From positions 1-64,000 of the forward strand of contig NZ_BAMZ01000082.1 in assembly GCF_000964225.1 (NCBI RefSeq): a DNA stretch of 64,000 nt, in the 5' to 3' direction. Shown piece after piece: positions 1 to 64,000 of the stretch. Positions within the stretch are counted from its first letter, which is position 1; every line of letters starts with the position of its first letter. Source of the stretch: Acetobacter syzygii. GTDB taxonomy: Bacteria > Pseudomonadota > Alphaproteobacteria > Acetobacterales > Acetobacteraceae. Below the pieces are notes generated by a model that worked only from the letters and a program-made list of their open reading frames with translations, was not told the origin of the DNA and did no database searches. Both the position numbers and the translations under genes were made by a program.

Positions 1-433
1 GTGACGTGCCTGCCGTTGTATCTGGCGCATCATTCGGCGGTGCATCCGCAGGGGGAGCCTTTGCAGTCTGGGTCGGCGGTGCCGAGGGCTGCTTGGGCGG
101 CGTGCGGGCCACATGCTTCATGGGGGGTTTGGGTGGAGGTGGCACCTCAATCTTTGGCGGCGGAATAAACGGCGGCGGCGGCACCGTCATCACCGGCGGT
201 GGCGGAGGAGGAGGTGGTGGCGGCGGTGGCGGCGGTGGGGGTGGCAGAATGCGCGTCTGAATAGGCGGCTTGGGAGGCGGCGGTGGGCTATCGCCCTTCC
301 CCATCCCACTGATCAGCCCCCATATGCCCAATATGTGCATCAGCAGCACAACCAGGAACGCAGTCACACCAACAGCAGCACTTGCCCGAAAGGCATATTT
401 TGCCGAACCTGGCTGCTGCTCAGGGTTACTCAT
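1..433 (-). CDS. TonB-type energy transducer, N-terminal part (cut by left edge)
   Basis: Reading leftwards from the ATG at 433 the frame stays open to base 1, giving about 144 codons with no stop, so the C-terminal part lies outside the window. The visible part has a short cytoplasmic N-terminus (MSNPEQQP), one membrane segment at about residues 16-45, and then a very proline-rich stretch with runs of PPPPPPP and PPKP-like repeats. This is the architecture of TonB, which spans the periplasm and passes proton-motive energy from ExbB/ExbD to outer-membrane receptors. The C-terminal receptor-binding domain that would prove it is missing. A good ribosome site (AAGGGAGG) sits just upstream of the ATG. 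A generic proline-rich periplasmic protein remains possible. Confidence 0.7.
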   Translation of the reverse strand, partial: MSNPEQQPGSAKYAFRASAAVGVTAFLVVLLMHILGIWGLISGMGKGDSPPPPPKPPIQTRILPPPPPPPPPPPPPPPPPVMTVPPPPFIPPPKIEVPPPPKPPMKHVARTPPKQPSAPPTQTAKAPPADAPPNDAPDTTAGTS

Positions 434-735
434 TTTGGCCCTCCCTTTTCAAACCGCCAGAACAGAAACAGTCTGTTCCGTTTTCCAATCACGAAAACAT
501 TCAGGAACTTGATCTGGCCGCTCGGACCAAAACTGGCATGTCTGCTGACCTGCCTTATCCATTGTGTTGATTGGGCAATCTGGCAAGGCAGATGTCAAGC
601 CGGTTGTCAGAGAAATATTTGTGTATGAATCTTATGGTCTTAGCTGGCACGTATAAAAGAATAAAGGCGGCCTCCGGTGGGAGACCGCCTTTTTTTCTAC
701 CCGGATCAGAGCAGCCGGGTCCAATGCTGTGCAGG
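434..735. promoter_or_regulatory. Intergenic region between tonB-like gene and prfB
   Basis: About 300 bases without a gene. The right end holds a stem-loop after prfB (listed separately). Reading on the minus strand towards the TonB-like gene, a TTGACA hexamer lies at 593-598 and could be a -35 element, but no convincing -10 box follows at the usual spacing. No Fur-type iron box was recognised, although TonB genes are often iron-controlled. Confidence 0.3.
666..696. terminator. Rho-independent terminator after prfB
   Basis: Stem GGCGGCCTCC / GGAGACCGCC (one C-A mismatch) with a GGTG loop. On the plus strand it is followed by seven T. On the minus strand, the direction of prfB, it is followed by the T-rich TTTATTCTTTT. 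It sits about 40 bases after the prfB stop codon. Confidence 0.7.
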
Positions 736-1867
736 CTATTGCGCGCTAGCACTTGCCTCCGAACGGGTCGCACCCACCCGCATGGCCAATGCTGCAGCCA
801 TAAACGCATCCAGATCACCATCCAGAACGGCATCAGGATTACCTGTTTCCACACTGGTCCGCAGGTCCTTGACCATTTGGTAGGGAGCCAGAACATACGA
901 CCGGATCTGGTGCCCCCAGCCAATATCGGTCTTGGCGGCCTCAGCCTCTGCAGCCGCAGCCTCGCGCCTTTGCAGCTCGGCTTCATACATCCGCGCACGG
1001 AGCATCTGCATGGCCGTTGCACGGTTCCGGTGCTGCGAGCGGTCGGTCTGGCACGCCACCACAATCCCTGTGGGAATGTGGGTAATACGGATGGCAGAGT
1101 CCGTTTTGTTCACGTGCTGACCACCCGCACCAGACGCACGGAAGGTATCGACCTTCAGATCCGCATCATTGATTTCAATTTCAATCGAATCATCAATAAC
1201 CGGATAGACCCAGACGGAAGCAAAAGATGTCTGCCGCCGCGCTGCCGCATCGAAAGGAGAGATGCGAACAAGGCGGTGTACGCCAGCCTCTGTTTTCAAC
1301 CAGCCATAGGCATTGGGGCCAGAAACCAGAATGGTAGCGGATTTAAGCCCGGCCTGTTCACCTTCCGAACTTTCGATCAGCGTTACCTTGTAATTGTGCG
1401 CTTCCGCCCAACGGGTGTACATGCGCAGCATCATTTCGGTCCAGTCCTGCGCCTCCGTGCCACCGGCTCCAGCGTTGACTTCCAGATAGCAGTCGTTGCT
1501 ATCTGCCTCGCCCGAAAGCAGGCTTTCAATTTCCCGCCGTTTGGCTTCCTCCGCCAGAGCGCGCAAATTCGCCACACCTTCGGACACCAGCTCGGCATCC
1601 CCTTCGGCTTCGGCCATCTCAATCAGCTCGGATGTATCGCGGACATTGGTTTCCAACGCCTGCACACCCTCGATCTGGTTTGCCAGAAGAGTGCGTTCAC
1701 GCATCATTTTCTGCGCGGCTTCGGGGTCATTCCACAGATCAGGGTCTTCTGCCTGGTTATTCAGTTCCGCCAGTCTGGCTTCAGCGACATCCCAGTTAAA
1801 GATGCCTCCTCAGCAGTGCAACCGACTGCTTGATCTGCTCATTAAGGGCTTCTGTCTCGGCAGACAT
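736..1867 (-). CDS. prfB: Peptide chain release factor 2, with programmed +1 frameshift
   Basis: RF2 recognises UGA and UAA in the ribosomal A site and triggers release of the finished peptide. The gene is read in two frames. The first runs from ATG at 1867 for 23 codons to a stop at 1798-1796. The second continues from 1797 to a TAG stop at 736. The joined product is about 376 residues, close to the usual 365. The stop-recognition motif SPF (about residue 203) and the catalytic GGQ (about 248) sit almost exactly where E. coli RF2 has them. The junction has the classical layout: an internal Shine-Dalgarno AGGAGG, one codon, then the slippery CTT before the stop. The in-frame stop is TAA, not the usual TGA. 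The gene lies downstream of mrcA on the same strand. Confidence 0.95.
1795..1810 (-). promoter_or_regulatory. prfB +1 programmed frameshift site
   Basis: On the minus strand the sequence reads AGG AGG CAT CTT TAA C. AGGAGG is an internal Shine-Dalgarno element with the same spacing to CTT as in E. coli (AGG GGG TAT CTT TGA C). Slippage by one base at CTT lets the ribosome read AAC TGG GAT and continue into the RF2 body. The stop is UAA where the canonical site has UGA. Confidence 0.9.
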
Positions 1868-1926
1868 TGGGCCTGTTCTCCATCTTCTTGCTGGAAATTA
1901 TCGTTTTGTTCCGCATCAATCGGCCT

Positions 1927-4665
1927 TCAATAAAGGCCGCCCATGCCAATGTCACCCCCAGAAGGTGGGGGAGGAGCCGCACCGGTCCCTCCGGGCTGGC
2001 TGGTACCAGCTGTTCCCTGCGCGCCCGCACCATTAACACTGGCTGCCATATCGCTTTCCGAATCTGGCATATTCTCGGCCCCTGTATCGCTCGCGCTCAG
2101 TTGCTGGGCTTCCACATTGCTCAACAGGTTGGTGCTGACACCGGGGAGCTGACCATCCTTAAAGGCATCAATCGCCACGCCACGCCCTGTGTCGTAGCTG
2201 ACCAGTGTTACCCCATCGGGGGCGGCAAAATCCAGTTTGGGCTGGCCTTTCAAGGCGGTCTTCATCACCTTGTTCCACAACGGCCCCGCAATGGCACCCC
2301 CGGTTTCGTTCCGGCCAAGGGACTGAGGTGTATCAAACCCGACCCAGACCACCGTCACCAGTTCCGGCGTGTACCCAGCAAACCAGGCATCGTTAAAATT
2401 CTGGCTGGTACCGGTCTTGCCCGCCACGGGCACATCTATGCCCTCACCCGCCCGCACACCTGTGCCGCGACGAATAACATCCTGCAACATGGTCGTAATC
2501 TGGAACGCACTCTGCTCGGACGCCGCTCTTGGGCGGTCATCGCGCAGTGCGGGCAGGTCATCGGGCGTTAACACCACCACGGCGGGCTGGGCCACAGAAG
2601 CGTTATGAGCCGGAGCATTGGCCTCCGTATGCGGCTGTGGGGCATCCGGATGGATGGCGGCCTCCGCATCGGATTGAGCCGCAGGTGCAGTACCATCTGC
2701 CCCATTGACCAAGGATGCGGCTGACACAAGCGACAACCCCGATGCAGGCCGCCAGATCACACGGCCATCGCGGTCCTGCACATCATCAATCAGGGTTGGG
2801 GTAATTTTGCGCCCACCGGCGGCAAGGGCTGCGTAGGCTCCGGCCTCCTTGAGCACGGTGGTTTCAACCGCGCCCAGTGCTGCAGGCAGCACATGAGGCA
2901 TATTATCCACCAGCCCCAGCTTGATGGCCGTATCCGCCACGGTGTTCATGCCCAGATGGGCAGCAAGGCGGATGGTTACAAGGTTGCGCGATTCACGCAG
3001 GGCATCATGCAGGGAAGTTGGTCCCCAGAAATCCTTTTCGTAGTTATTGGGGTGCCATGTGCCATAGGATACGGGAGAGTCATCAAACTCCTGAGACGGC
3101 GATATGCCCTGCTCCATAGCCTGCAAATAAACAAACGGCTTGAAAGACGACCCCGGCTGACGCAACGCCTGTGTTGCCCGGTCGAACTGTGAAGCCTGAA
3201 AAGACCAGCCCCCCACCAGTGCCAGAACACGCCCTGTGCGGGCATTCATGGTCACAATGGCTCCTTCCACAACGGGAATTTGCATTAAAGCCACTGTGGC
3301 CTGCCCGGTCTGGGGTTCAACCATGACAATATCCCCCGTCCGCAAGGGGCGGGAGCGACGGACCCAGGCCATATCCTTGGTCTGTATCTGCCCTGTATGG
3401 GGTTCACCGCCCTGCATGGTATTGCGGCGGACCACGCTGCCTTCCAGCCAGCCAACCTGCCCTTTATTCCCATCAAGCACGATTGCCAGCCGCCACTGGT
3501 CCAGCATTCCCGCAGGCGCACTGACTGTTCGCAGTGCCCGCACCCACTCCTCCTGCGACAGGGGAATCGGTGTAGACAGATGCGTAACAGGGCCATGCCA
3601 GCCACGATGCTGGCGGTCATACGCCATAAGACCCTGCTGCAAAATGGTCTGGGCAGCCCGCTGCAAGGGCAGGTCCAGACTGGTGTGCACATCCAGACCG
3701 CCCTGCATGGTTACGTCCTGACCATATTTTTCCAGCAGTTCGCGCCGGACTTCCTCGGCAAACCACTCGGACCCGGGAGCGGGGCCTGGGCGGGAAAAAC
3801 TGGTGGTTGTCAGGGGTTCCGCTTCGGCCTGGCGGGCATCATCCTGCGTAATGGCTCCAATATCGGCCATGCGCTCCAGCACCCAGTTCCGCCGCCCACG
3901 CGCCGCATCGGGGAAGCGCACAGGGTTATAATTCGTGGGCGATTTGGGCAGAGCTGCCAGAAAAGCCGCTTCCGCATTATCCAGCTGATCAAGCGGTTTG
4001 TTAAAATAGGTCTGGGCAGCGGCACCAATACCGTAAGCGCCATTACCGAGATAAATTTCGTTCAGATAGATTTCGAGAATTTTTTCCTTAGGCAACACCT
4101 GCTCAATACGCATGGCCAAAAAAGCTTCCTTGGCTTTGCGTTTGAACGAGACAGCGTTGCTCCCCAACAGCATAACGCGGGCAACCTGCTGCGTAATAGT
4201 GGACGCACCAATGGGCCTGCGCCCTTTATCGCGCGTCAGGTCAGTCAGACCCGCACGAATGATGGCCGCAGGGTCCACCCCCTTATGGGTCCAGAATTTT
4301 TGGTCTTCGGCAGCGATAAACGCGCTTTTAACCCGGTCCGGTATGGCATTGGAGGGCACAAACACACGCCGCTCATCCGCCAGTTCGGCCACAAGCTGGT
4401 CGTCCCCCGCATAAAGGCGGCTCATAACCGGCGGCTGGTAGGACCGCAGGCCATCTACGGTTGGCAGGTCGGCAACAATGCTCTGGTACTGCGACCACAC
4501 AACAACCGCGCCACCAGCGCTCCCCACCAGCAGCACGGCCGCAGCCGTGCCAAGGAGCATCCGCCACTGCCGAAAGCGGGGCCTGCGCAAAGGAGAAGAT
4601 TGAGTTTTGTCCCGATCTTGCCGGGAAAAAGAATCCGGATCACCAGAAGGCGGAGTGCTTGTCAT
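1927..4665 (-). CDS. mrcA: Penicillin-binding protein 1A, bifunctional transglycosylase/transpeptidase
   Basis: This class A PBP polymerises lipid II glycan strands and cross-links the peptides on the periplasmic face of the inner membrane. It is 912 residues long. A basic cytoplasmic tail is followed by one membrane anchor (about 36-57). The GT51 domain has its catalytic Glu in AAEDQKFW (E120). The transpeptidase domain has the serine box SSFK (S506), SRN (559-561) and KTGT (750-753). An Ala/Pro-rich insert lies at about 655-700, between the SRN and KTGT boxes. The C-terminus is Gly/Pro-rich and low in complexity. It sits between hrcA and prfB, all on the minus strand, about 60 bases ahead of prfB, so mrcA and prfB may share a transcript. 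Confidence 0.95.
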   Translation of the reverse strand: MTSTPPSGDPDSFSRQDRDKTQSSPLRRPRFRQWRMLLGTAAAVLLVGSAGGAVVVWSQYQSIVADLPTVDGLRSYQPPVMSRLYAGDDQLVAELADERRVFVPSNAIPDRVKSAFIAAEDQKFWTHKGVDPAAIIRAGLTDLTRDKGRRPIGASTITQQVARVMLLGSNAVSFKRKAKEAFLAMRIEQVLPKEKILEIYLNEIYLGNGAYGIGAAAQTYFNKPLDQLDNAEAAFLAALPKSPTNYNPVRFPDAARGRRNWVLERMADIGAITQDDARQAEAEPLTTTSFSRPGPAPGSEWFAEEVRRELLEKYGQDVTMQGGLDVHTSLDLPLQRAAQTILQQGLMAYDRQHRGWHGPVTHLSTPIPLSQEEWVRALRTVSAPAGMLDQWRLAIVLDGNKGQVGWLEGSVVRRNTMQGGEPHTGQIQTKDMAWVRRSRPLRTGDIVMVEPQTGQATVALMQIPVVEGAIVTMNARTGRVLALVGGWSFQASQFDRATQALRQPGSSFKPFVYLQAMEQGISPSQEFDDSPVSYGTWHPNNYEKDFWGPTSLHDALRESRNLVTIRLAAHLGMNTVADTAIKLGLVDNMPHVLPAALGAVETTVLKEAGAYAALAAGGRKITPTLIDDVQDRDGRVIWRPASGLSLVSAASLVNGADGTAPAAQSDAEAAIHPDAPQPHTEANAPAHNASVAQPAVVVLTPDDLPALRDDRPRAASEQSAFQITTMLQDVIRRGTGVRAGEGIDVPVAGKTGTSQNFNDAWFAGYTPELVTVVWVGFDTPQSLGRNETGGAIAGPLWNKVMKTALKGQPKLDFAAPDGVTLVSYDTGRGVAIDAFKDGQLPGVSTNLLSNVEAQQLSASDTGAENMPDSESDMAASVNGAGAQGTAGTSQPGGTGAAPPPPSGGDIGMGGLY

Positions 4666-4778
4666 ACCGGTCCTTTACCATTCCCATATCCAGTCGTCTC
4701 CTTGCCATCGCCATTCTCTGTACAATCGTGGCGGAATTCCGACCTCTGCTCCAACCTTTACCAGCCCTGGCAAGCTGC

Positions 4779-5852
4779 CTAACCCAGCAGTTCGCCCAGT
4801 ATGCGTGCCGTATAGTCCACAACCGGTACCACACGCCCGTAATTAATGCGCGTTGGGCCAATAACACCAATGGCCCCCACAATTCTGTTCGCCTCATTCC
4901 GCGCCGGTGCCATAACAACGGACATGCCGGTGGTACCAAATAGCCCGCTTTCCGCACCAATAAAAATACGCACACCTTCCGAATTTTCGACCAGTTCCAA
5001 CAGACGCAACATGGTCTCCTGCGCTTCCAGCCGGTCAAACAGGGTCTGGATTGCCACCAGCCGTTCCTGCCCATCCACATCCGCCAGCAAGCGGGACTGA
5101 CCACGCACGATCAACGTGCCGCTACTCTCGCCCCGATCACCATTCCAGATGGCCAGACCACTTTCCACCACCTCGGCTGTCAGGCTGTTCAGCACGGTGC
5201 GGTTTTCACTCATCTCGGCACCCACGCGGGTGCGCAGGTCGGGTAGGGAAGCTCCCATGGCGCGTGCGTTCAGGTAGTTGGCAGCCTCTACCAGAGCAGA
5301 AGGCGGCGTGCCGGGGGGAATTTCGATCACGCGGTTTTCCACATGCCCGTCTGCTCCCACCAGCACAACCAGAGCGCGATTCCCCCCAAGTGCCACAAAC
5401 TCAATATGTTTGATCCCGCCTTCCCCCTTTGGGGCCACCACCAGCCCCGCAGCATCGGACATGCCCGCCAGCAGGGAGGATGCCTCGGTCAAGGTATCCT
5501 GCAAGGAGCGTCCTCGCGCTTCAAGCGAAAGTCCGATGACCTTCTGCTCATCCTCCGATAAAGCGCCAAACTGGAGCAGACCATCCACGAACAGGCGTAA
5601 ACCTTTTTCCGTTGGCAGGCGTCCTGCGGACGTATGGGGGGAGAACAGAAGCCCTGCCTCAGTCAGCGAGACCATGACATTCCGAATTGTAGCGGGGGAC
5701 AACGGTTGCCCCAACCGGCGGGATAAGGTGCGGGACCCCACAGGCTCGCCACTGGCCATATACTCTTCCACAATCTCGCGCAGAATATTCGCGGATCGTC
5801 CATCCAGTTCAGGTGGTAACAGTGCTTGGGCGGGCAGCAGGCCACGCTTCAT
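4779..5852 (-). CDS. hrcA: Heat-inducible transcription repressor HrcA
   Basis: HrcA represses groESL and related chaperone genes by binding the CIRCE inverted repeat. The 357-residue protein starts with a winged-helix domain (about 20-85) whose segment [15 protein letters not shown] fits the HrcA recognition helix. The effector domain that responds to GroEL follows. A clean ribosome site (AAGGAG) lies ahead of the ATG. The gene is divergent from rph, as is common in alphaproteobacteria, but no grpE follows it: the next gene on the strand is mrcA. No CIRCE element (TTAGCACTC-N9-GAGTGCTAA) was seen near the start, so self-repression is not evident. Confidence 0.93.
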
Positions 5853-5975
5853 GGCGACAAAGCTCCTTCGTGCGGTCTGATACGCGTTTATAATGGCTTA
5901 TTGCCGGTTTTACTCCTGCCAAAAGCACTTTATGTGCAGGCACAACCCTTTGTCATTTTTTTCAGGAGCAGCACC

Positions 5976-6710
5976 ATGCGTCCATCAGGCCGCGAGGCCG
6001 GGCAGATGCGCCCCATTCTTATTGAGACCGGCTTTTCCCACCATGCGGAAGGCTCAGCCCTTATCCGGGTTGGCGGCACCGAGGTCCTGTGTACTGCCAG
6101 CGTGGAAAGCCGCGTACCTGCGTTCCTGCGGGGCAAGGGAAGCGGTTGGGTTACGGCAGAATACGGTATGCTCCCCCGTGCCACCCATGCACGTGGCAAC
6201 CGTGAGGCCGCAAGGGGCAAGCAGTCTGGCCGTACGCAGGAAATCCAGCGCCTGATCGGCCGCTCGCTCCGTGCGGTAACGGACCTTAAAGCCTTGGGGG
6301 AAATCTGCATTACACTGGACTGCGATGTGCTGAATGCTGATGGTGGCACACGCTGCGCCTCCATTACCGGCGCATGGGTGGCGCTCCGCCTGGCCCTTGG
6401 CAAACTGGTTGCAAACCGCGTGCTGCCGCGCATTCCCCTGACCGGGCAGGTTGCTGCTGTCTCCTGCGGGCTGACCAATGCCGGTGCCGTGTTGGACCTT
6501 GATTACGCGGAAGATAGCGCCGCCTCCGCAGATACCAATTTTGTGCTGAGTGCCGACCACCGTATTGTGGAAATTCAGGCCACGGCAGAACAGGCGCCTT
6601 TTGCCGAAGATGCCTTTAACACCCTGTTCACCCTCGCCCGCAAAGGTGCGGGCGAACTGTTTGAAGCCCAGCTAAAAGCAGTCAACGCAGCAGAGCACCC
6701 CCGAACATGA
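5976..6710 (+). CDS. rph: Ribonuclease PH
   Basis: RNase PH trims the 3' ends of tRNA precursors by phosphorolysis. The start at 5976 ([14 protein letters not shown]) was chosen over a longer in-frame start because AGGAG lies just upstream and the protein then has 244 residues, matching the family (about 238). Family landmarks are the N-terminal RPSGR...RP.....F and [12 protein letters not shown], followed by the basic segment [14 protein letters not shown] and the conserved [13 protein letters not shown]. The gene is divergent from hrcA; a TATAAT-like hexamer at 5889-5894 in the gap may be its -10 box. Its stop overlaps the start of rdgB by 4 bases (ATGA), so the two are translationally coupled. 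Confidence 0.96.
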
Positions 6711-7306
6711 CCCAACCCATTCTTAAATCCGGTGACCAACTGGTGCTGGCAACCCACAATGCGGGCAAGCTGGCTGAGTTTTCCGCCCTTATGGCAGAAT
6801 TTGGAATTACCGTTCTCTCTGCGGGGGAATTAAATCTGCCCGAACCGGAAGAGACCGCCACAACCTTTGCTGGCAATGCCGCCATTAAGGCACTGGCTGC
6901 GGCACAAGCGGCCAACCTGCCAGCTCTGGCGGACGACTCCGGCCTGTGTGTAAGCGCACTGGGGGGAGCACCGGGTATTTACTCCGCCCGCTGGGCCGGG
7001 CCGGACAAGGACTTTAACGGTGCCATGGCACGTATTGAGGAAGGGATCGGGCAAGATGAGCGGGACGCATGGTTTGTGTGCGTGCTCTGCCTTGCCTTCC
7101 CCGACGGACGGACCCAAAGCTTTGAAGGGCGGATTAACGGGCAGATTGTCTGGCCCCCACGTGGTGCCAACGGGCACGGATACGACCCTATTTTTCAACC
7201 CGAACACGAAACCCGCAGCTTTGCGGAAATGACCGATGCGCAGAAAAACGCCATCAGCCACCGTGCGCGTGCTTTTGCAGCGTTTCGTAAAGCCTGTCTC
7301 GCCTGA
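6707..7306 (+). CDS. rdgB: dITP/XTP pyrophosphatase (non-canonical purine NTP hydrolase)
   Basis: This enzyme hydrolyses dITP, ITP and XTP to monophosphates, keeping deaminated purines out of DNA and RNA. The 199-residue product matches the Ham1/RdgB family: the N-terminal [12 protein letters not shown] loop, [13 protein letters not shown], the catalytic [16 protein letters not shown] segment, and [10 protein letters not shown] near the C-terminus, followed by the conserved basic SHRARAF. It starts inside the last codon of rph (ATGA overlap). A strong bidirectional stem-loop follows. Confidence 0.95.
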
Positions 7307-7323
7307 AGTCCGGCCTGGATAAA

Positions 7324-7353
7324 AAAATAGCGCCCCGGTGAGGGCGCTATTTT
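7324..7353. terminator. Bidirectional terminator between rdgB and rpsA
   Basis: Perfect 11-bp stem AAAATAGCGCC / GGCGCTATTTT with an 8-base loop. It is flanked by A-runs on one side and T on the other, so it can stop rdgB on the plus strand and rpsA on the minus strand. Confidence 0.85.
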
Positions 7354-7375
7354 CTGCACGACAAATTTCTTTGCC

Positions 7376-7408
7376 AAACCGGGGCGGTGCAAACCACCCC
7401 GGTTTTTT
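7376..7408. terminator. Second stem-loop terminator at the rpsA end
   Basis: Thirteen-pair stem AAACCGGGGCGGT / ACCACCCCGGTTT with one mismatch and a GCAA tetraloop, followed on the plus strand by TTTTTT. It lies directly after the rpsA stop codon, in tandem with the hairpin at 7324-7353. Confidence 0.8.
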
Positions 7409-7412
7409 GTGC

Positions 7413-9125
7413 TCAGTCTTCGGTGTTACGACGACGGATCGCCGCACCCAGAATATCACCGAGGGACGCACCGCTATCTGCGGAACCGTATTCGTTGATA
7501 GCCTGTTTGTCTTCTTCCACTTCGCGGCCCTTGATGGTCAGGGCAACTTTGCGGGAGGTACGGTCAACGGACACAACCTTGGCATCCACGCGTTCGCCAA
7601 CGGCAAAACGTTCAGGGCGCTGTTCAGCTTTGTCACGAGCCAGTTCCGCACGGCGGATAAAGCCGCTCAGAACATCGTCAACCTTCACTTCAATACCGTT
7701 GGTCTGCACAGCGGTCACGATGCAGGTTACGATCGTGCCCTTCTGGATGCTGGCCAGCGCATCGGCTGCCGGATCTTCCTGAAGCTGCTTGATGCCAAGG
7801 GAGATACGTTCTTTTTCCACGTCCACGTCCAGAACCTTGGCTTTTACAACCTGGCCCTTTTCGTAGTTCTTCATGGCTTCTTCGCCAGCTTCGTCCCAAG
7901 ACAGGTCGGACATGTGGACCATGCCGTCGATGTCTGCAGAGAGGCCGATGAACAGGCCGAATTCCGTAATGTTGCGGATTTCGCCTTCCACGGTGGAGCC
8001 AACCTTGTGCTCTTCCGCAAACTGTTCCCATGGGTTGCGCTGAACCTGCTTGAGGCCCAGAGAGATGCGGCGCTTGGAGCTGTCCACATCCAGAACCATG
8101 ACGTCCACTTCCTGGGAAGTCGCAACGATTTTGCCCGGATGGACGTTCTTCTTCGTCCAGGACATTTCGGAAACGTGCACCAGACCTTCAACACCGGGTT
8201 CCAGCTCAACAAATGCGCCGTAATCGGTAATGTTGGTCACGCGGCCGGTAAAGCGGGCACCGGGCGGGTACTTCAGGGCAACATTTTCCCACGGATCAGC
8301 TTCAAGCTGCTTCATGCCGAGGGAGATACGCTGCGTTTCGGGGTTGAAGCGGATCACCTGCACGCGCACCGGCTGGCCGATCTGCAGAGCTTCGGAGGGA
8401 TGGTTGATGCGCTTCCATGCAATGTCGGTCACATGCAGCAGGCCGTCAACGCCGCCCAGATCAACGAACGCACCGTAATCGGTGATGTTCTTGACCACGC
8501 CGTCAAGGATCATGCCTTCGGTCAGGCCCTGAATCAGTTCGCTGCGCTGTTCAGCACGCGTTTCTTCCAGAACGGCACGACGGGAAACAACGATGTTGCC
8601 ACGTGCACGGTCCATCTTCAGGATCTGGAACGGCTGGGGCACACCCATCAGCGGGCCGACGTCACGCACAGGGCGGATGTCCACCTGGCTGCCGGGAAGG
8701 AACGCCATGGCGCCACCCAGATCAACCGTAAAGCCACCCTTGACGCGGCCATAAATGGTGCCGTTAACGCGCTGGTTGGCTTCGAAAGCTTTTTCGAGGC
8801 TGGTCCATGCTTCTTCACGGCGTGCTTTCTCGCGGGAGAGAACGATGCTGCCGTCGCGGTCTTCATAACGCTCGACGTACAGTTCGATCACATCGCCCGG
8901 CTGCACTTCCGGCTTAACACCGGGGGGTGCGAATTCACGCAGGGAAACGCGGCCTTCGCTCTTCAGGCCGACGTCAACAATAGCGTAGTCGTCCGTCAGG
9001 CGGACAACGCGACCGCGAACAACGGACCCGTCAAAGCCGGAATCGCGACCGAGGGTCTCGTCAAGAAGGGCAGCAAAATCTTCGCCACGGAAATGGTCCG
9101 TGGTCTGGGTGGTGGCTGAAGCCAT
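7413..9125 (-). CDS. rpsA: 30S ribosomal protein S1
   Basis: S1 binds mRNA leaders and brings them to the 30S subunit. The product is 570 residues with about six S1/OB repeats. Repeated landmarks are VxNITDYGAFVxL and GLVHVSEMSW-like segments, for example DYGAFVDLGGVDGLLHVTDI and DYGAFVELEPGVEGLVHVSE. An upstream in-frame start would add 29 residues (MVRQAV...) that do not look like S1. The ATG at 9125 (MASATTQTTDHF) gives the normal length. It is the last gene of an aroA-cmk-rpsA order, but a gap of about 280 bases after cmk suggests its own promoter. Confidence 0.97.
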   Translation of the reverse strand: MASATTQTTDHFRGEDFAALLDETLGRDSGFDGSVVRGRVVRLTDDYAIVDVGLKSEGRVSLREFAPPGVKPEVQPGDVIELYVERYEDRDGSIVLSREKARREEAWTSLEKAFEANQRVNGTIYGRVKGGFTVDLGGAMAFLPGSQVDIRPVRDVGPLMGVPQPFQILKMDRARGNIVVSRRAVLEETRAEQRSELIQGLTEGMILDGVVKNITDYGAFVDLGGVDGLLHVTDIAWKRINHPSEALQIGQPVRVQVIRFNPETQRISLGMKQLEADPWENVALKYPPGARFTGRVTNITDYGAFVELEPGVEGLVHVSEMSWTKKNVHPGKIVATSQEVDVMVLDVDSSKRRISLGLKQVQRNPWEQFAEEHKVGSTVEGEIRNITEFGLFIGLSADIDGMVHMSDLSWDEAGEEAMKNYEKGQVVKAKVLDVDVEKERISLGIKQLQEDPAADALASIQKGTIVTCIVTAVQTNGIEVKVDDVLSGFIRRAELARDKAEQRPERFAVGERVDAKVVSVDRTSRKVALTIKGREVEEDKQAINEYGSADSGASLGDILGAAIRRRNTED

Positions 9126-9299
9126 GTGGTACCGTAAATCCTGAGCCCGCCAGCAACATGCCTGCAGACTGTTCCTGCGCCCCGCAACATGCGGCACGGC
9201 TTGCCTGACCATCGCAAAGGCATGGTTGCCCCCCGAAGACTTGGCCAGACCAGAGTGTTACCAAGAAAAACCCACCGCTGATGGCGGATTTCTGTTTGC

Positions 9300-9328
9300 A
9301 CAGAGAACACCTACCCCCGGTTTGTCAA
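9300..9328 (-). promoter_or_regulatory. Candidate rpsA promoter
   Basis: In the 283-base gap between cmk and rpsA the minus strand has TTGACA at 9328-9323 followed 17 bases later by CTCTGT (9305-9300). The -35 is perfect; the -10 is weak. It would leave a leader of about 170 bases before rpsA. The rest of the gap shows no gene. Confidence 0.35.
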
Positions 9329-9408
9329 CTCAAACCGCAGGGCAGGCGGCAAATAGGGGAAAAAAATGCGTTACTGTGTGGTTCACCCCACGTACGCACC
9401 GTTTGCTC

Positions 9409-10059
9409 TCAGCCACGTGTGGTCACGAGTCGTTCACGCGCAAACCGCAAGGCTTCGGCCAGAACGGCCTGTACATCCAGCGTATCCGTCTCAATCACAT
9501 ACGCGTCATCCGCCACGCACATGGGGGCGGAATCCCGGCTGGCATCGGCTTCGTCCCGCGCACGCAGGGCCTCCTCCATCTGGCCAAGCTGGGCCTGCGC
9601 ATCTGCTGCGCTGGTATTCCCACCACTTTGCAAAAAACGCCGCAGGGCCCGTGTTGCGGGAGAGGCGGTGATGAACAGCTTGACATCCGCATCGGGAAAA
9701 ATGGCTGTGCCAATATCGCGCCCATCCAGTACGGCCCCCCGCTCGGCGGCAAAACGGCGCTGGGTTTCCACCAGTGCAGCCCTTACGGCAGGTTGTGCAG
9801 CAACCTTGCTGGCCGCCAGAGCCACCTCCGGCGTGCGCAGGTCCTTGCGCTGCATGTCCGCCGGGGTCAGCGCCTGCGCAAACCTCTGTGCGGGCTGGGC
9901 GGGGTCCTGCCCGGCATCCAGCGCAAGCCGCCCAACAGCGCGGTAGAGCAGCCCTGTGTCCAGGTAAGGCAGTTCCAGTGCCTCTGCCAGCTTACGGGCC
10001 AGCGTGCCCTTACCTGCCGCTGCCGGACCATCCACGGCAATAACCGGTCCGCCACGCAT
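9409..10059 (-). CDS. cmk: Cytidylate kinase
   Basis: CMP kinase phosphorylates CMP and dCMP to diphosphates using ATP. The 216-residue protein has the P-loop GPAAAGKGT near residue 11, the following LDTGLLYRAVG segment, the GRDIGTAIFPDADVK region of the nucleotide-binding core and the basic lid. The ATG at 10059 overlaps the aroA stop by one base (TGATG); a GTG one codon earlier is also possible. Coupling to aroA is the standard arrangement in proteobacteria. The stop lies about 280 bases before rpsA. Confidence 0.95.
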   Translation of the reverse strand: MRGGPVIAVDGPAAAGKGTLARKLAEALELPYLDTGLLYRAVGRLALDAGQDPAQPAQRFAQALTPADMQRKDLRTPEVALAASKVAAQPAVRAALVETQRRFAAERGAVLDGRDIGTAIFPDADVKLFITASPATRALRRFLQSGGNTSAADAQAQLGQMEEALRARDEADASRDSAPMCVADDAYVIETDTLDVQAVLAEALRFARERLVTTRG

Positions 10060-11408
10060 CACAGTGTAAACCCTGCGCCAAGGCTGTTCATCAGCTGCAA
10101 ATACCCCGGAAAGCTGGTGTCTATAAACGCGGTGTCATCAATATCCACCGGGTTCTGGGCAACCAGCCCCAGCACGGAAGCGCTCATGGCCAGCCGGTGG
10201 TCCATATGGGTCTCCACCACACCGCCACCGGGAATGGCACCATTGGTCCCGTACACCACCAGATCATCCCCTTCGACCGCCGTTTTAACGCCGTTATTTT
10301 CCAGCAGTGCCACCGTTGCAGCCAATCGGTCGCTTTCCTTCACACGCAGTTCTTCCACCCCGCAAAAGCGGGATACGCCGGAGGCATACGCGGCTGCCAC
10401 GGCCAGAATGGGGTATTCATCAATCATGGATGGCGCGCGGTCGGCAGGCACCTCCACACCCTTGAGGGTGGATGCCCGCACGTGCAGATCGCCCACCAGT
10501 TCCCCACCTTCCGTGCGGACGTTCGTGACCTCAAGCTGTGCGCCCATTTCCTGCAAGGTCACAAACAGCCCGGTGCGCAGCGGGTTCAGCCCGACTGTAG
10601 CAATCACAACATCCGCCCCCGGCACCAGCAGGGCCGCAACAATGGGAAACGCGGCGGAAGACGGATCGCCCGGCACCACCACATCGCGCGCCACAAGGTC
10701 TGGCCGGCCCTGCAGCTTAATAACCCGCCCCCCCTTGAATGTTTCTTCCACCTCCACGTGCGCGCCAAAGTGGCGCAGCATATTTTCGGTATGGTCGCGC
10801 GTAGCTACGGGTTCTTCCACCCGTGTCTGTCCCTGCGCGTTAAGCCCGGCCAGCAACACGGCGGATTTAACCTGAGCCGATGCCACAGGCAGGCGGTAAT
10901 CCAGTGGTTTGGGGTCCGCCAGACCACGAATGGCCATGGGCAGACGCCCCCCTTCTCGCGCCATAAAGGTTGCCCCCGTCCCCGCCAGCGGGTCCATGAC
11001 CCGCTTCATGGGTCTGCGGCGCAGGCTGGCATCCCCCGTCATAACCGAGACCATACCGTGGCTGGCCAGCAGGCCGGACAACAGGCGGGCCGCCGTGCCG
11101 GAGTTGCCCATATCCAGCACATCATCCGGCTCGCGGAGTTTGCCAATGCCCAGACCATTCACACGCCAGTCCCCCGGCGCGTGCTGCACGACCTGTGCCC
11201 CCAATGCCCGCATGGCGGCTGCGGTGCGCAGAACATCCTCCCCTTCCAGCAACCCGGTAATATGGGTTTCGCCCCGTGCGAGGGACGCAAACATGAGCGC
11301 ACGGTGGCTAATGGATTTATCGCCCGGCACACGGATGGAACCGGAAAGGGGAGCCTGCGCGCGCGTAACCCGCAGCGGACGGGCAGAGGGGGAAGATGCG
11401 TGTGTCAT
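10059..11408 (-). CDS. aroA: 3-phosphoshikimate 1-carboxyvinyltransferase (EPSP synthase)
   Basis: EPSP synthase joins phosphoenolpyruvate to shikimate-3-phosphate, the sixth step of the chorismate pathway. The 449-residue product carries VPGDKSISHRALMFASLA near the N-terminus, LDMGNSGTAARLLSGL, the SAQVKSAVLLAGL segment and RVKESDRLA, all landmarks of the enzyme. The start was placed at the ATG at 11408 (MTHASSPSARPLRV). An upstream TTG in frame would add 12 residues and has no ribosome site either, so the start is only moderately sure. In the active-site segment GNSGTAARLL the residue after GNSGT is Ala, as in many alphaproteobacterial class II-type enzymes, which are often glyphosate tolerant; tolerance here is inference. 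It is co-transcribed with cmk. Confidence 0.95.
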   Translation of the reverse strand: MTHASSPSARPLRVTRAQAPLSGSIRVPGDKSISHRALMFASLARGETHITGLLEGEDVLRTAAAMRALGAQVVQHAPGDWRVNGLGIGKLREPDDVLDMGNSGTAARLLSGLLASHGMVSVMTGDASLRRRPMKRVMDPLAGTGATFMAREGGRLPMAIRGLADPKPLDYRLPVASAQVKSAVLLAGLNAQGQTRVEEPVATRDHTENMLRHFGAHVEVEETFKGGRVIKLQGRPDLVARDVVVPGDPSSAAFPIVAALLVPGADVVIATVGLNPLRTGLFVTLQEMGAQLEVTNVRTEGGELVGDLHVRASTLKGVEVPADRAPSMIDEYPILAVAAAYASGVSRFCGVEELRVKESDRLAATVALLENNGVKTAVEGDDLVVYGTNGAIPGGGVVETHMDHRLAMSASVLGLVAQNPVDIDDTAFIDTSFPGYLQLMNSLGAGFTL

Positions 11409-11653
11409 GCCCTTTTCATTCCGGCGGGATGGACCGCAAGTCAATCGGTAACAGGTAGAAAATGAGGTTGGCAGAGACAGAAAATGCGACCAGATGCAAA
11501 CTCCGGGTTTGACAGAACCCGAAACACAGTGGCATTGGGCATCGCCTTAACAGTCTGGTTCGAGTCCTGCCGCAGCTTTGTGTGGCTGTTCAGGGTTCGT
11601 TCGTGTTCCGGGGCGTTGGCCCCAATATCTGCTCAGGATTGACAGGTAGCAAG

Positions 11654-11983
11654 ATGTCCCAGCCCGATCTCGGCACCAAACGCGTCTGCGTGTCCTGTGG
11701 TGCCCGTTTTTATGACCTGAACCGCGCACCCGCCATTTGCCCCAAATGCGGAACGGAACAGCCTGCTCTGGTGCCGCGCCTGCGCCGCAACTCTGACAGC
11801 CTGTCCCCCGTTCCGGCGAGTGCAGCCCCCATCAAGAAAGCCGATGACGATATCGATATCGACACCGATGACGATACCGACGACGATGATGTGATGGAAG
11901 ACACCGCTGATCTGGATGATGATGACGATGACATCAGTTCAGACATCGATGTCAGCACGGATTCGGAAGATCACGAATCCTGA
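11654..11983 (+). CDS. TIGR02300 (FYDLN acid) family protein
   Basis: A 109-residue protein of a family found almost only in alphaproteobacteria. The N-terminal half has a rubredoxin-like knuckle, CVSCGARFYDLNRAP followed by CPKCG, four cysteines that could hold zinc. The C-terminal half is an extreme acidic tail, runs of Asp with some Glu and Ser from about residue 65. No biochemical function is known to me. The ATG at 11654 is preferred over an earlier in-frame start because the family motif begins right after it. The 209-base gap upstream, towards the divergent aroA, holds a small stem-loop (CGGGTT/AACCCG) but no gene that I can support. Confidence 0.9.
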   Translation: MSQPDLGTKRVCVSCGARFYDLNRAPAICPKCGTEQPALVPRLRRNSDSLSPVPASAAPIKKADDDIDIDTDDDTDDDDVMEDTADLDDDDDDISSDIDVSTDSEDHES

Positions 11984-12020
11984 CCCCTTACGGGGTGCTG
12001 AACACCATCGTGTCAGACCA

Positions 12021-12052
12021 AAAAAAGCCCGCTGGATGCAGCGGGCTTTTTT
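12021..12052. terminator. Bidirectional terminator between TIGR02300 gene and folB
   Basis: Perfect 14-bp stem AAAAAAGCCCGCTG / CAGCGGGCTTTTTT with a GATG loop. The A-run and T-run on either side serve both converging genes. Confidence 0.93.
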
Positions 12053-12077
12053 TATGACGTAAAAATTTGGAATTGCA

Positions 12078-12485
12078 TCAGCCGGAGGTGCAGGCCGGGC
12101 GGCGCTCTATTTCCACACCAACGGCCTCTATTTCCTCAAACACATCCAGCTTTTCTATACGCACCCGCACCACACGAACGCGGGCATCTGCCAGCACGCC
12201 AGATGCAATGCGCTCGGCCAGTGTTTCCACCAGACGCACATGGCCTTCCTGCACAATACGGTGCACAAGCTGTACAACCCGCTCGTAAGAGACGGTACGG
12301 CTCAGATCATCCGGCCCCACCTCAAGGTCAGTCCGGTCATCCACCCCAAAATGGACCGAAACCCGAATACGCTGGGTCACACCCTGCTCATGCGGGAACA
12401 CGCCAATATGGGCGTCGAGCACCATATTTTTCAAAAACAGGCAACGCAGCGGCGGCTGGTCCGCCCATGGTGCAAAAACGGCCAT
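12078..12485 (-). CDS. folB: Dihydroneopterin aldolase
   Basis: FolB cleaves 7,8-dihydroneopterin to hydroxymethyldihydropterin in folate synthesis. The 135-residue product has the family segment VLDAHIGVFPHEQGVTQRI near residue 22 (with the catalytic Glu in HEQG), SYERVVQLVHRIV in the middle, LVETLAERIASGVL, and VRVRIEKLDVF at the end. The ATG at 12485 was chosen because GGAAGA lies at good spacing upstream and it falls just after the stop of the preceding reductase gene. An earlier ATG at 12506 would overlap that gene. It is the second gene of a two-gene unit with the SDR reductase. Confidence 0.92.
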   Translation of the reverse strand: MAVFAPWADQPPLRCLFLKNMVLDAHIGVFPHEQGVTQRIRVSVHFGVDDRTDLEVGPDDLSRTVSYERVVQLVHRIVQEGHVRLVETLAERIASGVLADARVRVVRVRIEKLDVFEEIEAVGVEIERRPACTSG

Positions 12486-12489
12486 TCTT

Positions 12490-13290
12490 TTATTCTTCCA
12501 AGGCATGTCCGGCCAACGGGGCCGGAGACCATTGCAGATGCTGTCCACCATCCAGAGCCAGCATTTGCCCGGTCACGGAAGGAAGAACCAAGAGGGCAAG
12601 GGCCGCACGGGCAACCTCATCCGGTGTAGTACCCTGGGCCAGCGGCACTGAGGCACATTGCCGGGCAAACTGCTCCTCCGTCTGCCGCGGACTGGGCAGG
12701 GCAGGGCCGGGACCTATGGCATTGACCCGAATTCCGCGTGGCGCAAGAGCCAGAGCCATGGTCTGGGTAAGCGTCCACAAAGCACTTTTGGACACGGTAT
12801 AGCTGACAAAATGAGGCGTGAGTGACCAGACCCGCTCGTCCAGCATATTCAGCACCATGCCCTGTGCCCCTTGTGGCAAGCCTTTGGCAAAAGCCTGAAT
12901 AAGCACAAAAGGCGCGCGCAGGTTGGGCTTCATATGCATCATCCAGCTTTCCAGCGAGGCATCATCCCACTCATCCCGCTCAAAGGTGGAAGCATTGTTG
13001 ACCAGCACCCCCAAGGGACCGCCCAGCGCCTGCGTGGCCTGCCCGTACAAAGCCTGTACCTGCTCCTCACGCATCAGATCAGCCTGCAGCACGCACCCTG
13101 TGCGGCCCAGCGCCTGTACGGCTTGCAGGGTCTCCTCCGCTTCGGCCCTGTTGCTTCGGTAGTGAATGGCAACATCAAACCCGGCCTGAGCCAGCGCAAG
13201 CACAATGGCCCGGCCCAGCCGTGCACCGCCCCCGCTCACCAGAGCGCGACGCGGTATGGCCGGACTGATCGGCAGCATATCCACGGGCAT
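12490..13290 (-). CDS. SDR family oxidoreductase, pteridine reductase/FolM-like
   Basis: A 266-residue short-chain dehydrogenase/reductase. The nucleotide-binding motif is SGGGARLGRAI (about residue 20), followed by HYRSN where the basic residue suggests NADPH. NNAS lies at about 100 and the catalytic pair is in SYTVSKSAL (Y and K). This set resembles FolM and PTR1, which reduce dihydromonapterin, dihydrofolate or other pterins. The tight coupling with folB, only 4 bases downstream of its stop, supports a pterin or folate role. That assignment is inference: the residue after NM (LDERVW) rather than a plain Ser also fits the pteridine-reductase branch. A generic SDR is the alternative. Confidence 0.8.
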   Translation of the reverse strand: MPVDMLPISPAIPRRALVSGGGARLGRAIVLALAQAGFDVAIHYRSNRAEAEETLQAVQALGRTGCVLQADLMREEQVQALYGQATQALGGPLGVLVNNASTFERDEWDDASLESWMMHMKPNLRAPFVLIQAFAKGLPQGAQGMVLNMLDERVWSLTPHFVSYTVSKSALWTLTQTMALALAPRGIRVNAIGPGPALPSPRQTEEQFARQCASVPLAQGTTPDEVARAALALLVLPSVTGQMLALDGGQHLQWSPAPLAGHALEE

Positions 13291-13323
13291 GGTCTTTAAT
13301 CCTTAAAATTGATGGCCTGTAGT

Positions 13324-13920
13324 TCAGGCAGGGCGGCGGGCACCAAGGGCGGCTGCCAGTGTGCCATCATCCAGCACATCCAGAGCGCCCCCCATGGGCA
13401 CACCCTGCGCCACACGGCTGACGGTCAGCCCCTCGTAGGTTTCCAGCTGATCCATAAGCCAATGCATGGTGGTCGCACCTTCCACCGTTGCACCAAGAGC
13501 CAGAATAACCTCACGCACCGTTCCCTGATGCAGGCGGGTCAGCAGGGCAGACACATTCAGATCTTCCGGCCCAACACCCGCCAGAGGGGACAGAGTGCCC
13601 CCCAGAACCTGATAAACACCGCGGTGAACCCCTGCACGTTCAAGCGCCCACAGATCCCCCACCGTTTCCACCACACACACGACCCCCTTGTCACGCAGTG
13701 GGTCGGAGCAGATATGGCATGGGTCGGATGTATCTAGATTACCGCATGATGAGCAGGTGCGAATAGCCTCCCCCGCCCGCTCCATGGCTCTGGCAAGCGG
13801 AGCCAGCCGTGTATGGGGTTCCCTGAGCAGATACAGAGCCACCCGCCGCGCGGAACGCGGGCCAAAGCCCGGTAAACGCCCCAGCAGGCGAATAAGCTGC
13901 TCTATTTCCTGACCACCCAT
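13324..13920 (-). CDS. recR: Recombination protein RecR
   Basis: RecR works with RecO (and RecF) to load RecA on gapped DNA. The 198-residue protein has the helix-hairpin-helix LPGFGPRSARRVALYLL near the N-terminus, a four-cysteine zinc knuckle CSSCGNLDTSDPCHIC at about 56-71, and a Toprim domain with VVETVGDLWALE and LGGTLSPLAGVGPEDLNV. It follows ybaB, the common dnaX-ybaB-recR order. Confidence 0.96.
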   Translation of the reverse strand: MGGQEIEQLIRLLGRLPGFGPRSARRVALYLLREPHTRLAPLARAMERAGEAIRTCSSCGNLDTSDPCHICSDPLRDKGVVCVVETVGDLWALERAGVHRGVYQVLGGTLSPLAGVGPEDLNVSALLTRLHQGTVREVILALGATVEGATTMHWLMDQLETYEGLTVSRVAQGVPMGGALDVLDDGTLAAALGARRPA

Positions 13921-13966
13921 ACCGGTGCGCTTTCCCCGCCTTACAAGGTTCTGTTACGTCTGTGGC

Positions 13967-14290
13967 TTAGAACGGCAGTTTCATGCCAGCGGGCAGGTTG
14001 AGGCCACCGGTCACCTTCTGCATTTCTTCTGCGGCTTTTTCGTCCAGTTTTTTGCGTGCGTCCGCACAGGCAGCCACAATAAGATCCTGCAGCATTTCCA
14101 TTTCGGTCGGGTCAGCCAGCTTGGGATCAATCTTGATGGAGCGCATGTCACCTTTGCCGCTCAGCACAACGCTGACCATGCCTGCACCAGCGGAACCATC
14201 AATGCTCATGGCTTCCAGTGTGGACTGCATGGCTTCCATCTTGGACTGCATCTGCGTGGCCTGCTTCATCAGTGAGGCAAGGTTTTTCAT
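13967..14290 (-). CDS. YbaB/EbfC nucleoid-associated protein
   Basis: A 107-residue member of the YbaB/EbfC family of small dimeric DNA-binding proteins. The N-terminal helix contains [20 protein letters not shown], typical of the family, followed by the beta region ([16 protein letters not shown]) and a C-terminal helix with [12 protein letters not shown]. It lies between dnaX and recR on the same strand, with gaps of about 120 and 46 bases. The ribosome site AGGGGA is clear. Confidence 0.94.
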
Positions 14291-14410
14291 GGTTATCCCC
14301 TAAGCTTGTCTATCTGCCGCATATGGTGCGGCATGGCGCACCCCAGTGGCGCATCATGTCTGTTTAATCTGGCCCAGAACGCGCGGTTTTGCCAGCCCGG
14401 ACGCATCACT

Positions 14411-16447
14411 TCAGTCCTGCGAGGCTCCGGGGTCATACGGTCGCTCATCCTCATCCAGTGGTTCGGCATCCACTGGGGCAAACAGCAGTTCTGGTGGTTC
14501 TTCGGGTGGCAGCCCGTAATCATCCAACCCATGGTCGCGCACTTCGCCCAGTTCCGCATCGGGGAAGGCATTGAGGATGGCCCTGACCAGCGGGTGAGCC
14601 TCTGCCTCGCGCCGCCGGAACTGAATGACCTCCGCCCCTTGGGCATCCAGCGTGGGTTCGCCCTCCTCCACGCCGGTTTCAATCTGCCAGCTTATGCCGG
14701 TTGCCCGGTTCAGCACCCGGCGCAGTTGTGGAATAACATCACCGGGAACGCCGCGCTCAAAGCGCAGCACAATCCGGCCCTGGGTAAAAGAGATCAGATG
14801 GGCAGCATGGCGCAACTGCCCATGCAAAATGGCCTCGCGCTGGTCTTTGACCAGTGCCACCGCTTCCCGCCATGTTCTGGGGAGCGGGGGGGCCGATGGC
14901 TCCACTGGCACCACAGCAGGTGCCGCCACCATTGGCGCTGGCTGGGCCATAGCCCCAACTGCCATGCCGCCAGAACTGACCATACGCAGGCGTGGTGGTT
15001 CGTAACCACCAGCACCATCAGGCGTAAAAGCAGCGCCCCCCCCCACTGACTGAGCGGAGGGGGAGCTGGCCGAAGCCCCACCGGGAGGAACACCCACAGG
15101 CGCGGAGGAGGTTCCAGCGCGTGCATTCCCCCCCCCATCGGGCGCATTGGTCAGGCGTTTAACCAGATCTTCGGGTGAGGGAAGATCGGCCACATAACAC
15201 AGGCGGATCAGCACCATATCTGCCGCTGCACGGCGGTCTGGGGCGGTTTCTACCTCCCGCACACCTTTAACCAGCATCTGCCACGCGCGCATAAGCACCG
15301 GCACGGCAAAGGCTCCAGCCATATGTGTGCCGCGTACACGCTCCGCCTCGGGCATATCCGCCGAATCCCCCAAAGAGGGAACCGCACGCAGGCGGGAAAT
15401 AACATGCACCAGTTCCAGCATGTCCCCCAACACCAGCCCCGGGTCCGCACCACGTGCATAGGCGGCATCGAGCAGGGCCAGAGCAACATCGGGCTTGCCA
15501 GTCAGCACGGCATCGAGCAGGTCGAACACGACCTCGCGGTCAGCCAGCCCCAGCATATCGCTGACTATGGCGGCACCAATCTCCCCGCCTTCTTCCGTCA
15601 ACCCGCTCCCTTGGGCAATCGCCTGATCCAGCAGGGACAGACCATCACGCACCGACCCGTCTGCGGCGCGGGCAATCAGAGCCAGAGCATCGTCCGATAG
15701 CCGGACCTGCTCCTTTTGCGCTATGCGCGCAAACAGCCCCACCAGATCGGCCTGTGGTACACGCCGCAGGTCAAACCGCTGGCAACGGGACAGAACCGTA
15801 ACTGGCACCTTGCGCAATTCGGTCGTGGCAAAAATAAACGTAACCTGCGCTGGTGGCTCTTCCAGTGTTTTAAGCAGAGCATTGAAGGCATTGCGCGAGA
15901 GCATATGCACTTCGTCGATAATAAAGACCTTCATGCGCCCCTGCATGGGGCGGAAGCGTGTGGCCTCTATGATCTCGCGCACATCATCCACACCGGTGCG
16001 GGAGGCGGCGTCCATTTCCAGCACATCCGGATGACGGTCATTGAGAATGGCAACGCAGTTGGGGCATACGCCGCACGGGTCTGCCGTGGGACCACCGTTA
16101 CCATCTGGTCCGGTACAATTCAGAGCACGGGCAATAATACGGGCCGTTGTGGTTTTACCCACCCCCCGCACACCGGTCAGCATAAAGGCGTGCGCCACAC
16201 GCCCAAGCGCAAACGCATTGCGCAGGGTGCGGACCATGGCCTCCTGACCGATCAGGTCATCAAACGTTGTGGGGCGGTATTTGCGGGCCAGAACACGGTA
16301 CGGCGTTGCCGGGGCATTGATGGGCTGAGGAGGAGGTGCAGCAGCCTGCGCGGGCAACTCGGGCTCGCCAAACAGGCCGGGGCCTTCCGGTTCCGGACTG
16401 GGAAGTCCCTCGTCGTGAGGAAACTGCTCGTCAGTCGTATCGCTCAT
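14411..16447 (-). CDS. dnaX: DNA polymerase III subunit tau/gamma
   Basis: DnaX is the motor of the clamp loader and links polymerase cores at the replication fork. From the ATG at 16447 the product is about 678 residues. It has an unusual acidic/proline-rich leader of about 45 residues, then YRVLARKYRPTTFDDLIGQ, Walker A GVRGVGKTT (92-100), a zinc module (C111, C125, C128, C131), DEVHMLSR (about 158) and the sensor segment FATTELRKVPVTVLSRCQRF. A proline/glycine-rich linker and a tau-type C-terminus follow. The longer in-frame start at 16549 would run through the SRP RNA and was rejected. No AAAAAAG slippery heptamer was spotted, so a gamma frameshift product is not evident. Confidence 0.95.
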   Translation of the reverse strand: MSDTTDEQFPHDEGLPSPEPEGPGLFGEPELPAQAAAPPPQPINAPATPYRVLARKYRPTTFDDLIGQEAMVRTLRNAFALGRVAHAFMLTGVRGVGKTTTARIIARALNCTGPDGNGGPTADPCGVCPNCVAILNDRHPDVLEMDAASRTGVDDVREIIEATRFRPMQGRMKVFIIDEVHMLSRNAFNALLKTLEEPPAQVTFIFATTELRKVPVTVLSRCQRFDLRRVPQADLVGLFARIAQKEQVRLSDDALALIARAADGSVRDGLSLLDQAIAQGSGLTEEGGEIGAAIVSDMLGLADREVVFDLLDAVLTGKPDVALALLDAAYARGADPGLVLGDMLELVHVISRLRAVPSLGDSADMPEAERVRGTHMAGAFAVPVLMRAWQMLVKGVREVETAPDRRAAADMVLIRLCYVADLPSPEDLVKRLTNAPDGGGNARAGTSSAPVGVPPGGASASSPSAQSVGGGAAFTPDGAGGYEPPRLRMVSSGGMAVGAMAQPAPMVAAPAVVPVEPSAPPLPRTWREAVALVKDQREAILHGQLRHAAHLISFTQGRIVLRFERGVPGDVIPQLRRVLNRATGISWQIETGVEEGEPTLDAQGAEVIQFRRREAEAHPLVRAILNAFPDAELGEVRDHGLDDYGLPPEEPPELLFAPVDAEPLDEDERPYDPGASQD

Positions 16448-16534
16448 GCCATGCCCGAAGAATGTAAGGTCACGCCCACATGTCCGGCCCGGCAGGCGCG
16501 GAATGGTCTGATCCACAAGGGCGGAAAATGCAGG

Positions 16535-16633
16535 TGGAAAGCCGGACAATAACCCGGGCGAAACTCACCATGGCTGCTTCCTTCCGGACCTGACCGGTTT
16601 AGCAAGGCGCCCGTCCACTGCCGACTTTCCGGC
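16535..16633 (-). ncRNA. ffs: Signal recognition particle RNA (4.5S type)
   Basis: The minus strand holds the diagnostic apical loop GGTCAGGTCCGGAAGGAAGC (about 16598-16570), the Ffh-binding hairpin of bacterial SRP RNA. The flanks pair into a long rod: 5' GGAAAG with 3' CTTTCC and GGGCG with CGCCC. The total is about 99 bases, the short bacterial form. Ends are estimated from the outer stem and from the promoter upstream. It sits just ahead of dnaX, a frequent neighbour in proteobacteria. Confidence 0.93.
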
Positions 16634-16638
16634 ACCAC

Positions 16639-16667
16639 ACGTAGCACCAAATGCGCGCTCATGCCAA
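16639..16667 (-). promoter_or_regulatory. Promoter of the SRP RNA
   Basis: On the minus strand, TTGGCA (16667-16662) and CTACGT (16644-16639) are 17 bases apart, the layout of a vegetative promoter with an alphaproteobacterial-style -10. The predicted start falls at about 16633, exactly where the outer stem of the SRP RNA begins. That agreement supports both calls. Confidence 0.65.
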
Positions 16668-16766
16668 CCCTGTTGGCAGCATTTGGGGTTGTTTCTTTAC
16701 CTGCTGGACACAGACAGGCTAGAAAACCAGAGAATTGGTGTGTCCCGTCGCAGACTCAGGAGAATT

Positions 16767-17201
16767 GTGCTCGTGTCCGGTTTTCGTTTGTATCATGCCG
16801 TTATGGCATCTGCTCTTCTGGCTGGCAGTCTGGCCGTATCCCCCGCTGCCCGTGCGGATGGGGATGAAACAGCCCCACGCAGCAACGTTAACAACATCCA
16901 GTTACAAAAAGAACTTTCTGTTCTGCACATGAAACCCGAAGCTGCTGGCCCTGCCTGCATTGACTCACTCAAGGAACTGCACAAAACGCAGGATCTTTTG
17001 GCAAAAGAACAGGAAAACTCCCACGATCAGGATCTGACTGTTGCGGAAGACGTTCTTGAATCCGACTTTGAAAATTCGATCGAAGCCTGCGCAGGGGATG
17101 TGGAAAAACTGTGCGAAACCCACAATCCACAACCCGAACTTGTTAAGGCGTGCGAAGCCATAGACAGCCTGCCATCCAAAGATTCACAGGCCGCGGACTG
17201 A
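16767..17201 (+). CDS. Small secreted protein of unknown function, four cysteines
   Basis: I do not recognise this gene. The GTG at 16767 was chosen because AGGAG lies 4 bases upstream; a GTG at 16773 is as likely, and a later ATG at 16803 would still leave part of the signal. The product is about 144 residues. It begins with a signal peptide ending at AARA (MASALLAGSLAVSPAARA). The mature part is acidic and probably helical, with four cysteines, two of them in ACAGDVEKLC, a spacing seen in eukaryotic-like Cys-rich repeats. The cysteines could form periplasmic disulfides. It is a single gene, divergent from the SRP RNA, followed by an AT-rich gap. Confidence 0.6.
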   Translation: MLVSGFRLYHAVMASALLAGSLAVSPAARADGDETAPRSNVNNIQLQKELSVLHMKPEAAGPACIDSLKELHKTQDLLAKEQENSHDQDLTVAEDVLESDFENSIEACAGDVEKLCETHNPQPELVKACEAIDSLPSKDSQAAD

Positions 17202-17748
17202 GACGCACCCATCCAGTTTGTCCTGAATTGTATTTTGGCACACGACTGACTACGCCGGGGGGGGGAAATGAGCAGCAGACCCGCATGATCTGAACGCTCA
17301 TTGCGCCCCAGTAGGCCGAATGCTTGATTTTCCGACAGCGTGCGCCACACACCAGTATTTTTGAAAATGATTTTGAAAATTCCATGATATTTAAAAAGAA
17401 TTTTTAATTCCCATAAATTAAAATACCTCAGTTTTACTGATTTTTTGATAGACGATGATTTTTTCGATATTTATCTGAAAAATTTACGCCAAAACTCTTC
17501 ACAACAGAAATTAAATTCGAACAAAATAGACTCAAACTACTTTATTTTTGCATATTTTTTCACAAATTTTTCTCATACATCTCGCCACAATCAGAGCGCA
17601 CAACAGCTCTGTTTTTATAACAGTCAGATTTTTAAATTTACGCGTATGAATTAAAAAACCATTCTCATAGTCTATGCTTTCTCTTATCATAAAATATATT
17701 TTTCACACGAAACACATTATCAACAAGAGTTCAGTGGACCAGTAAGAC
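17202..17748. other. AT-rich intergenic region before nagA
   Basis: About 550 bases without a supported gene. From about 17360 to 17740 the composition drops sharply to AT-rich DNA with many A and T runs, unlike the GC-rich genes on both sides. A 69-codon frame (17445-17654) has no ribosome site and a composition set by the AT bias, so it was not called. No terminator, transposase remnant or clear repeat was seen. The right end should contain the nagA promoter. Confidence 0.5.
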
Positions 17749-18876
17749 ATGACCATCACAACTCCCACCAGAACTGAACTCAAAGGGCATCTGGTCTTGC
17801 CGGACCGTATTATGCCCGGCCGCATTGCTTTTACCGACCACATACAGGCCGTAATGCCAGATCATGCGGCTATCCCTGATCGTTATATTCTGCCCGGTTT
17901 TATTGATTGCCACGTACATGGCGGCAACGGAGCCGATACAATGGATGGTGTACAGGCCATTCATACACTTGCCCGCTTCCATGCCCGCCATGGCACCACC
18001 ACCATTCTGCCCACCACCATTACCAGCCCGTGGTCGCATGTTATCGAGGCTCTTGGTGCCATTGCAGAGATAACCGGCACCACCATTCCCCATGGCCCCA
18101 ACATACACGGGGCCCATCTGGAAGGGCCGTTTGTCAGCCCCCACAAGCTCGGCGCACAACCCCCCCATGCTCTTGCCCCTACCCCCGAACGTGTAGCGGA
18201 AGTTCTGGCATTGGGGTGTGTACGGGTTGTAACTCTTGCCCCCGAACTCCCCCATGCTGCGGATGCCATCCAGCTTTTTGCACAGGCTGGTGTGCGGGTC
18301 AGCCTTGGGCACACAGTCGCCGGGTACGAACAGACCGAGCGGGCAATCTGCCAGATCTGCGCTGCCGGGGGCACAACAGGTGCTACACATCTGTTCAACG
18401 CCATGCCAGGCATAGAAAGCCGCAAACCCGGGCCTGCAACAGCCTTGATGTGCAGCGATGCCTATGCCGAACTGATTTTTGATACACACCACGTACACCC
18501 AGCAACATTCCGCTTGGCCCAACGCGTTATGCCGGACCGTCTGCTTTTTGTAACAGACGCCATGCGTGCAGCAGGGCTACCCGATGGCCCAAGCCTGCTG
18601 GGTGGGCAACAGGTTGTGGTGGAACAGGGGACTGTGCGCCTCCCTAGCGGTCATCTGGCTGGAAGTGTGCTCACTTTGGATGCCGCATTACGCAATGCTG
18701 TAGCAGCCGGGGTGCCCCTGCATCAGGCAACTGTGTTGCTAACGCGCAACCCGGCCCGGTACCTTGGCTTAGAGGACCGTGGCCGCCTGCACACAGGCAG
18801 GCGGGCAGATTTTGTTGTTATGGATCCGGCACTCAACGTGCTGGAGGTCTGGGTTGCAGGTCAGCAGATAGGCTGA
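17749..18876 (+). CDS. nagA: N-acetylglucosamine-6-phosphate deacetylase
   Basis: NagA removes acetate from GlcNAc-6-phosphate, feeding amino-sugar recycling from peptidoglycan or chitin. The 375-residue amidohydrolase has the metal motif PGFIDCHVHGG at about 48, the ligand Glu in HLEGPFVSPHK (about 123), SLGHT, THLFNAM (His) and the catalytic Asp in FVTDAM. Length fits the family (about 380). It stands alone: nagB, a nagC-type regulator or a PTS gene is not adjacent. The ribosome site is weak. Confidence 0.94.
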   Translation: MTITTPTRTELKGHLVLPDRIMPGRIAFTDHIQAVMPDHAAIPDRYILPGFIDCHVHGGNGADTMDGVQAIHTLARFHARHGTTTILPTTITSPWSHVIEALGAIAEITGTTIPHGPNIHGAHLEGPFVSPHKLGAQPPHALAPTPERVAEVLALGCVRVVTLAPELPHAADAIQLFAQAGVRVSLGHTVAGYEQTERAICQICAAGGTTGATHLFNAMPGIESRKPGPATALMCSDAYAELIFDTHHVHPATFRLAQRVMPDRLLFVTDAMRAAGLPDGPSLLGGQQVVVEQGTVRLPSGHLAGSVLTLDAALRNAVAAGVPLHQATVLLTRNPARYLGLEDRGRLHTGRRADFVVMDPALNVLEVWVAGQQIG

Positions 18877-18919
18877 CCCCCTCTTCCTCCGCACGGATCT
18901 AACAAACTGCCAGAATGGG

Positions 18920-18937
18920 GCAGGAGTGCCTGCTTTT
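18920..18937 (+). terminator. Short terminator after nagA
   Basis: Stem GCAGG / CCTGC with an AGTG loop followed by TTTT. It lies in the 59-base gap between nagA and the converging opgH and runs into the opgH stop codon. Confidence 0.45.
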
Positions 18938-21086
18938 ATGCTTCTGGCAAATGCAGGATCAGATCCACCCCTTTGCGACTCCCCAGCACAGCAGCTTTTT
19001 CCTTGAGTGTCAGGCGGCTTTCTGCCGCACCAAGGCTCGGTGCTTCCTCCAGCTTGACCAGCCCAACGAGTTGATGGGCGTCAATGGGTTCTCCCACCCG
19101 GCGCTCGGCTGGCAGCATGGCAATATGTGCCTGACAGAGCGCGGGGTCAGCCCGCAAGGCCCGCAAGGCATCATCCGGCAAGGAGGGGGACTGGTCCTGT
19201 GTCTCGGCCCGTTCCAGCTTTTTCAGCACATCTGGCGCATTGGTCTCTTCCGGGACCAGCAACAGACCAGCCCGGCGGAAACGCAACCCAACATCGCGAC
19301 TACTGGTAAACGCCACAAGCGGGATGGAAAATACCAGCCCCAGCAAAACAGGGGTCATCCAAAAAAACAGGGAGGGAGAAACAACCCACGCTCCAATACC
19401 CAGCACAAGACCGAAAAGCGTAAAGCGTGCGTATTGCCGCACCACTTCCATGAACGGAATGCCACCATCATCCCGCCGCTGGGTATTCCAGCCGGAATCA
19501 TGCCCGCTCAGAATGGAAATAACGCCAGATGTCTGAATCAGCATGGCAATGGGCGCGATAAGCCCGCCTATGAGAGTTTCCACCAGAACGGACAGCGCCG
19601 CCCTAACGGCACCACCACTGCCACGCCGCATTTCCGGGTCCAGCAGCAGTGCTATGTAGGCCAGAAGCTTGGGTGCAAGCAGCACAATCATGGTGCCAAT
19701 AAACACGTATTTGGCCTGCACCGGGTCCACATGGGGCCAGTGCGGATACAAAAGCTTGGTATCGCCAAAATATTCAGGCCGCTGAAAATGCGCCTGAAGG
19801 GAAATGAGAATACCGGTCAGCAGGAACACCAGCCACAGGGGCGAGGTCACATACGCTCCGATCCCCACCACCATGTGCATACGGCTCACCCAGTGCAGCC
19901 CCCTGGTTGGCAGCACCTTGACGTGTTGCAGGTTGCCCTGGCACCAGCGCCGGTCCCGAATAGCAACATCCGTTAGCGATGGCGGACTTTCTTCATACGA
20001 TCCATCCAGCGCGGGAATCATGTGAATGCCCCATCCGCCACGGCGCATAAGGGCTGCCTCAACAAAGTCGTGGCTTAGAATATGCCCACCAAACGGGGGC
20101 TTACCAGGCACATGGGGCAACCCCGCCTGACTGGCAAAGGCACGGGTGCGAATAATGGCATTGTGCCCCCAGTAATTGCCCTCCGCGCCATGCCACCATG
20201 CAATGCCGTAAGCAATAATGGGACCATACACACGCCCGGCAAACTGCTGGAGTCTGGCAAACAGGGTTGTACCGCCCACAATCACCGGCAGGGTCTGGAT
20301 AAGACCAACGCCGGGGTTGCGCTCCATGGCATCCGCCATACGGACCAATGTTTGGCCGGACATAATGGAATCCGCATCCAGCGTGACCATGTGGTCATAG
20401 GCACCACCAAAACGGCGCACCCATTCCCCCACATTCCCGGCCTTACGTTCAACATTTTTGTGCCGACGCCGATAAAAAATGCGATCATACCCACCAACCT
20501 GCTCCCGCAGGGCCAGAAAGGCAGCTTCCTCCTGCACCCACACATCCGGATTGGTTGTGTCGGAGAGAATGAACAGGTCAAACCTGTCTAGCTGCCCGGT
20601 TTCTTCCAGACTGGTGTAAATGGTCCGTAACCCGGCCATAACACGGTGGGGTGGTTCGTTATAAGTAGGCAGCAGCAGGGCCGTTTTGCGCGTAAGCTGA
20701 GGTAGCGGGCCGGAACGGCGGATGCCAAGACCCAGCCCCCCATGCGCCACCAAAGAACAGAACCCCGCAACAGACGATGTAAACGCCAGCGCAATCCACA
20801 TAAACAGCGCAATAAACAACACCAGCATAATAATGCCCAAGGCAGACACACCCGCCTCGTCCATAACCATATGCGTACGCCATGCGCCATATGCGGTCAG
20901 CGCCAGTGCCGAACCAATCACCGAAAAACGCCGCAGGGCAATGCTGGAAGGCGATGTGGCTGGTGTGCGACCGCGCCCTTCCATGTTGGCAGGTTTGCTC
21001 AGATTCTGGACCGGCATTCCCAGCCGGGATTCAGGCGGAAGGGCGTGAAAAGGCTGCTGCTGGTTACCCGTGTTCGATTCCGGCAT
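18936..21086 (-). CDS. opgH: Glucans biosynthesis glucosyltransferase OpgH
   Basis: OpgH is the inner-membrane glycosyltransferase that makes the beta-1,2-glucan backbone of osmoregulated periplasmic glucans. From the ATG at 21086 it is 716 residues. It has N-terminal membrane segments at about 55-120, a GT2 catalytic domain with LLLPTYNEPPHRV, TLDADSIMSG (DxD type), SHDFVEAALMRRGGW and the processive-synthase motif RDRRWCQGNLQH, then several further membrane segments. A start 27 bases earlier (21113) would overlap opgG; 21086 has GGTGGA at proper spacing and lies 2 bases after the opgG stop. The C-terminal tail of about 100 residues is cytoplasmic and charged. Confidence 0.94.
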   Translation of the reverse strand: MPESNTGNQQQPFHALPPESRLGMPVQNLSKPANMEGRGRTPATSPSSIALRRFSVIGSALALTAYGAWRTHMVMDEAGVSALGIIMLVLFIALFMWIALAFTSSVAGFCSLVAHGGLGLGIRRSGPLPQLTRKTALLLPTYNEPPHRVMAGLRTIYTSLEETGQLDRFDLFILSDTTNPDVWVQEEAAFLALREQVGGYDRIFYRRRHKNVERKAGNVGEWVRRFGGAYDHMVTLDADSIMSGQTLVRMADAMERNPGVGLIQTLPVIVGGTTLFARLQQFAGRVYGPIIAYGIAWWHGAEGNYWGHNAIIRTRAFASQAGLPHVPGKPPFGGHILSHDFVEAALMRRGGWGIHMIPALDGSYEESPPSLTDVAIRDRRWCQGNLQHVKVLPTRGLHWVSRMHMVVGIGAYVTSPLWLVFLLTGILISLQAHFQRPEYFGDTKLLYPHWPHVDPVQAKYVFIGTMIVLLAPKLLAYIALLLDPEMRRGSGGAVRAALSVLVETLIGGLIAPIAMLIQTSGVISILSGHDSGWNTQRRDDGGIPFMEVVRQYARFTLFGLVLGIGAWVVSPSLFFWMTPVLLGLVFSIPLVAFTSSRDVGLRFRRAGLLLVPEETNAPDVLKKLERAETQDQSPSLPDDALRALRADPALCQAHIAMLPAERRVGEPIDAHQLVGLVKLEEAPSLGAAESRLTLKEKAAVLGSRKGVDLILHLPEA

Positions 21087-21088
21087 TG

Positions 21089-22633
21089 TTACGGCGTCCA
21101 CCGATACAGCCATTGTTCAGAAATGGGGCCGGAATCTGTTTCCAGCACAGCACTCAGATCTGCCACCTTGGCATCCCCCGGAACGAACTCGAACGTGGTC
21201 CGGATTCCGTTGATTGCAGGATTAGGCTCAACCACCACGTTCTGAATTTTACCCGCCGATGTTTTGGGCGTTACATGGAAGTGCGTGTCCTTGGGCAGGT
21301 GCTCAAAGGGTGTGCCCATAAAGTCTATGGCAAAAAAACGGGCATCGTTATTATCCACCACCGAACCAACGCGGGTAGCGCCTATACGCGCCAGTGGCGT
21401 GGGGAAGGGGGCATCCCACCCCCAGTACATCCGATAGGTAAAATGGTATTCCTGCCCGGCACGCAAGGGTTCCTTGGGCCGCCAGAAGGAGACAATATTA
21501 TCGTTCACCTCATTCGGGGTGGGAATTTCCACCAGATCGACCCAACCAGCCCCCCAGTCTCCGATCGGTTCGATCCATAGGGAGGGGCGTTTTTCATAAT
21601 GGAGCGCCAGATCCTCAAAATCCTGGAAGGTCCGTCTGCGCTGCATCAGCCCAAACCCACGGGGAGAAACATCCGAAAAGGTTGAGAACTGCAAATCCAA
21701 CGGGTTACGCAAGGGGCGGTAAAGCTGCTGGTCGGCACCAGTCCACATTTGCAGGGCTTCACTGTCATGCGCGGCAGGGCGCCAGTCATCCACGTGGTTA
21801 TGGTCGTTGACATCAAAATAGAACATGCCAGTCAGCGGAGCGATGCCCGACTGTTCGATTTTGGTGCGGGGGAACAGCGTTGTCTGCACGTCAAACACCG
21901 TGTTGTCACCCGGACGAATGGTAAAGCGGAAGGCCCCTGTGACCGCGGGGCTGTCCAGCAGGGCATGGACAACAATGGATTGCACACCCGGCTGGGGTTT
22001 TTCCAGCCAGAATGCGCGGAAAAGAGCGAATTCCTCACCCTTCGGGTCCCCTGTGCCGTTGGCAAACCCACGGGCTGAAAGACCATAGTCCTGCCCTTTG
22101 GCAACAGCCCGGAAGTAGGATGCCCCCAAAAATACACAGAATTCTTCCATCACACCGGGAGTGTTAATGGCTGTACGGAACCGGACGCCTGCAAACCCCA
22201 GATCATCCGTAACCCGCAGGGCGGGGTCGCTGTAGGTGAACAGATCAGCCGAATAGGGAACAACGCCAGACTGCCCGTCCTTGACCTCATAAATTTCGAT
22301 CCGGGGGCGGTAGAGAAAACCACGGGGGAAAAATTCAACATCAAAGGCCAGATTATCACCCGCCCACAAGGCGCGGTCAGGGCGGTAGGCTATGCCGCGG
22401 TACTGGTCGAATGTCAGGTTATCCAGCGCTTTGGGCAGACTCTGCCCCGGCGGGTGGTATTCCGCATTGGCCAGTCTGCGGGCAATCTGGATTACGGTGC
22501 TGTCATCAAACTTACCGGTGGCGCCACTCAGCCCCTCCGCGCGCGCCTTGCGGGCGACTCCGCCAACAAGCGATGCCAAAGTCACGCCTGCCCCGGCCCG
22601 AATGACCCCTCGTCGCTGTACGTTTGATGACAC
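21089..22633 (-). CDS. opgG: Periplasmic glucan biosynthesis protein OpgG/OpgD, Tat-exported
   Basis: OpgG/OpgD act in the periplasm on the glucans made by OpgH. The 514-residue product starts with a twin-arginine signal (QRRGVIRAGAGVTLASLV, cleavage after ARA), as in E. coli OpgD. The mature domain follows with SLPKALDNLTFDQYRGIAYR, PFEHLPKDTHFHV and a C-terminal immunoglobulin-like domain. Whether it is functionally OpgG or OpgD cannot be told from sequence alone. The start is GTG at 22633 with GGGAG upstream. It overlaps functionally with opgH (2-base gap) and is preceded by a ModE-like gene on the same strand. Confidence 0.93.
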   Translation of the reverse strand: MSSNVQRRGVIRAGAGVTLASLVGGVARKARAEGLSGATGKFDDSTVIQIARRLANAEYHPPGQSLPKALDNLTFDQYRGIAYRPDRALWAGDNLAFDVEFFPRGFLYRPRIEIYEVKDGQSGVVPYSADLFTYSDPALRVTDDLGFAGVRFRTAINTPGVMEEFCVFLGASYFRAVAKGQDYGLSARGFANGTGDPKGEEFALFRAFWLEKPQPGVQSIVVHALLDSPAVTGAFRFTIRPGDNTVFDVQTTLFPRTKIEQSGIAPLTGMFYFDVNDHNHVDDWRPAAHDSEALQMWTGADQQLYRPLRNPLDLQFSTFSDVSPRGFGLMQRRRTFQDFEDLALHYEKRPSLWIEPIGDWGAGWVDLVEIPTPNEVNDNIVSFWRPKEPLRAGQEYHFTYRMYWGWDAPFPTPLARIGATRVGSVVDNNDARFFAIDFMGTPFEHLPKDTHFHVTPKTSAGKIQNVVVEPNPAINGIRTTFEFVPGDAKVADLSAVLETDSGPISEQWLYRWTP

Positions 22634-22693
22634 TTTGATCTCCCGCTATTGCCGAAATTATCTGGCGTAATTCTACCTACGCTCTGTAATTTG

Positions 22694-23068
22694 TCACTCA
22701 GATAAGGTTTTTTGGAGGCATTCCGCCTTTGGAGCCAGCAAGGCTTGCATCTGGTCAAGCCCGGATCTGGTCGCCTGCGCTGCATCCTGCTCGATCTGGC
22801 GATAAAGAGCCAAAACGGTTTTACCCGTCTCGGTCAAAAATGCGCCACCTCCGCCCCCCGGTCTGGTCATGACCAGTGGCTCCACAAAAAGCTGGTTCAG
22901 ATTATCCACCAGAAGCCACGTCCGCCTGTAAGACATACCCATGGCGCGGCCTGCGGCGGATATGGAGCCTGTTTCCGCCAACTGCTCAAGCAGGCGGATT
23001 TTGCCATGCCCCAATGCGGCACGGTCATCGGCGTCGATCCGCAATGTCAGTCTCAGTCGCCCTGTCAT
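22694..23068 (-). CDS. ModE N-terminal-type winged helix regulator
   Basis: A 124-residue DNA-binding protein made only of the ModE/LysR-type winged helix: GKIRLLEQLAETGSISAAGRAMGMSYRRTWLLVD is the typical helix-turn-helix of ModE (shown here only in part: SISAAGRAMGMSYRRTW), followed by the wing RPGGGGGAFLTETGK. The C-terminal molybdate-binding (Mop/TOBE) domain of E. coli ModE is absent. Such short forms are annotated as molybdenum-dependent regulators, but no molybdate gene is near. It lies 60 bases ahead of opgG on the same strand, so a link to glucan genes or simple proximity are both possible. Confidence 0.85.
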   Translation of the reverse strand: MTGRLRLTLRIDADDRAALGHGKIRLLEQLAETGSISAAGRAMGMSYRRTWLLVDNLNQLFVEPLVMTRPGGGGGAFLTETGKTVLALYRQIEQDAAQATRSGLDQMQALLAPKAECLQKTLSE

Positions 23069-23132
23069 GATCTTCGCTTTTCAGTCATAAGTGGCTCCGT
23101 GCAACACCACGCATAAACAGCGGAACCTTGGT

Positions 23133-23648
23133 ATGAACACTTCGCGCGCAGATACCATCTGGCGATTAATGGCGCCAGATGATCTTGGTCACGTTACAAC
23201 ACTGGCCGCCAGAGTGCACCCCGACTACCCCGAAGATACAACTATTTTTGCAGAACGTCTGCGCCTTGCCCCAGCAGGCTGCCTGAGCCTGATGCTAGAT
23301 GGCCAGTTTGGCGGCTACCTGATCAGCCATTCATGGCGGGGGCTGCTCTCCCCCCCGCTGAATACCCTGCTGGGGTCTTTACCCACACCTGCTGATCGGT
23401 GGTACATTCATGATCTGGTCGTTGCCCCGCAAGGGCGCGGGCAAGGCCATGCGCAAGTTGCCATAACACTGGCCGAAAATGCCGCCCGCCAAGCCGGATT
23501 ACCCACACTCACCCTGACATCCACCCGCCATGCCCTGCAGTTCTGGGCACGGCAGGGATTTGTGCCAGAGGAAATCAGCGCAGAGGAACAGGCCATTCTG
23601 GCCTCGTACGACCCACAGGCCTGCCTGCTCTCCCGCCCTGTTGGCTAG
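23133..23648 (+). CDS. GNAT family N-acetyltransferase
   Basis: A 171-residue acetyltransferase of the GNAT fold. The acetyl-CoA loop is visible as DLVVAPQGRGQGHAQVAI (V-x-x-Q/R-G-x-G-x-A), preceded by a strand and followed by LTLTSTRHALQFWARQGF, the usual last strand and helix. The substrate cannot be predicted. The ATG at 23133 (MNTSRADTIW) was chosen with GGAA upstream. Its stop codon is immediately next to the stop codon of recA on the other strand, with no base between them. Confidence 0.85.
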   Translation: MNTSRADTIWRLMAPDDLGHVTTLAARVHPDYPEDTTIFAERLRLAPAGCLSLMLDGQFGGYLISHSWRGLLSPPLNTLLGSLPTPADRWYIHDLVVAPQGRGQGHAQVAITLAENAARQAGLPTLTLTSTRHALQFWARQGFVPEEISAEEQAILASYDPQACLLSRPVG

Positions 23649-24680
23649 TTAGTCTTCGTCCGCATCGTCATGTTCTGGGGCGACCATCATCGCCTCAGCC
23701 ACAACACCGGCGTGTTCGCGCACCTTGCGCTCAATATCAGCCGCCATCTCGGGGTGGTCACGTAGGAACTGCTTGGCGTTCTCACGCCCCTGACCAATGC
23801 GCTGGCTATCGTAGGAGAACCATGCGCCCGATTTTTCCACAACACCGGCCTTAACACCAAGATCTATGAGTTCCCCCACCTTGCTGATGCCTTCGCCGTA
23901 CATGATGTCAAACTCGACCTGACGGAACGGGGGAGCCATTTTGTTTTTAACAACCTTGACCCGGGTCTGATTACCCGTGACCTCATCCTTGTCCTTAATC
24001 GACCCGATCCGGCGGATATCCATACGGACGGATGAATAGAACTTGAGCGCATTGCCGCCTGTTGTGGTTTCCGGATTACCAAACATGACGCCAATCTTGA
24101 GCCGGATCTGATTCAAAAAGATCATCAGCGTATTGGAACGTGCAACCGTGCCAGTCAGCTTACGCAGGGCCTGGCTCATCAACCGGGCATGGAGGCCTAC
24201 GTGGCTATCGCCCATATCGCCTTCAAGTTCAGCGCGGGGCACAAGAGCGGCAACACTATCCACCACCAGCACATCAACAGCGCCAGACCGCACCAGTGTA
24301 TCGGCTATTTCCAGCGCCTGTTCGCCTGCGTCGGGCTGGCTAATCAGCAGATTATCAATATCCACGCCCAGTTTTTTGGCATAACCGGGGTCCAGCGCGT
24401 GTTCCGCATCGATAAAGGCACAGGTGCCACCGCGCTTTTGTGCCTCTGCAATGGCATGAAGGGCCAGTGTGGTTTTACCCGAGCTTTCCGGCCCGTAAAT
24501 TTCCACCACGCGCCCACGCGGCAAACCACCAATACCCAGAGCAATATCCAGCCCGAGCGACCCGGTGGAGATGACATCTGACTGTTCCTTGGGCCGTTGG
24601 CCCAGCCGCATGACGGACCCTTTACCAAAAGCCCGTTCAATCTGCCCAAGAGCGCCTTCCAGCGCTTTTGCCTTATCCAT
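23649..24680 (-). CDS. recA: Recombinase RecA
   Basis: RecA forms filaments on single-stranded DNA, drives strand exchange and activates LexA self-cleavage. The 343-residue protein has Walker A GPESSGKT (63-70), the [10 protein letters not shown] segment, [15 protein letters not shown], and the DNA-binding loops around SQALRKLTG and [20 protein letters not shown]. The C-terminus is acidic (DDADED), as usual. Upstream, a promoter overlaps a long palindrome (24861-24898), consistent with SOS control. Confidence 0.98.
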
Positions 24681-24860
24681 TCTCTACCATTCCCTCAGCA
24701 TATGGGCCGAACAACCAGACCAGAGCCCCGCATAACCCGCGCCATAAAGCCTAAAACCTGCTGGTTCAGGTTTAAAACCCCTGCCACAAACATTTTTGCT
24801 CCGCAACGCGCAGTCGCACTGTTGGGCTTTAGGCTCAGACTCCGTTAAGAATTTGGACCC

Positions 24861-24898
24861 GTTTTGTTCTAAAATAGAACAAAACAAAAACTTGGCAA
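24861..24898 (-). promoter_or_regulatory. recA promoter with LexA-like operator
   Basis: A perfect inverted repeat with 11-base arms (GTTTTGTTCTA / TAGAACAAAAC) and an AAA centre spans 24861-24885. On the minus strand TTGCCA (24898-24893) and TATTTT (24876-24871), 16 bases apart, form a plausible promoter whose -10 lies inside the repeat. The strand towards recA also reads GTTTTTGTTTTGTTC (24891-24877), one base off the alphaproteobacterial LexA direct repeat GTTC-N7-GTTC. A similar 15-mer lies before uvrA. Confidence 0.6.
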
Positions 24899-24955
24899 GG
24901 GGTGGCATCTATAACGAGCCACCCCGCTCCATGTTTTTCTCCATAATTTCAAAAT

Positions 24956-26395
24956 TTAATGCGCGACTGACACACTACCGACCGCCAGACCGGCACCACG
25001 CGGGTCCGTCCAACCAAAACAGCGACCAGAATCCGATGGCAAACCACCGGGGCAGGACACAAAATTGGCCCGACCATTGCCATTGGTCACCTGTGGCCGC
25101 ACGCCAGCAAGTGCTGCCTTCAAGGCAATGGCCGCCGTATCGGCCGCCACATTCTGCCCCGATGCCGCTGCCGCCGCGCGGAACTGCATTGTGCCCTGAT
25201 GAGCAATTGCCGCAGCCAGCAGGGGTTGCGGCCTTTGTGCAGGGGAAGCGCCAAGCACAATCCCGGTCGAACCCGCAATACGCCCCGTACCAAACAGGTT
25301 GTTCATGCTCAATGCGCACGCCACGGTTTCGCCCTGCCGGTCAGTTACCACAAACGAGGTAGAAGCTGGCAACGCTGGCAGTGCTCCACCAGCAGACAGA
25401 CTGCCAGAGTTAAGCAGGGATTGCGCATCAGCCACACTGACACTGCTCCCTTTTCCACTTTGCCGCGCCCGCCATGCAGCCACAACACGATCACCACCGC
25501 GGCCATTGGCAAGGAAGGAGGCAGCCATGCCCAAACCCCCATCGGCTGGTGGTGGCAAAAAGCTGATGTCCACCCCATTGGCATGGACCGTAAGCGGTGG
25601 TTCCGCCACGGGCACATCCGCCCGCAGATCCTTGCCAGAAAGCCCGCCACCGGCCCCCTGCGCACCCTCTACAAAGGTCTGGGCCAGTGCCCCTGTGTAC
25701 AGGTCACCAACTCCAGCAATGCGCAGCCGTTCCAGAGAACCCGCCAGACGGGACTGGACCATCACATCATCCACCCCCAGAACATGACCGTTCTCGTTGC
25801 CAAAAACCGCTCGCGCCTTGTCATCCGCCAGAAGCGAAGACTGCACAGCTGCCAGATCCGCCGCCAGAAGCCCCCCCACCGGCACCCCATGCGAGGCCAT
25901 GTTACGCGCAGGCACAACAAGGTCTGCAAAATCCACGCTGCCATAGCGCATCTGCATAAGAAAAAGACCACGGGCAAGCATGGGGACAGACGCAGGCCGA
26001 TCCGATGCCGCATCAGACTGGCTGGCACCCTGAGGCAGAAAAACAAAAGCCTGCCCCCCGGACTCGCCCGGCCGCCATGCAAGGCAGGCCCCGCCCCCGC
26101 CAAGAGACGCGCGAGAAGGCAGGGAGACGGACAGTGCCAGACCCAGAGCAGCCGCTGCATCGGCTGCATTCCCACCCTTAGCCAGAATATCACGCGCAAC
26201 CAGAGCCGCACGCGGCTCGTCAGCCGCTACTTCGCCTACAAATCCGCCAACTACGGGCTGGGTTACCTGCCCATCAGGCCCCCCGCACGCAGCGAGTGTG
26301 CCTGTTAGAGCCAGCGCCAGCGCTGCCGTGCGAAAACGACCGGGCAAGCCGGTGCGGGACGGAACAGAACGGTGTTTCTTGAATCGGGCAGCCAC
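24956..26395 (-). CDS. Gamma-glutamyltransferase-like lipoprotein
   Basis: A 479-residue Ntn-hydrolase-like protein. The N-terminus is a lipoprotein signal (ALALTGTLAAC, lipid on C37). The GGT fold is seen in DILAKGGNAADAAAALGLAL, SRASLGGGGACLAW and LSGKDLRAD. Family members autocleave before a Thr in TTHxSVVD. Here the matching segment is STSFVVTD (345-352), so the nucleophile position holds Ser345 and the usual His is Ser. The protein is also 70-100 residues shorter than classical enzymes. It may be a diverged hydrolase, a specialised enzyme or inactive. It lies upstream of recA on the same strand and divergent from the DsbA-like gene. Confidence 0.75.
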   Translation of the reverse strand: MAARFKKHRSVPSRTGLPGRFRTAALALALTGTLAACGGPDGQVTQPVVGGFVGEVAADEPRAALVARDILAKGGNAADAAAALGLALSVSLPSRASLGGGGACLAWRPGESGGQAFVFLPQGASQSDAASDRPASVPMLARGLFLMQMRYGSVDFADLVVPARNMASHGVPVGGLLAADLAAVQSSLLADDKARAVFGNENGHVLGVDDVMVQSRLAGSLERLRIAGVGDLYTGALAQTFVEGAQGAGGGLSGKDLRADVPVAEPPLTVHANGVDISFLPPPADGGLGMAASFLANGRGGDRVVAAWRARQSGKGSSVSVADAQSLLNSGSLSAGGALPALPASTSFVVTDRQGETVACALSMNNLFGTGRIAGSTGIVLGASPAQRPQPLLAAAIAHQGTMQFRAAAAASGQNVAADTAAIALKAALAGVRPQVTNGNGRANFVSCPGGLPSDSGRCFGWTDPRGAGLAVGSVSVAH

Positions 26396-26586
26396 GCCTA
26401 GCTCTCTCCACTTCTGGGCCCGTCCGGCGGGCAGACGTTTTGGTATTTTAATCTCTTTGCTGGATTACCCTGCTTTCCGGCTGTCAGCAACAGACTTGCT
26501 TGGCACCCTTGCCATGGAACACAATTGTATTCCCTTGCCCCAAGGGGGCACACGCCGTAGCGTCCTGCTTTATGGATAAGGACACC

Positions 26587-27363
26587 ATGCAGAAACTGCT
26601 CTCATCATTCTATCGTCTGACAGCATCAGGCGCACTGGCAACCCTGTTTGCGTTTGGCGGCCTGCCCGCAGCACACGCAGCAGCAGCAGACAGCTTTACT
26701 CCCGCACAGCGGGCAGAAATTGTTGCGATTGTTCGGGACGCGCTAAAAACTGACCCCTCCATCCTGACCGATGCCGTAGCGGCCATGCAGACCAAGGCAT
26801 CAGAACAAAAGGCATCCTCCGCACTGGATGTGATCCGCCGCAACAAAACACAGTTTGGCAACAGCACCAGCGATATTGTTCTGGGCAACCCGCACGGCAC
26901 GCTGAGCATTGTGGAATTTTACGACCCACGCTGCCCATACTGCCGCAAGGTTCTGTCTGACCTGGATGCGCTGGTCGCTGCGGAACCGGACCTGAAACTG
27001 GTGGAAAAAATTATTCCCGTACTGGGGCCAAACAGTGTGCTGGATTCTCAGGCCATTTTGGCCGCTGGGCTGCAGAATGCCTACAAACCTTTCCAGCACG
27101 CCCTGATGACCGACACCAGCGCACCGGGCATGGAACGGATTCGCCATGCTGCCGGTCAGGTTGGGCTGGACGTGGAACGTCTGGTCAAGGATATGAAGAG
27201 CACAGCCGTAACCACAGCACTGGCCCAGAATATGGCCCTTGCCCGCTCAATTGATCTGGACGGCACCCCGACCTTTATTATTGGCGAACAGCAGATTATT
27301 CCCGGCGCAGTTTCTCTGGAAGACCTGAAAGCTGCTGTGGAAAAGCTCAAACAGAAACACTAA
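26587..27363 (+). CDS. DsbA-family periplasmic thiol-disulfide protein
   Basis: A 258-residue exported thioredoxin-fold protein. A signal peptide ends near AAHA (about residue 26). An N-terminal helical domain (about 30-85) precedes the thioredoxin domain with the active site FYDPRCPYCRKV and the cis-Pro region DGTPTFIIG. This layout matches the Com1/27-kDa antigen branch of DsbA/ScsC-like proteins, oxidases or isomerases of exported proteins. The CPYC pair is intact. The start at 26587 has AAGGA upstream; an ATG at 26572 is a possible alternative. It stands alone, with two stem-loops after the stop. Confidence 0.88.
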   Translation: MQKLLSSFYRLTASGALATLFAFGGLPAAHAAAADSFTPAQRAEIVAIVRDALKTDPSILTDAVAAMQTKASEQKASSALDVIRRNKTQFGNSTSDIVLGNPHGTLSIVEFYDPRCPYCRKVLSDLDALVAAEPDLKLVEKIIPVLGPNSVLDSQAILAAGLQNAYKPFQHALMTDTSAPGMERIRHAAGQVGLDVERLVKDMKSTAVTTALAQNMALARSIDLDGTPTFIIGEQQIIPGAVSLEDLKAAVEKLKQKH

Positions 27364-27387
27364 CTTCCAACGGACCAGATTCCGTAT

Positions 27388-27437
27388 CTGGCAAGGCTGG
27401 AGTGCAGCCTTGCCAGCCCCCCCGCACACGGTGCGGG
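27388..27437. repeat. Two consecutive stem-loops after the DsbA-like gene
   Basis: A perfect 12-bp stem CTGGCAAGGCTG / CAGCCTTGCCAG (27388-27416, loop GAGTG) is followed at once by CCCGCAC / GTGCGGG (27421-27437, loop ACG). Neither is followed by a T-run, so they are not standard terminators. They may protect the mRNA 3' end or act with Rho. The remaining 190 bases to the next gene are AT-rich and show no gene. Confidence 0.6.
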
Positions 27438-27625
27438 ATATTCAAACAAAAATCCCACATACAGATATAAGGCAGGGCTATTCCCCCTACCTGCCATTCC
27501 CCGCCGTTTTATCCAAAAGGGCTAACCACTCCCTGCGGGGTACGACTTAAAACTGTCACTTTACTCCCTTAAAAAACTGATCTTATCCTTAATACATCGT
27601 TCATTTTTAACAAAAATTTGAAAAA

Positions 27626-28879
27626 ATGACCCTGCCGAAAACATTCGACCGACTCAGCATGGGGTCCCTTGCGCAAGACGGATTCAGGCTTCATCCCTCA
27701 GAATCCGGTAGCGCGGTGATGGATATTTTTAAAAATCATCCAGACACCCACCATATTTGCATTATCAACACCAAAAACATTCCAGTTGGCGTAGTGGAAA
27801 GGCAAAAATTCCTTTCCCTTATGTCCAGCCCGTTTTCCTACGCATTGTATCACAAACGCCCTGTTACTCTTCTTATGGACGACAAGCCGCTCACTGTGGA
27901 AGCCAGAGTGCCTATTCTGGATTTTACAAAGGAGGTTTTGAACAACAAAATTTCTGATATTAACAAATCTTTTATTATTACCCACAATCAGGCCTACGTT
28001 GGCACAGCAACACCTTTTGATCTTATGCGGATGTCCTACATCCACAGCACGCATATTTCTGATACATTACAGACCAGAACCAGAACCCTGCATGAAACAC
28101 TCAACAGGATTCAGGTTGCCACACGGTCCATTAACGAAGAATCACGCAATCTTAAAGATGAATCGGAAAACCTTTCCGAGCGGAATATGACGCAGAACAG
28201 GCACCTGCTTGAATCAGACCAAAAAATAAAATCAACAATTCAAAAAACAGAAGATCAGAACATAAAAATGGAGCAATCGAGAAATTATATTCAGCACGCT
28301 TCAACAAATATTCGAGAATCCTGCATAAAAATAAATGACACCATAGAAAAATTTAAAAAAATATCCGAAGCATCAGAAGATATTGGAAAAATTCTTAATA
28401 TTATGAAAAGCATTTCATCCCAGATCAATATTCTGGGCATCAATGCCACCATAGAGGCATCCAAGGCTGGCCTTTACGGTGCAGGGTTTGGGGTTGTTGC
28501 ACAGGAAATTCGTAACCTTGCACGCATGACATCCGAATCCCTGCAACGCACAAGGGGTCTTATTGCATACTCACAGGATGCCATAACCACCTGCTCTGAA
28601 TCCATGAATGACAACTCTCAGACTTTAGCTGGAATCATCCATCATGTTGAAAAAATAAGTCAGTCATTCAAGGAATTTGAAGAAACATCACTTCTGCAAA
28701 AGGAGGAAATCCACCAGCTCCACCAGATTATGCAGAAACTGAATGTTTCCACCGCAAAAAACAATGAAACTGTGAGCAACACCAACAGTATTTGCGACAA
28801 TCTGTTCATAAACGTGTCAGAACTTGCGCAGATCACAACCAATATGACCAGCCTGCCTACCCATTATAATCTACAATAA
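27626..28879 (+). CDS. Soluble chemoreceptor-like protein with CBS-like N-terminus
   Basis: A 417-residue cytoplasmic protein with no signal peptide or membrane segment. Residues about 25-145 look like a pair of CBS-type repeats (VMDIFKNHPDTHHICIIN... and ILDFTKEVLNN... with an RPVTLLM-like linker). A long coiled coil (about 150-260) follows. Then comes a methyl-accepting-protein hairpin tip, ILGINATIEASKAGLYGAGF, ending VVAQEIRNLA. The tip differs from the consensus NAAIEAARAGE.GRGFAVVA at the Glu and Arg used for CheA/CheW contacts. The gene is poorer in GC than its neighbours and has its own terminator. No che gene is in the window, so a link to chemotaxis is unproven; another signalling role is possible. 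Confidence 0.75.
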   Translation: MTLPKTFDRLSMGSLAQDGFRLHPSESGSAVMDIFKNHPDTHHICIINTKNIPVGVVERQKFLSLMSSPFSYALYHKRPVTLLMDDKPLTVEARVPILDFTKEVLNNKISDINKSFIITHNQAYVGTATPFDLMRMSYIHSTHISDTLQTRTRTLHETLNRIQVATRSINEESRNLKDESENLSERNMTQNRHLLESDQKIKSTIQKTEDQNIKMEQSRNYIQHASTNIRESCIKINDTIEKFKKISEASEDIGKILNIMKSISSQINILGINATIEASKAGLYGAGFGVVAQEIRNLARMTSESLQRTRGLIAYSQDAITTCSESMNDNSQTLAGIIHHVEKISQSFKEFEETSLLQKEEIHQLHQIMQKLNVSTAKNNETVSNTNSICDNLFINVSELAQITTNMTSLPTHYNLQ

Positions 28880-28885
28880 AAAAAG

Positions 28886-28916
28886 ACCCTCCATACATAA
28901 GCATGGAGGGTTTTTT
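28886..28916 (+). terminator. Terminator after chemoreceptor-like gene
   Basis: Perfect 9-bp stem ACCCTCCAT / ATGGAGGGT with an 8-base loop, followed by TTTTTT. An A-run before the stem means it could also work for hemA, which converges from the other side. Confidence 0.9.
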
Positions 28917-28949
28917 ATAAACCGATCAGCTCTTGAGCTCGGAGGTCAG

Positions 28950-30221
28950 TCAGGCGACCTTTTCAATCGTCTGGGTTGCCGGTTCTGGAATAACCCCTTC
29001 CTCACGCAACAAAAGCGCAAGGGCACGCACCATATCATCCATCATCTCGTCCGTGTGGAACGGTCCGGGTGTCAGGCGCAGGCGCTCCGTTCCCTCGGGC
29101 ACGGTCGGGTAATTGATTGGCGTTGCATAATGGCCAAATTCTACCAGAAGGCGGCGGCAGATACGCTTGCAGCGTTCAGCATCGCCAATGGGAATAGGCA
29201 CAATATGGCTTGGCGTCATGGTAAACGGCACACCGGCAGCCCGCAAACGCTGGCGCATGGTATGCACCCGCTCAAACAGGGACTCGCGCCGCCAGTTTTC
29301 GGCCCGCACCTTGCGTACACTGGTCAAGGCAGCACCCACCACGGAAGGCGGCAGGGCGGTGGTAAAAATAAAGCCCGAAGCCGTTGAACGCAGGAAGTCC
29401 ACGATCTCGGCTGAAGCCGTAATATAACCACCATGCACGCCAAACCCTTTGGCCAGCGTACCTTCAATAATATCCACCTGATCCGCAACACCATCCCGCT
29501 GCGAAACGCCGCCACCTTCCTGACCATACAGACCGACCGCGTGGACCTCGTCCAGATAGGTCAGGGCATTGTATTTTCTGGCCAAAGCACAGATTGCCCC
29601 TATGTCCGCCATGTCTCCATCCATGGAGTACACGCTTTCAAACGCGATCAGCTTGGGTGCCTCTGCGGGGGCCGCTGCCAGTTTTTCTTCCAGATCCTTC
29701 AGGTCATTATGTTCAAAAATAACCGTCTGCGACCCACGTGCCCCTTTGATGCCTGCAATCATGGAGGCGTGGTTCAACCGGTCGGAAAAACAGATCCAAC
29801 CGGGCATGGACATCAGAATTGTCTGCAAACTGGCCTGATTGGACACATAACCGGAAATAAAGAGCAGCCCGGCCTCCTTGCCGTGCAAGGCGGCCAGTTC
29901 GGCCTCTAACTGGTTATGCAGGGGGCTGGTACCCGCAATATTGCGTGTTCCCCCCGCACCGGCACCATGCTCACGTATGGCAGCAATGGCGGCTTCCTGC
30001 ACTTCGGGTACAACACCCATGCCCAGATAGTCGTTGGTGGACCAGACGATAACCTCCCGCCCTTCGGGCAGATTGGCCACGTATTCCTCATAAAGGGGAA
30101 AGCGTTCTGCCTGACGCGCCAGCGGCGTAAAGGTTCTGTACCGCCCCTGCTGCTTGATCCGCTCCAGCGTTTCCTCACAATGTTCGTAAAAAGGATGCCG
30201 GGCGTTCTTGATCGCTCCCAC
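28950..30221 (-). CDS. hemA: 5-aminolevulinate synthase
   Basis: ALAS condenses glycine and succinyl-CoA with pyridoxal phosphate, the first haem step in alphaproteobacteria. I chose the GTG at 30221 because GAGGAG lies 9 bases upstream and the 423-residue product ([14 protein letters not shown]) then matches the family length of about 405. An ATG at 30275 would add 18 residues. Landmarks are [41 protein letters not shown], and the PLP lysine in [13 protein letters not shown]. The C-terminal [10 protein letters not shown] and the substrate segment [18 protein letters not shown] are present. It is transcribed away from the lipoprotein gene on the same strand. Confidence 0.95.
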
Positions 30222-30328
30222 GCTTGAATTCTCCTCGCTTCTCGTCAGAAACGGTCGGGGCATGGGCTTACCCATCGGCCGTCTGGCCTTTTGTCTTCTT
30301 AACAGTGTGTGTGTTTCGGTTACGTAAC

Positions 30329-30805
30329 CTACCGCACATACACCCGTACGGTTGGCTTCGTCACCGACGAATCCGGCATAGCGGACATTTCCACCTGCGG
30401 TTCAGGTGCCCCGGCATCGATCAGCTCCTGCATAACGGCCCGGCCATCGTGCTGGACCAGTTCCAGCAAGGCAGACTGTTCGTTATCCTGATTAGCCTGT
30501 GGCGGCACCAAGCAGCTTACAACAAACAACACATCTTTTTTGCGGCTCAGCGCCTCGCGGGCAATCTGGTCCACCGGCGCTTTCCATTGAGTCTGGGGCG
30601 TGCCAGCCACAAGCTCGATCAGCGGTGGCACGGGCGGCGGACCGGGGGGCGGGGGCGGAATATACGGTTTTGGTTCAACACCGGCAGAATGGTTGAACGT
30701 TTTCTGGTCAACCAGCTTGCACCCGGCCATGCCAGTAAGCAGGCAGATGGCAAGAGCGGCCCGAACAGCGCGCCCCTTTTCTGCGGCATGAAAAACAGAC
30801 AGCAT
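30329..30805 (-). CDS. Proline-rich lipoprotein of unknown function
   Basis: Not recognised. A 158-residue product begins at the ATG at 30805 with GGAG upstream; a GTG six codons earlier is the alternative. A lipoprotein signal ([12 protein letters not shown]) is followed by a linker with [14 protein letters not shown] and a small domain of about 100 residues that contains [16 protein letters not shown] and ends VRVYVR. It is likely anchored at a membrane facing the periplasm. It lies about 108 bases ahead of hemA on the same strand; a shared transcript is possible. No homology to a named family is claimed. Confidence 0.65.
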
Positions 30806-31064
30806 GACCGGACTATTCTCCACTCAAACATATGGTGTGCGAAAGCACGTATTTTGCAGGGTTCACCCCTCTTCTTTCGCGCTCCCACGCGTCAGGCGCA
30901 AGCCCTTACAGCTCCATCTTGCCCCTAAAAACACGTCATGGACCTTAAAACTGCCTCTTGCCGTTACCATTTGCTCTCTGGTTAACTACACAGACGCGCC
31001 AGGTCCGTTCTGCCGGGCGCGCACTTGAGATGACAGGACTCCCCTACTGGCAGACATAGGGCTG

Positions 31065-33017
31065 ATGGCCAGCACGCCTTCCTCAGACCAGATTACCGCA
31101 TCCTCCTCCCCCATGCACGATGCCCTTGTGCTACGCATGGACAAGGCGGCCCGCACACTGCTGACCTCCGCTACAACCGGGGAGGATATTCAGGCAGAAC
31201 TGCAGACCATGTGCCTGCCCATTACCGCACTGTGGTGCCGTATTCTCCGCTTTGACCCAGCCGTGCCAGACTGGCCAGACCGGGACCGGTATGTGGTGCC
31301 CTCCGCAGCCATGTTACCCCTCCTTGCCGCCATGCTACGGCTCACCGCACCGGGGGCGCAGGAACTCAGCCCCACATTGGAATACGGGCAGCACCCTGCG
31401 GTGGAAATAGCCGCCGGGCCAGCCGGGCAGGGCATGGCAGCAGCAGCTGGCATGGCTTTGGCCGAACAGCAGCTTGCCAACCGTTATGGGCGTTCTCTGG
31501 TCAACCACCGCACATGGGTTCTGGCGCGCGACAGCGACCTTGCCACAGGTGTTGCGCTGGAAACCGCGCAACTGGCCAGCCGCTTTGGCCTGAACCGCAT
31601 GGCTGTTCTGGCGTGCCCGTCCCCTCTGGCTGACCCTGCTGATTTTTCGGACTCACTGGCCCGCTTCCATGCCTCGGGGTGGAGTGTACGCAAGGTGAAT
31701 GCACACGACCTTGGGGCGATTATGAATGCCCTGCAAGCCGTGCTGCGCGCCAGAAAGCCAACCCTGCTGGCCTGCATTCCCGCAAACAGCCCCGCCCAGC
31801 CCGACATGCCAGCAGAGGACGAACTGACCGGCCCATGGAGCCCCACCGCACGGCGCGGCAGTTCCATCCGCCGGTCATGGCTGCGCAGGCTTGCACAGCA
31901 CCGTGCCCGCGCGGACTTTGAACGTGACCAGATGGGCAGGTCCCGCCATACCATGCGCGAAGACTGGGGGCGGTTATGGCGGCAGACAATGCGCAGCACC
32001 CCCGATGGATCATCCCAGCAAGCCGCCTTTGCCGGGCTGCGTTCGCTTGCCCTGCTCCGGCAGGATGTGTCCATTCTGGCCGCCACATCGAGCACCAGCA
32101 GTTCACGCAGCGCCAACCTGCCCATGCCGTTTGGCCACGCGGCACAGCCCTGCGGCATACAGGAACATGGCATGGCTGGTATGCTCAATGGCATGGCACG
32201 GCACGGCGGTGTTCTGCCGTGCGGCGTTGCGGGTATGATGACCATTGACCGTATGCGCTCCGCTTTACGCATGGCGGCACTCATGCGCAGCAAGGTGCTC
32301 TACCTGCTGACCGATGACGGGCTGGCCCTTAGCGACAACGGAGGAGGCTGGCAGCCGGTTGAACAGTTGGCCAGCCTGCGCGCCATGCCGCATCTGGCAG
32401 TATTCCGCCCGGCCTGCGCGGAAGAAACCTTTGCCTGCTGGCAAACGGCCCTGAACTGGCCGGAAGGCCCGGCCATGCTGATCCTGTGCCCCCACCCACC
32501 TCCACACCGCACAGGCAGGCGGAGCGGGCATTATGGCGGACCATCGCACGGTGGCTACCTTATAAGCTGCGGGCAGGGCCCCCGGCACGTAACGCTGATG
32601 GCATCCGGCCCAGAGGTGGCCATTGCCACACTTGCGGGGCAACATCTGGCGGAACAGGGGCTGAACGTGGCCATTGTTTCCATCCCCTGCTGGGAGGTTT
32701 TTGCACAGCAGCCAGCCGCCTACCGCACAGCCGTGCTGGGAACAGAAGGCTTGCGCGTTGGAATAGAAGCCGCAAGCAGCTTTGGCTGGGAACGCTGGCT
32801 TGGCACGGATGGAATTTTCGTTGGCATGGACGATTTTGGCATATCCGCCCCCGCCAACGCGGTGTATGAACGTTTTGGCATTACAGCCGGAGCGATCTGC
32901 CAGAAGGTGCTTGCGCGTCTTCTGGCATCTGGTGCGCAAAAGGGCCTGTCCCCCAGCGCGCCATCCCCGTCCCGGCTGGAAGACCTGGACATGTCACTAA
33001 CGATAACAAGATTATAA
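31065..33017 (+). CDS. Transketolase-like protein with degenerate cofactor site
   Basis: The 650-residue product has the three-part transketolase fold: EYGQHPAVEIAAGPAGQGMA (about 106-125), a pyrimidine-domain segment IQEHGMAGMLNG that keeps the catalytic Glu (about 362), and the C-terminal SGPEVAIA region. The diphosphate motif GDGCLMEG is replaced by RDSDLATG (155-162): only the Asp and last Gly remain, and the downstream Asn metal ligand (DDN) is also gone (ACPSP). An arginine-rich stretch (about 265-300) is unusual too. It is followed 20 bases later by gap and then pgk, the position of tkt in other alphaproteobacteria. So it is likely an old tkt that has lost or changed activity. The frame is intact, arguing against a recent pseudogene. 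Confidence 0.8.
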   Translation: MASTPSSDQITASSSPMHDALVLRMDKAARTLLTSATTGEDIQAELQTMCLPITALWCRILRFDPAVPDWPDRDRYVVPSAAMLPLLAAMLRLTAPGAQELSPTLEYGQHPAVEIAAGPAGQGMAAAAGMALAEQQLANRYGRSLVNHRTWVLARDSDLATGVALETAQLASRFGLNRMAVLACPSPLADPADFSDSLARFHASGWSVRKVNAHDLGAIMNALQAVLRARKPTLLACIPANSPAQPDMPAEDELTGPWSPTARRGSSIRRSWLRRLAQHRARADFERDQMGRSRHTMREDWGRLWRQTMRSTPDGSSQQAAFAGLRSLALLRQDVSILAATSSTSSSRSANLPMPFGHAAQPCGIQEHGMAGMLNGMARHGGVLPCGVAGMMTIDRMRSALRMAALMRSKVLYLLTDDGLALSDNGGGWQPVEQLASLRAMPHLAVFRPACAEETFACWQTALNWPEGPAMLILCPHPPPHRTGRRSGHYGGPSHGGYLISCGQGPRHVTLMASGPEVAIATLAGQHLAEQGLNVAIVSIPCWEVFAQQPAAYRTAVLGTEGLRVGIEAASSFGWERWLGTDGIFVGMDDFGISAPANAVYERFGITAGAICQKVLARLLASGAQKGLSPSAPSPSRLEDLDMSLTITRL

Positions 33018-33037
33018 AAAATACGGAGACACATCCC

Positions 33038-34060
33038 ATGGCAGTCAAAATCGCCATCAATGGCTTTGGACGTATCGGTCGCCTTGTTCTGCGCGGCATT
33101 ATTGAAAGCGGGCGCACGGACGTGGTGCCGGTGGCCATTAACGATCTGGGCAGCGTTGAAGATAACGCCCACCTCCTGAGCTATGACAGCGTACATGGTC
33201 GCCTGCCTGCGGATGTGCGGGTGGAAAATGGCAAGCTGGTCATTACCGCCAATGGCCGCACGTGGGGCCCGATCACCGTTTCTGCCGAGCGTGACCCTTC
33301 CAAGGTTCCTTTTGAAGGTGTTGACGTGGCCATGGAATGCACCGGCCTGTTCACCACAAAGGAAAAAGCCCAGCTCCTGCTGGCTGCTGGCGCCCGTAAG
33401 GTTATTGTTTCCGCCCCGGCAACGGATGTGGATGCAACCATTGTGTACGGTGTTAACCAGGATGTGCTGACATCCGACATGACCGTTATTTCCAATGCGT
33501 CCTGCACCACCAACTGTCTGGCTCCCATTGCCAAGGTTATGGAAGACGCCTTTGGCATTGAACGCGGCTACATGGTGACCATCCACTCCTACACTGGCGA
33601 CCAGCGCACGGTGGACACCCTGCACAAGGACCTGCGCCGCGCCCGCGCCGCTGGCATGAACATGATCCCCACCTCCACCGGGGCAGCCCGCGCCGTGGGT
33701 CTGGTTCTGCCGCAGCTCAAAGGCAAGCTTGATGGCACGGCCATTCGCGTGCCCACAGCCAATGTTTCCGTTGTTTCACTCGACTTTGTGCCAAAAACCG
33801 CGCCTGGCAGCGTTGAAGAGGTCAACAACGCAATCAAGGCTGTTGTTGAATCCGGCGTTATGAAAAACGCTCTGGCTTACAACGACGCCCCTCTGGTCAG
33901 CTCCGACTTCAACCACGCCATTGCATCCTCCACCTTCGATGCAACACAGACCGCGCTGGTGGACGGTGGCAAGCTAGTGCGGATCTGCTCCTGGTATGAT
34001 AACGAATGGGGCTTCTCCAACCGTATGTCCGATACGGCAGCCCTGTTTGGATCACTGTAA
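33038..34060 (+). CDS. gap: Glyceraldehyde-3-phosphate dehydrogenase, type I
   Basis: GAPDH oxidises glyceraldehyde-3-phosphate to 1,3-bisphosphoglycerate. The 340-residue product has the N-terminal [12 protein letters not shown], an Asp in AINDLG that favours NAD, the active site [12 protein letters not shown] with the catalytic Cys at about 157, and the conserved HSYTGDQ and [12 protein letters not shown]. The ribosome site is GGAG before ATG. It is the middle gene of the tkt-like-gap-pgk unit; its stop overlaps the pgk start by one base (TAATG). Confidence 0.97.
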
Positions 34061-35286
34061 TGGCGACCAACCTTCCCTTTGCAACACTGGATAAGCTTGA
34101 CCCCAAGGGCAAGCGTATCCTGCTCCGCGTTGATCTGAACGTCCCTATGAAGGACGGTCAGGTTACTGACCAGACCCGTATTGAGCGTATTGTTCCCACC
34201 ATTGCGGAACTGGCGGACAAAGGTGGACGGGTTATTCTGCTCAGCCATTTTGACCGCCCCAAAGGGCAGGTCGTGCCCGATATGTCGCTCAAGCCGATTG
34301 CAACCGCACTGGCCACCGCACTGGGGCGCCCGGTCAGCTTTGCGCATGACTGCATTGGCCCCGATGCCGAGGCCGCAGCACGCTCCCTGACGGATGGCGA
34401 AGTACTGCTACTGGAAAATACCCGCTTCCAGCCGGGTGAGGAACAGAACGATGCGGGCCTGTCCGCAGCACTTGCCAGCTTGGGTGATGTGTATGTGAAC
34501 GATGCGTTCTCCGCAGCGCACCGGGCCCACGCTTCCACCGCTGGCGTTGCAACCCATCTGCCCTCCTTTGGTGGCCGTCTGATGGAAGCAGAACTGCAAG
34601 CCCTGTACGCGGCACTGGAAAACCCCGAACGGCCCGTAGGCGCCATTGTGGGGGGAGCCAAAATTTCCACCAAACTCCAGCTGCTGGAAAATATGCTGGA
34701 AAAAGTAGATATGCTGGCTATTGGCGGCGCCATGGCCAACACGTTTCTGGCAGCTCAGGGGCTCAATGTCGGCAAGTCGCTCAAGGAAGATGACATGCTG
34801 GACACGGCCCGCCTGATCATGGCGCAGGCCAAGGCCAAAAACTGCGATCTGATCCTGCCTGTGGATGTTGTTATTTCCGAGGACTTCATGGCAGGTGCGC
34901 CGACCAGCACCGTGCCGGTAACCGCTATTCCAGATGGCTGGATGGCGTTGGACGTTGGGCCAGAGACGGTCAAGCTGCTCAACAGCAAACTGGCAGGCCT
35001 TAAAACACTGGTCTGGAATGGCCCACTCGGCGTATTTGAACTCCCGCCGTTTGACGAGGGTACAAACGCTGTTGCGCAGCTGGCTGGTAAGCTGACCAAA
35101 GCCGGAAGCCTGAAAACCGTAGCAGGGGGAGGAGATACCGTATCCGCCCTCCGCCATGCAGGTGTGCTGCATGACATGACCTATGTTTCCACCGCAGGTG
35201 GTGCTTTCCTTGAATGGCTGGAGGGCAAAATTCTGCCCGGTCTGACCGCCATTAGCACAACACTGGAAAAAACCCTGCCGATCTAA
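34060..35286 (+). CDS. pgk: Phosphoglycerate kinase
   Basis: PGK transfers phosphate between 1,3-bisphosphoglycerate and ADP. The 408-residue protein ([14 protein letters not shown]) carries [34 protein letters not shown], the hinge and ATP-site segments [15 protein letters not shown] and NGPLGVFE, and GGGDTVSAL near the C-terminus. The start overlaps the gap stop (TAATG), so expression is coupled. A terminator follows. Confidence 0.97.
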
Positions 35287-35309
35287 CTGGCCCGGTTTTT
35301 AGTCCATAC

Positions 35310-35343
35310 AACCGTCGGAGGTTCTGGCTTCCGGCGGTTTTTT
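35310..35343 (+). terminator. Terminator after pgk
   Basis: Stem AACCGTCGGAGG / CTTCCGGCGGTT, with a G-T pair and one mismatch, followed by TTTTTT. It ends the tkt-like-gap-pgk transcript. Confidence 0.8.
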
Positions 35344-35390
35344 ATGTGTTTTTCAGCAAGCTCTATGCCACCAACACATATAGGCTACTC

Positions 35391-36308
35391 TCAGTCCTGC
35401 CCATCAGGCAAAGTTACAGGCACTTTACGAAGTCGCCCGTAAGTCTGCATCAGCACCACGCCTGACAAAACCACACCACCACCAATAAGCGTTCTAAGGG
35501 CCGGGACTTCGCCCGTCATCAGGTAAGCCAGCACCAGTGTTGTGGGGGATAGCAGATATAAAAAGCCCGATGAGCGGGCCACACCCATCTGCCCAACCAC
35601 ATGCGCCCACGCCGCATACCCCAGAATGGCAGGGAAAGCCCCCAGCAAAAAAGCCAGAAACCACGGCCATAACCCCTTGCCCTGCAACGCCATAACTCCG
35701 GCAGGTAACCAAGGCAGCAGCACAACCGCACCAATAAGCAAGATCCATGCCGTGGAAACCAAAGCGCCATACCGCGCCACAAGGGGCCTTTGCAGCAAAA
35801 AATACAGGGCTGAACAGAATGCCGCCGCCAATACGGTCGTTGCGCCAGAGCCAAAAGCAAAGCCTCCGGGCTGCCCGCTGCCAATCAGCACAATACCAGT
35901 AAAGCTGACAACCGAGCCAACCCACCCCCATAAGGGAAGAACCTCACCCATAAAAACCACGGCAACAAAGGCAGACATAAAGGGTGCAAAGTTGATCAGC
36001 AGGCTGGTTGCACCCGCAGAAACCGTCTGCTCGCCCGTATTGAACAAGATATTATACAGAGCAATCCCCACCGCCCCACACAGCAAAAAACGCGGCAGAT
36101 CCTGCCAATGGGGCAGTGCTGGCCGGCGGGCGCAAAACCACCCCACCACAAGCAGGCCAGCAACAGCATAACGCAAGGCCGCAAGAGGCACAGGTGGCAC
36201 GTAAGCCAGCGCCATGCGCACAAGGGGGTAAGCACTGGCCCAGGATAAAATAGCCGCACATACGGCCAACACCGGCACATTGCGCGGTGTACCGGCCGTA
36301 TGCTCCAT
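35391..36308 (-). CDS. EamA/DMT family transporter
   Basis: A 305-residue membrane protein with about ten hydrophobic segments and two EamA repeats. Typical landmarks are AILSWASAYPLVRMAL at the start of the first repeat, NTGEQTVSAGATSLLINFAPFM after the third segment, and in the second repeat GYAAWAHVVGQMGVARSSGFLYLLSP. Members export amino acids, nucleosides or other small metabolites. The substrate cannot be told. Clean ribosome site (AAGGAT). The gene follows the phosphatase gene on the same strand with a 26-base gap. Confidence 0.9.
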   Translation of the reverse strand: MEHTAGTPRNVPVLAVCAAILSWASAYPLVRMALAYVPPVPLAALRYAVAGLLVVGWFCARRPALPHWQDLPRFLLCGAVGIALYNILFNTGEQTVSAGATSLLINFAPFMSAFVAVVFMGEVLPLWGWVGSVVSFTGIVLIGSGQPGGFAFGSGATTVLAAAFCSALYFLLQRPLVARYGALVSTAWILLIGAVVLLPWLPAGVMALQGKGLWPWFLAFLLGAFPAILGYAAWAHVVGQMGVARSSGFLYLLSPTTLVLAYLMTGEVPALRTLIGGGVVLSGVVLMQTYGRLRKVPVTLPDGQD

Positions 36309-36334
36309 TTTTCTTATCCTTGTTAAAAAGACTT

Positions 36335-36997
36335 CTATTCTCTTCTCAGGACCTGATCGGTCAGAAAAGATGCAATCCGGCCTGCCACAAAATCCTGTTT
36401 AAGGGCGACCTCATCATACTCATCCCGCACCCAGTCCATGAAGGGGATACGCCCTTCAGCCTGAGCCTGATACCGTAGAAAAAAAGCATCCAGAATACCC
36501 GTGCGGGAACGACGGAAATGCCCATACCGCCATGAAAGCTCGCCCAGAGCCTGAGCAGCACTCCCCCCCTCGAACATGATCACCAGTGCCGAGGCAAGCC
36601 CCGCCCGGTCTGCACCAGATTTACAGTGCATCAACATAGGGAACTGCAACTGGCCATACATTTGCGCAAACCGCAAAATACGGTCCCTATGCGGTGCGCC
36701 CCTGCTTTCAAACGCCATATCCAGATGGGCAATACCAATTTGCTGCGCTGCATTGCGCGAAAGCGCGTCCGACCCACATTGCCTGTGCCCACGCAGATTG
36801 ACCAATGTGCGCAGACCAAGCTTGCGCACAGCCTGCCGCAAGCGCGCAGGAGTAGGGTGGTTGCAGCGGTAAACCTTGCCAGGAATAACCGCATGGAGGT
36901 TGGTCCAGACCAGACGAAAAACAGCGTGGTCCACAAACAGGCTGTCCGTCCAGGCTCTGGCACGGCCGGTCATGGAAGAAAGATGGCCGTTAAACAC
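36335..36997 (-). CDS. Protein tyrosine/dual-specificity phosphatase
   Basis: A 220-residue Cys-based phosphatase. The P-loop HCKSGADRAG (C-x5-R) is intact at about 129-138. The segments LRTLVNLRGHRQ and the preceding VYRCNHPTPARLRQAV resemble the SIW14/DSP-like bacterial family. The start GTG at 36997 has AAGGGGG upstream; an ATG at 36973 lacks a ribosome site. Substrate is unknown: phosphotyrosine or inositol phosphates are possible for the family. It is followed by the EamA transporter gene. Confidence 0.85.
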   Translation of the reverse strand: MFNGHLSSMTGRARAWTDSLFVDHAVFRLVWTNLHAVIPGKVYRCNHPTPARLRQAVRKLGLRTLVNLRGHRQCGSDALSRNAAQQIGIAHLDMAFESRGAPHRDRILRFAQMYGQLQFPMLMHCKSGADRAGLASALVIMFEGGSAAQALGELSWRYGHFRRSRTGILDAFFLRYQAQAEGRIPFMDWVRDEYDEVALKQDFVAGRIASFLTDQVLRRE

Positions 36998-37110
36998 GCA
37001 ACCCCCTTGATGTCATGCAGGTAATATGGCTGCCCATCATGTTCCACCTCCAGCCGTGTGCGTCAACATGAGCCAAAAATCTGATGACAACGCACATGCC
37101 AGCAGAACAG

Positions 37111-37145
37111 AAAAACCCGGCAGAAAGACTTTCTGCCGGGTTTTT
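37111..37145. terminator. Strong terminator between phosphatase gene and sdhB
   Basis: Long stem AAAAACCCGGCAGAAAG / CTTTCTGCCGGGTTTTT, with only one base between the arms. T-runs on either side serve sdhB on the minus strand. The phosphatase gene is divergent from it. Confidence 0.93.
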
Positions 37146-37175
37146 CCTGATAAGCGCTGAACCGAGCCGATACGC

Positions 37176-37958
37176 TCAGATCTTACGTTCGATCTGCAAT
37201 TCCTTAATCCGACCAATCGCCTTGGCCGGGTTCAGCCCCTTGGGGCAGGTCTGGGTGCAGTTCATAATGGTACGGCAGGCATAGAGCTTGAACGTGTCCT
37301 CCAGTGAATCAAGGCGTTCACCGGTATGTTCATCACGGCTGTCTGCAATCCAGCGGTAAGCGGCCAACAGTACGGCCGGACCAAGATACTTGTCCCCGTT
37401 CCACCAGTAGGACGGGCAGGACGTGGTGCAGCAGAAGCACAGAATGCACTCCCACATCCCATCCAGCTTGGCACGCTCTTCAATACTCTGGCGACGTTCA
37501 CCATCGGGTGGCGGCGCGCTGTCTGCCTGCATCCAAGGCTGAATGGAGCGCAACTGCGCATAAGCACCATCCAGATTGGAAACCAGATCCTTGACAATAG
37601 GCATATGGGGCAACGGATAAATCCGCACATCCCCCTCAATGCTTTTGATCGGTTTAAGGCACGCCAAGGTATTTTCGCCATCAATATTCATGGCGCAGGA
37701 GCCGCATATCCCTTCTCGGCAGGAGCGCCGGAAGGTTAAGGTCGGATCAACCTCGTTTTTGATATGGATAATGGCGTCCAGCACCATTGGCCCGAATGTG
37801 TCCAGATCAAGCTCGTATGAGTCTATGACCGGGTTTTTACCATCATCCGGAGACCAACGGTAAACCTTGAAGGTTTTAACATTTTTTGCGCCGGCCGGAG
37901 CGGGAAAGGTTTTGCCTTTCCCTACGGTGCTGTTACGCGGCAGTCTGAGTTCGACCAT
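37176..37958 (-). CDS. sdhB: Succinate dehydrogenase iron-sulfur subunit
   Basis: SdhB carries the three Fe-S clusters that pass electrons from SdhA to ubiquinone. The 260-residue protein has the [2Fe-2S] motif [15 protein letters not shown] (about 90), the [4Fe-4S] motif [16 protein letters not shown] and the C-terminal [21 protein letters not shown] [3Fe-4S]/[4Fe-4S] region. RBS AAAGGGAGG. It is the last gene of sdhCDAB, 24 bases after sdhA. Confidence 0.97.
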
Positions 37959-37982
37959 GTTCGCCTCCCTTTGCCCTGCGGA

Positions 37983-39794
37983 TCAGTAAACGCGCTTTTT
38001 GGGTGGGAAAACCTCGACATCGTCGGTCAGGGTTTTCATATGCACCGGACGGTAGGTCAGCTTTACGCCGCCTTTATCATCCAGCCAGGAAACGGAATGT
38101 TTGAGCCATTCCTTGTCATCACGCTCAGGAAAATCATCGCGGGCATGTGCGCCACGGCTTTCGTGCCGGGCAAGACCACTTTCCAGCGTTGCAGTTGCGT
38201 TGGCGAGCAGGTTCTCAAACTCCAGCGCTTCCATCAGATCGCTGTTCCAGATCAGTGAGCTATCCGCCACGGAAATATCGCCCAGACCACCCCAGATTTC
38301 ACGGATCTTGTTAACGCCTTCCTGCAGGCTTTCTTCCGTACGGAACACTGCCGCATGGGCCTGCATGTCGCGCTGGAGGCGGTCACGCATGGCGGACACC
38401 TTGGTGCCGCCCTTGGCGTAACGCAGCTTGTCCAGACGGTCCAGCGCAGCCTCACCCGCACCAGCGGGCAGAGGGCGGGCAAAGTCGCTGGGCTTGACCA
38501 CTTCCGCTGCCCGGCGCGCTGCCGCACGACCGAACACGATCAGATCGAGCAGGGAGTTCGTGCCAAGGCGGTTTGCACCATGCACGGATACGCAGGCAGC
38601 CTCGCCCACGGCCATCAGACCCGGCACTACGGCATCGGGGTTTTCGGCACTGGGGCGCACGACTTCGCCGTGAATATTGGTGGGAATACCGCCCATGTTG
38701 TAATGCACGGTCGGCAGAACTGGCACGGGTTCCTTGGTAACGTCCACACCCGCAAAAATACGCGATGTTTCCAGAATACCAGGCAGACGTTCGTGCAGAA
38801 GATCGGAACCCAGATGTTCCAGATGCATCATGATGTGGTCCTTTTTGGGACCACAGCCGCGCCCTTCCTTGATCTCAATTGTCATTGCGCGGGACACCAC
38901 ATCGCGCGAAGCCAGATCTTTTGCCGTAGGCGCATAACGCTCCATAAAGCGCTCGCCCTCGGAGTTGGTCAGGTAGCCACCTTCACCACGGCACCCTTCG
39001 GTCAGCAGGCAGCCTGCTGGGTAAATGCCGGTAGGGTGGAACTGCACAAACTCCATATCCTGCGTAGGCAGACCTGCACGCATGACCATGCCGTTACCAT
39101 CACCCGTACACGTATGGGCAGATGTGCAGGACTGGTAAGCACGCCCGTAGCCACCCGTCGCCAGCACCACCATTTTGGCGTTAAAGCGATGGATTGTGCC
39201 ATCATCCTGACACCAGGCCATAACGCCACGGCAAGCGCCTTCGTCATCCATAATCAGGTCAATAGCGAAGTATTCGACAAAGAACTCCACATTATGCTTC
39301 AGGCACTGCTGGTACAGCGTGTGCAAAATGGCATGGCCCGTGCGGTCAGCCGCAGCGCAGGCGCGGGGCACCGGAGCCTTGCCAAAATCGCTCATATGCC
39401 CGCCAAACGGACGCTGGTAGATTTTACCATCTTCCGTGCGGGAGAACGGTACACCAAAGTGTTCCAGTTCCTGCACGGCAGGCACGGCCTCGCGCACCAT
39501 AAATTCAATGGCGTCCTGGTCACCCAGCCAGTCAGACCCCTTAACGGTGTCATACATGTGCCAGCGCCAGTTATCCTCGGCCATGTTGCCAAGGGAGGCC
39601 CCAATACCACCCTGCGCGGCCACCGTGTGGCTACGGGTGGGAAAAACCTTGGTAATGCAAGCCGTGCTCAGGCCTGCGGCCCCCATGCCCAGCGTTGCAC
39701 GCAGGCCCGAACCACCTGCACCCACGACCACAACATCGTATGCGTGATCAACAATCCGGTAAGCTCCCCGTGAAGGAGAGGAATTGGCATTCAT
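37983..39794 (-). CDS. sdhA: Succinate dehydrogenase flavoprotein subunit
   Basis: SdhA oxidises succinate to fumarate with covalently bound FAD. The 603-residue product has [12 protein letters not shown] for [16 protein letters not shown] (flavin-linked His), the substrate segment [15 protein letters not shown], and [20 protein letters not shown]. It is the full-length enzyme. The gap from sdhD is about 115 bases, the widest in this operon. Presence of a complete succinate dehydrogenase points to Acetobacter-type, not Gluconobacter-type metabolism. Confidence 0.98.
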
Positions 39795-39909
39795 CGTGAC
39801 GGCGCTCCCATATGCGTTCGGCCTGTCAGTCGTTCAGGTTCATGCCGCCGCGTATCCGACCTGTCCGTCGGCGGCACAAGGCTCTTTTATATTTGGGCAG
39901 ATGCCCCGG

Positions 39910-40323
39910 TTATTTACCGGTGCTGCTCCGCGCCACCAGCTTGATCACGGCAAAAACGCCCAGCAGCCCCAGAAGAGAGGTGCCAATCTTGACCAGCAGA
40001 CGGGTAGGCAGATGCGCCTTGCCGTGCACATAATCGTCCACAATAACCTGCAGACCAACCTGTGCATGGTAAAAGGTGGTAATGATCAGCGCTGCCAGCA
40101 TGGTCGCGTTAACGGGCTTGCCGCCCCATTTAACCACCTCGGCGTGGTCTGCGCCGCCAAGGCGGAACATCTGCACCACAAACCATGTGGAAAGTGGTAG
40201 CAGGCTTGCGGCAGAAACGCGCTCGGCCCACCAGTGACCAACACCGGAATGCCCGGCGCCCAGGCCGCGTGCACGCCCAAGCTGGGAGCGCATGACTTCA
40301 ATATGTGGAACAGAAGCGTTCAT
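39910..40323 (-). CDS. sdhD: Succinate dehydrogenase membrane anchor subunit SdhD
   Basis: The 137-residue membrane protein has three hydrophobic segments and the haem/quinone signature FYHAQVGLQVIVDDYVH in the second half (the His here is a likely haem b ligand). It anchors SdhAB with SdhC. Its ATG lies one base after the sdhC stop, a tight coupling. It is recognised mainly by position and the DDYVH motif. Confidence 0.92.
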   Translation of the reverse strand: MNASVPHIEVMRSQLGRARGLGAGHSGVGHWWAERVSAASLLPLSTWFVVQMFRLGGADHAEVVKWGGKPVNATMLAALIITTFYHAQVGLQVIVDDYVHGKAHLPTRLLVKIGTSLLGLLGVFAVIKLVARSSTGK

Positions 40324-40324
40324 G

Positions 40325-40798
40325 TCAGGACACCTTCCCGGCTTTGGCGCGTTTGCTTCTGCGGCAACCCGCCACAGCTAGCAGGGCAGCGGCCAGCACG
40401 GTGCTCACACCGGCTGTAACACCCACCGCCACTGGGCCATCCTTGTTCAGCTCTTCCTTGTCATACCGGTAGCCTGCATCCCAGATCAGATGCCGGATGC
40501 CACCGACTGTGTGGTAAACGACCGAAGCCAGCCACCCCACCAGCACCAGCTGGCCCAGCGGGTTGCCCGTTACCTTACGCGCCGTGGCGAATGCCTTTGG
40601 CCCTTTGGCAGCCGCTCCAAGCCAGAACACACCCAATGCGGCTCCGGCTGTTGCGATCACTCCCGTGATTCGATTCGAAATGGAAAGAACCATGGAAAGC
40701 CGGTAACGGTACACCTGCAAGTGCGGCGACATGGGCCGCTGGATCAGTGTGCCGTCACTTCGGCTCCCTACATAGAGGGCCTTACGGATATCCTGCAT
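40325..40798 (-). CDS. sdhC: Succinate dehydrogenase cytochrome b556 subunit
   Basis: The 157-residue anchor has the family start RPMSPHLQVYRYRLSMVLSI, with SNRITG (quinone-site Ser and Arg), and the haem-ligand segment YHTVGGIRHLIWD. Three membrane helices follow. It is the first gene of the operon; a possible promoter lies upstream. The C-terminal tail is basic and probably cytoplasmic. Confidence 0.95.
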   Translation of the reverse strand: MQDIRKALYVGSRSDGTLIQRPMSPHLQVYRYRLSMVLSISNRITGVIATAGAALGVFWLGAAAKGPKAFATARKVTGNPLGQLVLVGWLASVVYHTVGGIRHLIWDAGYRYDKEELNKDGPVAVGVTAGVSTVLAAALLAVAGCRRSKRAKAGKVS

Positions 40799-40864
40799 TG
40801 TCAGCCTCGTACCCCGTGTCTATCCCTGTGCGCTGGTTGCATCCAGCGTTTTGCATCGTTTTTG

Positions 40865-40893
40865 TCCTACGCCCCGTGCCTCAGCCCGGTCAA
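40865..40893 (-). promoter_or_regulatory. Candidate sdhC promoter
   Basis: On the minus strand TTGACC (40893-40888) and GTAGGA (40870-40865) are 17 bases apart in the 137-base gap between asd and sdhC. The -35 is good; the -10 is weak. It would start the sdhCDAB transcript about 60 bases ahead of the ATG. Confidence 0.4.
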
Positions 40894-40935
40894 TTCAACG
40901 GATCAACACGAGACCGAGAGGGACGGGATTCTCAC

Positions 40936-41958
40936 TCAGGCGTGTCTGGGCAGAAGGTCGAGCGCGATCATGGTTTCAGCAATCTGAACCGCGTTCAAAG
41001 CCGCGCCTTTCCGCAGATTATCGGCAACGCACCAGAAGGCCAGACCATTCGGTACGCTGGGATCGACACGAAGGCGTGACACATAGGTTGCATCCTCACC
41101 CACGCATTCCAGTGGCGTAACATATCCGCCATCTTCGCGCTGATCGAGCAGAACAACACCCTCGGACTCCCGCAGGGCCTCACGCGCGCGCTCAAGGTCT
41201 ACCGGCTCGGCAAACTCGGCAACAACAGCCTCGGAATGGCCAACAAACACCGGCACACGGACGCAGGTTGCCAGAACTTCCACATCCGGATCGAGAATCT
41301 TTTTGGTCTCGACTCGCATCTTCCATTCTTCCTTGGTCGCACCGTCATCCATAAAACGGTCAATCTGGGGAATGCAGTTAAAGGCAATCTGCTTCTGGAA
41401 CTGTTCGATTTTTGGCGGGTCGTTCACAAAGCTGCCACGGGTTTGGGAGAACAGCTCGTCCATGCCGTCCTTCCCTGCGCCAGAGACCGCCTGATAGGTG
41501 GAGACCACCACACGCTTGAGCGTAAACAGGTCGTGCAATGGCTTAAGGGCCACCACCATCTGAATGGTCGAGCAGTTGGGGTTGGCAATAATATTGCGCT
41601 TCATGCTCTTGAGAGCCAGAGGATTGACCTCCGGCACCACCAGCGGCACATCCGGCTCCATGCGGAAGTGAGATGTGTTGTCGATCACAACACAGCCAGC
41701 CTTGGCGGCAATCGGTGCATATTTGGCAGATACAGCCCCACCGGGGGAAAACAGCCCCACATCCCAGCCCTTGAAATCAAAGGTTTCAAGGTTCTGTACT
41801 TTCAGAACACGGTCCCCGAACGAGACTTCGCGTCCTGCGGAGCGGGGGGAGGCCAGTGCGACAATATCATCCACCGGGAATTCCCGTTCGGCCAGTGTCT
41901 TGAGGATTTCCCGTCCCACAGCACCTGTTGCGCCTACAACAGCAACCCGATAACCCAT
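40936..41958 (-). CDS. asd: Aspartate-semialdehyde dehydrogenase
   Basis: Asd reduces aspartyl phosphate to aspartate semialdehyde, the branch to lysine, threonine and methionine. The 340-residue protein has VVGATGAVGREIL (NADP binding), ASPRSAGREVSF, the catalytic Cys in NPNCSTIQM (about 131), and FNCIPQIDRFM with the later RVPVFVGHSE. RBS AAGGTGG. It precedes sdhC on the same strand and is divergent from the pnt operon. Confidence 0.96.
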   Translation of the reverse strand: MGYRVAVVGATGAVGREILKTLAEREFPVDDIVALASPRSAGREVSFGDRVLKVQNLETFDFKGWDVGLFSPGGAVSAKYAPIAAKAGCVVIDNTSHFRMEPDVPLVVPEVNPLALKSMKRNIIANPNCSTIQMVVALKPLHDLFTLKRVVVSTYQAVSGAGKDGMDELFSQTRGSFVNDPPKIEQFQKQIAFNCIPQIDRFMDDGATKEEWKMRVETKKILDPDVEVLATCVRVPVFVGHSEAVVAEFAEPVDLERAREALRESEGVVLLDQREDGGYVTPLECVGEDATYVSRLRVDPSVPNGLAFWCVADNLRKGAALNAVQIAETMIALDLLPRHA

Positions 41959-42216
41959 AATCCACCTTTGATTCAGAGCACGTTAAAAGTCAGAAAAACG
42001 GTCACCCGCATGGGGTCCGCCCGATCGCGCGAACCCTAGACCATTCCGCCTGCAAATGGAATTGCCGCCCCCCAGTTTCCACTCCCCACACCGGAGCGGA
42101 GGCAGCATTCCTCCATGCAGCCTGCACACACCAGACCACCAGAGCAGGATTGTGAGAAATACTGCCTGAAACTTATTTATAAAGTGCAATAATGAAAAAA
42201 ATAATTTTATATCCCG

Positions 42217-42258
42217 TGTGAAAGGTTTCTTTGACGCATATCAATGCAACCTTTCACA
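42217..42258. promoter_or_regulatory. FNR-like box nested in an inverted repeat before pntAA
   Basis: Within the 405-base gap between asd and pntAA, TTGAC-GCAT-ATCAA at 42231-42244 is one base off the FNR/FixK consensus TTGAT-N4-ATCAA. It lies inside a perfect 11-bp inverted repeat, TGTGAAAGGTT (42217-42227) and AACCTTTCACA (42248-42258). The RNA could fold with an inner GCAT/ATGC stem. The flanking DNA is AT-rich. If the box centre is about -41 the transcript would start near 42279, about 85 bases before pntAA. Confidence 0.5.
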
Positions 42259-42363
42259 GATATGCTTGTCATATCAGCCAGAAAAGTTGTGGAGGAAGAC
42301 CGTTTTTCTACCCTGCCATCCCGGTCCCTCCTCACCCCATACAGAATGCATTGGGAAAAGAAC

Positions 42364-43512
42364 GTGACCGTTAAAATTGCCATCCTGAAGGAAACGCAGC
42401 CCGACGAACGCCGGGTTGCCATGATTCCCGCGGTAGCACAGCGCTTAGCCAAGCTTGGGGCAAATCTTGTTCTGGAGCAGGGAGCCGGAAGTGCTGCAAC
42501 CTATACAGACGATGCCTATACAAAGGCGCAGGTAACGCAGGAGCCCGATATTGGGAAACTGGTTGCCGATGCGGACATTGTGCTGGCCGTCCAACCTCCA
42601 TCGGTCGATACCGTAAAAAAAATGAAGCCCGGCGCTCTGCTGATCTCCTTCATTTACGCCCAGACCCAGCCCGATCTGGTCAAGGCTTTGCGGGATGGCA
42701 AGATTACCACGTTTGCCATGGAGCTTATTCCGCGCATCAGCCGTGCACAGGCCATGGATGCCCTGTCCAGTCAGGCGGCGCTGGCTGGGTACTATGCCCC
42801 CCTGCTGGGCAGCGTGCATATGCAGAAAATCCTGCCCATGATGACCACAGCCGTTGGCTCCCTGCGGGCTGCGCGCGTGCTGGTCATGGGGCTGGGGGTT
42901 GCCGGTTTGCAGGCACTGGCCACAGCACACCGCCTGGGCGCTGTGTGTGAAGGCTACGACGTGCGGCCAGAAACCAAGGAAGAAGCGGAATCCGTTGGTG
43001 CCAAATTTGTGGACACCGGGGTGGATGCCCGTGGCGCTGGCGGCTACGCCCGCGAACTGACCGCGGATGAAAAAGCCAAGGTGCGGACCGCCCTTTCCCA
43101 GCATATTGCACAGGCGGATCTGATTATTACCACAGCCGCCGTACCGGGCCGTAAAGCACCCCGCCTGATTGATGCCGAACAGCTTGCTGGGATGAAGGAA
43201 GGCTCCGTGGTGGTTGATATGGGTGCCCCCAACGGCGGCAACTGTGAAGGCACCAAAGCGGGCGAGACCGTAAAGGTGGGACCGGTGATCATGGTTGGCC
43301 CGACCAACCTGCCCTCCAGCCTGGCGGCACAGGCCAGCGAGCTTTACGCCAAGAACATTTACAACCTGCTTGAGCAGGTTCTGCATGATGGTGTGCTCAA
43401 ACCCGATTTTACCGACGAAGTCATAACCGGCACCACGCTGACCCACGACGGCAAGATTACCAATGCCGCGATCCAGAAGGTCATCGAAGGCACACCAGCG
43501 GAGAAAGCATAA
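42364..43512 (+). CDS. pntAA: NAD(P) transhydrogenase subunit alpha part 1
   Basis: The NAD(H)-binding subunit of the proton-pumping transhydrogenase, which uses the membrane potential to make NADPH from NADH. From the GTG at 42364 it is 382 residues (MTVKIAILKETQPDERR), matching the split alphaproteobacterial form (R. rubrum PntAA, 384); upstream ATG codons would add 6 or 40 residues. Landmarks are VAMIPAVAQRLAKLG, the RAQAMDALSSQA segment, VLVMGLGVAGLQAL (dinucleotide binding) and AVPGRKAPRLI. Its stop overlaps the pntAB start by one base. Confidence 0.95.
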   Translation: MTVKIAILKETQPDERRVAMIPAVAQRLAKLGANLVLEQGAGSAATYTDDAYTKAQVTQEPDIGKLVADADIVLAVQPPSVDTVKKMKPGALLISFIYAQTQPDLVKALRDGKITTFAMELIPRISRAQAMDALSSQAALAGYYAPLLGSVHMQKILPMMTTAVGSLRAARVLVMGLGVAGLQALATAHRLGAVCEGYDVRPETKEEAESVGAKFVDTGVDARGAGGYARELTADEKAKVRTALSQHIAQADLIITTAAVPGRKAPRLIDAEQLAGMKEGSVVVDMGAPNGGNCEGTKAGETVKVGPVIMVGPTNLPSSLAAQASELYAKNIYNLLEQVLHDGVLKPDFTDEVITGTTLTHDGKITNAAIQKVIEGTPAEKA

Positions 43513-43838
43513 TGGATTCCGTAACATCCATGACCTTTATTATCGCCCTCTACATCTTCATGCTGGCCGCGTTTACCGGCTACGTGGTGATTAGCCGGGT
43601 GCCGTCCATCCTGCATACGCCGCTTATGTCCGGCTCCAACTTCATTCACGGTATTGTGGTGGTCGGGGCGCTGGATGCCCTTTTTAACGCCACCACACTG
43701 ACGGGGCAGATTATCGGGTTTGTCGGCGTCTTTCTGGGTGCTGGTAACGTTATGGGCGGCTACGTAGTGACCGACCGTATGCTGGCAATGTTCCGCCCCA
43801 GCCAGAAACAGACACCAGAAAAAAAGGGCCAGCAGTAA
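43512..43838 (+). CDS. pntAB: NAD(P) transhydrogenase subunit alpha part 2
   Basis: A 108-residue membrane subunit with three hydrophobic segments and the characteristic GYVVISRVPSILHTPLMSG...IHGIVVVGAL region, which forms part of the proton channel. It is separate from pntAA, the split form of alphaproteobacteria. It starts in the last base of pntAA (TAATG) and ends 1 base before pntB. Confidence 0.95.
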   Translation: MDSVTSMTFIIALYIFMLAAFTGYVVISRVPSILHTPLMSGSNFIHGIVVVGALDALFNATTLTGQIIGFVGVFLGAGNVMGGYVVTDRMLAMFRPSQKQTPEKKGQQ

Positions 43839-43839
43839 C

Positions 43840-45255
43840 ATGTTTATTGAATATATTGTTGGTCTGAGCGGACTGATTGCCGCAGGACTGTTCATTTACG
43901 GGCTGAAGGCCATGTCCTCCCCCGTAACCGCCGTATCGGGTATTGTCACCGCTGGTTACGGCATGGTGTTTGTGGTTGGGGCAACATTCCTCAACCTGTT
44001 CAATGTCAGCCCGGATGCCCGCCCGCACCTGCTGGTCAATGTGGCGCTTGCCGTGGTTGCCCTGCTGCTGGGCTGCCTGTGGACAGGCTGGCGCGGACGC
44101 ACCGTGCAGATGACCGCCATGCCGCAGATGGTTGCCATCTTTAACGGCATGGGGGGTGGTTCCGCTGCATCCCTTGCTGCTGTCAGCCTTCTATCCGACC
44201 ATGCAACATCCGGCCTGCACCTGAGTGTGACCATTGTTGGTGCGCTTATTGGCTGTATCTCCTTTACCGGATCGATCATTGCATGGGCCAAACTGGATGG
44301 CCGTATGAGAAAACCCGTGCGTTTTGGCGGGCAGCGGATCTTTAATGCCGCCCTGTTCCTGATCGCTCTGGTTCTTGGTGCTCTGACCGTCATGCAGTAT
44401 GGCACGCCCACTGGCGCTCTGCCGGGCATCCTGTTCTTTGGTGCGGCGCTGCTGTTTGGTATTTGCATGACCCTCCCCATTGGTGGGGCGGACATGCCTG
44501 TGGTGATCTCGCTCTACAACGCCTTTACCGGTCTGGCCGTGGGGCTTGAAGGGTATGTCATGGGCAACCCTGCCCTGATGATTGCAGGCATGGTGGTTGG
44601 TTCCGCAGGCACACTGCTGACAGCCCTTATGGCCAAAGCTATGAACCGCTCGCTGACCAACGTTCTGTTCAGCAACTTTGGAGACACGGCCAGCTCCGCC
44701 AAAGGCCCGGAGGGGGAAATGAAATCCGCCGATCCGTCGGATGCCGCAACCTCCATGCGTTATGCTTCCAGCGTTATTATTGTGCCCGGCTATGGTCTGG
44801 CCGTGGCGCAGGCGCAGCAGAAGCTCTATGAATTTGTTAAAATGCTTGTAGCAGATGGTGTGGATGTAAAGTTTGCCATCCACCCCGTGGCAGGCCGTAT
44901 GCCGGGGCACATGAACGTGCTGCTGGCCGAAGCTGGCGTTCCATACGACATGATTTACGATATGGACGATATTAACGACAGCTTTGCCACCACCGATGTT
45001 GCTCTGATTATTGGTGCGAACGACGTGGTCAACCCCGAAGCCCTGACCGACAAGTCCTCCCCCATTTATGGTATGCCAATCCTGAATGCTTACAAGGCAC
45101 GTCAGGTCTTTGTTATCAAACGTGGGTCTGGGACCGGTTACTCGGGGGTTCAGAACCCTCTGTTCTTCCAGAAGAACTGCACCATGGTCTTTGGGGATGC
45201 ACAGGCCGTGCTCTCCAAAATGGTCGAAGCCGTCAAGGCGCTCGGCTCAGCCTAA
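43840..45255 (+). CDS. pntB: NAD(P) transhydrogenase subunit beta
   Basis: The 471-residue subunit has about eight to nine membrane segments in the first 270 residues, including TAMPQMVAIFNGMGGGSAA and ISLYNAFTGLAVGLEGYV, and then the NADP(H)-binding domain with VIIVPGYGLAVAQAQ, HPVAGRMPGHMNVLLAEAGV, and NDVVNPEA. Together with PntAA and PntAB it forms the complete enzyme. A strong terminator follows. Confidence 0.97.
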   Translation: MFIEYIVGLSGLIAAGLFIYGLKAMSSPVTAVSGIVTAGYGMVFVVGATFLNLFNVSPDARPHLLVNVALAVVALLLGCLWTGWRGRTVQMTAMPQMVAIFNGMGGGSAASLAAVSLLSDHATSGLHLSVTIVGALIGCISFTGSIIAWAKLDGRMRKPVRFGGQRIFNAALFLIALVLGALTVMQYGTPTGALPGILFFGAALLFGICMTLPIGGADMPVVISLYNAFTGLAVGLEGYVMGNPALMIAGMVVGSAGTLLTALMAKAMNRSLTNVLFSNFGDTASSAKGPEGEMKSADPSDAATSMRYASSVIIVPGYGLAVAQAQQKLYEFVKMLVADGVDVKFAIHPVAGRMPGHMNVLLAEAGVPYDMIYDMDDINDSFATTDVALIIGANDVVNPEALTDKSSPIYGMPILNAYKARQVFVIKRGSGTGYSGVQNPLFFQKNCTMVFGDAQAVLSKMVEAVKALGSA

Positions 45256-45263
45256 GGGCAAGC

Positions 45264-45297
45264 GGGAGGGAACCAGAAGGTCCCTCCCATTTTTTTT
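45264..45297 (+). terminator. Terminator after pntB
   Basis: Stem GGGAGGGA / TCCCTCCC, extended by CC/GG with a bulged A, loop AGAA, then eight T. It separates the pnt operon from adhP, only 23 bases before the adhP start. Confidence 0.9.
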
Positions 45298-45320
45298 GTT
45301 TGCAAAAAAAGGCGTAGATT

Positions 45321-46349
45321 ATGTCAGGCAAGATGAAAGCCGCTGTTGTCCATGAATTTGGCAAGCCGCTCACGCTTGAAGAACTGGACATTCCCTCCAT
45401 CAACACCAACCAGATTCTGGTCAAGATGATCGCCTGCGGCGTCTGCCATACGGACCTGCACGCAGCCAGTGGTGACTGGCCCAAAAAACCCACACTCCCG
45501 TTTATTCCCGGGCACGAGGGGGTGGGGACCGTAGTAGCAGTTGGCAGCAATGTGGACTGGATAAAGGAAGGGGATGTTGTTGGCGTTCCGTTCCTGTATT
45601 CAGCCTGCGGGCATTGTGAACACTGCTTTGCAGGGTGGGAAACCCTGTGCCAGAAGCAGGAAGAGACCGGCTATTCCGTTAATGGCTGCTTTGCAGAATA
45701 CGTGGTGGCAGACCCCAATTACGTTGCCCATATTCCAGCTGGTGTGGACCCCATTAAGGTCGCACCCGTGCTGTGCGCAGGCCTGACGGTTTATAAGGGT
45801 CTGAAAATGACTGACACACGCGCAGGCGACTGGGTTGCCGTCTCCGGTGCGGGTGGTCTGGGCCAAATGGCAATCCAGTATGGTGTTGCCATGGGTCTGA
45901 ACATGATCGCTGTCGATATTGATGATGCCAAACTTGAAACAGCACGGAAACTTGGCGCCGTACACACCGTTAATGCCAAGACAACTGACCCGGCTGCCTT
46001 CATGCAGAAGGAAGTTGGCGGTGTTCACGGGGGATTGATTACGGCGGTTTCCACCAAGGCGTTCTCGCAGGCCATGGGGTATGTACGCGCTGGGGGCACA
46101 CTGGTCCTGAACGGCCTGCCACCGGGGGACTTCCCCATCTCCATTTTTGATATGGTCATGAACGCCATTACCATTCGGGGGTCCATTGTGGGTACCCGGC
46201 TGGACATGATCGAAGCGCTCTCCTTCTTTGCTGAAGGAAAAGTGACATCAGTTACCAAGACAGACAGGCTTGAAAACATCAATAACATATTTGATGATCT
46301 CAAGAATGGTCGTGTTGAAGGACGTGTTGTTCTGGACTTCAGAAACTAA
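45321..46349 (+). CDS. adhP: Zinc-dependent alcohol dehydrogenase (AdhP type)
   Basis: A cytoplasmic NAD-dependent alcohol dehydrogenase, 342 residues. The catalytic-zinc ligands are C in ACGVCHTDLHAA, the His in GHEGVGTV and a later Cys; the structural zinc loop has CGHCEHCFAGWETLC. The nucleotide motif is GAGGLGQMAI and the following VDIDD favours NAD. It matches ethanol-active bacterial ADH of the AdhP group. The ribosome site is AAGGCG. It is separated by 34 bases from the aldehyde dehydrogenase gene, suggesting a pair that turns alcohol to acid. Confidence 0.92.
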   Translation: MSGKMKAAVVHEFGKPLTLEELDIPSINTNQILVKMIACGVCHTDLHAASGDWPKKPTLPFIPGHEGVGTVVAVGSNVDWIKEGDVVGVPFLYSACGHCEHCFAGWETLCQKQEETGYSVNGCFAEYVVADPNYVAHIPAGVDPIKVAPVLCAGLTVYKGLKMTDTRAGDWVAVSGAGGLGQMAIQYGVAMGLNMIAVDIDDAKLETARKLGAVHTVNAKTTDPAAFMQKEVGGVHGGLITAVSTKAFSQAMGYVRAGGTLVLNGLPPGDFPISIFDMVMNAITIRGSIVGTRLDMIEALSFFAEGKVTSVTKTDRLENINNIFDDLKNGRVEGRVVLDFRN

Positions 46350-46383
46350 CGCTCTCAACAGCTACGAACAAAAGGATTTTTCC

Positions 46384-47775
46384 ATGGCTTACGCAACGAC
46401 AAACCCTTTTACTGAAGAGCAGGTCAAGGTTTTTCCAAGCCCGACGGATGCCGAAGTTGATGCAGCGCTGGACAAGGGCCATGCCGCCTTTAAAAAGTGG
46501 AAAAGCACCTCCTTTGCAGAACGCGCACGCATTCTGCAAAAAGCAGCCGACCTGCTGCGCGCCAATGTAGACGAATACGCAAAGCTGCTTACGCTGGAAA
46601 TGGGCAAGCTTTACGCAGAAGCCAAGGCAGAAACCGAGCTGTCTGCCGCAATTTTTGAATATTATGCCGTTAATGCAGAGCGGCTTCTGGCACCCGAAGT
46701 GCTCCCTCTTGCTTCCGTCAAGGAAGGGCGTGCCAAGATCGTGTTCGAAGCACAGGGTATTCTGCTGGCGATCGAACCGTGGAACTTCCCCTACTATCAG
46801 GTTGCCCGCATTATTGCGCCGCAGCTTTCTGCTGGGAATGTTGTCATTCTCAAACATGCGTCCAACGTGCCGCAGTGTGCTGCTGCCATGGAAAAGCTGA
46901 TGCATGATGCAGGACTTTTGGAAGGTGGATTCCAGAACCTGTACCCCACACGCGACCAGTTGGCCAAAATTATTGCCGACCCACGTGTACGTGGTGTCGC
47001 CCTGACAGGCTCCGAAGGGGCTGGTGCCAAAGTGGCATCCGAAGCTGGGCTGGCTCTTAAAAAATGCACCATGGAACTGGGTGGGTCTGATGCGCTGATC
47101 GTTCTGAACGATGCAGACGTGGAAAAAGCCGCCAAATGGGCTGTTTATGGCCGCCACTGGAATGGTGGACAGGTGTGCGTCAATGCCAAGCGCATGATTG
47201 TGGAAGATGGCATTTACGACAAATTTGTTGAGCTGTACCGCAAGGGTGTTTCCGCACTCCGTATGGGCGACCCCATGGACCCGGCAACAACGCTGCCTCC
47301 TCTTTCCTCCCGCGGGGCGGTAGAGGGCCTGAAGCAGCAGGTTGCTGATGCCGTGGCGCAGGGTGCAAAAGCGGAAGAAATTCCGTTGGAAATGCCCAAC
47401 AAAGGCTGCTTCTTCCGCCCGGTTATCCTGACCAATCTGGAAGAAGGCAATCCGGCACGTCACACAGAATTCTTTGGCCCGGTTACCATGCTATTCCGTG
47501 CAAAAGATGCTGACCACGCCATTGAAATTGCCAATGACTCCCCTTACGGCCTGGGTGGCTCCATCTTTACCAAAGATGAAGAACGTGGCGCGGAACTGGC
47601 TCGCCAGATCGATACCGGCATGGTTTACATCAACCATCCGACCATGGTTAAGGCTGACCTGCCGTTTGGTGGTGTCAAACGATCCGGTTTTGGCCGCGAA
47701 CTGCTGGGCCTTGGCCTGAAAGAGTTTGTGAATGCCAAGCTGATCGACATTGTGGACATTGATGCACCGTTCTAA
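46384..47775 (+). CDS. Aldehyde dehydrogenase, succinate-semialdehyde-type (Sad/YneI-like)
   Basis: A 463-residue ALDH. Landmarks are EPWNFPYYQVAR (about 137), LKKCTMELGGSDALIVLNDADVE (catalytic Glu in MELGGS), the catalytic Cys in WNGGQVCVNAKR, and the C-terminal EFFGPVTMLFR and LPFGGVKRSGFGRELL. The pattern resembles E. coli Sad/YneI and GabD-like NAD(P) enzymes. The ATG at 46384 with AAGGA upstream was chosen over an earlier in-frame start. Its place next to adhP suggests it oxidises the aldehyde made there, but substrate is uncertain. Confidence 0.88.
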   Translation: MAYATTNPFTEEQVKVFPSPTDAEVDAALDKGHAAFKKWKSTSFAERARILQKAADLLRANVDEYAKLLTLEMGKLYAEAKAETELSAAIFEYYAVNAERLLAPEVLPLASVKEGRAKIVFEAQGILLAIEPWNFPYYQVARIIAPQLSAGNVVILKHASNVPQCAAAMEKLMHDAGLLEGGFQNLYPTRDQLAKIIADPRVRGVALTGSEGAGAKVASEAGLALKKCTMELGGSDALIVLNDADVEKAAKWAVYGRHWNGGQVCVNAKRMIVEDGIYDKFVELYRKGVSALRMGDPMDPATTLPPLSSRGAVEGLKQQVADAVAQGAKAEEIPLEMPNKGCFFRPVILTNLEEGNPARHTEFFGPVTMLFRAKDADHAIEIANDSPYGLGGSIFTKDEERGAELARQIDTGMVYINHPTMVKADLPFGGVKRSGFGRELLGLGLKEFVNAKLIDIVDIDAPF

Positions 47776-47798
47776 CTTTTACTGAACGCGCTCTCTCT

Positions 47799-47832
47799 AA
47801 AAAGGCGGAAGGAGTAATCCTTCCGCCTTTTT
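47799..47832 (+). terminator. Terminator after aldehyde dehydrogenase gene
   Basis: Perfect 15-bp stem AAAAAGGCGGAAGGA / TCCTTCCGCCTTTTT with a GTAA loop. It can also end serC coming from the right. About 150 bases to the serC stop hold nothing else. Confidence 0.95.
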
Positions 47833-47983
47833 TATACCCCCTCCGAAGGGGAGATGAATAATTCCTTTATAAAACATACTTTTTCAGGAATGATTTAAAC
47901 TCATTCAATCTCATACTCACAAAAATAGGCCATGTGCCGCGCACATGACCTTTTAAATCCGTTACAGAATTCCAGAGTGCGTT

Positions 47984-49159
47984 TTACGCAGGTACAACCT
48001 GTGCAAAGGCCCAGTCCAGCCAAGGGAGCAGTGCAGCCACATCTGCCGCTTCTACCGTTGCCCCACCCCATATGCGTAAGCCCACCGGAGCATCGCGGTA
48101 GCTGGCAAGGTCAAAGGCAATGCCTTCCTTATCCAGCACAGACAGCATTTTTTTGACTGTTGCGGTCTGTTCGTCCCGCTCCAGCGCCAAAAACCATGGC
48201 GCAATAATACGCAGGCAAATTGCGGTGGATGAGCGCTCTGCCTCTTTTTCTGCCAGAAAAGTGACCCACTCGGTCTTTTGCACCCAAGCAGCTACGGCCG
48301 CCAGATTAGCCTGAGAACGTGCCTTAAGCCCTTCCAGCCCACCTACGGATTCCGCCCAACGCAGGCTGTCCAACGCATCTTCCACACACAGCATGGAAGG
48401 CGTGTTGATCGTGTCTCCCTTAAAAATACCTTCGATCAGGGCATTTTTGGCCGTCATACGAAAAATTTTTGGCAACGGCCGTGGAGCCTTGAATGTTTCC
48501 AGCCGTTCCACAGCTCGGGGCGAAAGGGCGATCATACCGTGTGCGGCTTCTCCGCCCAGAGCCTTCTGCCAGGACCAGGTGACCACATCCAACCGGTCCC
48601 ATGGCAGGTCCATGGCAAAGGCTGCCGATGTTGCATCGCAAATGACCAAGCCGTCATGCTGGGCGGGAATAACATCGCCCGCAGGCAGGCGCACGCCAGA
48701 GGTGGTGCCATTCCATGCCAGCACCACATCATGCGCCCAGTTGACCTCCGACAGGTCAGGTAACTGGCCATATTCCGCCTTGAGCACGCGGGTTTCTTCC
48801 AGCTTCAGCTGGGTTACAATATCCTGCGCCCAGAGAGCAGAAAAACTTTCAAACGCCAGCACATCAACCGGGCGCTCACCCAGCAATGACCACAACGCCA
48901 TTTCCACAGCGCCCGTGTCGGATGCTGGCACAATGCCAACCCGCCAGCCTTCCGGCACACCCAGAATTGTGCGTGACCGCACAATAACGTCGTTCAGCCG
49001 TGCACGCCCTTCTGGCGAGCGGTGCGAGCGCCCCACCAGCGCGTTGGACAGTGCTGCCACGCTCCACCCCGGGCGCTTGGCGCAGGGGCCGGACGAAAAA
49101 CAGGGATTGAGCGGGCGGATGGCCGGACGGGACGAAGCAGAGGGGGAAAGGGCGTTCAT
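47984..49159 (-). CDS. serC: Phosphoserine aminotransferase
   Basis: SerC makes 3-phosphoserine (and a pyridoxine intermediate) from 3-phosphohydroxypyruvate, with PLP. The 391-residue product has the N-terminal [29 protein letters not shown], the [14 protein letters not shown] segment and the PLP lysine in [15 protein letters not shown]. This is the alphaproteobacterial long form, distinct from the E. coli one. serA, often next to it, is not here. tRNA-Leu lies 31 bases upstream on the same strand. Confidence 0.94.
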
Positions 49160-49190
49160 TACCTTGGCCGAGAAGAGGAAGGGACAAGTC

Positions 49191-49277
49191 TGGTGCGAGA
49201 GAGGGGACTCGAACCCCTAAGCCCGTAAGGGCGGTCGATTTTGAGTCGACTACGTCTACCAGTTCCGTCACTCTCGC
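49191..49277 (-). tRNA. tRNA-Leu (anticodon CAA)
   Basis: Eighty-seven bases with a 7-bp acceptor stem GCGAGAG / CTCTCGC and an encoded CCA. The anticodon stem GTCGA/TCGAC holds the loop CTCAAAA, so the anticodon is CAA reading UUG. A long variable arm (GCCCTTACGGGC) marks a class II tRNA, and the T arm GGGGTTCGAGTCCCC is perfect. It sits between serC and a lipoprotein gene. Confidence 0.97.
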
Positions 49278-49369
49278 GAACTGCTTTTCCCCTACCAGCA
49301 AATTGCCACATGGAAAAGAGTTGTTGGCAGCATTTATCGCACAAAAGCGGTCCAAGCAGCCCTTAATAC

Positions 49370-49711
49370 CTATCGGCAGACGCGTTTTGTGCCATCGGCT
49401 GCAATGTAGGTGCCTGTCTGGGTATTAAAGCACGCGCTGCGCACGCAACTGCCACCCGATGCAAGAGGCTGGGGATAATTTTGTACAGCCATGGCCATAG
49501 CCTCCCGCGCGGCAGCACCACACAGGGGAGTATTGGCCGGGGCTGACGGATCATTCACCAGTTGGCTCTCATTGGCGGGGGCAGGGGATTCCGTGCTCAA
49601 ACCCGGCGCAAAACTCTGGGGGGGAATACGGGCTGGCTGGCTGGCACACCCGGCCAGAAAACCCAGAACAAGGCAGGACCCCAGCGCCCTTGTGCGAACA
49701 TGGATGAACAT
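49370..49711 (-). CDS. Small lipoprotein of unknown function
   Basis: Not recognised. A 113-residue product with a lipoprotein signal (LVLGFLAGCASQP, lipid on C22), a proline/serine-rich linker, and a short C-terminal domain with four cysteines (PLCGAAARE..., GSCVRSACF..., KRVCR). The Cys spacing suggests disulfides in the periplasm. The ribosome site GAAAGA is acceptable. It lies between tRNA-Leu and xseA, with a 95-base gap to xseA, all on the minus strand. Confidence 0.65.
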   Translation of the reverse strand: MFIHVRTRALGSCLVLGFLAGCASQPARIPPQSFAPGLSTESPAPANESQLVNDPSAPANTPLCGAAAREAMAMAVQNYPQPLASGGSCVRSACFNTQTGTYIAADGTKRVCR

Positions 49712-49806
49712 GCACTTCGGTCTTTCAGCACAACAAGGCTCATGGCCTTACATGGTTACAGAAAAGCCAGCATACCCCTGTTGCCAGCCTATGCCCACTC
49801 CGGGAT

Positions 49807-51255
49807 TTACAGGTCCAGCCTCCCCTGCACAGGTCGGCCCCCCACAACCGCGCGGCAGGAACCATCGCCAAAGGTCAGTTCAACCTGCTGCCCGACTTTT
49901 AACCCCGCAGCCTTTGTAACCGGGTGACCATCTGCCGTAACCAGCGCATACCCCCGTGCCAGCACTGCCTGAGGGGACACGGCCTCCAACTGCCCAACCA
50001 TACCCGCCAGCGCAATCCGCCTCTCACGCAGGAGCGCCATAAGGGGAGCGGAGGACACACGGCTACGCCCCAACCGCACCTCCTGACGTTGTAGCGTATG
50101 CTGCATTCCGCTCTGAAAAGCCCCGGCCAGCACCACCACACGTGTTCTGCGACCAGACAAAAGCGTTTCCACCGCTGGCATATGCCGCTCTACAGCGACC
50201 AGATCAGCCTTGCGGCGCTGTACAAGGGCTGGCAAAGCCACATCCAGCCTGCGACTACGGTCATCAAGCTGCATACGGGCGGTCTGCATGAGCGCGGGCA
50301 GGTCTGGCAGACTGGCTGCTGCGCGGTCCAACCGCAAGCGGGCGGTTTGCATCTGTCGCGCCAGCGCGCCCATTGCGCGGGCTGCACGGTGCTCAATATC
50401 GGCCAGCAACTCGCTGCGTACGGGCACGGCCATTTCTGCCGCAGCCGTTGGGGTTGGAGCCCGCCGGTCAGATGCAAAGTCGATCAGGGTTGTATCGGTC
50501 TCATGCCCTACTGCCGAAATCAGCGGAATGGAGCACGCTGCTGCAGCCCTGACCACCCCTTCATCATTGAACGCCATAAGGTCTTCGAGCGACCCGCCAC
50601 CGCGTGCCACAATCAGCACATCCGGGCGAGGCACAGCCCCCTTGCCATCCAGCGCGGAAAACCCGTTAATGGCCGCCACAATCTGGGCTGCGGCCCCTTC
50701 CCCCTGCACAGGCACAGGCCAGACCACCACAGGCCGGGGAAAACGCCTTTTGAGTGTCGTGCAGATATCATGCAGCACTGCACCCTGGGGGGAGGTTACA
50801 ACCCCAATCACGCGAGGTAACAGCGGAAGAGGGCGTTTACGGGCGGGGTCAAACAGCCCTTCCTCCCCCAGTTTAAGCCGCAGGCGCTCAATCCGGGCTA
50901 AAAGCGCGCCTTCTCCCGCATATTCCATGCGCTCTACAATAAGCTGGTAGCTTGAGCGCTCGCCGTAAGCAGAGACCTTGCCTGTTGCAATAATTTCCAG
51001 CCCATTCTCTGGCACCAGTCCAAGGCGGCTTACGCTGCCACGCCAGACCACGCCGGAAATCTTGCCCTGCTCGTCCTTGAGCGAAAAATAAATGTGCCCT
51101 GACGGGTAACGTTTGAACTCGGTAATTTCACCGCGCACGCGCACGCGGCTGAACGAACCTTCCAGCGTGCGGCGGATGGCACCGGAAATTTCCGAAACCG
51201 TATACTCAGGGACATTGCCGCCAGAAGGGGTGGCGGCTCCAAACTCTTCGTGCAT
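49807..51255 (-). CDS. xseA: Exodeoxyribonuclease VII large subunit
   Basis: XseA is the catalytic subunit of ExoVII, which degrades single-stranded DNA. The 482-residue protein has the N-terminal OB fold (YTVSEISGAIRRTLE...VRGEITEFKRYPSGHIYFSLKD), the catalytic domain with VIGVVTSPQGAVLHDI, VIVARGGGSLEDLMAFNDE and HETDTTLIDFASD, then a long coiled coil and a C-terminal segment VSPQAVLARGYALV. The start is the ATG at 51255 with AGGCGA upstream. It is divergent from purD; xseB is not adjacent. Confidence 0.96.
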   Translation of the reverse strand: MHEEFGAATPSGGNVPEYTVSEISGAIRRTLEGSFSRVRVRGEITEFKRYPSGHIYFSLKDEQGKISGVVWRGSVSRLGLVPENGLEIIATGKVSAYGERSSYQLIVERMEYAGEGALLARIERLRLKLGEEGLFDPARKRPLPLLPRVIGVVTSPQGAVLHDICTTLKRRFPRPVVVWPVPVQGEGAAAQIVAAINGFSALDGKGAVPRPDVLIVARGGGSLEDLMAFNDEGVVRAAAACSIPLISAVGHETDTTLIDFASDRRAPTPTAAAEMAVPVRSELLADIEHRAARAMGALARQMQTARLRLDRAAASLPDLPALMQTARMQLDDRSRRLDVALPALVQRRKADLVAVERHMPAVETLLSGRRTRVVVLAGAFQSGMQHTLQRQEVRLGRSRVSSAPLMALLRERRIALAGMVGQLEAVSPQAVLARGYALVTADGHPVTKAAGLKVGQQVELTFGDGSCRAVVGGRPVQGRLDL

Positions 51256-51298
51256 TCGCCTAACCTATGCTACAGACGCTCGCCCTGAAAGAGCAGAC

Positions 51299-52588
51299 AT
51301 GAACAGCAGGAGAAAAGAATTGCGCGTACTTCTGGTTGGCTCCGGCGGCCGCGAACATGCCATGGCCGAAACACTTGCCCGCTCGCCAGCACTTTCTGCG
51401 CTGTTCATTGCCCCCGGCAACCCCGGAACAGCCCGCTGCGGCGTAAACGTTCCCATAGGGGCGCATGATGTGGAAGCACTGGTTACCTTTGCCCGTGAGC
51501 AAAAAATTGATCTGGTAGTCCCCGGACCAGAGGCCCCTCTGGTCGCAGGACTGGCAGATGCCTGCGCGCTGGTAGGTCTGCCCTGTGCAGGCCCCACACA
51601 GGCCGCTGCCCAGCTTGAAGGCAGCAAGAGCTTTACCAAGGAAATATGCGATGCCGCAGGTATTCCCACCGCTGCATGGGAACGCTTTACGGATGCTGCC
51701 TCCGCCATTGCCTATGTGCGCCGCAAAGGTGCGCCCATTGTAGTCAAAGCCGATGGCCTTGCTGCGGGTAAGGGCGTTGTTGTTGCTGCATCCGTCACCG
51801 AAGCCGAAGCTGCCATTACCGACATGATGACCGGCGGCGCACTGGGAGAAGCCGGGCGCAGTGTGGTAATTGAGGACTGCCTTGTAGGGGAAGAAGTTTC
51901 TCTTTTCGCATTCTGCGCGGGAGAGACAGCCTGCCTTATTGGCGCGGCACAGGACCACAAACGCATTGGCAATGGGGACACAGGCCCCAACACCGGCGGT
52001 ATGGGTGCTGTATCCCCCCCAAAAGGCTTTGGCCGTGCGGAGCAGGAAGCCGCTCTGGACCTGTTGGTCCGCCCGATGCTGCGTGAAATGGCACGCCGGG
52101 GCACGCCCTTCCGTGGGGTTATTTTTGCAGGCCTGATGCTGACCGACAAAGGGCCATCCCTGATTGAATATAACGTACGCTTTGGCGACCCGGAGGCAGA
52201 AGCCCTGCTGCCACGCCTGACATCTGACCTGCTGCCCGCACTGACTGCACTGGCCGAAGACCGGCTGGATACGGCCCCCATCACTTTTTCCAATCAGGCA
52301 TCGGTCTGTGTGGTTATGGCAGCGCATGGTTACCCCGGCACACCCGAAAAAGGTGCGGTTATTCATGGGCTGGACAATGCCAATACGCTTGAAGGGGTGC
52401 GGGTTTTTCAGGCCGGGACCACGCAGAACATGGCGGGGGATCTGGTTGTTTCTGGTGGACGTGTTCTTGCTGTCTGCGCATTGGCGGACACGGTGGCAGA
52501 AGCCCAGACACGTGCTTACGCCGGGGTCAATGCCATTACATGGGAAGGGGCTGTCTGGCGTACGGATATTGGCAACCGCGCCTTATAA
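51299..52588 (+). CDS. purD: Phosphoribosylamine-glycine ligase
   Basis: PurD joins glycine to 5-phosphoribosylamine with ATP, the second step of purine synthesis. The 429-residue ATP-grasp enzyme has VLLVGSGGREHAMAETLAR, GPEAPLVAGLADAC, VVKADGLAAGKGVVVA, the QDHKRIGNGDTGPNTGGMG segment and EYNVRFGDPEAEALLP. The ATG at 51299 with a GAG-type ribosome site was chosen. Only 43 bases separate it from the divergent xseA start, so the promoters probably overlap. Confidence 0.97.
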   Translation: MNSRRKELRVLLVGSGGREHAMAETLARSPALSALFIAPGNPGTARCGVNVPIGAHDVEALVTFAREQKIDLVVPGPEAPLVAGLADACALVGLPCAGPTQAAAQLEGSKSFTKEICDAAGIPTAAWERFTDAASAIAYVRRKGAPIVVKADGLAAGKGVVVAASVTEAEAAITDMMTGGALGEAGRSVVIEDCLVGEEVSLFAFCAGETACLIGAAQDHKRIGNGDTGPNTGGMGAVSPPKGFGRAEQEAALDLLVRPMLREMARRGTPFRGVIFAGLMLTDKGPSLIEYNVRFGDPEAEALLPRLTSDLLPALTALAEDRLDTAPITFSNQASVCVVMAAHGYPGTPEKGAVIHGLDNANTLEGVRVFQAGTTQNMAGDLVVSGGRVLAVCALADTVAEAQTRAYAGVNAITWEGAVWRTDIGNRAL

Positions 52589-52619
52589 CGCGCTCAGCCC
52601 ACGCAGCGTGGCAGGTAGG

Positions 52620-53084
52620 CTAGCACTCTGGCCTGCCTGTTTCTTGCACGGAGCGCCCTAACACCAGAGCATCCGAGCCATCGGAATAATAGGCCCTGCG
52701 CACCCCCTGTTGCACAAACCCTGCCTGCGTATATGTTTTTTGCGCAGGCAGGTTGCCAACAGAGACTTCCAGAAAAATCATTTCGGCTTTTTGGGCCGCA
52801 GCCTGGGCAAGACTCCAAACAACAAGCTGGGTAGCCAGCCCTTGCCGCCTGTAGTGTGGCAAGACGCAAAGGGTCAGAATTTCTGCCTCGCCGGCAACGC
52901 AACGCAGCATAACAAAACCAGCCGGATTGCCAGCCACCTGCACAAGCCCGACACAAACACCGGCTGACCCCAACAGACTGGTCATGGCAGCAGTATTCCA
53001 CTGGTCTGCTGGCACAAAGCAATCTGTATGCAGGCTTGCCAGCACTGCCGCGTAGCTGCCCCCCACGGTCTGAACAACACCCAT
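52620..53084 (-). CDS. rimI: Ribosomal-protein-alanine acetyltransferase RimI-like
   Basis: A 154-residue GNAT protein. The acetyl-CoA loop is ILTLCVLPHYRRQGLATQLV, followed by the usual FLEVSVGNLPAQKTYTQAGF. RimI acetylates the N-terminus of ribosomal protein S18. Its place directly behind tsaB, overlapping by one base (TAATG at 53086-53082), supports RimI over another GNAT. A start further upstream would run into tsaB. Its end converges with purD. Confidence 0.85.
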   Translation of the reverse strand: MGVVQTVGGSYAAVLASLHTDCFVPADQWNTAAMTSLLGSAGVCVGLVQVAGNPAGFVMLRCVAGEAEILTLCVLPHYRRQGLATQLVVWSLAQAAAQKAEMIFLEVSVGNLPAQKTYTQAGFVQQGVRRAYYSDGSDALVLGRSVQETGRPEC

Positions 53085-53776
53085 TATATAGGCGCAGCCC
53101 GTAACCCATTGGCTGGCAACTTGGCCTCTGGTGGGTCTACATACAAAGGTAGCGCGCAACGTTCGGGCAATTCGCCCCGCAACCGCTGCAATGCCGCCGC
53201 TGCAACCTGCTCTACATCAGGGTGTGTGAGCGCGCACGATACAGCGGAGGGGAAAGCCAGAACCGAGCGCGCCTCCCCTGCGACTAGCCATTTCCCCTGC
53301 GGAGCAACCCAATCCGCTATGTTTATGGCCCGCGCTCCTTGCGGGTCTTCCACAAACACACGACCACGACGCGCAGCAGTCACCACAAGCCAGCCGGACA
53401 GGTCCGCACCTGCGGCCGCAAGAGCCGCATCCAGTTCTGGGGCCAATGCTTCGGCCCGTGTAACCCCGACCACCGGGCAGCCCACACCCACGGCATACCC
53501 CGCCGCAGCCGCACAGGACGCCCGCAGACCGGTAAATGACCCCGGCCCAACCACAACAGCGACCAACTCAGGCGCATTCCCCTGAGCGAGTGACCAACCT
53601 GCCTGTTGCAACACTTCGGCCGCCAGCAGGCTAACCCCTTCAGCCGCCTGCTTACCAGCCTCCTGCCGGATAGCCAGAACCCGTAAATGCCCATTGTTCT
53701 GAACAACACAGGCGGCCGTGCCACACGCGCTCTCCCCTGCCGGACTACCATCCAGCACCAGAATACGCTGCACCAC
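53084..53776 (-). CDS. tsaB: tRNA threonylcarbamoyladenosine biosynthesis protein TsaB
   Basis: TsaB is the scaffold of the TsaD-TsaB-TsaE complex that makes t6A37 in ANN-decoding tRNAs. The 230-residue product has the ASKHA-type start ILVLDGSPAGESA, VVVGPGSFTGLRASCAAAAG, and the family GPGSFTGLR motif in full. It begins at GTG 53776, one base from the nitroreductase stop, and ends in the rimI start. It sits in a four-gene run nfu-nitroreductase-tsaB-rimI. Confidence 0.93.
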   Translation of the reverse strand: MVQRILVLDGSPAGESACGTAACVVQNNGHLRVLAIRQEAGKQAAEGVSLLAAEVLQQAGWSLAQGNAPELVAVVVGPGSFTGLRASCAAAAGYAVGVGCPVVGVTRAEALAPELDAALAAAGADLSGWLVVTAARRGRVFVEDPQGARAINIADWVAPQGKWLVAGEARSVLAFPSAVSCALTHPDVEQVAAAALQRLRGELPERCALPLYVDPPEAKLPANGLRAAPI

Positions 53777-54361
53777 TTATTCTACAACCCGGCAGGCCTG
53801 ATCGAACTCAAGCCGTGGTGCCCGTTCAGGCAGGCCATCAAAATCTGCATAGCCAAGGCAGAGCAGAAAATTGGCGCGCCAACCCTGCTCTACTAAAAAA
53901 GCATCTTCCACCATAGATTGGTCAAAGCCGGAAACAGGCAGAACATCCAGCCCAAGAGCACGGGCGGCCATAATCATATACGCGCCCTGGAGCGTGCCAT
54001 TGCGAAATGCCGTTTCTTCCGAAAGGCCAACATCCGCGGCAAACCATGCCCGCAGTTCCTCGCCGGGACAAAGATAGGGAAGCTGTTCAAAAAAAAGCGG
54101 ATCATGGGCAACAATGGCAATAACAGGTGCCCCCATTACCCGATTGACATTCCCGGCGGACAGGGCAGGGCGCAGTTTTTCACGCCCCATTGAGCCTGTA
54201 ATAAAAACAATGCGGGCAGGGCTGCAATTCCCCGAAGTCGGTCCCATACGCGCCAGATTATAAACCTGACGCAAGGTACCCTCCTCTACAGGGCGAGTCG
54301 TCCAGCGCAGGGGGGTACGCGCTTTTGTAAACAGCAGATCTAACCCACTTGCGTCCAACAT
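53777..54361 (-). CDS. Nitroreductase family protein, RutE/HadB-like
   Basis: A 194-residue FMN-dependent oxidoreductase. Landmarks of the RutE/HadB branch are LDLLFTKARTPLRWTTRPVEEGTLRQVY near the start, LARMGPTSGNCSPARIVFI (FMN contacts), NGTLQGAYMIMAARALGLD and PVSGFDQSMVEDAFL. RutE reduces malonic semialdehyde in pyrimidine breakdown; no rut genes are here, so the substrate may be another aldehyde or enone. It is embedded between nfu and tsaB and its stop touches the tsaB start. Confidence 0.85.
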   Translation of the reverse strand: MLDASGLDLLFTKARTPLRWTTRPVEEGTLRQVYNLARMGPTSGNCSPARIVFITGSMGREKLRPALSAGNVNRVMGAPVIAIVAHDPLFFEQLPYLCPGEELRAWFAADVGLSEETAFRNGTLQGAYMIMAARALGLDVLPVSGFDQSMVEDAFLVEQGWRANFLLCLGYADFDGLPERAPRLEFDQACRVVE

Positions 54362-54461
54362 GTTCTGTTCTGCCTCCAGCCGCGCCAGGTTGTTTGGGGC
54401 GCGTTGCTGTATTCTTTACGGCAAGCGCCCCGCACAGAAAAGAGTCCCGTTTGGCAGCGGT

Positions 54462-55022
54462 TCAGTCCACCTGCTCAACAGAAACCACTTCTGGCACGTA
54501 ATGCTTGAGCATGTTTTCCACCCCATGTTTGAGTGTGGCGCGCGATGATGGGCACCCCGAACATGCGCCCTGCATGGTCAGGCGGACAATACCATTGCGG
54601 TACCCGCGAAAAACAATATCGCCCCCATCCCCGGCAACCGCCGGACGAACCCGCGTATCAAGCAGTTCCTTGATCTGAGTCACAATCTCTGCATCTTCGG
54701 GGGCAATATCATCCTCCCTTACGGCAACGCCTTCAGCCACTACGGGCAGACCAGCCACAAAATGGTCCATAAGGGCAGAGAGCACCAATGGGCGCAGTTC
54801 TTCCCAATCCGCATTATCCGCCTTGGTGACGGAAACAAAGTCGTTACCCAAAAAAACACGGGCCACGCCGGGCAGGGCAAACAGGGCATCGGCCAGAACC
54901 GAACGCCCTGCTACGGCATCGGCATCAATAAAATCTATGGTGCCTGCATCCCCCACAACAGCCTGACCGGGCAGGAACTTGAGCGTGGCGGGGTTGGGAG
55001 TGCCTTCGGTTTCTATGAACAT
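54462..55022 (-). CDS. NifU/NfuA-type Fe-S cluster carrier protein
   Basis: A 186-residue Fe-S cluster carrier. The N-terminal A-type-like domain begins MFIETEGTPNPATLKFLPG, the standard start of this alphaproteobacterial family. The C-terminal NifU domain has RPAVAGDGGDIVFRGY and the cluster-binding GACSGCPSS (two Cys). It delivers [4Fe-4S] clusters to apo-enzymes. It is the first gene of the nfu-nitroreductase-tsaB-rimI run. A small palindrome lies 66 bases upstream. Confidence 0.93.
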   Translation of the reverse strand: MFIETEGTPNPATLKFLPGQAVVGDAGTIDFIDADAVAGRSVLADALFALPGVARVFLGNDFVSVTKADNADWEELRPLVLSALMDHFVAGLPVVAEGVAVREDDIAPEDAEIVTQIKELLDTRVRPAVAGDGGDIVFRGYRNGIVRLTMQGACSGCPSSRATLKHGVENMLKHYVPEVVSVEQVD

Positions 55023-55087
55023 GGCGGAAGTGTCCGATCTGTAGGGTAAGCCTGTAGGATTACCATTCAGTTGGCATCAGAATGAGG

Positions 55088-55103
55088 ACAGAACAAGTTC
55101 TGT
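55088..55103. promoter_or_regulatory. Palindrome upstream of the nfu gene
   Basis: ACAGAAC-AA-GTTCTGT is a perfect inverted repeat with 7-base arms, 66 bases before the nfu start and followed by an AT-rich stretch (TATAAAAATTTTAG). It could be an operator. The half-site GAAC/GTTC is also found in LexA-type sites, but the 2-base spacing does not fit those. The remaining 200 bases to the next gene show nothing else. Confidence 0.35.
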
Positions 55104-55227
55104 ATAAAAATTTTAGACAACGTCCCGCTCATATCCGGGTGGAAAATGGCTGTTTTGCGGGATTTTGAACCGATCTATCAGCAAGTCTGCCATGCAGGGA
55201 GCGATATTCGGGTTCACTTTTGGCGCC

Positions 55228-56436
55228 TTAAACCTTTTGCAAGGAGAGGAGACGCGCGCGCAAAGCCGGGTCGTGTGCATAAAGATATAGCCCCTTAACG
55301 GCACGGGTCATGAGCACATTCATCGCATTCAGCATAATCTGCTCCATGGTCTGCTCCGGGCTGGCAAAACCATTCCGGCCAGCAAATGCAGCACCATCCT
55401 CATACCGGGCGGGGTCCAGCACCAGCCTGTCCGTCTGGGCATCGTACCGGACAGACGGCCCAAGCAACAGCCCCACATAATTCAGGTCAAACCCCTGCAC
55501 GGTATAAACAGAACCAACCTCATCAATCGTATCGGTCCGCTCGGCCCACGGTAGTCTGGCTTCTGGCTTGGCAATATCCCATTTCAGATGGAAGCGCCCT
55601 TCCGTTACAAAATGCTCTTTACCGTCCAGCCGGTAAGGATAGTCATATGTTGCAACCATGCGGGACAGGCCGAATTGTGTGTTTTTTTGACACACCTCCT
55701 CATACATAGCCTGCGCGTCCTGAAAAACTCTCAAATCAAACGATGGGTCCTGATGAATGGGATCAATTTTTTTCTTACAGAATTTTTCTATCCAACGGCA
55801 GGTCTGTGCTCCTGCCTGCATACGGAACTGGTTTTCAAGCCGATATGTTTGAACATTTTTATGCAGTAAAATTTCCGATAATTTATTATTATCCCAATGA
55901 CTTTTAAATTTAAGAACCTGTTTTTCATCAAAAACCAGTACAACGACTTTCGCACATTTCAGAATTTCCTCAAGATGATTGTCCTGAGAAAACCTATTGT
56001 ATTTATCTGATTTTGTTAAAAGAAGATGTGCCTCGTCAATCACAACCACATCTGCAACGTGACCAGTTTTGTGCATGGTGTTGATAAAGCTTGTTGGTCT
56101 TTCAAAATCCTTCTTTTTTGTAAAAGAGTTCTGTTCTGAAATATTCCTGTAAAGCTTCATCATTTCAGGATGATTGACCAGAAGGTAGTTTTGGGTTCCT
56201 GATAAAGGGTTTATACTATTTTTATCTCTGGATTTTTTTTGTATTTCATTAAAAATTTCGTTGATAACAAGGCTTTTCCCTGTTCCCGCATCACCTTTAA
56301 TAACAAAAACAGCATGACCCTGCACAATATGCTTACAACAGAAATCCAGAACATTTGCACACAGATTTTCCTGCTCAACCGAAAGCTGTTGATCAGGAGA
56401 AAGTTTTTGCAAAGCCTGATTGTTGTTTATAGCCAT
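55228..56436 (-). CDS. DUF2075-type AAA ATPase/helicase-like protein
   Basis: A 402-residue P-loop protein. Walker A is GDAGTGKS (48-55), Walker B is VVVIDEAHLLL (about 128), and helicase-like motifs follow: LVFDEKQV, the QFRMQAG segment and a C-terminal SVYTVQGFDLNYVGLLLG with VLMTRAVKGLYLY, the signature of DUF2075 and related UvrD-like proteins. Family members are found near restriction or defence genes, but none is here and the role is unknown. The first half (about residues 1-240) is AT-rich and Lys/Asn-rich; the second half is GC-rich like the chromosome, so the gene is mosaic. An ATG at 56442 is an alternative start. Confidence 0.8.
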   Translation of the reverse strand: MAINNNQALQKLSPDQQLSVEQENLCANVLDFCCKHIVQGHAVFVIKGDAGTGKSLVINEIFNEIQKKSRDKNSINPLSGTQNYLLVNHPEMMKLYRNISEQNSFTKKKDFERPTSFINTMHKTGHVADVVVIDEAHLLLTKSDKYNRFSQDNHLEEILKCAKVVVLVFDEKQVLKFKSHWDNNKLSEILLHKNVQTYRLENQFRMQAGAQTCRWIEKFCKKKIDPIHQDPSFDLRVFQDAQAMYEEVCQKNTQFGLSRMVATYDYPYRLDGKEHFVTEGRFHLKWDIAKPEARLPWAERTDTIDEVGSVYTVQGFDLNYVGLLLGPSVRYDAQTDRLVLDPARYEDGAAFAGRNGFASPEQTMEQIMLNAMNVLMTRAVKGLYLYAHDPALRARLLSLQKV

Positions 56437-56459
56437 AATCATGCACCCCAAAATAACAA

Positions 56460-56493
56460 AAAAGCCTTTTCCCGTTTATGGGAAAAGGCTTTT
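56460..56493. terminator. Terminator after YVTN protein gene
   Basis: Perfect 14-bp stem AAAAGCCTTTTCCC / GGGAAAAGGCTTTT with a GTTTAT loop and a T-run on the minus strand. It ends the YVTN transcript yet lies only 23 bases before the DUF2075 start, leaving little room for a promoter between them. Confidence 0.9.
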
Positions 56494-56519
56494 CATCAAT
56501 CCAGAAAAACCATTCCGGT

Positions 56520-57719
56520 TTAACGCAGAATACCCGTATGCCCAATGGAATAACGGCCCGGCTGTGGCCACACGGTCAAACCATGAGGTTCCTGCCCAAC
56601 GGGAATGCTGATCATTGATCCATCATCCGTGTTAATCCGGTACACCACATCATCAAACCGACCAGACAGCCACAGTGCTTTGCCATCCGCACTTACATTG
56701 CCCATATCCGGGCTGCCACCACCGGGAATAGGCCATGTTGCCACAACCTTGTTAGTTGCAAAATCAATAACCGAAACACCACCACCCTTACTGTGAGGGT
56801 GACCATGAATCAGGTGCGAACCACGGTTTGCAACGTACATTTTGGTTCCATCGCGGCTGGGGTACAGCCCGTGTGCACCAAGTCCTGTACGAATAAAGCC
56901 AATCTCGCGGAATGTATCTCCATCTACCAAAAAGACGCCATCGGCCATCATGTCGGCAACGTAAAAGATTTTCCCGTTAGGGGAGACCAGAATATCCTGC
57001 GGCATACCGCCACTGGAAAGTTTAAGGTACCCCATAACTTTTTTATCAACCATATCTACCTTGACCAGATGGCCACCAAATTCACAGGTAAAAATGGCAT
57101 AACGCCCATCTATGGAAAAATCGGCATGGTTTACGCCTTTGCATTCGGGCACATCCACCGACTGTTGCAACTGCATACTATGCGGGTCACGGAAGTCCAG
57201 GCGTTTACGGGCCTCTGCCACCACAATGGCCGACTTACCATCCGGCGTAAAATACATATTATATGGGTCATCTACCGCAACGGATGGACCGGGGCGACCA
57301 GTGCGCGGGTCAATCGGGGTCAGGCTACCATGAATGGTGCCTTCGGCATTATTGGTCACCCACAATGTCCGCAGGTCCCAGGATGGCACAACATGCTGTG
57401 GGCTTTTGCCAACCGGAAAGCGATCAACAACCTTGTTGGTAGCCGGGTCGATGACGTACACATCATTCGACCGCAAATTGGGAACATATACCCGTGCCGG
57501 GTCCAGCGCGACTTCTGGCGCAATATGCCCGACACCTGTCTCGCTATACAAATTGTCAGGGTTGGAGACTGCTGGCATCCCGGGAATAGTCTGCACAAGA
57601 GGGGCCGCTGGCGCCACACCTTCGGACGGCGCAGCAACATCCTGCGCCCAAGCCGACATGCCGCTGGCATTCACGCCCAGAATGGCGACCGCCGCAACCA
57701 GATACTGTTTAAAACCCAT
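56520..57719 (-). CDS. Secreted YVTN-type beta-propeller protein
   Basis: A 399-residue exported protein. The ATG at 57719 follows GAGGG; a GTG at 57746 was rejected. The signal peptide ends near SAWAQD. The rest is a beta-propeller with repeated ...VIDPATNKVVDRFPVG, FTPDGKSAIVV, SPNGKIFYVAD, PSRDGTKMYVANRG and VIDFATNKVVATWP, the YVTN (surface-layer/quinoprotein-like) repeat. One Cys pair is in VPECKGVNHADFS...FTCEFGG. Propellers of this type bind ligands, cofactors or partners in the periplasm. It sits 134 bases after the creatininase-like gene; the gap is AT-rich. The precise role is unknown. Confidence 0.8.
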   Translation of the reverse strand: MGFKQYLVAAVAILGVNASGMSAWAQDVAAPSEGVAPAAPLVQTIPGMPAVSNPDNLYSETGVGHIAPEVALDPARVYVPNLRSNDVYVIDPATNKVVDRFPVGKSPQHVVPSWDLRTLWVTNNAEGTIHGSLTPIDPRTGRPGPSVAVDDPYNMYFTPDGKSAIVVAEARKRLDFRDPHSMQLQQSVDVPECKGVNHADFSIDGRYAIFTCEFGGHLVKVDMVDKKVMGYLKLSSGGMPQDILVSPNGKIFYVADMMADGVFLVDGDTFREIGFIRTGLGAHGLYPSRDGTKMYVANRGSHLIHGHPHSKGGGVSVIDFATNKVVATWPIPGGGSPDMGNVSADGKALWLSGRFDDVVYRINTDDGSMISIPVGQEPHGLTVWPQPGRYSIGHTGILR

Positions 57720-57853
57720 AATCCAGACCCTCTGTGCCTGTTTCACTCAAAACCAATAATGACGCCCTGCATTTATCATGCGGGATAAATAACGTCTATT
57801 CGACTACGGTTAAAATCTTCCATTTATTATTATAGAAAAATTATTTTATATAT

Positions 57854-58678
57854 TTATTTGTTCCGTGCATTATCAATTGCTTTAACCGCCGCATCTACCT
57901 GCATGGATAATCCGGGCTGCCCTAATGTGGATGTTGCCCGCCTTGGGTCTCCCCCATAAATACCCTGTGCCGGAGAAGGGTTGGGAGCATGGCGCAGAGC
58001 ATCCTCGCGCACCATGGATGGATCAACAGCAAGCATGAGTGATGTATCGCTTATATCTGCATGTTGACCCACATCCAGCCTGTGCCCGTTCTGTCTCAGC
58101 CATTCACTATACTGGTGAGGAATCACATCATAATAAGACCGTATGTACAACGCGCGTGCGCCTGTTGTCTGCCATCGCACATTCAGTTGTGCTGCAAGCC
58201 TTTCCAGATCCTTCTGGTAACCTCCATGGTCACCAATAAATACAACCAGCTTAAACCCCTGCACCCGAAAACTGTCGGCCACTGAAGTTAACATTTTTGC
58301 AAACACATCTGGCGGCAGCGTAATTGTTCCGGGAAAACGCATATGCGATGTACGGGGAGCCGTTCCACCCTCGGGCACATAAGCCACAACTGGAGCCACC
58401 AGAGTATGACCTGACTGGCGGGCTATTTTTTCAGCCTGAAAGAGAACGCGACTATTATGTTTGCCAACAGCTATGTAAGGACCACTTTGCTCGGTGCCCC
58501 CAACAGGAACAATGATGGTTGTAAAACCACACGATATATCCTGTTCAATTTCAGTCCATGTCAATTTTTCAAATGCGACTGCTTTAGGAATTTGTGTACA
58601 TTGCGCCTGCGCTTTTGCCTGAAATGGGAAAAGCGTAAACAATGGCAATAATACCCCTGCAAACCATGCTTTTTTCAT
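57854..58678 (-). CDS. Secreted creatininase-family protein
   Basis: A 274-residue product. The ATG at 58678 overlaps the uvrA stop (ATGA) and opens a signal peptide ending near KAQAQ; the longer in-frame start was rejected because it lies inside uvrA. The creatininase/MftE fold is visible in [21 protein letters not shown] (metal-site Glu and following ligands altered from EQHGPHLPLGTD), AYVPEGGTA, and [16 protein letters not shown], with [12 protein letters not shown] in the place of the AGETETS motif. Some metal ligands differ, so activity is not certain. Export is unusual for this mostly cytoplasmic family. It is coupled to uvrA and followed by the YVTN protein. Confidence 0.78.
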
Positions 58679-61542
58679 GATTTCTGAACCAGAAGCGGTG
58701 CCAGAAACTGACCAGTATAACTGGTTTTGCAAGCTGCTATTTGTTCTGGTGTACCTTCGGCCACAATGGTTCCGCCTCCATCGCCCCCTTCTGGTCCTAC
58801 GTCTATAATCCAGTCGGCTGTTTTAATAACTTCCAGATTATGCTCAATCACAATGACCGTATTCCCCTGATCAACAAGAGCATGTAAAACTTCAAGAAGT
58901 TTTCTGACATCATCTGTATGAAGGCCTGTTGTTGGTTCATCCAGAATATAGACGGTCCGCCCTGTTGCTCGGCGTGCCAGTTCCTTGGAGAGTTTAATAC
59001 GCTGCGCCTCCCCCCCAGACAGGGTTGTCGCCTGCTGACCCAAAGCGACATAGCCCAGACCAACTTTTTGCAAAATTGCCAATCGGTCACGAATGCGGTT
59101 CTGCGCCGAGAAAAGCGGATATGCCTCATCCACATTCATGGAAAGTACATCAGCTATGGTTTTCCCTCGGAAGCGAATATCCAGTGTCTCCCGGTTATAG
59201 CGTGATCCTTTACAGGCATCGCAGGTTACAAACACATCTGGAAGGAAGTGCATTTCTATTTTTAGCACCCCATCTCCCTGACAGGCCTCGCACCGTCCAC
59301 CTTTTACGTTAAAGGAAAAACGACCCGCCTTGTACCCTCTGGCCTTGCTTTCTGGCAGTTCGGCAAACCAGTCGCGGATGGGGGTAAATAAATCTGTATA
59401 GGTCGCAGGGTTGGAACGCGGTGTACGCCCAATCGGAGACTGGTCAATATCAATAATTTTATCGAGCTGTTCCATCCCTTTGATTTTTTTATACGGCTCG
59501 GGTGATGTTGCAGCCCCCATAAGCTGACGCGATAGTGCCTTGTACAGCGTATCAATCACCAATGTGGATTTACCACTACCGGAAACACCCGTTACACAGG
59601 TAAATGTACCCAGTGGGAAGTGGGCTGTAACGTCCTTAAGATTATGGCCTGATGCACCTTCTACCGTCAGCATCCGTTTTTTATTCACGGGTCTGCGCTG
59701 CTCTGGCACCTCTATCCGCTTACGGCCAGAAAGGTACGCCCCCGTAAGACTATTGGGGTTTTTAGCAACCTCCGCCGGAGTGCCCTGTGCAACAACCTGA
59801 CCACCGTTAACACCTGCGGCCGGCCCCATATCCACCAGCCAGTCCGCACTCCTTATTGCATCTTCATCATGTTCGACAACAATTAGTGTATTCCCAAGGT
59901 TTTTTAAACGGTCTAGCGTACCAAGAAGTCGCTCGTTATCACGCTGGTGCAGACCAATGGAGGGTTCATCCAGCACATAAAGTACCCCCGTTAGCCCCGA
60001 ACCAATCTGGCTGGCCAGACGGATACGCTGGCTCTCCCCACCAGAAAGCGTGGCTGACCCGCGTGAGAGGGTCAGATAATCCAGCCCCACATCATCCAGA
60101 AACTTCAAACGTTCCAGAATTTCCCGCAGAATCCGGCGTGCAATTTCGGCACGTTGCGGAGTAAGGGTTGGTAAAACCGTATCAAACCAATCCAGCGCAT
60201 GACCAATAGACAGGTCACATGCCTGCGCAATAGTCTTGTTAGCGACACGAACCGAGAGTGCCTCTGGCCGTAACCGTGCACCATGGCAGACATGGCAGGA
60301 TTTTTCTGACTGATAACGGGAAAGTTCTTCTTTAACCCATGCACTATCGGTATTGGCCAGTCTTTTTTGCAGGCTGGTCAAAACCCCTTCAAAGGGCCGA
60401 TCGACAACATAGCTTTTTTTACCATCCTGATAGGTAAAACTTATATTATCTTCAATCCCGTAGAGAATACCATTCTGGACCTCGGCTGGCAGGTCGCGCC
60501 ATGGCGTATCCATACTAACGCCAAAATGCTTTGTCAGACTTTCCAGCGTCTGTTCCAACAGAGGGGATTTTGCATCTTTCCAAGGTGCAATAGCCCCTTT
60601 AGCCAGAGAGAGCGCAATATCGGGCACAACCAGAACCGGATTGAAGTACGTTTCCACCCCCAACCCGTCACAGGCAGGGCACGCTCCCTGCGGCGCATTA
60701 AAAGAGAAAAGGCGAGGTTCAATCTCTTCAAGAGTAAACCCACTGACAGGACAGGAAAAATGAGATGAGAACACAAGTTTTTCTGGTTCTCGCTCCTCGT
60801 TTTTCAGCACTTCCTCGGCATAGACAATACCGTCACTCAACCCCAGAGCGGTCTCAAAACTATCTGCCAGCCGAGCTTCCATACCGGGTTTGACCACCAC
60901 GCGGTCCACGACCACTTCCACCGTATGGCGTAATTTACGGTTAAGGGCGGGAACATCTGCAATCTCGTACAATGTGCCATCCACTCGCACACGGGTAAAA
61001 CCCTTGCGCTGGAGTTCGGCCAGTTCCTTGCGATATTCTCCCTTACGGTCCCGGATAACCGGGGCCAGCAGCATAAGCCTCGTCCCCTCGGGCATGGCCA
61101 GCACACGGTCCACCATCTGCGTGACTGTCTGCGCCTCAATGGGCAAACCGGTTGCGGGGGAATATGGTATCCCTGCCCGTGCCCAGAGCAGACGCATATA
61201 GTCGTAAATTTCCGTAACAGTACCAACCGTGGAGCGTGGATTTTTGGATGTGGTTTTCTGCTCGATGGAAATGGCGGGGGATAAACCTTCTATGGAATCC
61301 ACATCCGGTTTACCCATAAGCTCCAGGAACTGGCGGGCATAGGCAGACAGACTCTCCACATACCGGCGCTGCCCCTCGGCATAGATGGTATCAAACGCCA
61401 GTGAGGATTTACCCGAACCCGAAAGCCCGGTCACAACGGTCAGCCGGTCACGCGGAATATCAATGTCAATATTCTTCAGGTTATGAACACGTGCCCCACG
61501 CACCCGAATGCTGTGCTGACCGGGAAGACCTGATTTTGTCAT
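58675..61542 (-). CDS. uvrA: Excinuclease ABC subunit A
   Basis: UvrA finds bulky DNA damage and loads UvrB in nucleotide excision repair. The 955-residue protein has two ABC modules: Walker [10 protein letters not shown] and [10 protein letters not shown], signatures [17 protein letters not shown] and [18 protein letters not shown], and zinc modules around [14 protein letters not shown] and CEACQGDG / [15 protein letters not shown]. The UvrB-binding and insertion domains lie between. The ATG at 61542 ([17 protein letters not shown]) gives the usual length; a longer in-frame start was rejected. A LexA-like box lies just upstream. Its stop overlaps the creatininase start. Confidence 0.98.
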
Positions 61543-61560
61543 GGAGAGTTCTCTGCCGCC

Positions 61561-61575
61561 GTTCCTGTTTTGTCC
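61561..61575. promoter_or_regulatory. LexA-like box before uvrA
   Basis: GTTCCTGTTTTGTCC at 61561-61575 is one base off the alphaproteobacterial LexA direct repeat GTTC-N7-GTTC and lies 19 bases before the uvrA start. It matches the recA-side box GTTTTTGTTTTGTTC at 12 of 15 positions. uvrA is a usual member of the SOS regulon. Confidence 0.5.
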
Positions 61576-61781
61576 TCTATTATGGCGCTTTAATCCATTC
61601 CTATGCAATCCATGAAACACACGGCAGCCATGGCGCCATGCAAAATAGCCTGTCCCGCTATTCCGCCCATTGCGCTTGCCACCATGATTGACCATTTACA
61701 GGCACAAGTGATGTACTGTGACCAAAAGCATGGCAGACACCCTTTTTGCCTGCACGATATAAATTTGAGGAACAAAGCCAG

Positions 61782-62738
61782 ATGGAGCATCTGATCGGTC
61801 AACCAGCCCCGGGTTCGGACAAGAGCTTTGGCAGCTCCGGCGGGACCGCTGTTATTACCGAAGGCACACAGGCAACCTTTATGCAGGATGTTATGGAAGC
61901 CAGCCGGACAGTGCCTGTTCTGGTCGACTTCTGGGCAGACTGGTGTGGACCATGCAAACAGCTGACCCCCATTTTGGAAAAAGTTGTTACCGCCGCCAAA
62001 GGCAAGGTGCGGCTGGTTAAAATCAACATAGAAACAAACCGCGCACTGGCAGGCCAATTGGCACAGGCAGGCCTGCCGCTCCAGTCCATTCCTCTGGTTG
62101 CCGCTTTCTGGAAAGGGCAGATTCTGGACATGTTCCAGGGTGCCGTGCCCGAAAGTGAAGTGAAAAAATTTGTAGAAACCCTGCTAAAGGCCAGCGGAGG
62201 CGGCACCTTGCCTGCAACCGAGCAGCTACACGAAGCCGATGTGGCCATGGAAACCGGACGCCCGGCAGAAGCCGCCGCCATGTATTCCGCAGTCATTGGT
62301 GAAGAACCGGAAAACCCCAAGGCTTGGGGTGGCCTCATCCGTGCCATGCTGGCCCTTGATGACGAGGAGGCCGCCGCCGCCGCGCTGGCTGACGTACCAG
62401 CAAAAATTACAGAGGCCCCCGATGTAGCCGGTGCACGGGCTGCACTGGAACTTAAAAAGGAAGGTCGTCAGGCGGCAGAAGCCATGGAAGGTATTCGCGC
62501 ACGGCTAAACGCCAATCCTGAAGATTACGAGGCCCGCTGCGAACTGGCGACAGCCCTGAACGCGGCAGGCAAACGCACGGAAGCCGCAGACGAGCTGCTT
62601 CACATCATCAAGATTGACCGTGAGTGGAAAGAAGGTGCGGCCCGCCAGCAGCTTCTGCGCTTTTTTGAAGCATGGGGGAACGAAGACCCCGCCACGCAGC
62701 AAGCCCGCCGCAAGCTCTCCTCCCTCCTGTTTTCCTGA
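61782..62738 (+). CDS. cnoX: Thioredoxin-TPR protein, CnoX/YbbN-like
   Basis: CnoX-type proteins combine a thioredoxin domain with TPRs and protect substrates of GroEL from oxidation. The 318-residue product (ATG at 61782, GAGGAA upstream) has the active site VDFWADWCGPCKQL (C55, C58), a cis-Pro region QSIPLVAAFW and TPR-like helices at about 155-300 (EAAAMYSAVIGEEPENPKAWGG and similar). E. coli CnoX has SQHC at the active site; the intact WCGPC here could allow real thiol-redox activity. It is divergent from uvrA and followed by the LON protein. Confidence 0.88.
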   Translation: MEHLIGQPAPGSDKSFGSSGGTAVITEGTQATFMQDVMEASRTVPVLVDFWADWCGPCKQLTPILEKVVTAAKGKVRLVKINIETNRALAGQLAQAGLPLQSIPLVAAFWKGQILDMFQGAVPESEVKKFVETLLKASGGGTLPATEQLHEADVAMETGRPAEAAAMYSAVIGEEPENPKAWGGLIRAMLALDDEEAAAAALADVPAKITEAPDVAGARAALELKKEGRQAAEAMEGIRARLNANPEDYEARCELATALNAAGKRTEAADELLHIIKIDREWKEGAARQQLLRFFEAWGNEDPATQQARRKLSSLLFS

Positions 62739-62817
62739 TCTGACCTTGCCAAGCGCTGCCCCCCCTTTTTCTGATGAAGAGGATGATGTTCCCCGCCGCA
62801 TTCCACGGTTGGGGGAC

Positions 62818-63459
62818 ATGACCTTGGCGGATATTCCGCCAGAAATGGGGCTTTTCCCGCTTAGTGGTGTACTGCTTCTGCCACGGGGCAAACTCCCGCT
62901 TAATGTGTTTGAACCCCGTTATATTGCCTTGGTTGAGGATGCTCTGGCATCCCACCGGCTTATCGGTCTGATTCAACCACGCTGGCAGGAAGATGAGGAT
63001 GAGGATAACGAGGCTCCTCCCCTTTATTCCATTGGATGCCTCGGCCGCCTGACCTCCATGACCGAACGGGCAGATGATACTTATGCCATAACCCTGACAG
63101 GTCTGCTGCGCTTCCGGCTTCTGCGGGAGACAGGGTTACGGAGGGGATACCGGGTGGCCCGGATTGATGTATCCTCCTTTGCGGGGGATCTTAACGAAAT
63201 TCCCTCCGAACCGTTTGATAGGGCCCAGCTTCTAAGCTCACTCAAACATTATTTTCAAAAAAAAGGGCTGAATGCGCGCTGGTCCCTGATAGAACAGATG
63301 GACGACAGCCTGCTTCTGGTCACTTTACCCATGATCTGTCCTTTCCCTCCGGCGGAAAAACAGGCATTGCTGGATGCAGAAAATCTGACGGACCGTGTGC
63401 GGGTACTGCAAACACTGCTAGACTTGTCTGGTCCGGAACAGGAAGGCCCTCCTTCCTGA
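62818..63459 (+). CDS. LON peptidase N-terminal (substrate-binding) domain protein
   Basis: A 213-residue protein made of the LON substrate-binding domain without ATPase or protease parts. The start segment MGLFPLSGVLLLPRGKLPLNVFEPRYIALV is typical (shown in part: LLLPRGKLPLNVFEPRY). The following strands and the C-terminal helical bundle (FDRAQLLSSLKHYF) fit the family. The ATG at 62818 gives a natural length; a TTG at 62746 would add 24 residues and leave 7 bases to the cnoX stop. Function is unknown. It is followed 23 bases later by the Trm112-like gene, the common order in alphaproteobacteria. Confidence 0.85.
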   Translation: MTLADIPPEMGLFPLSGVLLLPRGKLPLNVFEPRYIALVEDALASHRLIGLIQPRWQEDEDEDNEAPPLYSIGCLGRLTSMTERADDTYAITLTGLLRFRLLRETGLRRGYRVARIDVSSFAGDLNEIPSEPFDRAQLLSSLKHYFQKKGLNARWSLIEQMDDSLLLVTLPMICPFPPAEKQALLDAENLTDRVRVLQTLLDLSGPEQEGPPS

Positions 63460-63482
63460 TTACATAATGTGGGAACCGTTTT

Positions 63483-63668
63483 ATGTCTGATACAGCTCCG
63501 CTTGATCCGCGCCTTCTGTCCATTCTGGTTTGCCCGGTAACCAAAGGTCCGCTGGTTTTTAATGCACAGACCAATGAACTGATTAGCGAAAAAGCCGGAC
63601 TGGCGTTCCCCATCGTTGATGGTATTCCGGTTATGCTGCCAGATGAAGCACGCCGTATTGAAGGCTGA
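63483..63668 (+). CDS. Trm112-like protein (UPF0434/YcaR)
   Basis: A 61-residue protein with the Trm112 zinc-ribbon fold: [16 protein letters not shown] near the start, [26 protein letters not shown] at the end. Only one of the usual cysteines (CPVTKG) is present, the common bacterial degenerate form. Homologues may activate methyltransferases. It is the last gene of the cnoX-LON-Trm112 unit; a lipoprotein gene starts 35 bases on. Confidence 0.92.
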
Positions 63669-63703
63669 TTGACGTTTTTTTCCCTCTGCTTCGGACCTGC
63701 CCA

Positions 63704-64000
63704 TGCTTCTGGGAAAAAAAAACAGCCTTCTTGTTGGTAGTCTGCTCCTGCTGGGCCCCCTGCTAACAGGTTGCCACCATCTGATTGAGGGAGATGATAT
63801 TGATCTCCCTCCCGAACGGCCAGGCCGCTTTTTGCCAGAAGCCGCACCAGCAGAGGCGCGGGCCGCACAAAGAGATGTGGAACGGCAGGAAAAACTGGAA
63901 GCAGCGCAGGAAGCCGCAGGCATAAAAAAGCCTGATACACCACCAAAACCCGAAGACCATTACGAAGTTCTGCCGCCAATGTATGATGGTGGCGGCACAG
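63704..64000 (+). CDS. Lipoprotein, partial (cut by right edge)
   Basis: The frame from the ATG at 63704 stays open to the end of the window, 99 codons without a stop, so the C-terminus is missing. It starts with a lipoprotein signal (LLLLGPLLTGCHH, lipid on C24). The visible part is charged, with an alanine/glutamate-rich helical stretch (EARAAQRDVERQEKLEAAQ) and a proline-rich end. Not recognised. The ribosome site is weak (CGGA). It directly follows the Trm112-like gene. Confidence 0.6.

Follow-up and report, generated by a model that had tools for sequence, protein, structure and literature searches.

The window analysed here, a stretch of 64,000 nucleotides, encodes a transketolase-like protein of 650 residues (gene tktL, 31065..33017, + strand; protein TktL) that has lost nearly all of its active site. 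In our view, the gene is very probably a transketolase pseudoenzyme kept by selection. Since nearly the whole active site has gone and yet the gene is preserved by selection, TktL probably does a job which needs no catalysis. The assignment draws on the ORF, Pfam matches, a table of active-site residues, dN/dS and a predicted model. The frame has zero internal stops across its 650 residues, as an earlier sequence-only reading of this DNA had reported. The host genome is that of an Acetobacter (2.68 Mb), and the best named matches are to A. lambici, A. fabarum, A. lovaniensis and A. okinawensis.

Downstream of tktL are gap (glyceraldehyde-3-phosphate dehydrogenase; 33038..34060, +) and pgk (phosphoglycerate kinase; 34060..35286, +), both identified by ORF and Pfam. 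The ATG that overlaps the stop codon of gap was taken as the start of pgk, although the ORF list also allows an earlier one (34006). Directly upstream of tktL is a small conserved gene, UP164 (30329..30823, −), which was recognized by synteny and for which a Pfam search gave no match. Its product, 164 residues long, starts like a lipoprotein and contains a proline-rich stretch; the gene adjoins the locus in many genera, whether tktL is present or absent. In other lineages its synteny marks the site of the missing tktL. The syntenic flank is completed by a gene for a hemA-like PLP aminotransferase (28950..30275, −; Pfam and synteny), the name hemA having been given in this analysis. As gap starts only 20 nt past the tktL stop, the tktL frame might be kept only to carry the expression or translation of gap, as a leader or by coupling, and not for its protein. 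However, a GGAG-type ribosome-binding stretch of gap's own can be read in the sequence.

The Pfam matches of TktL are to PF00456 (95 bits, residues 54–237), PF02779 (359–474) and PF22613 (496–607), with a weak match to PF02780, and show that the protein carries the transketolase PP, Pyr and C-terminal domains. The AlphaFold2 model, for which 32 aligned sequences were the input, has a pLDDT of 79.6 and a pTM of 0.82; confidence is low at residues 346–359 and 421–429, near 242–248 and at both termini. The top Foldseek match of the model is the transketolase 4xeu (TM 0.79), and VIA-align superposes it on 5vrb with a Z of 37.4 and a difference of 3.0 Å over 584 residues. Bacterial transketolases (EC 2.2.1.1; PDB entries 4xeu, 5vrb and 2r8o) occupy the top bacterial VIA-align rows with 584–593 aligned residues, and they share both their Pfam domains and the three-domain fold with TktL; the tkt of intact relatives also lies upstream of gap–pgk. 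Predicted fold, Foldseek, VIA-align and Pfam all agree with the earlier claim that the transketolase fold is kept, and as modelled TktL has the three-domain fold of these enzymes. In contrast to them, it scores 309 bits against the NCBIfam transketolase equivalog TIGR00232, below the cut-off of 682.

The active site is where TktL departs from the bacterial enzymes. We considered 23 positions (Escherichia coli TktA numbering), which we take to be the cofactor, metal or substrate contacts of transketolase. In the alignment with TktA only G114, D155, S385 and E411 are kept. The remaining 19 are changed or deleted: H26, H66, H100, L116, G154, G156, E160, N185, I187, H261, R358, D381, F434, F437, Y440, H461, D469, H473 and R520. 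The GDG…DDN thiamine-diphosphate/Mg motif is absent. Where active enzymes have GDGCLMEG, residues 155–162 of TktL (31527..31550, +) read RDSDLATG, and the DDN loop is altered, shortened and devoid of its Asn; the segment containing H261 is deleted. Both the change to RDSDLATG and the loss of the DDN segment had been noticed in the sequence-only reading, but the loss proves to be wider than was described there. No alternative GDG segment of TktL was found in the alignments. The losses at the GDG motif comprise its glycines, the Glu after the motif and the Asn and Ile ligands, while its Asp is retained (D156 in TktL) and is Asp in all 27 close Acetobacter sequences. S385 is retained in just five of these 27. 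The catalytic Glu of IQEHGMAG (residues 365–372; 32157..32180, +) is present, as had been claimed, and corresponds as E367 to E411 of E. coli TktA. A retained catalytic Glu is not, however, a feature of the family: the residue is Glu in 22 and Asp in five of the close Acetobacter sequences, and among the 51 sequences of the wider degenerate set 29 have Glu, 16 have Val and five have Asp. The sets of 27 and 51 exclude the interrupted copies L010 and L030, and L059–L074 are uncounted in them because they repeat these loci from a second collection or are near-duplicates.

The preserved fold and the presence of E367 and D156 could be taken to mean that TktL has kept transketolase activity, perhaps with a changed specificity, and excerpts of a published reconstruction give the positional orthologue in A. 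pasteurianus as a transketolase (PMC3751514). Against this, 19 of the 23 positions are changed or deleted, the catalytic Glu is replaced by Val in 16 of 51 relatives and a full tkt is present in the same genome, so that residual activity is barely credible. When columns conserved in active Tkts were defined on 19 active enzymes, only one of 22 active-site columns was kept across the 51 degenerate sequences compared with 98 of 266 others (p = 0.0017), which indicates that the active site has been abandoned and the scaffold kept. Some lost positions have become fixed to new residues, namely R396 (at Y440, 51/51), W429 (at H473, 48/51) and T161 (at E160, 46/51), and outside the listed positions C363 is fixed in 51/51 degenerate sequences. 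Such fixed replacements would fit an old cofactor site that now holds another ligand, with TktL serving as a sensor or having a new activity. This we regard as unlikely: the active site shows no significant excess of fixed switches (3/18 of its changed columns, compared with 12/141 of the others; p = 0.38), and the loops of the site (346–359 and 421–429) are modelled poorly. The degenerate state recurs in orthologues throughout Acetobacter and in other genera and hence is not the product of chance or of sequencing error. Identical losses in many species likewise rule out a local pseudogene.

To judge from its substitution rates, tktL is under strong purifying selection. Compared with the six closest genomes, its dN/dS is 0.098–0.144 at dS values of 0.61–0.72, with bootstrap 95% ranges that fall within 0.072–0.186; these values are far from one, near which the sequence-only reading had placed its own disproof. 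For the same six genome pairs, dN/dS is 0.056–0.067 for the working tkt, about half that of tktL, and 0.040–0.069 for gap. Over all 16 genomes the tktL values span 0.098–0.272, although dS is at least 1.0 for the ten farther genomes and the ratio is less reliable there. The PP and Pyr domains of transketolases form the dimer core and the active site. Pooled over the six genomes, and with domain borders placed by eye, dN/dS for tktL and the working tkt, respectively, is 0.070 and 0.062 in the PP domain, 0.058 and 0.031 in the Pyr domain and 0.117 and 0.059 in the C-terminal domain. The linker and the N-terminal region of tktL are loose (0.200 and 0.268, compared with 0.127 and 0.049 for the working enzyme). 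The PP and Pyr domains are therefore tightly constrained although the catalytic residues have gone. Taken together, the low overall dN/dS and a constraint on the PP domain about equal to that of the working enzyme indicate that tktL is not a decaying pseudogene. The constraint acts on amino acids and varies by domain, which again speaks against a frame retained as a leader for gap. We also considered coding on another frame and rejected it for the three genome pairs compared, in which the other five frames carry 6–18 stops; dN/dS is above 1 for four of these frames, and the one reverse frame with a value of 0.19–0.22 nevertheless has six stops.

The wide set of 51 has 50 loci besides that of the window, and at 49 of these an orthologue of tktL lies upstream of gap; the exception is L052 (G042), where there is no gap within the stretch examined. 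A copy is present besides the working tkt in 47 of 49 Acetobacter genomes. The two in which tktL is missing upstream of gap, G039 and G040, are small (1.5 and 1.7 Mb). Frames are interrupted in G022 and G031, and the copy in G028 is split between contigs. We note that in A. okinawensis JCM 25146 (L064/L010) tktL is interrupted and the adjoining hemA-like gene is also in two pieces; because of the latter, and because the tktL of DsW_060 (L062) is open, this interruption is probably an assembly error.

A tree of 69 Tkts was obtained by a quick search with SH-aLRT support only; it contains long branches, and the sequences G095, G057 and L052, which are long or partial, were omitted together with ten of the 19 extra Tkts. 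In this tree a single clade of 47 (SH-aLRT 100) unites the gap-linked genes, and the working Tkt of the host genome falls in a different clade. Degenerate members make up a clade of 40, outside which are the intact or nearly intact sequences G069, G114, G190, G055 and Rhodopila L075 and L077. L055 and L056, within the clade of 40, are only partly degraded, and L058 has degraded separately, beside Rhodopila. Early-branching Acetobacteraceae, such as the Rhodopila MAGs, retain the active site at the gap-linked tkt save for G154S and I187V. Among the intact or nearly intact members these are the sole changes at the listed positions: G154S, which G069, G114 and G055 share with the Rhodopila rows, and I187V, confined to those rows. 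The intact positional orthologues thus branch first, as is expected of descent from an active enzyme, and tktL is the positional orthologue of the ancestral tkt which heads tkt–gap–pgk in Acetobacteraceae. The separate degradation of L058 means that at least two changes between the intact and degenerate states are needed, and a single origin of degeneracy is disfavoured on this tree, with the support values and long branches described above. Two gap-linked copies, L211 (G090) and L210 (G127), are far more decayed, with frames of 534 and 512 residues and parts missing. In an order-wide draw of 150 genomes, the 90 that gave a match at E ≤ 1e-70 are all Acetobacteraceae, and this draw is uninformative about behaviour outside the family.

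The expectation that the real tkt lies elsewhere is borne out by a full copy on another contig of the same genome (G000:C71; 434 bits), which keeps all 23 listed positions. This gene heads a compact pentose-phosphate cluster (L099 1282–10521; G000:C71:8000–27000) which includes a fusion of transaldolase and phosphoglucose isomerase (tal–pgi, 951 residues), gnd, a HAD-like phosphatase gene, pgl, rpiA and a gluconokinase gene, the names having been assigned by reading the ORFs. Together with the dN/dS values, the fold and the lack of any alternative GDG segment in the alignments, the full tkt gives good support to the earlier suggestion that tktL is selected for another role.

We surveyed 100 Acetobacteraceae genomes, 97 of which gave a gap match and three none at the cut-off. 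Among the 97, the gap-linked tkt is full-scoring in 53, degenerate in 20 and cleanly lost in 15, and nine are unclassified (G052, G099, G096, G140, G086, G104, G121, G138 and G112). A copy was called full-scoring if it matched PF00456 with 370 bits or more and lay no further than 4.5 kb upstream of gap, as in 52 genomes; G055 was added as the 53rd because its copy is cut by a contig end and the visible residues are intact; the residue-by-residue check of this class covers G069, G114, G190, G055 and L075–L077. Another tkt, taken as a further match that scores 300 bits or more with PF00456 among the matches listed, is found in all 35 genomes with a degenerate or lost copy (20 + 15), compared with at least 12 of the 53 full-scoring ones, in a count that ignores relatedness; TktL thus coexists with a working transketolase in 20 of the 20 sampled genomes that have a degenerate copy. 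Among the matches listed, at least two full tkt copies of different clades occur in G054, G056, G090, G107, G132 and G146, and short N-terminal transketolase halves of about 280–310 residues occur in many Acetobacteraceae.

In 18 genomes examined as loss candidates, a TktL profile run on the 7 kb surrounding gap detected no frame, and tblastn likewise found none; 14 of these lie within the sample of 97 and, with G084, give the 15 losses counted above. UP164 is upstream of gap in all 18. It is 0.16–0.67 kb away in 16 of them, and in G039 and G147 the distance is 3.0 and 1.6 kb, respectively, with other frames in between. Clean loss in 15 of 97 sampled genomes shows that the role of tktL is dispensable. 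Both gap and pgk persist in 18/18 of the genomes examined that are without tktL, and since tktL can be lost while gap is kept, coupling as the sole cause of the open frame is disfavoured; with the points given above, we consider a leader or coupling role highly improbable. The plain reading of the survey is that, with another tkt in the genome, the operon copy was no longer bound to its original form; it was subsequently either deleted or retained as a noncatalytic protein. The redundancy in 35/35 cases, the clean losses and the few interrupted copies would also fit a gene which became redundant after a second tkt and is now decaying with no present function. For Acetobacter this explanation is already disfavoured, and we hold it to be very unlikely: dN/dS is about 0.1 at dS values of 0.6–0.7, the bootstrap ranges stay below 0.19 and a copy is present in 47 of 49 genomes, with interruptions seen in two.

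How a pseudoenzyme at this locus might act is suggested by its context. A conserved and catalytically void copy encoded with gap–pgk suggests a protein partner. TktL probably has no transketolase activity and may serve as a partner protein that is coexpressed with Gap and Pgk. Since the active sites of transketolases are formed between subunits, mixed dimers of TktL and Tkt would have damaged sites. Pairing with the working Tkt may take place through the constrained PP and Pyr domains, and the mixed dimers might tie Tkt output to the expression of the gap–pgk operon, much as reported for human TKTL1 acting on TKT. On this analogy, we tentatively favour a TKTL1-like heterodimer as the leading mechanism, although by itself it is less likely than not. 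It was chosen because the sites are shared between subunits and because human TKTL1 reportedly pairs stably with TKT as a heterodimer and skews its activity, according to excerpts of PMC6555833. The same excerpts describe TKTL1, like TktL a transketolase relative beside a working enzyme, as virtually inactive on its own. The reported heterodimers are those of TKTL1, to which TktL is likened by description only, and TktL differs in having arisen from another tkt lineage and in its position at gap–pgk. Drosophila Tktl is likewise a divergent transketolase paralogue and predicted pseudoenzyme, but is an animal paralogue in a set that is almost all testis-restricted (PMC11836677, in part); this likeness is also one of description. 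The coexistence of the degenerate form with working Tkts from at least two distant clades of the tree makes a specific Tkt partner somewhat less likely.

TktL could instead be a scaffold or regulator that associates, as a monomer or as a homodimer, with Gap, Pgk or both and channels or adjusts the flux of glyceraldehyde-3-phosphate with no Tkt contact; this is possible, though we think it rather doubtful. It would account for the linkage to gap at 49 of 50 other loci and for the constrained PP and Pyr domains, but gap and pgk persist where tktL has been lost. Moreover, the linkage was inherited from the ancestral tkt–gap–pgk order and is not an independent sign of a Gap or Pgk partnership. Returning to the pseudoenzyme reading, its fullest form is that a pseudo-transketolase became a regulatory subunit after a second tkt took over, expressed with gap–pgk, pairing with Tkt (or Gap) and setting the split between the pentose-phosphate pathway and lower glycolysis in acetic acid bacteria; it would occur across much of the family and be a bacterial parallel to TKTL1 of independent origin, with degeneration having occurred at least twice. 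We offer this as a speculative possibility, about as doubtful as the scaffold.

Excerpts of the reconstruction of A. pasteurianus 386B list two transketolases, APA386B_1152 (with transaldolase as 1153) and APA386B_1521 (with gap as 1520 and pgk as 1519) (PMC3751514). By position alone, APA386B_1521 is the orthologue of tktL, and the A. pasteurianus type strain LMG 1262 (L070) carries the degenerate form. Four tkt genes are given for G. xylinus CGMCC 2955 in excerpts of PMC5908849. A search of the open-access literature, with most subscription journals outside its scope, found no paper on the degraded tktL or on any bacterial pseudo-transketolase, and it yielded no expression data for tktL. Because the orthologue is given as a transketolase in the excerpted reconstruction (PMC3751514), metabolic flux models for these industrial organisms may include a transketolase that does not exist. 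Intact, partly degraded, fully degraded and deleted forms at one locus in one family provide a natural series, which is suited to the question of how a redundant enzyme turns into a selected pseudoenzyme. If TktL does bind Tkt or Gap, central carbon metabolism would gain a newly recognized point of control.
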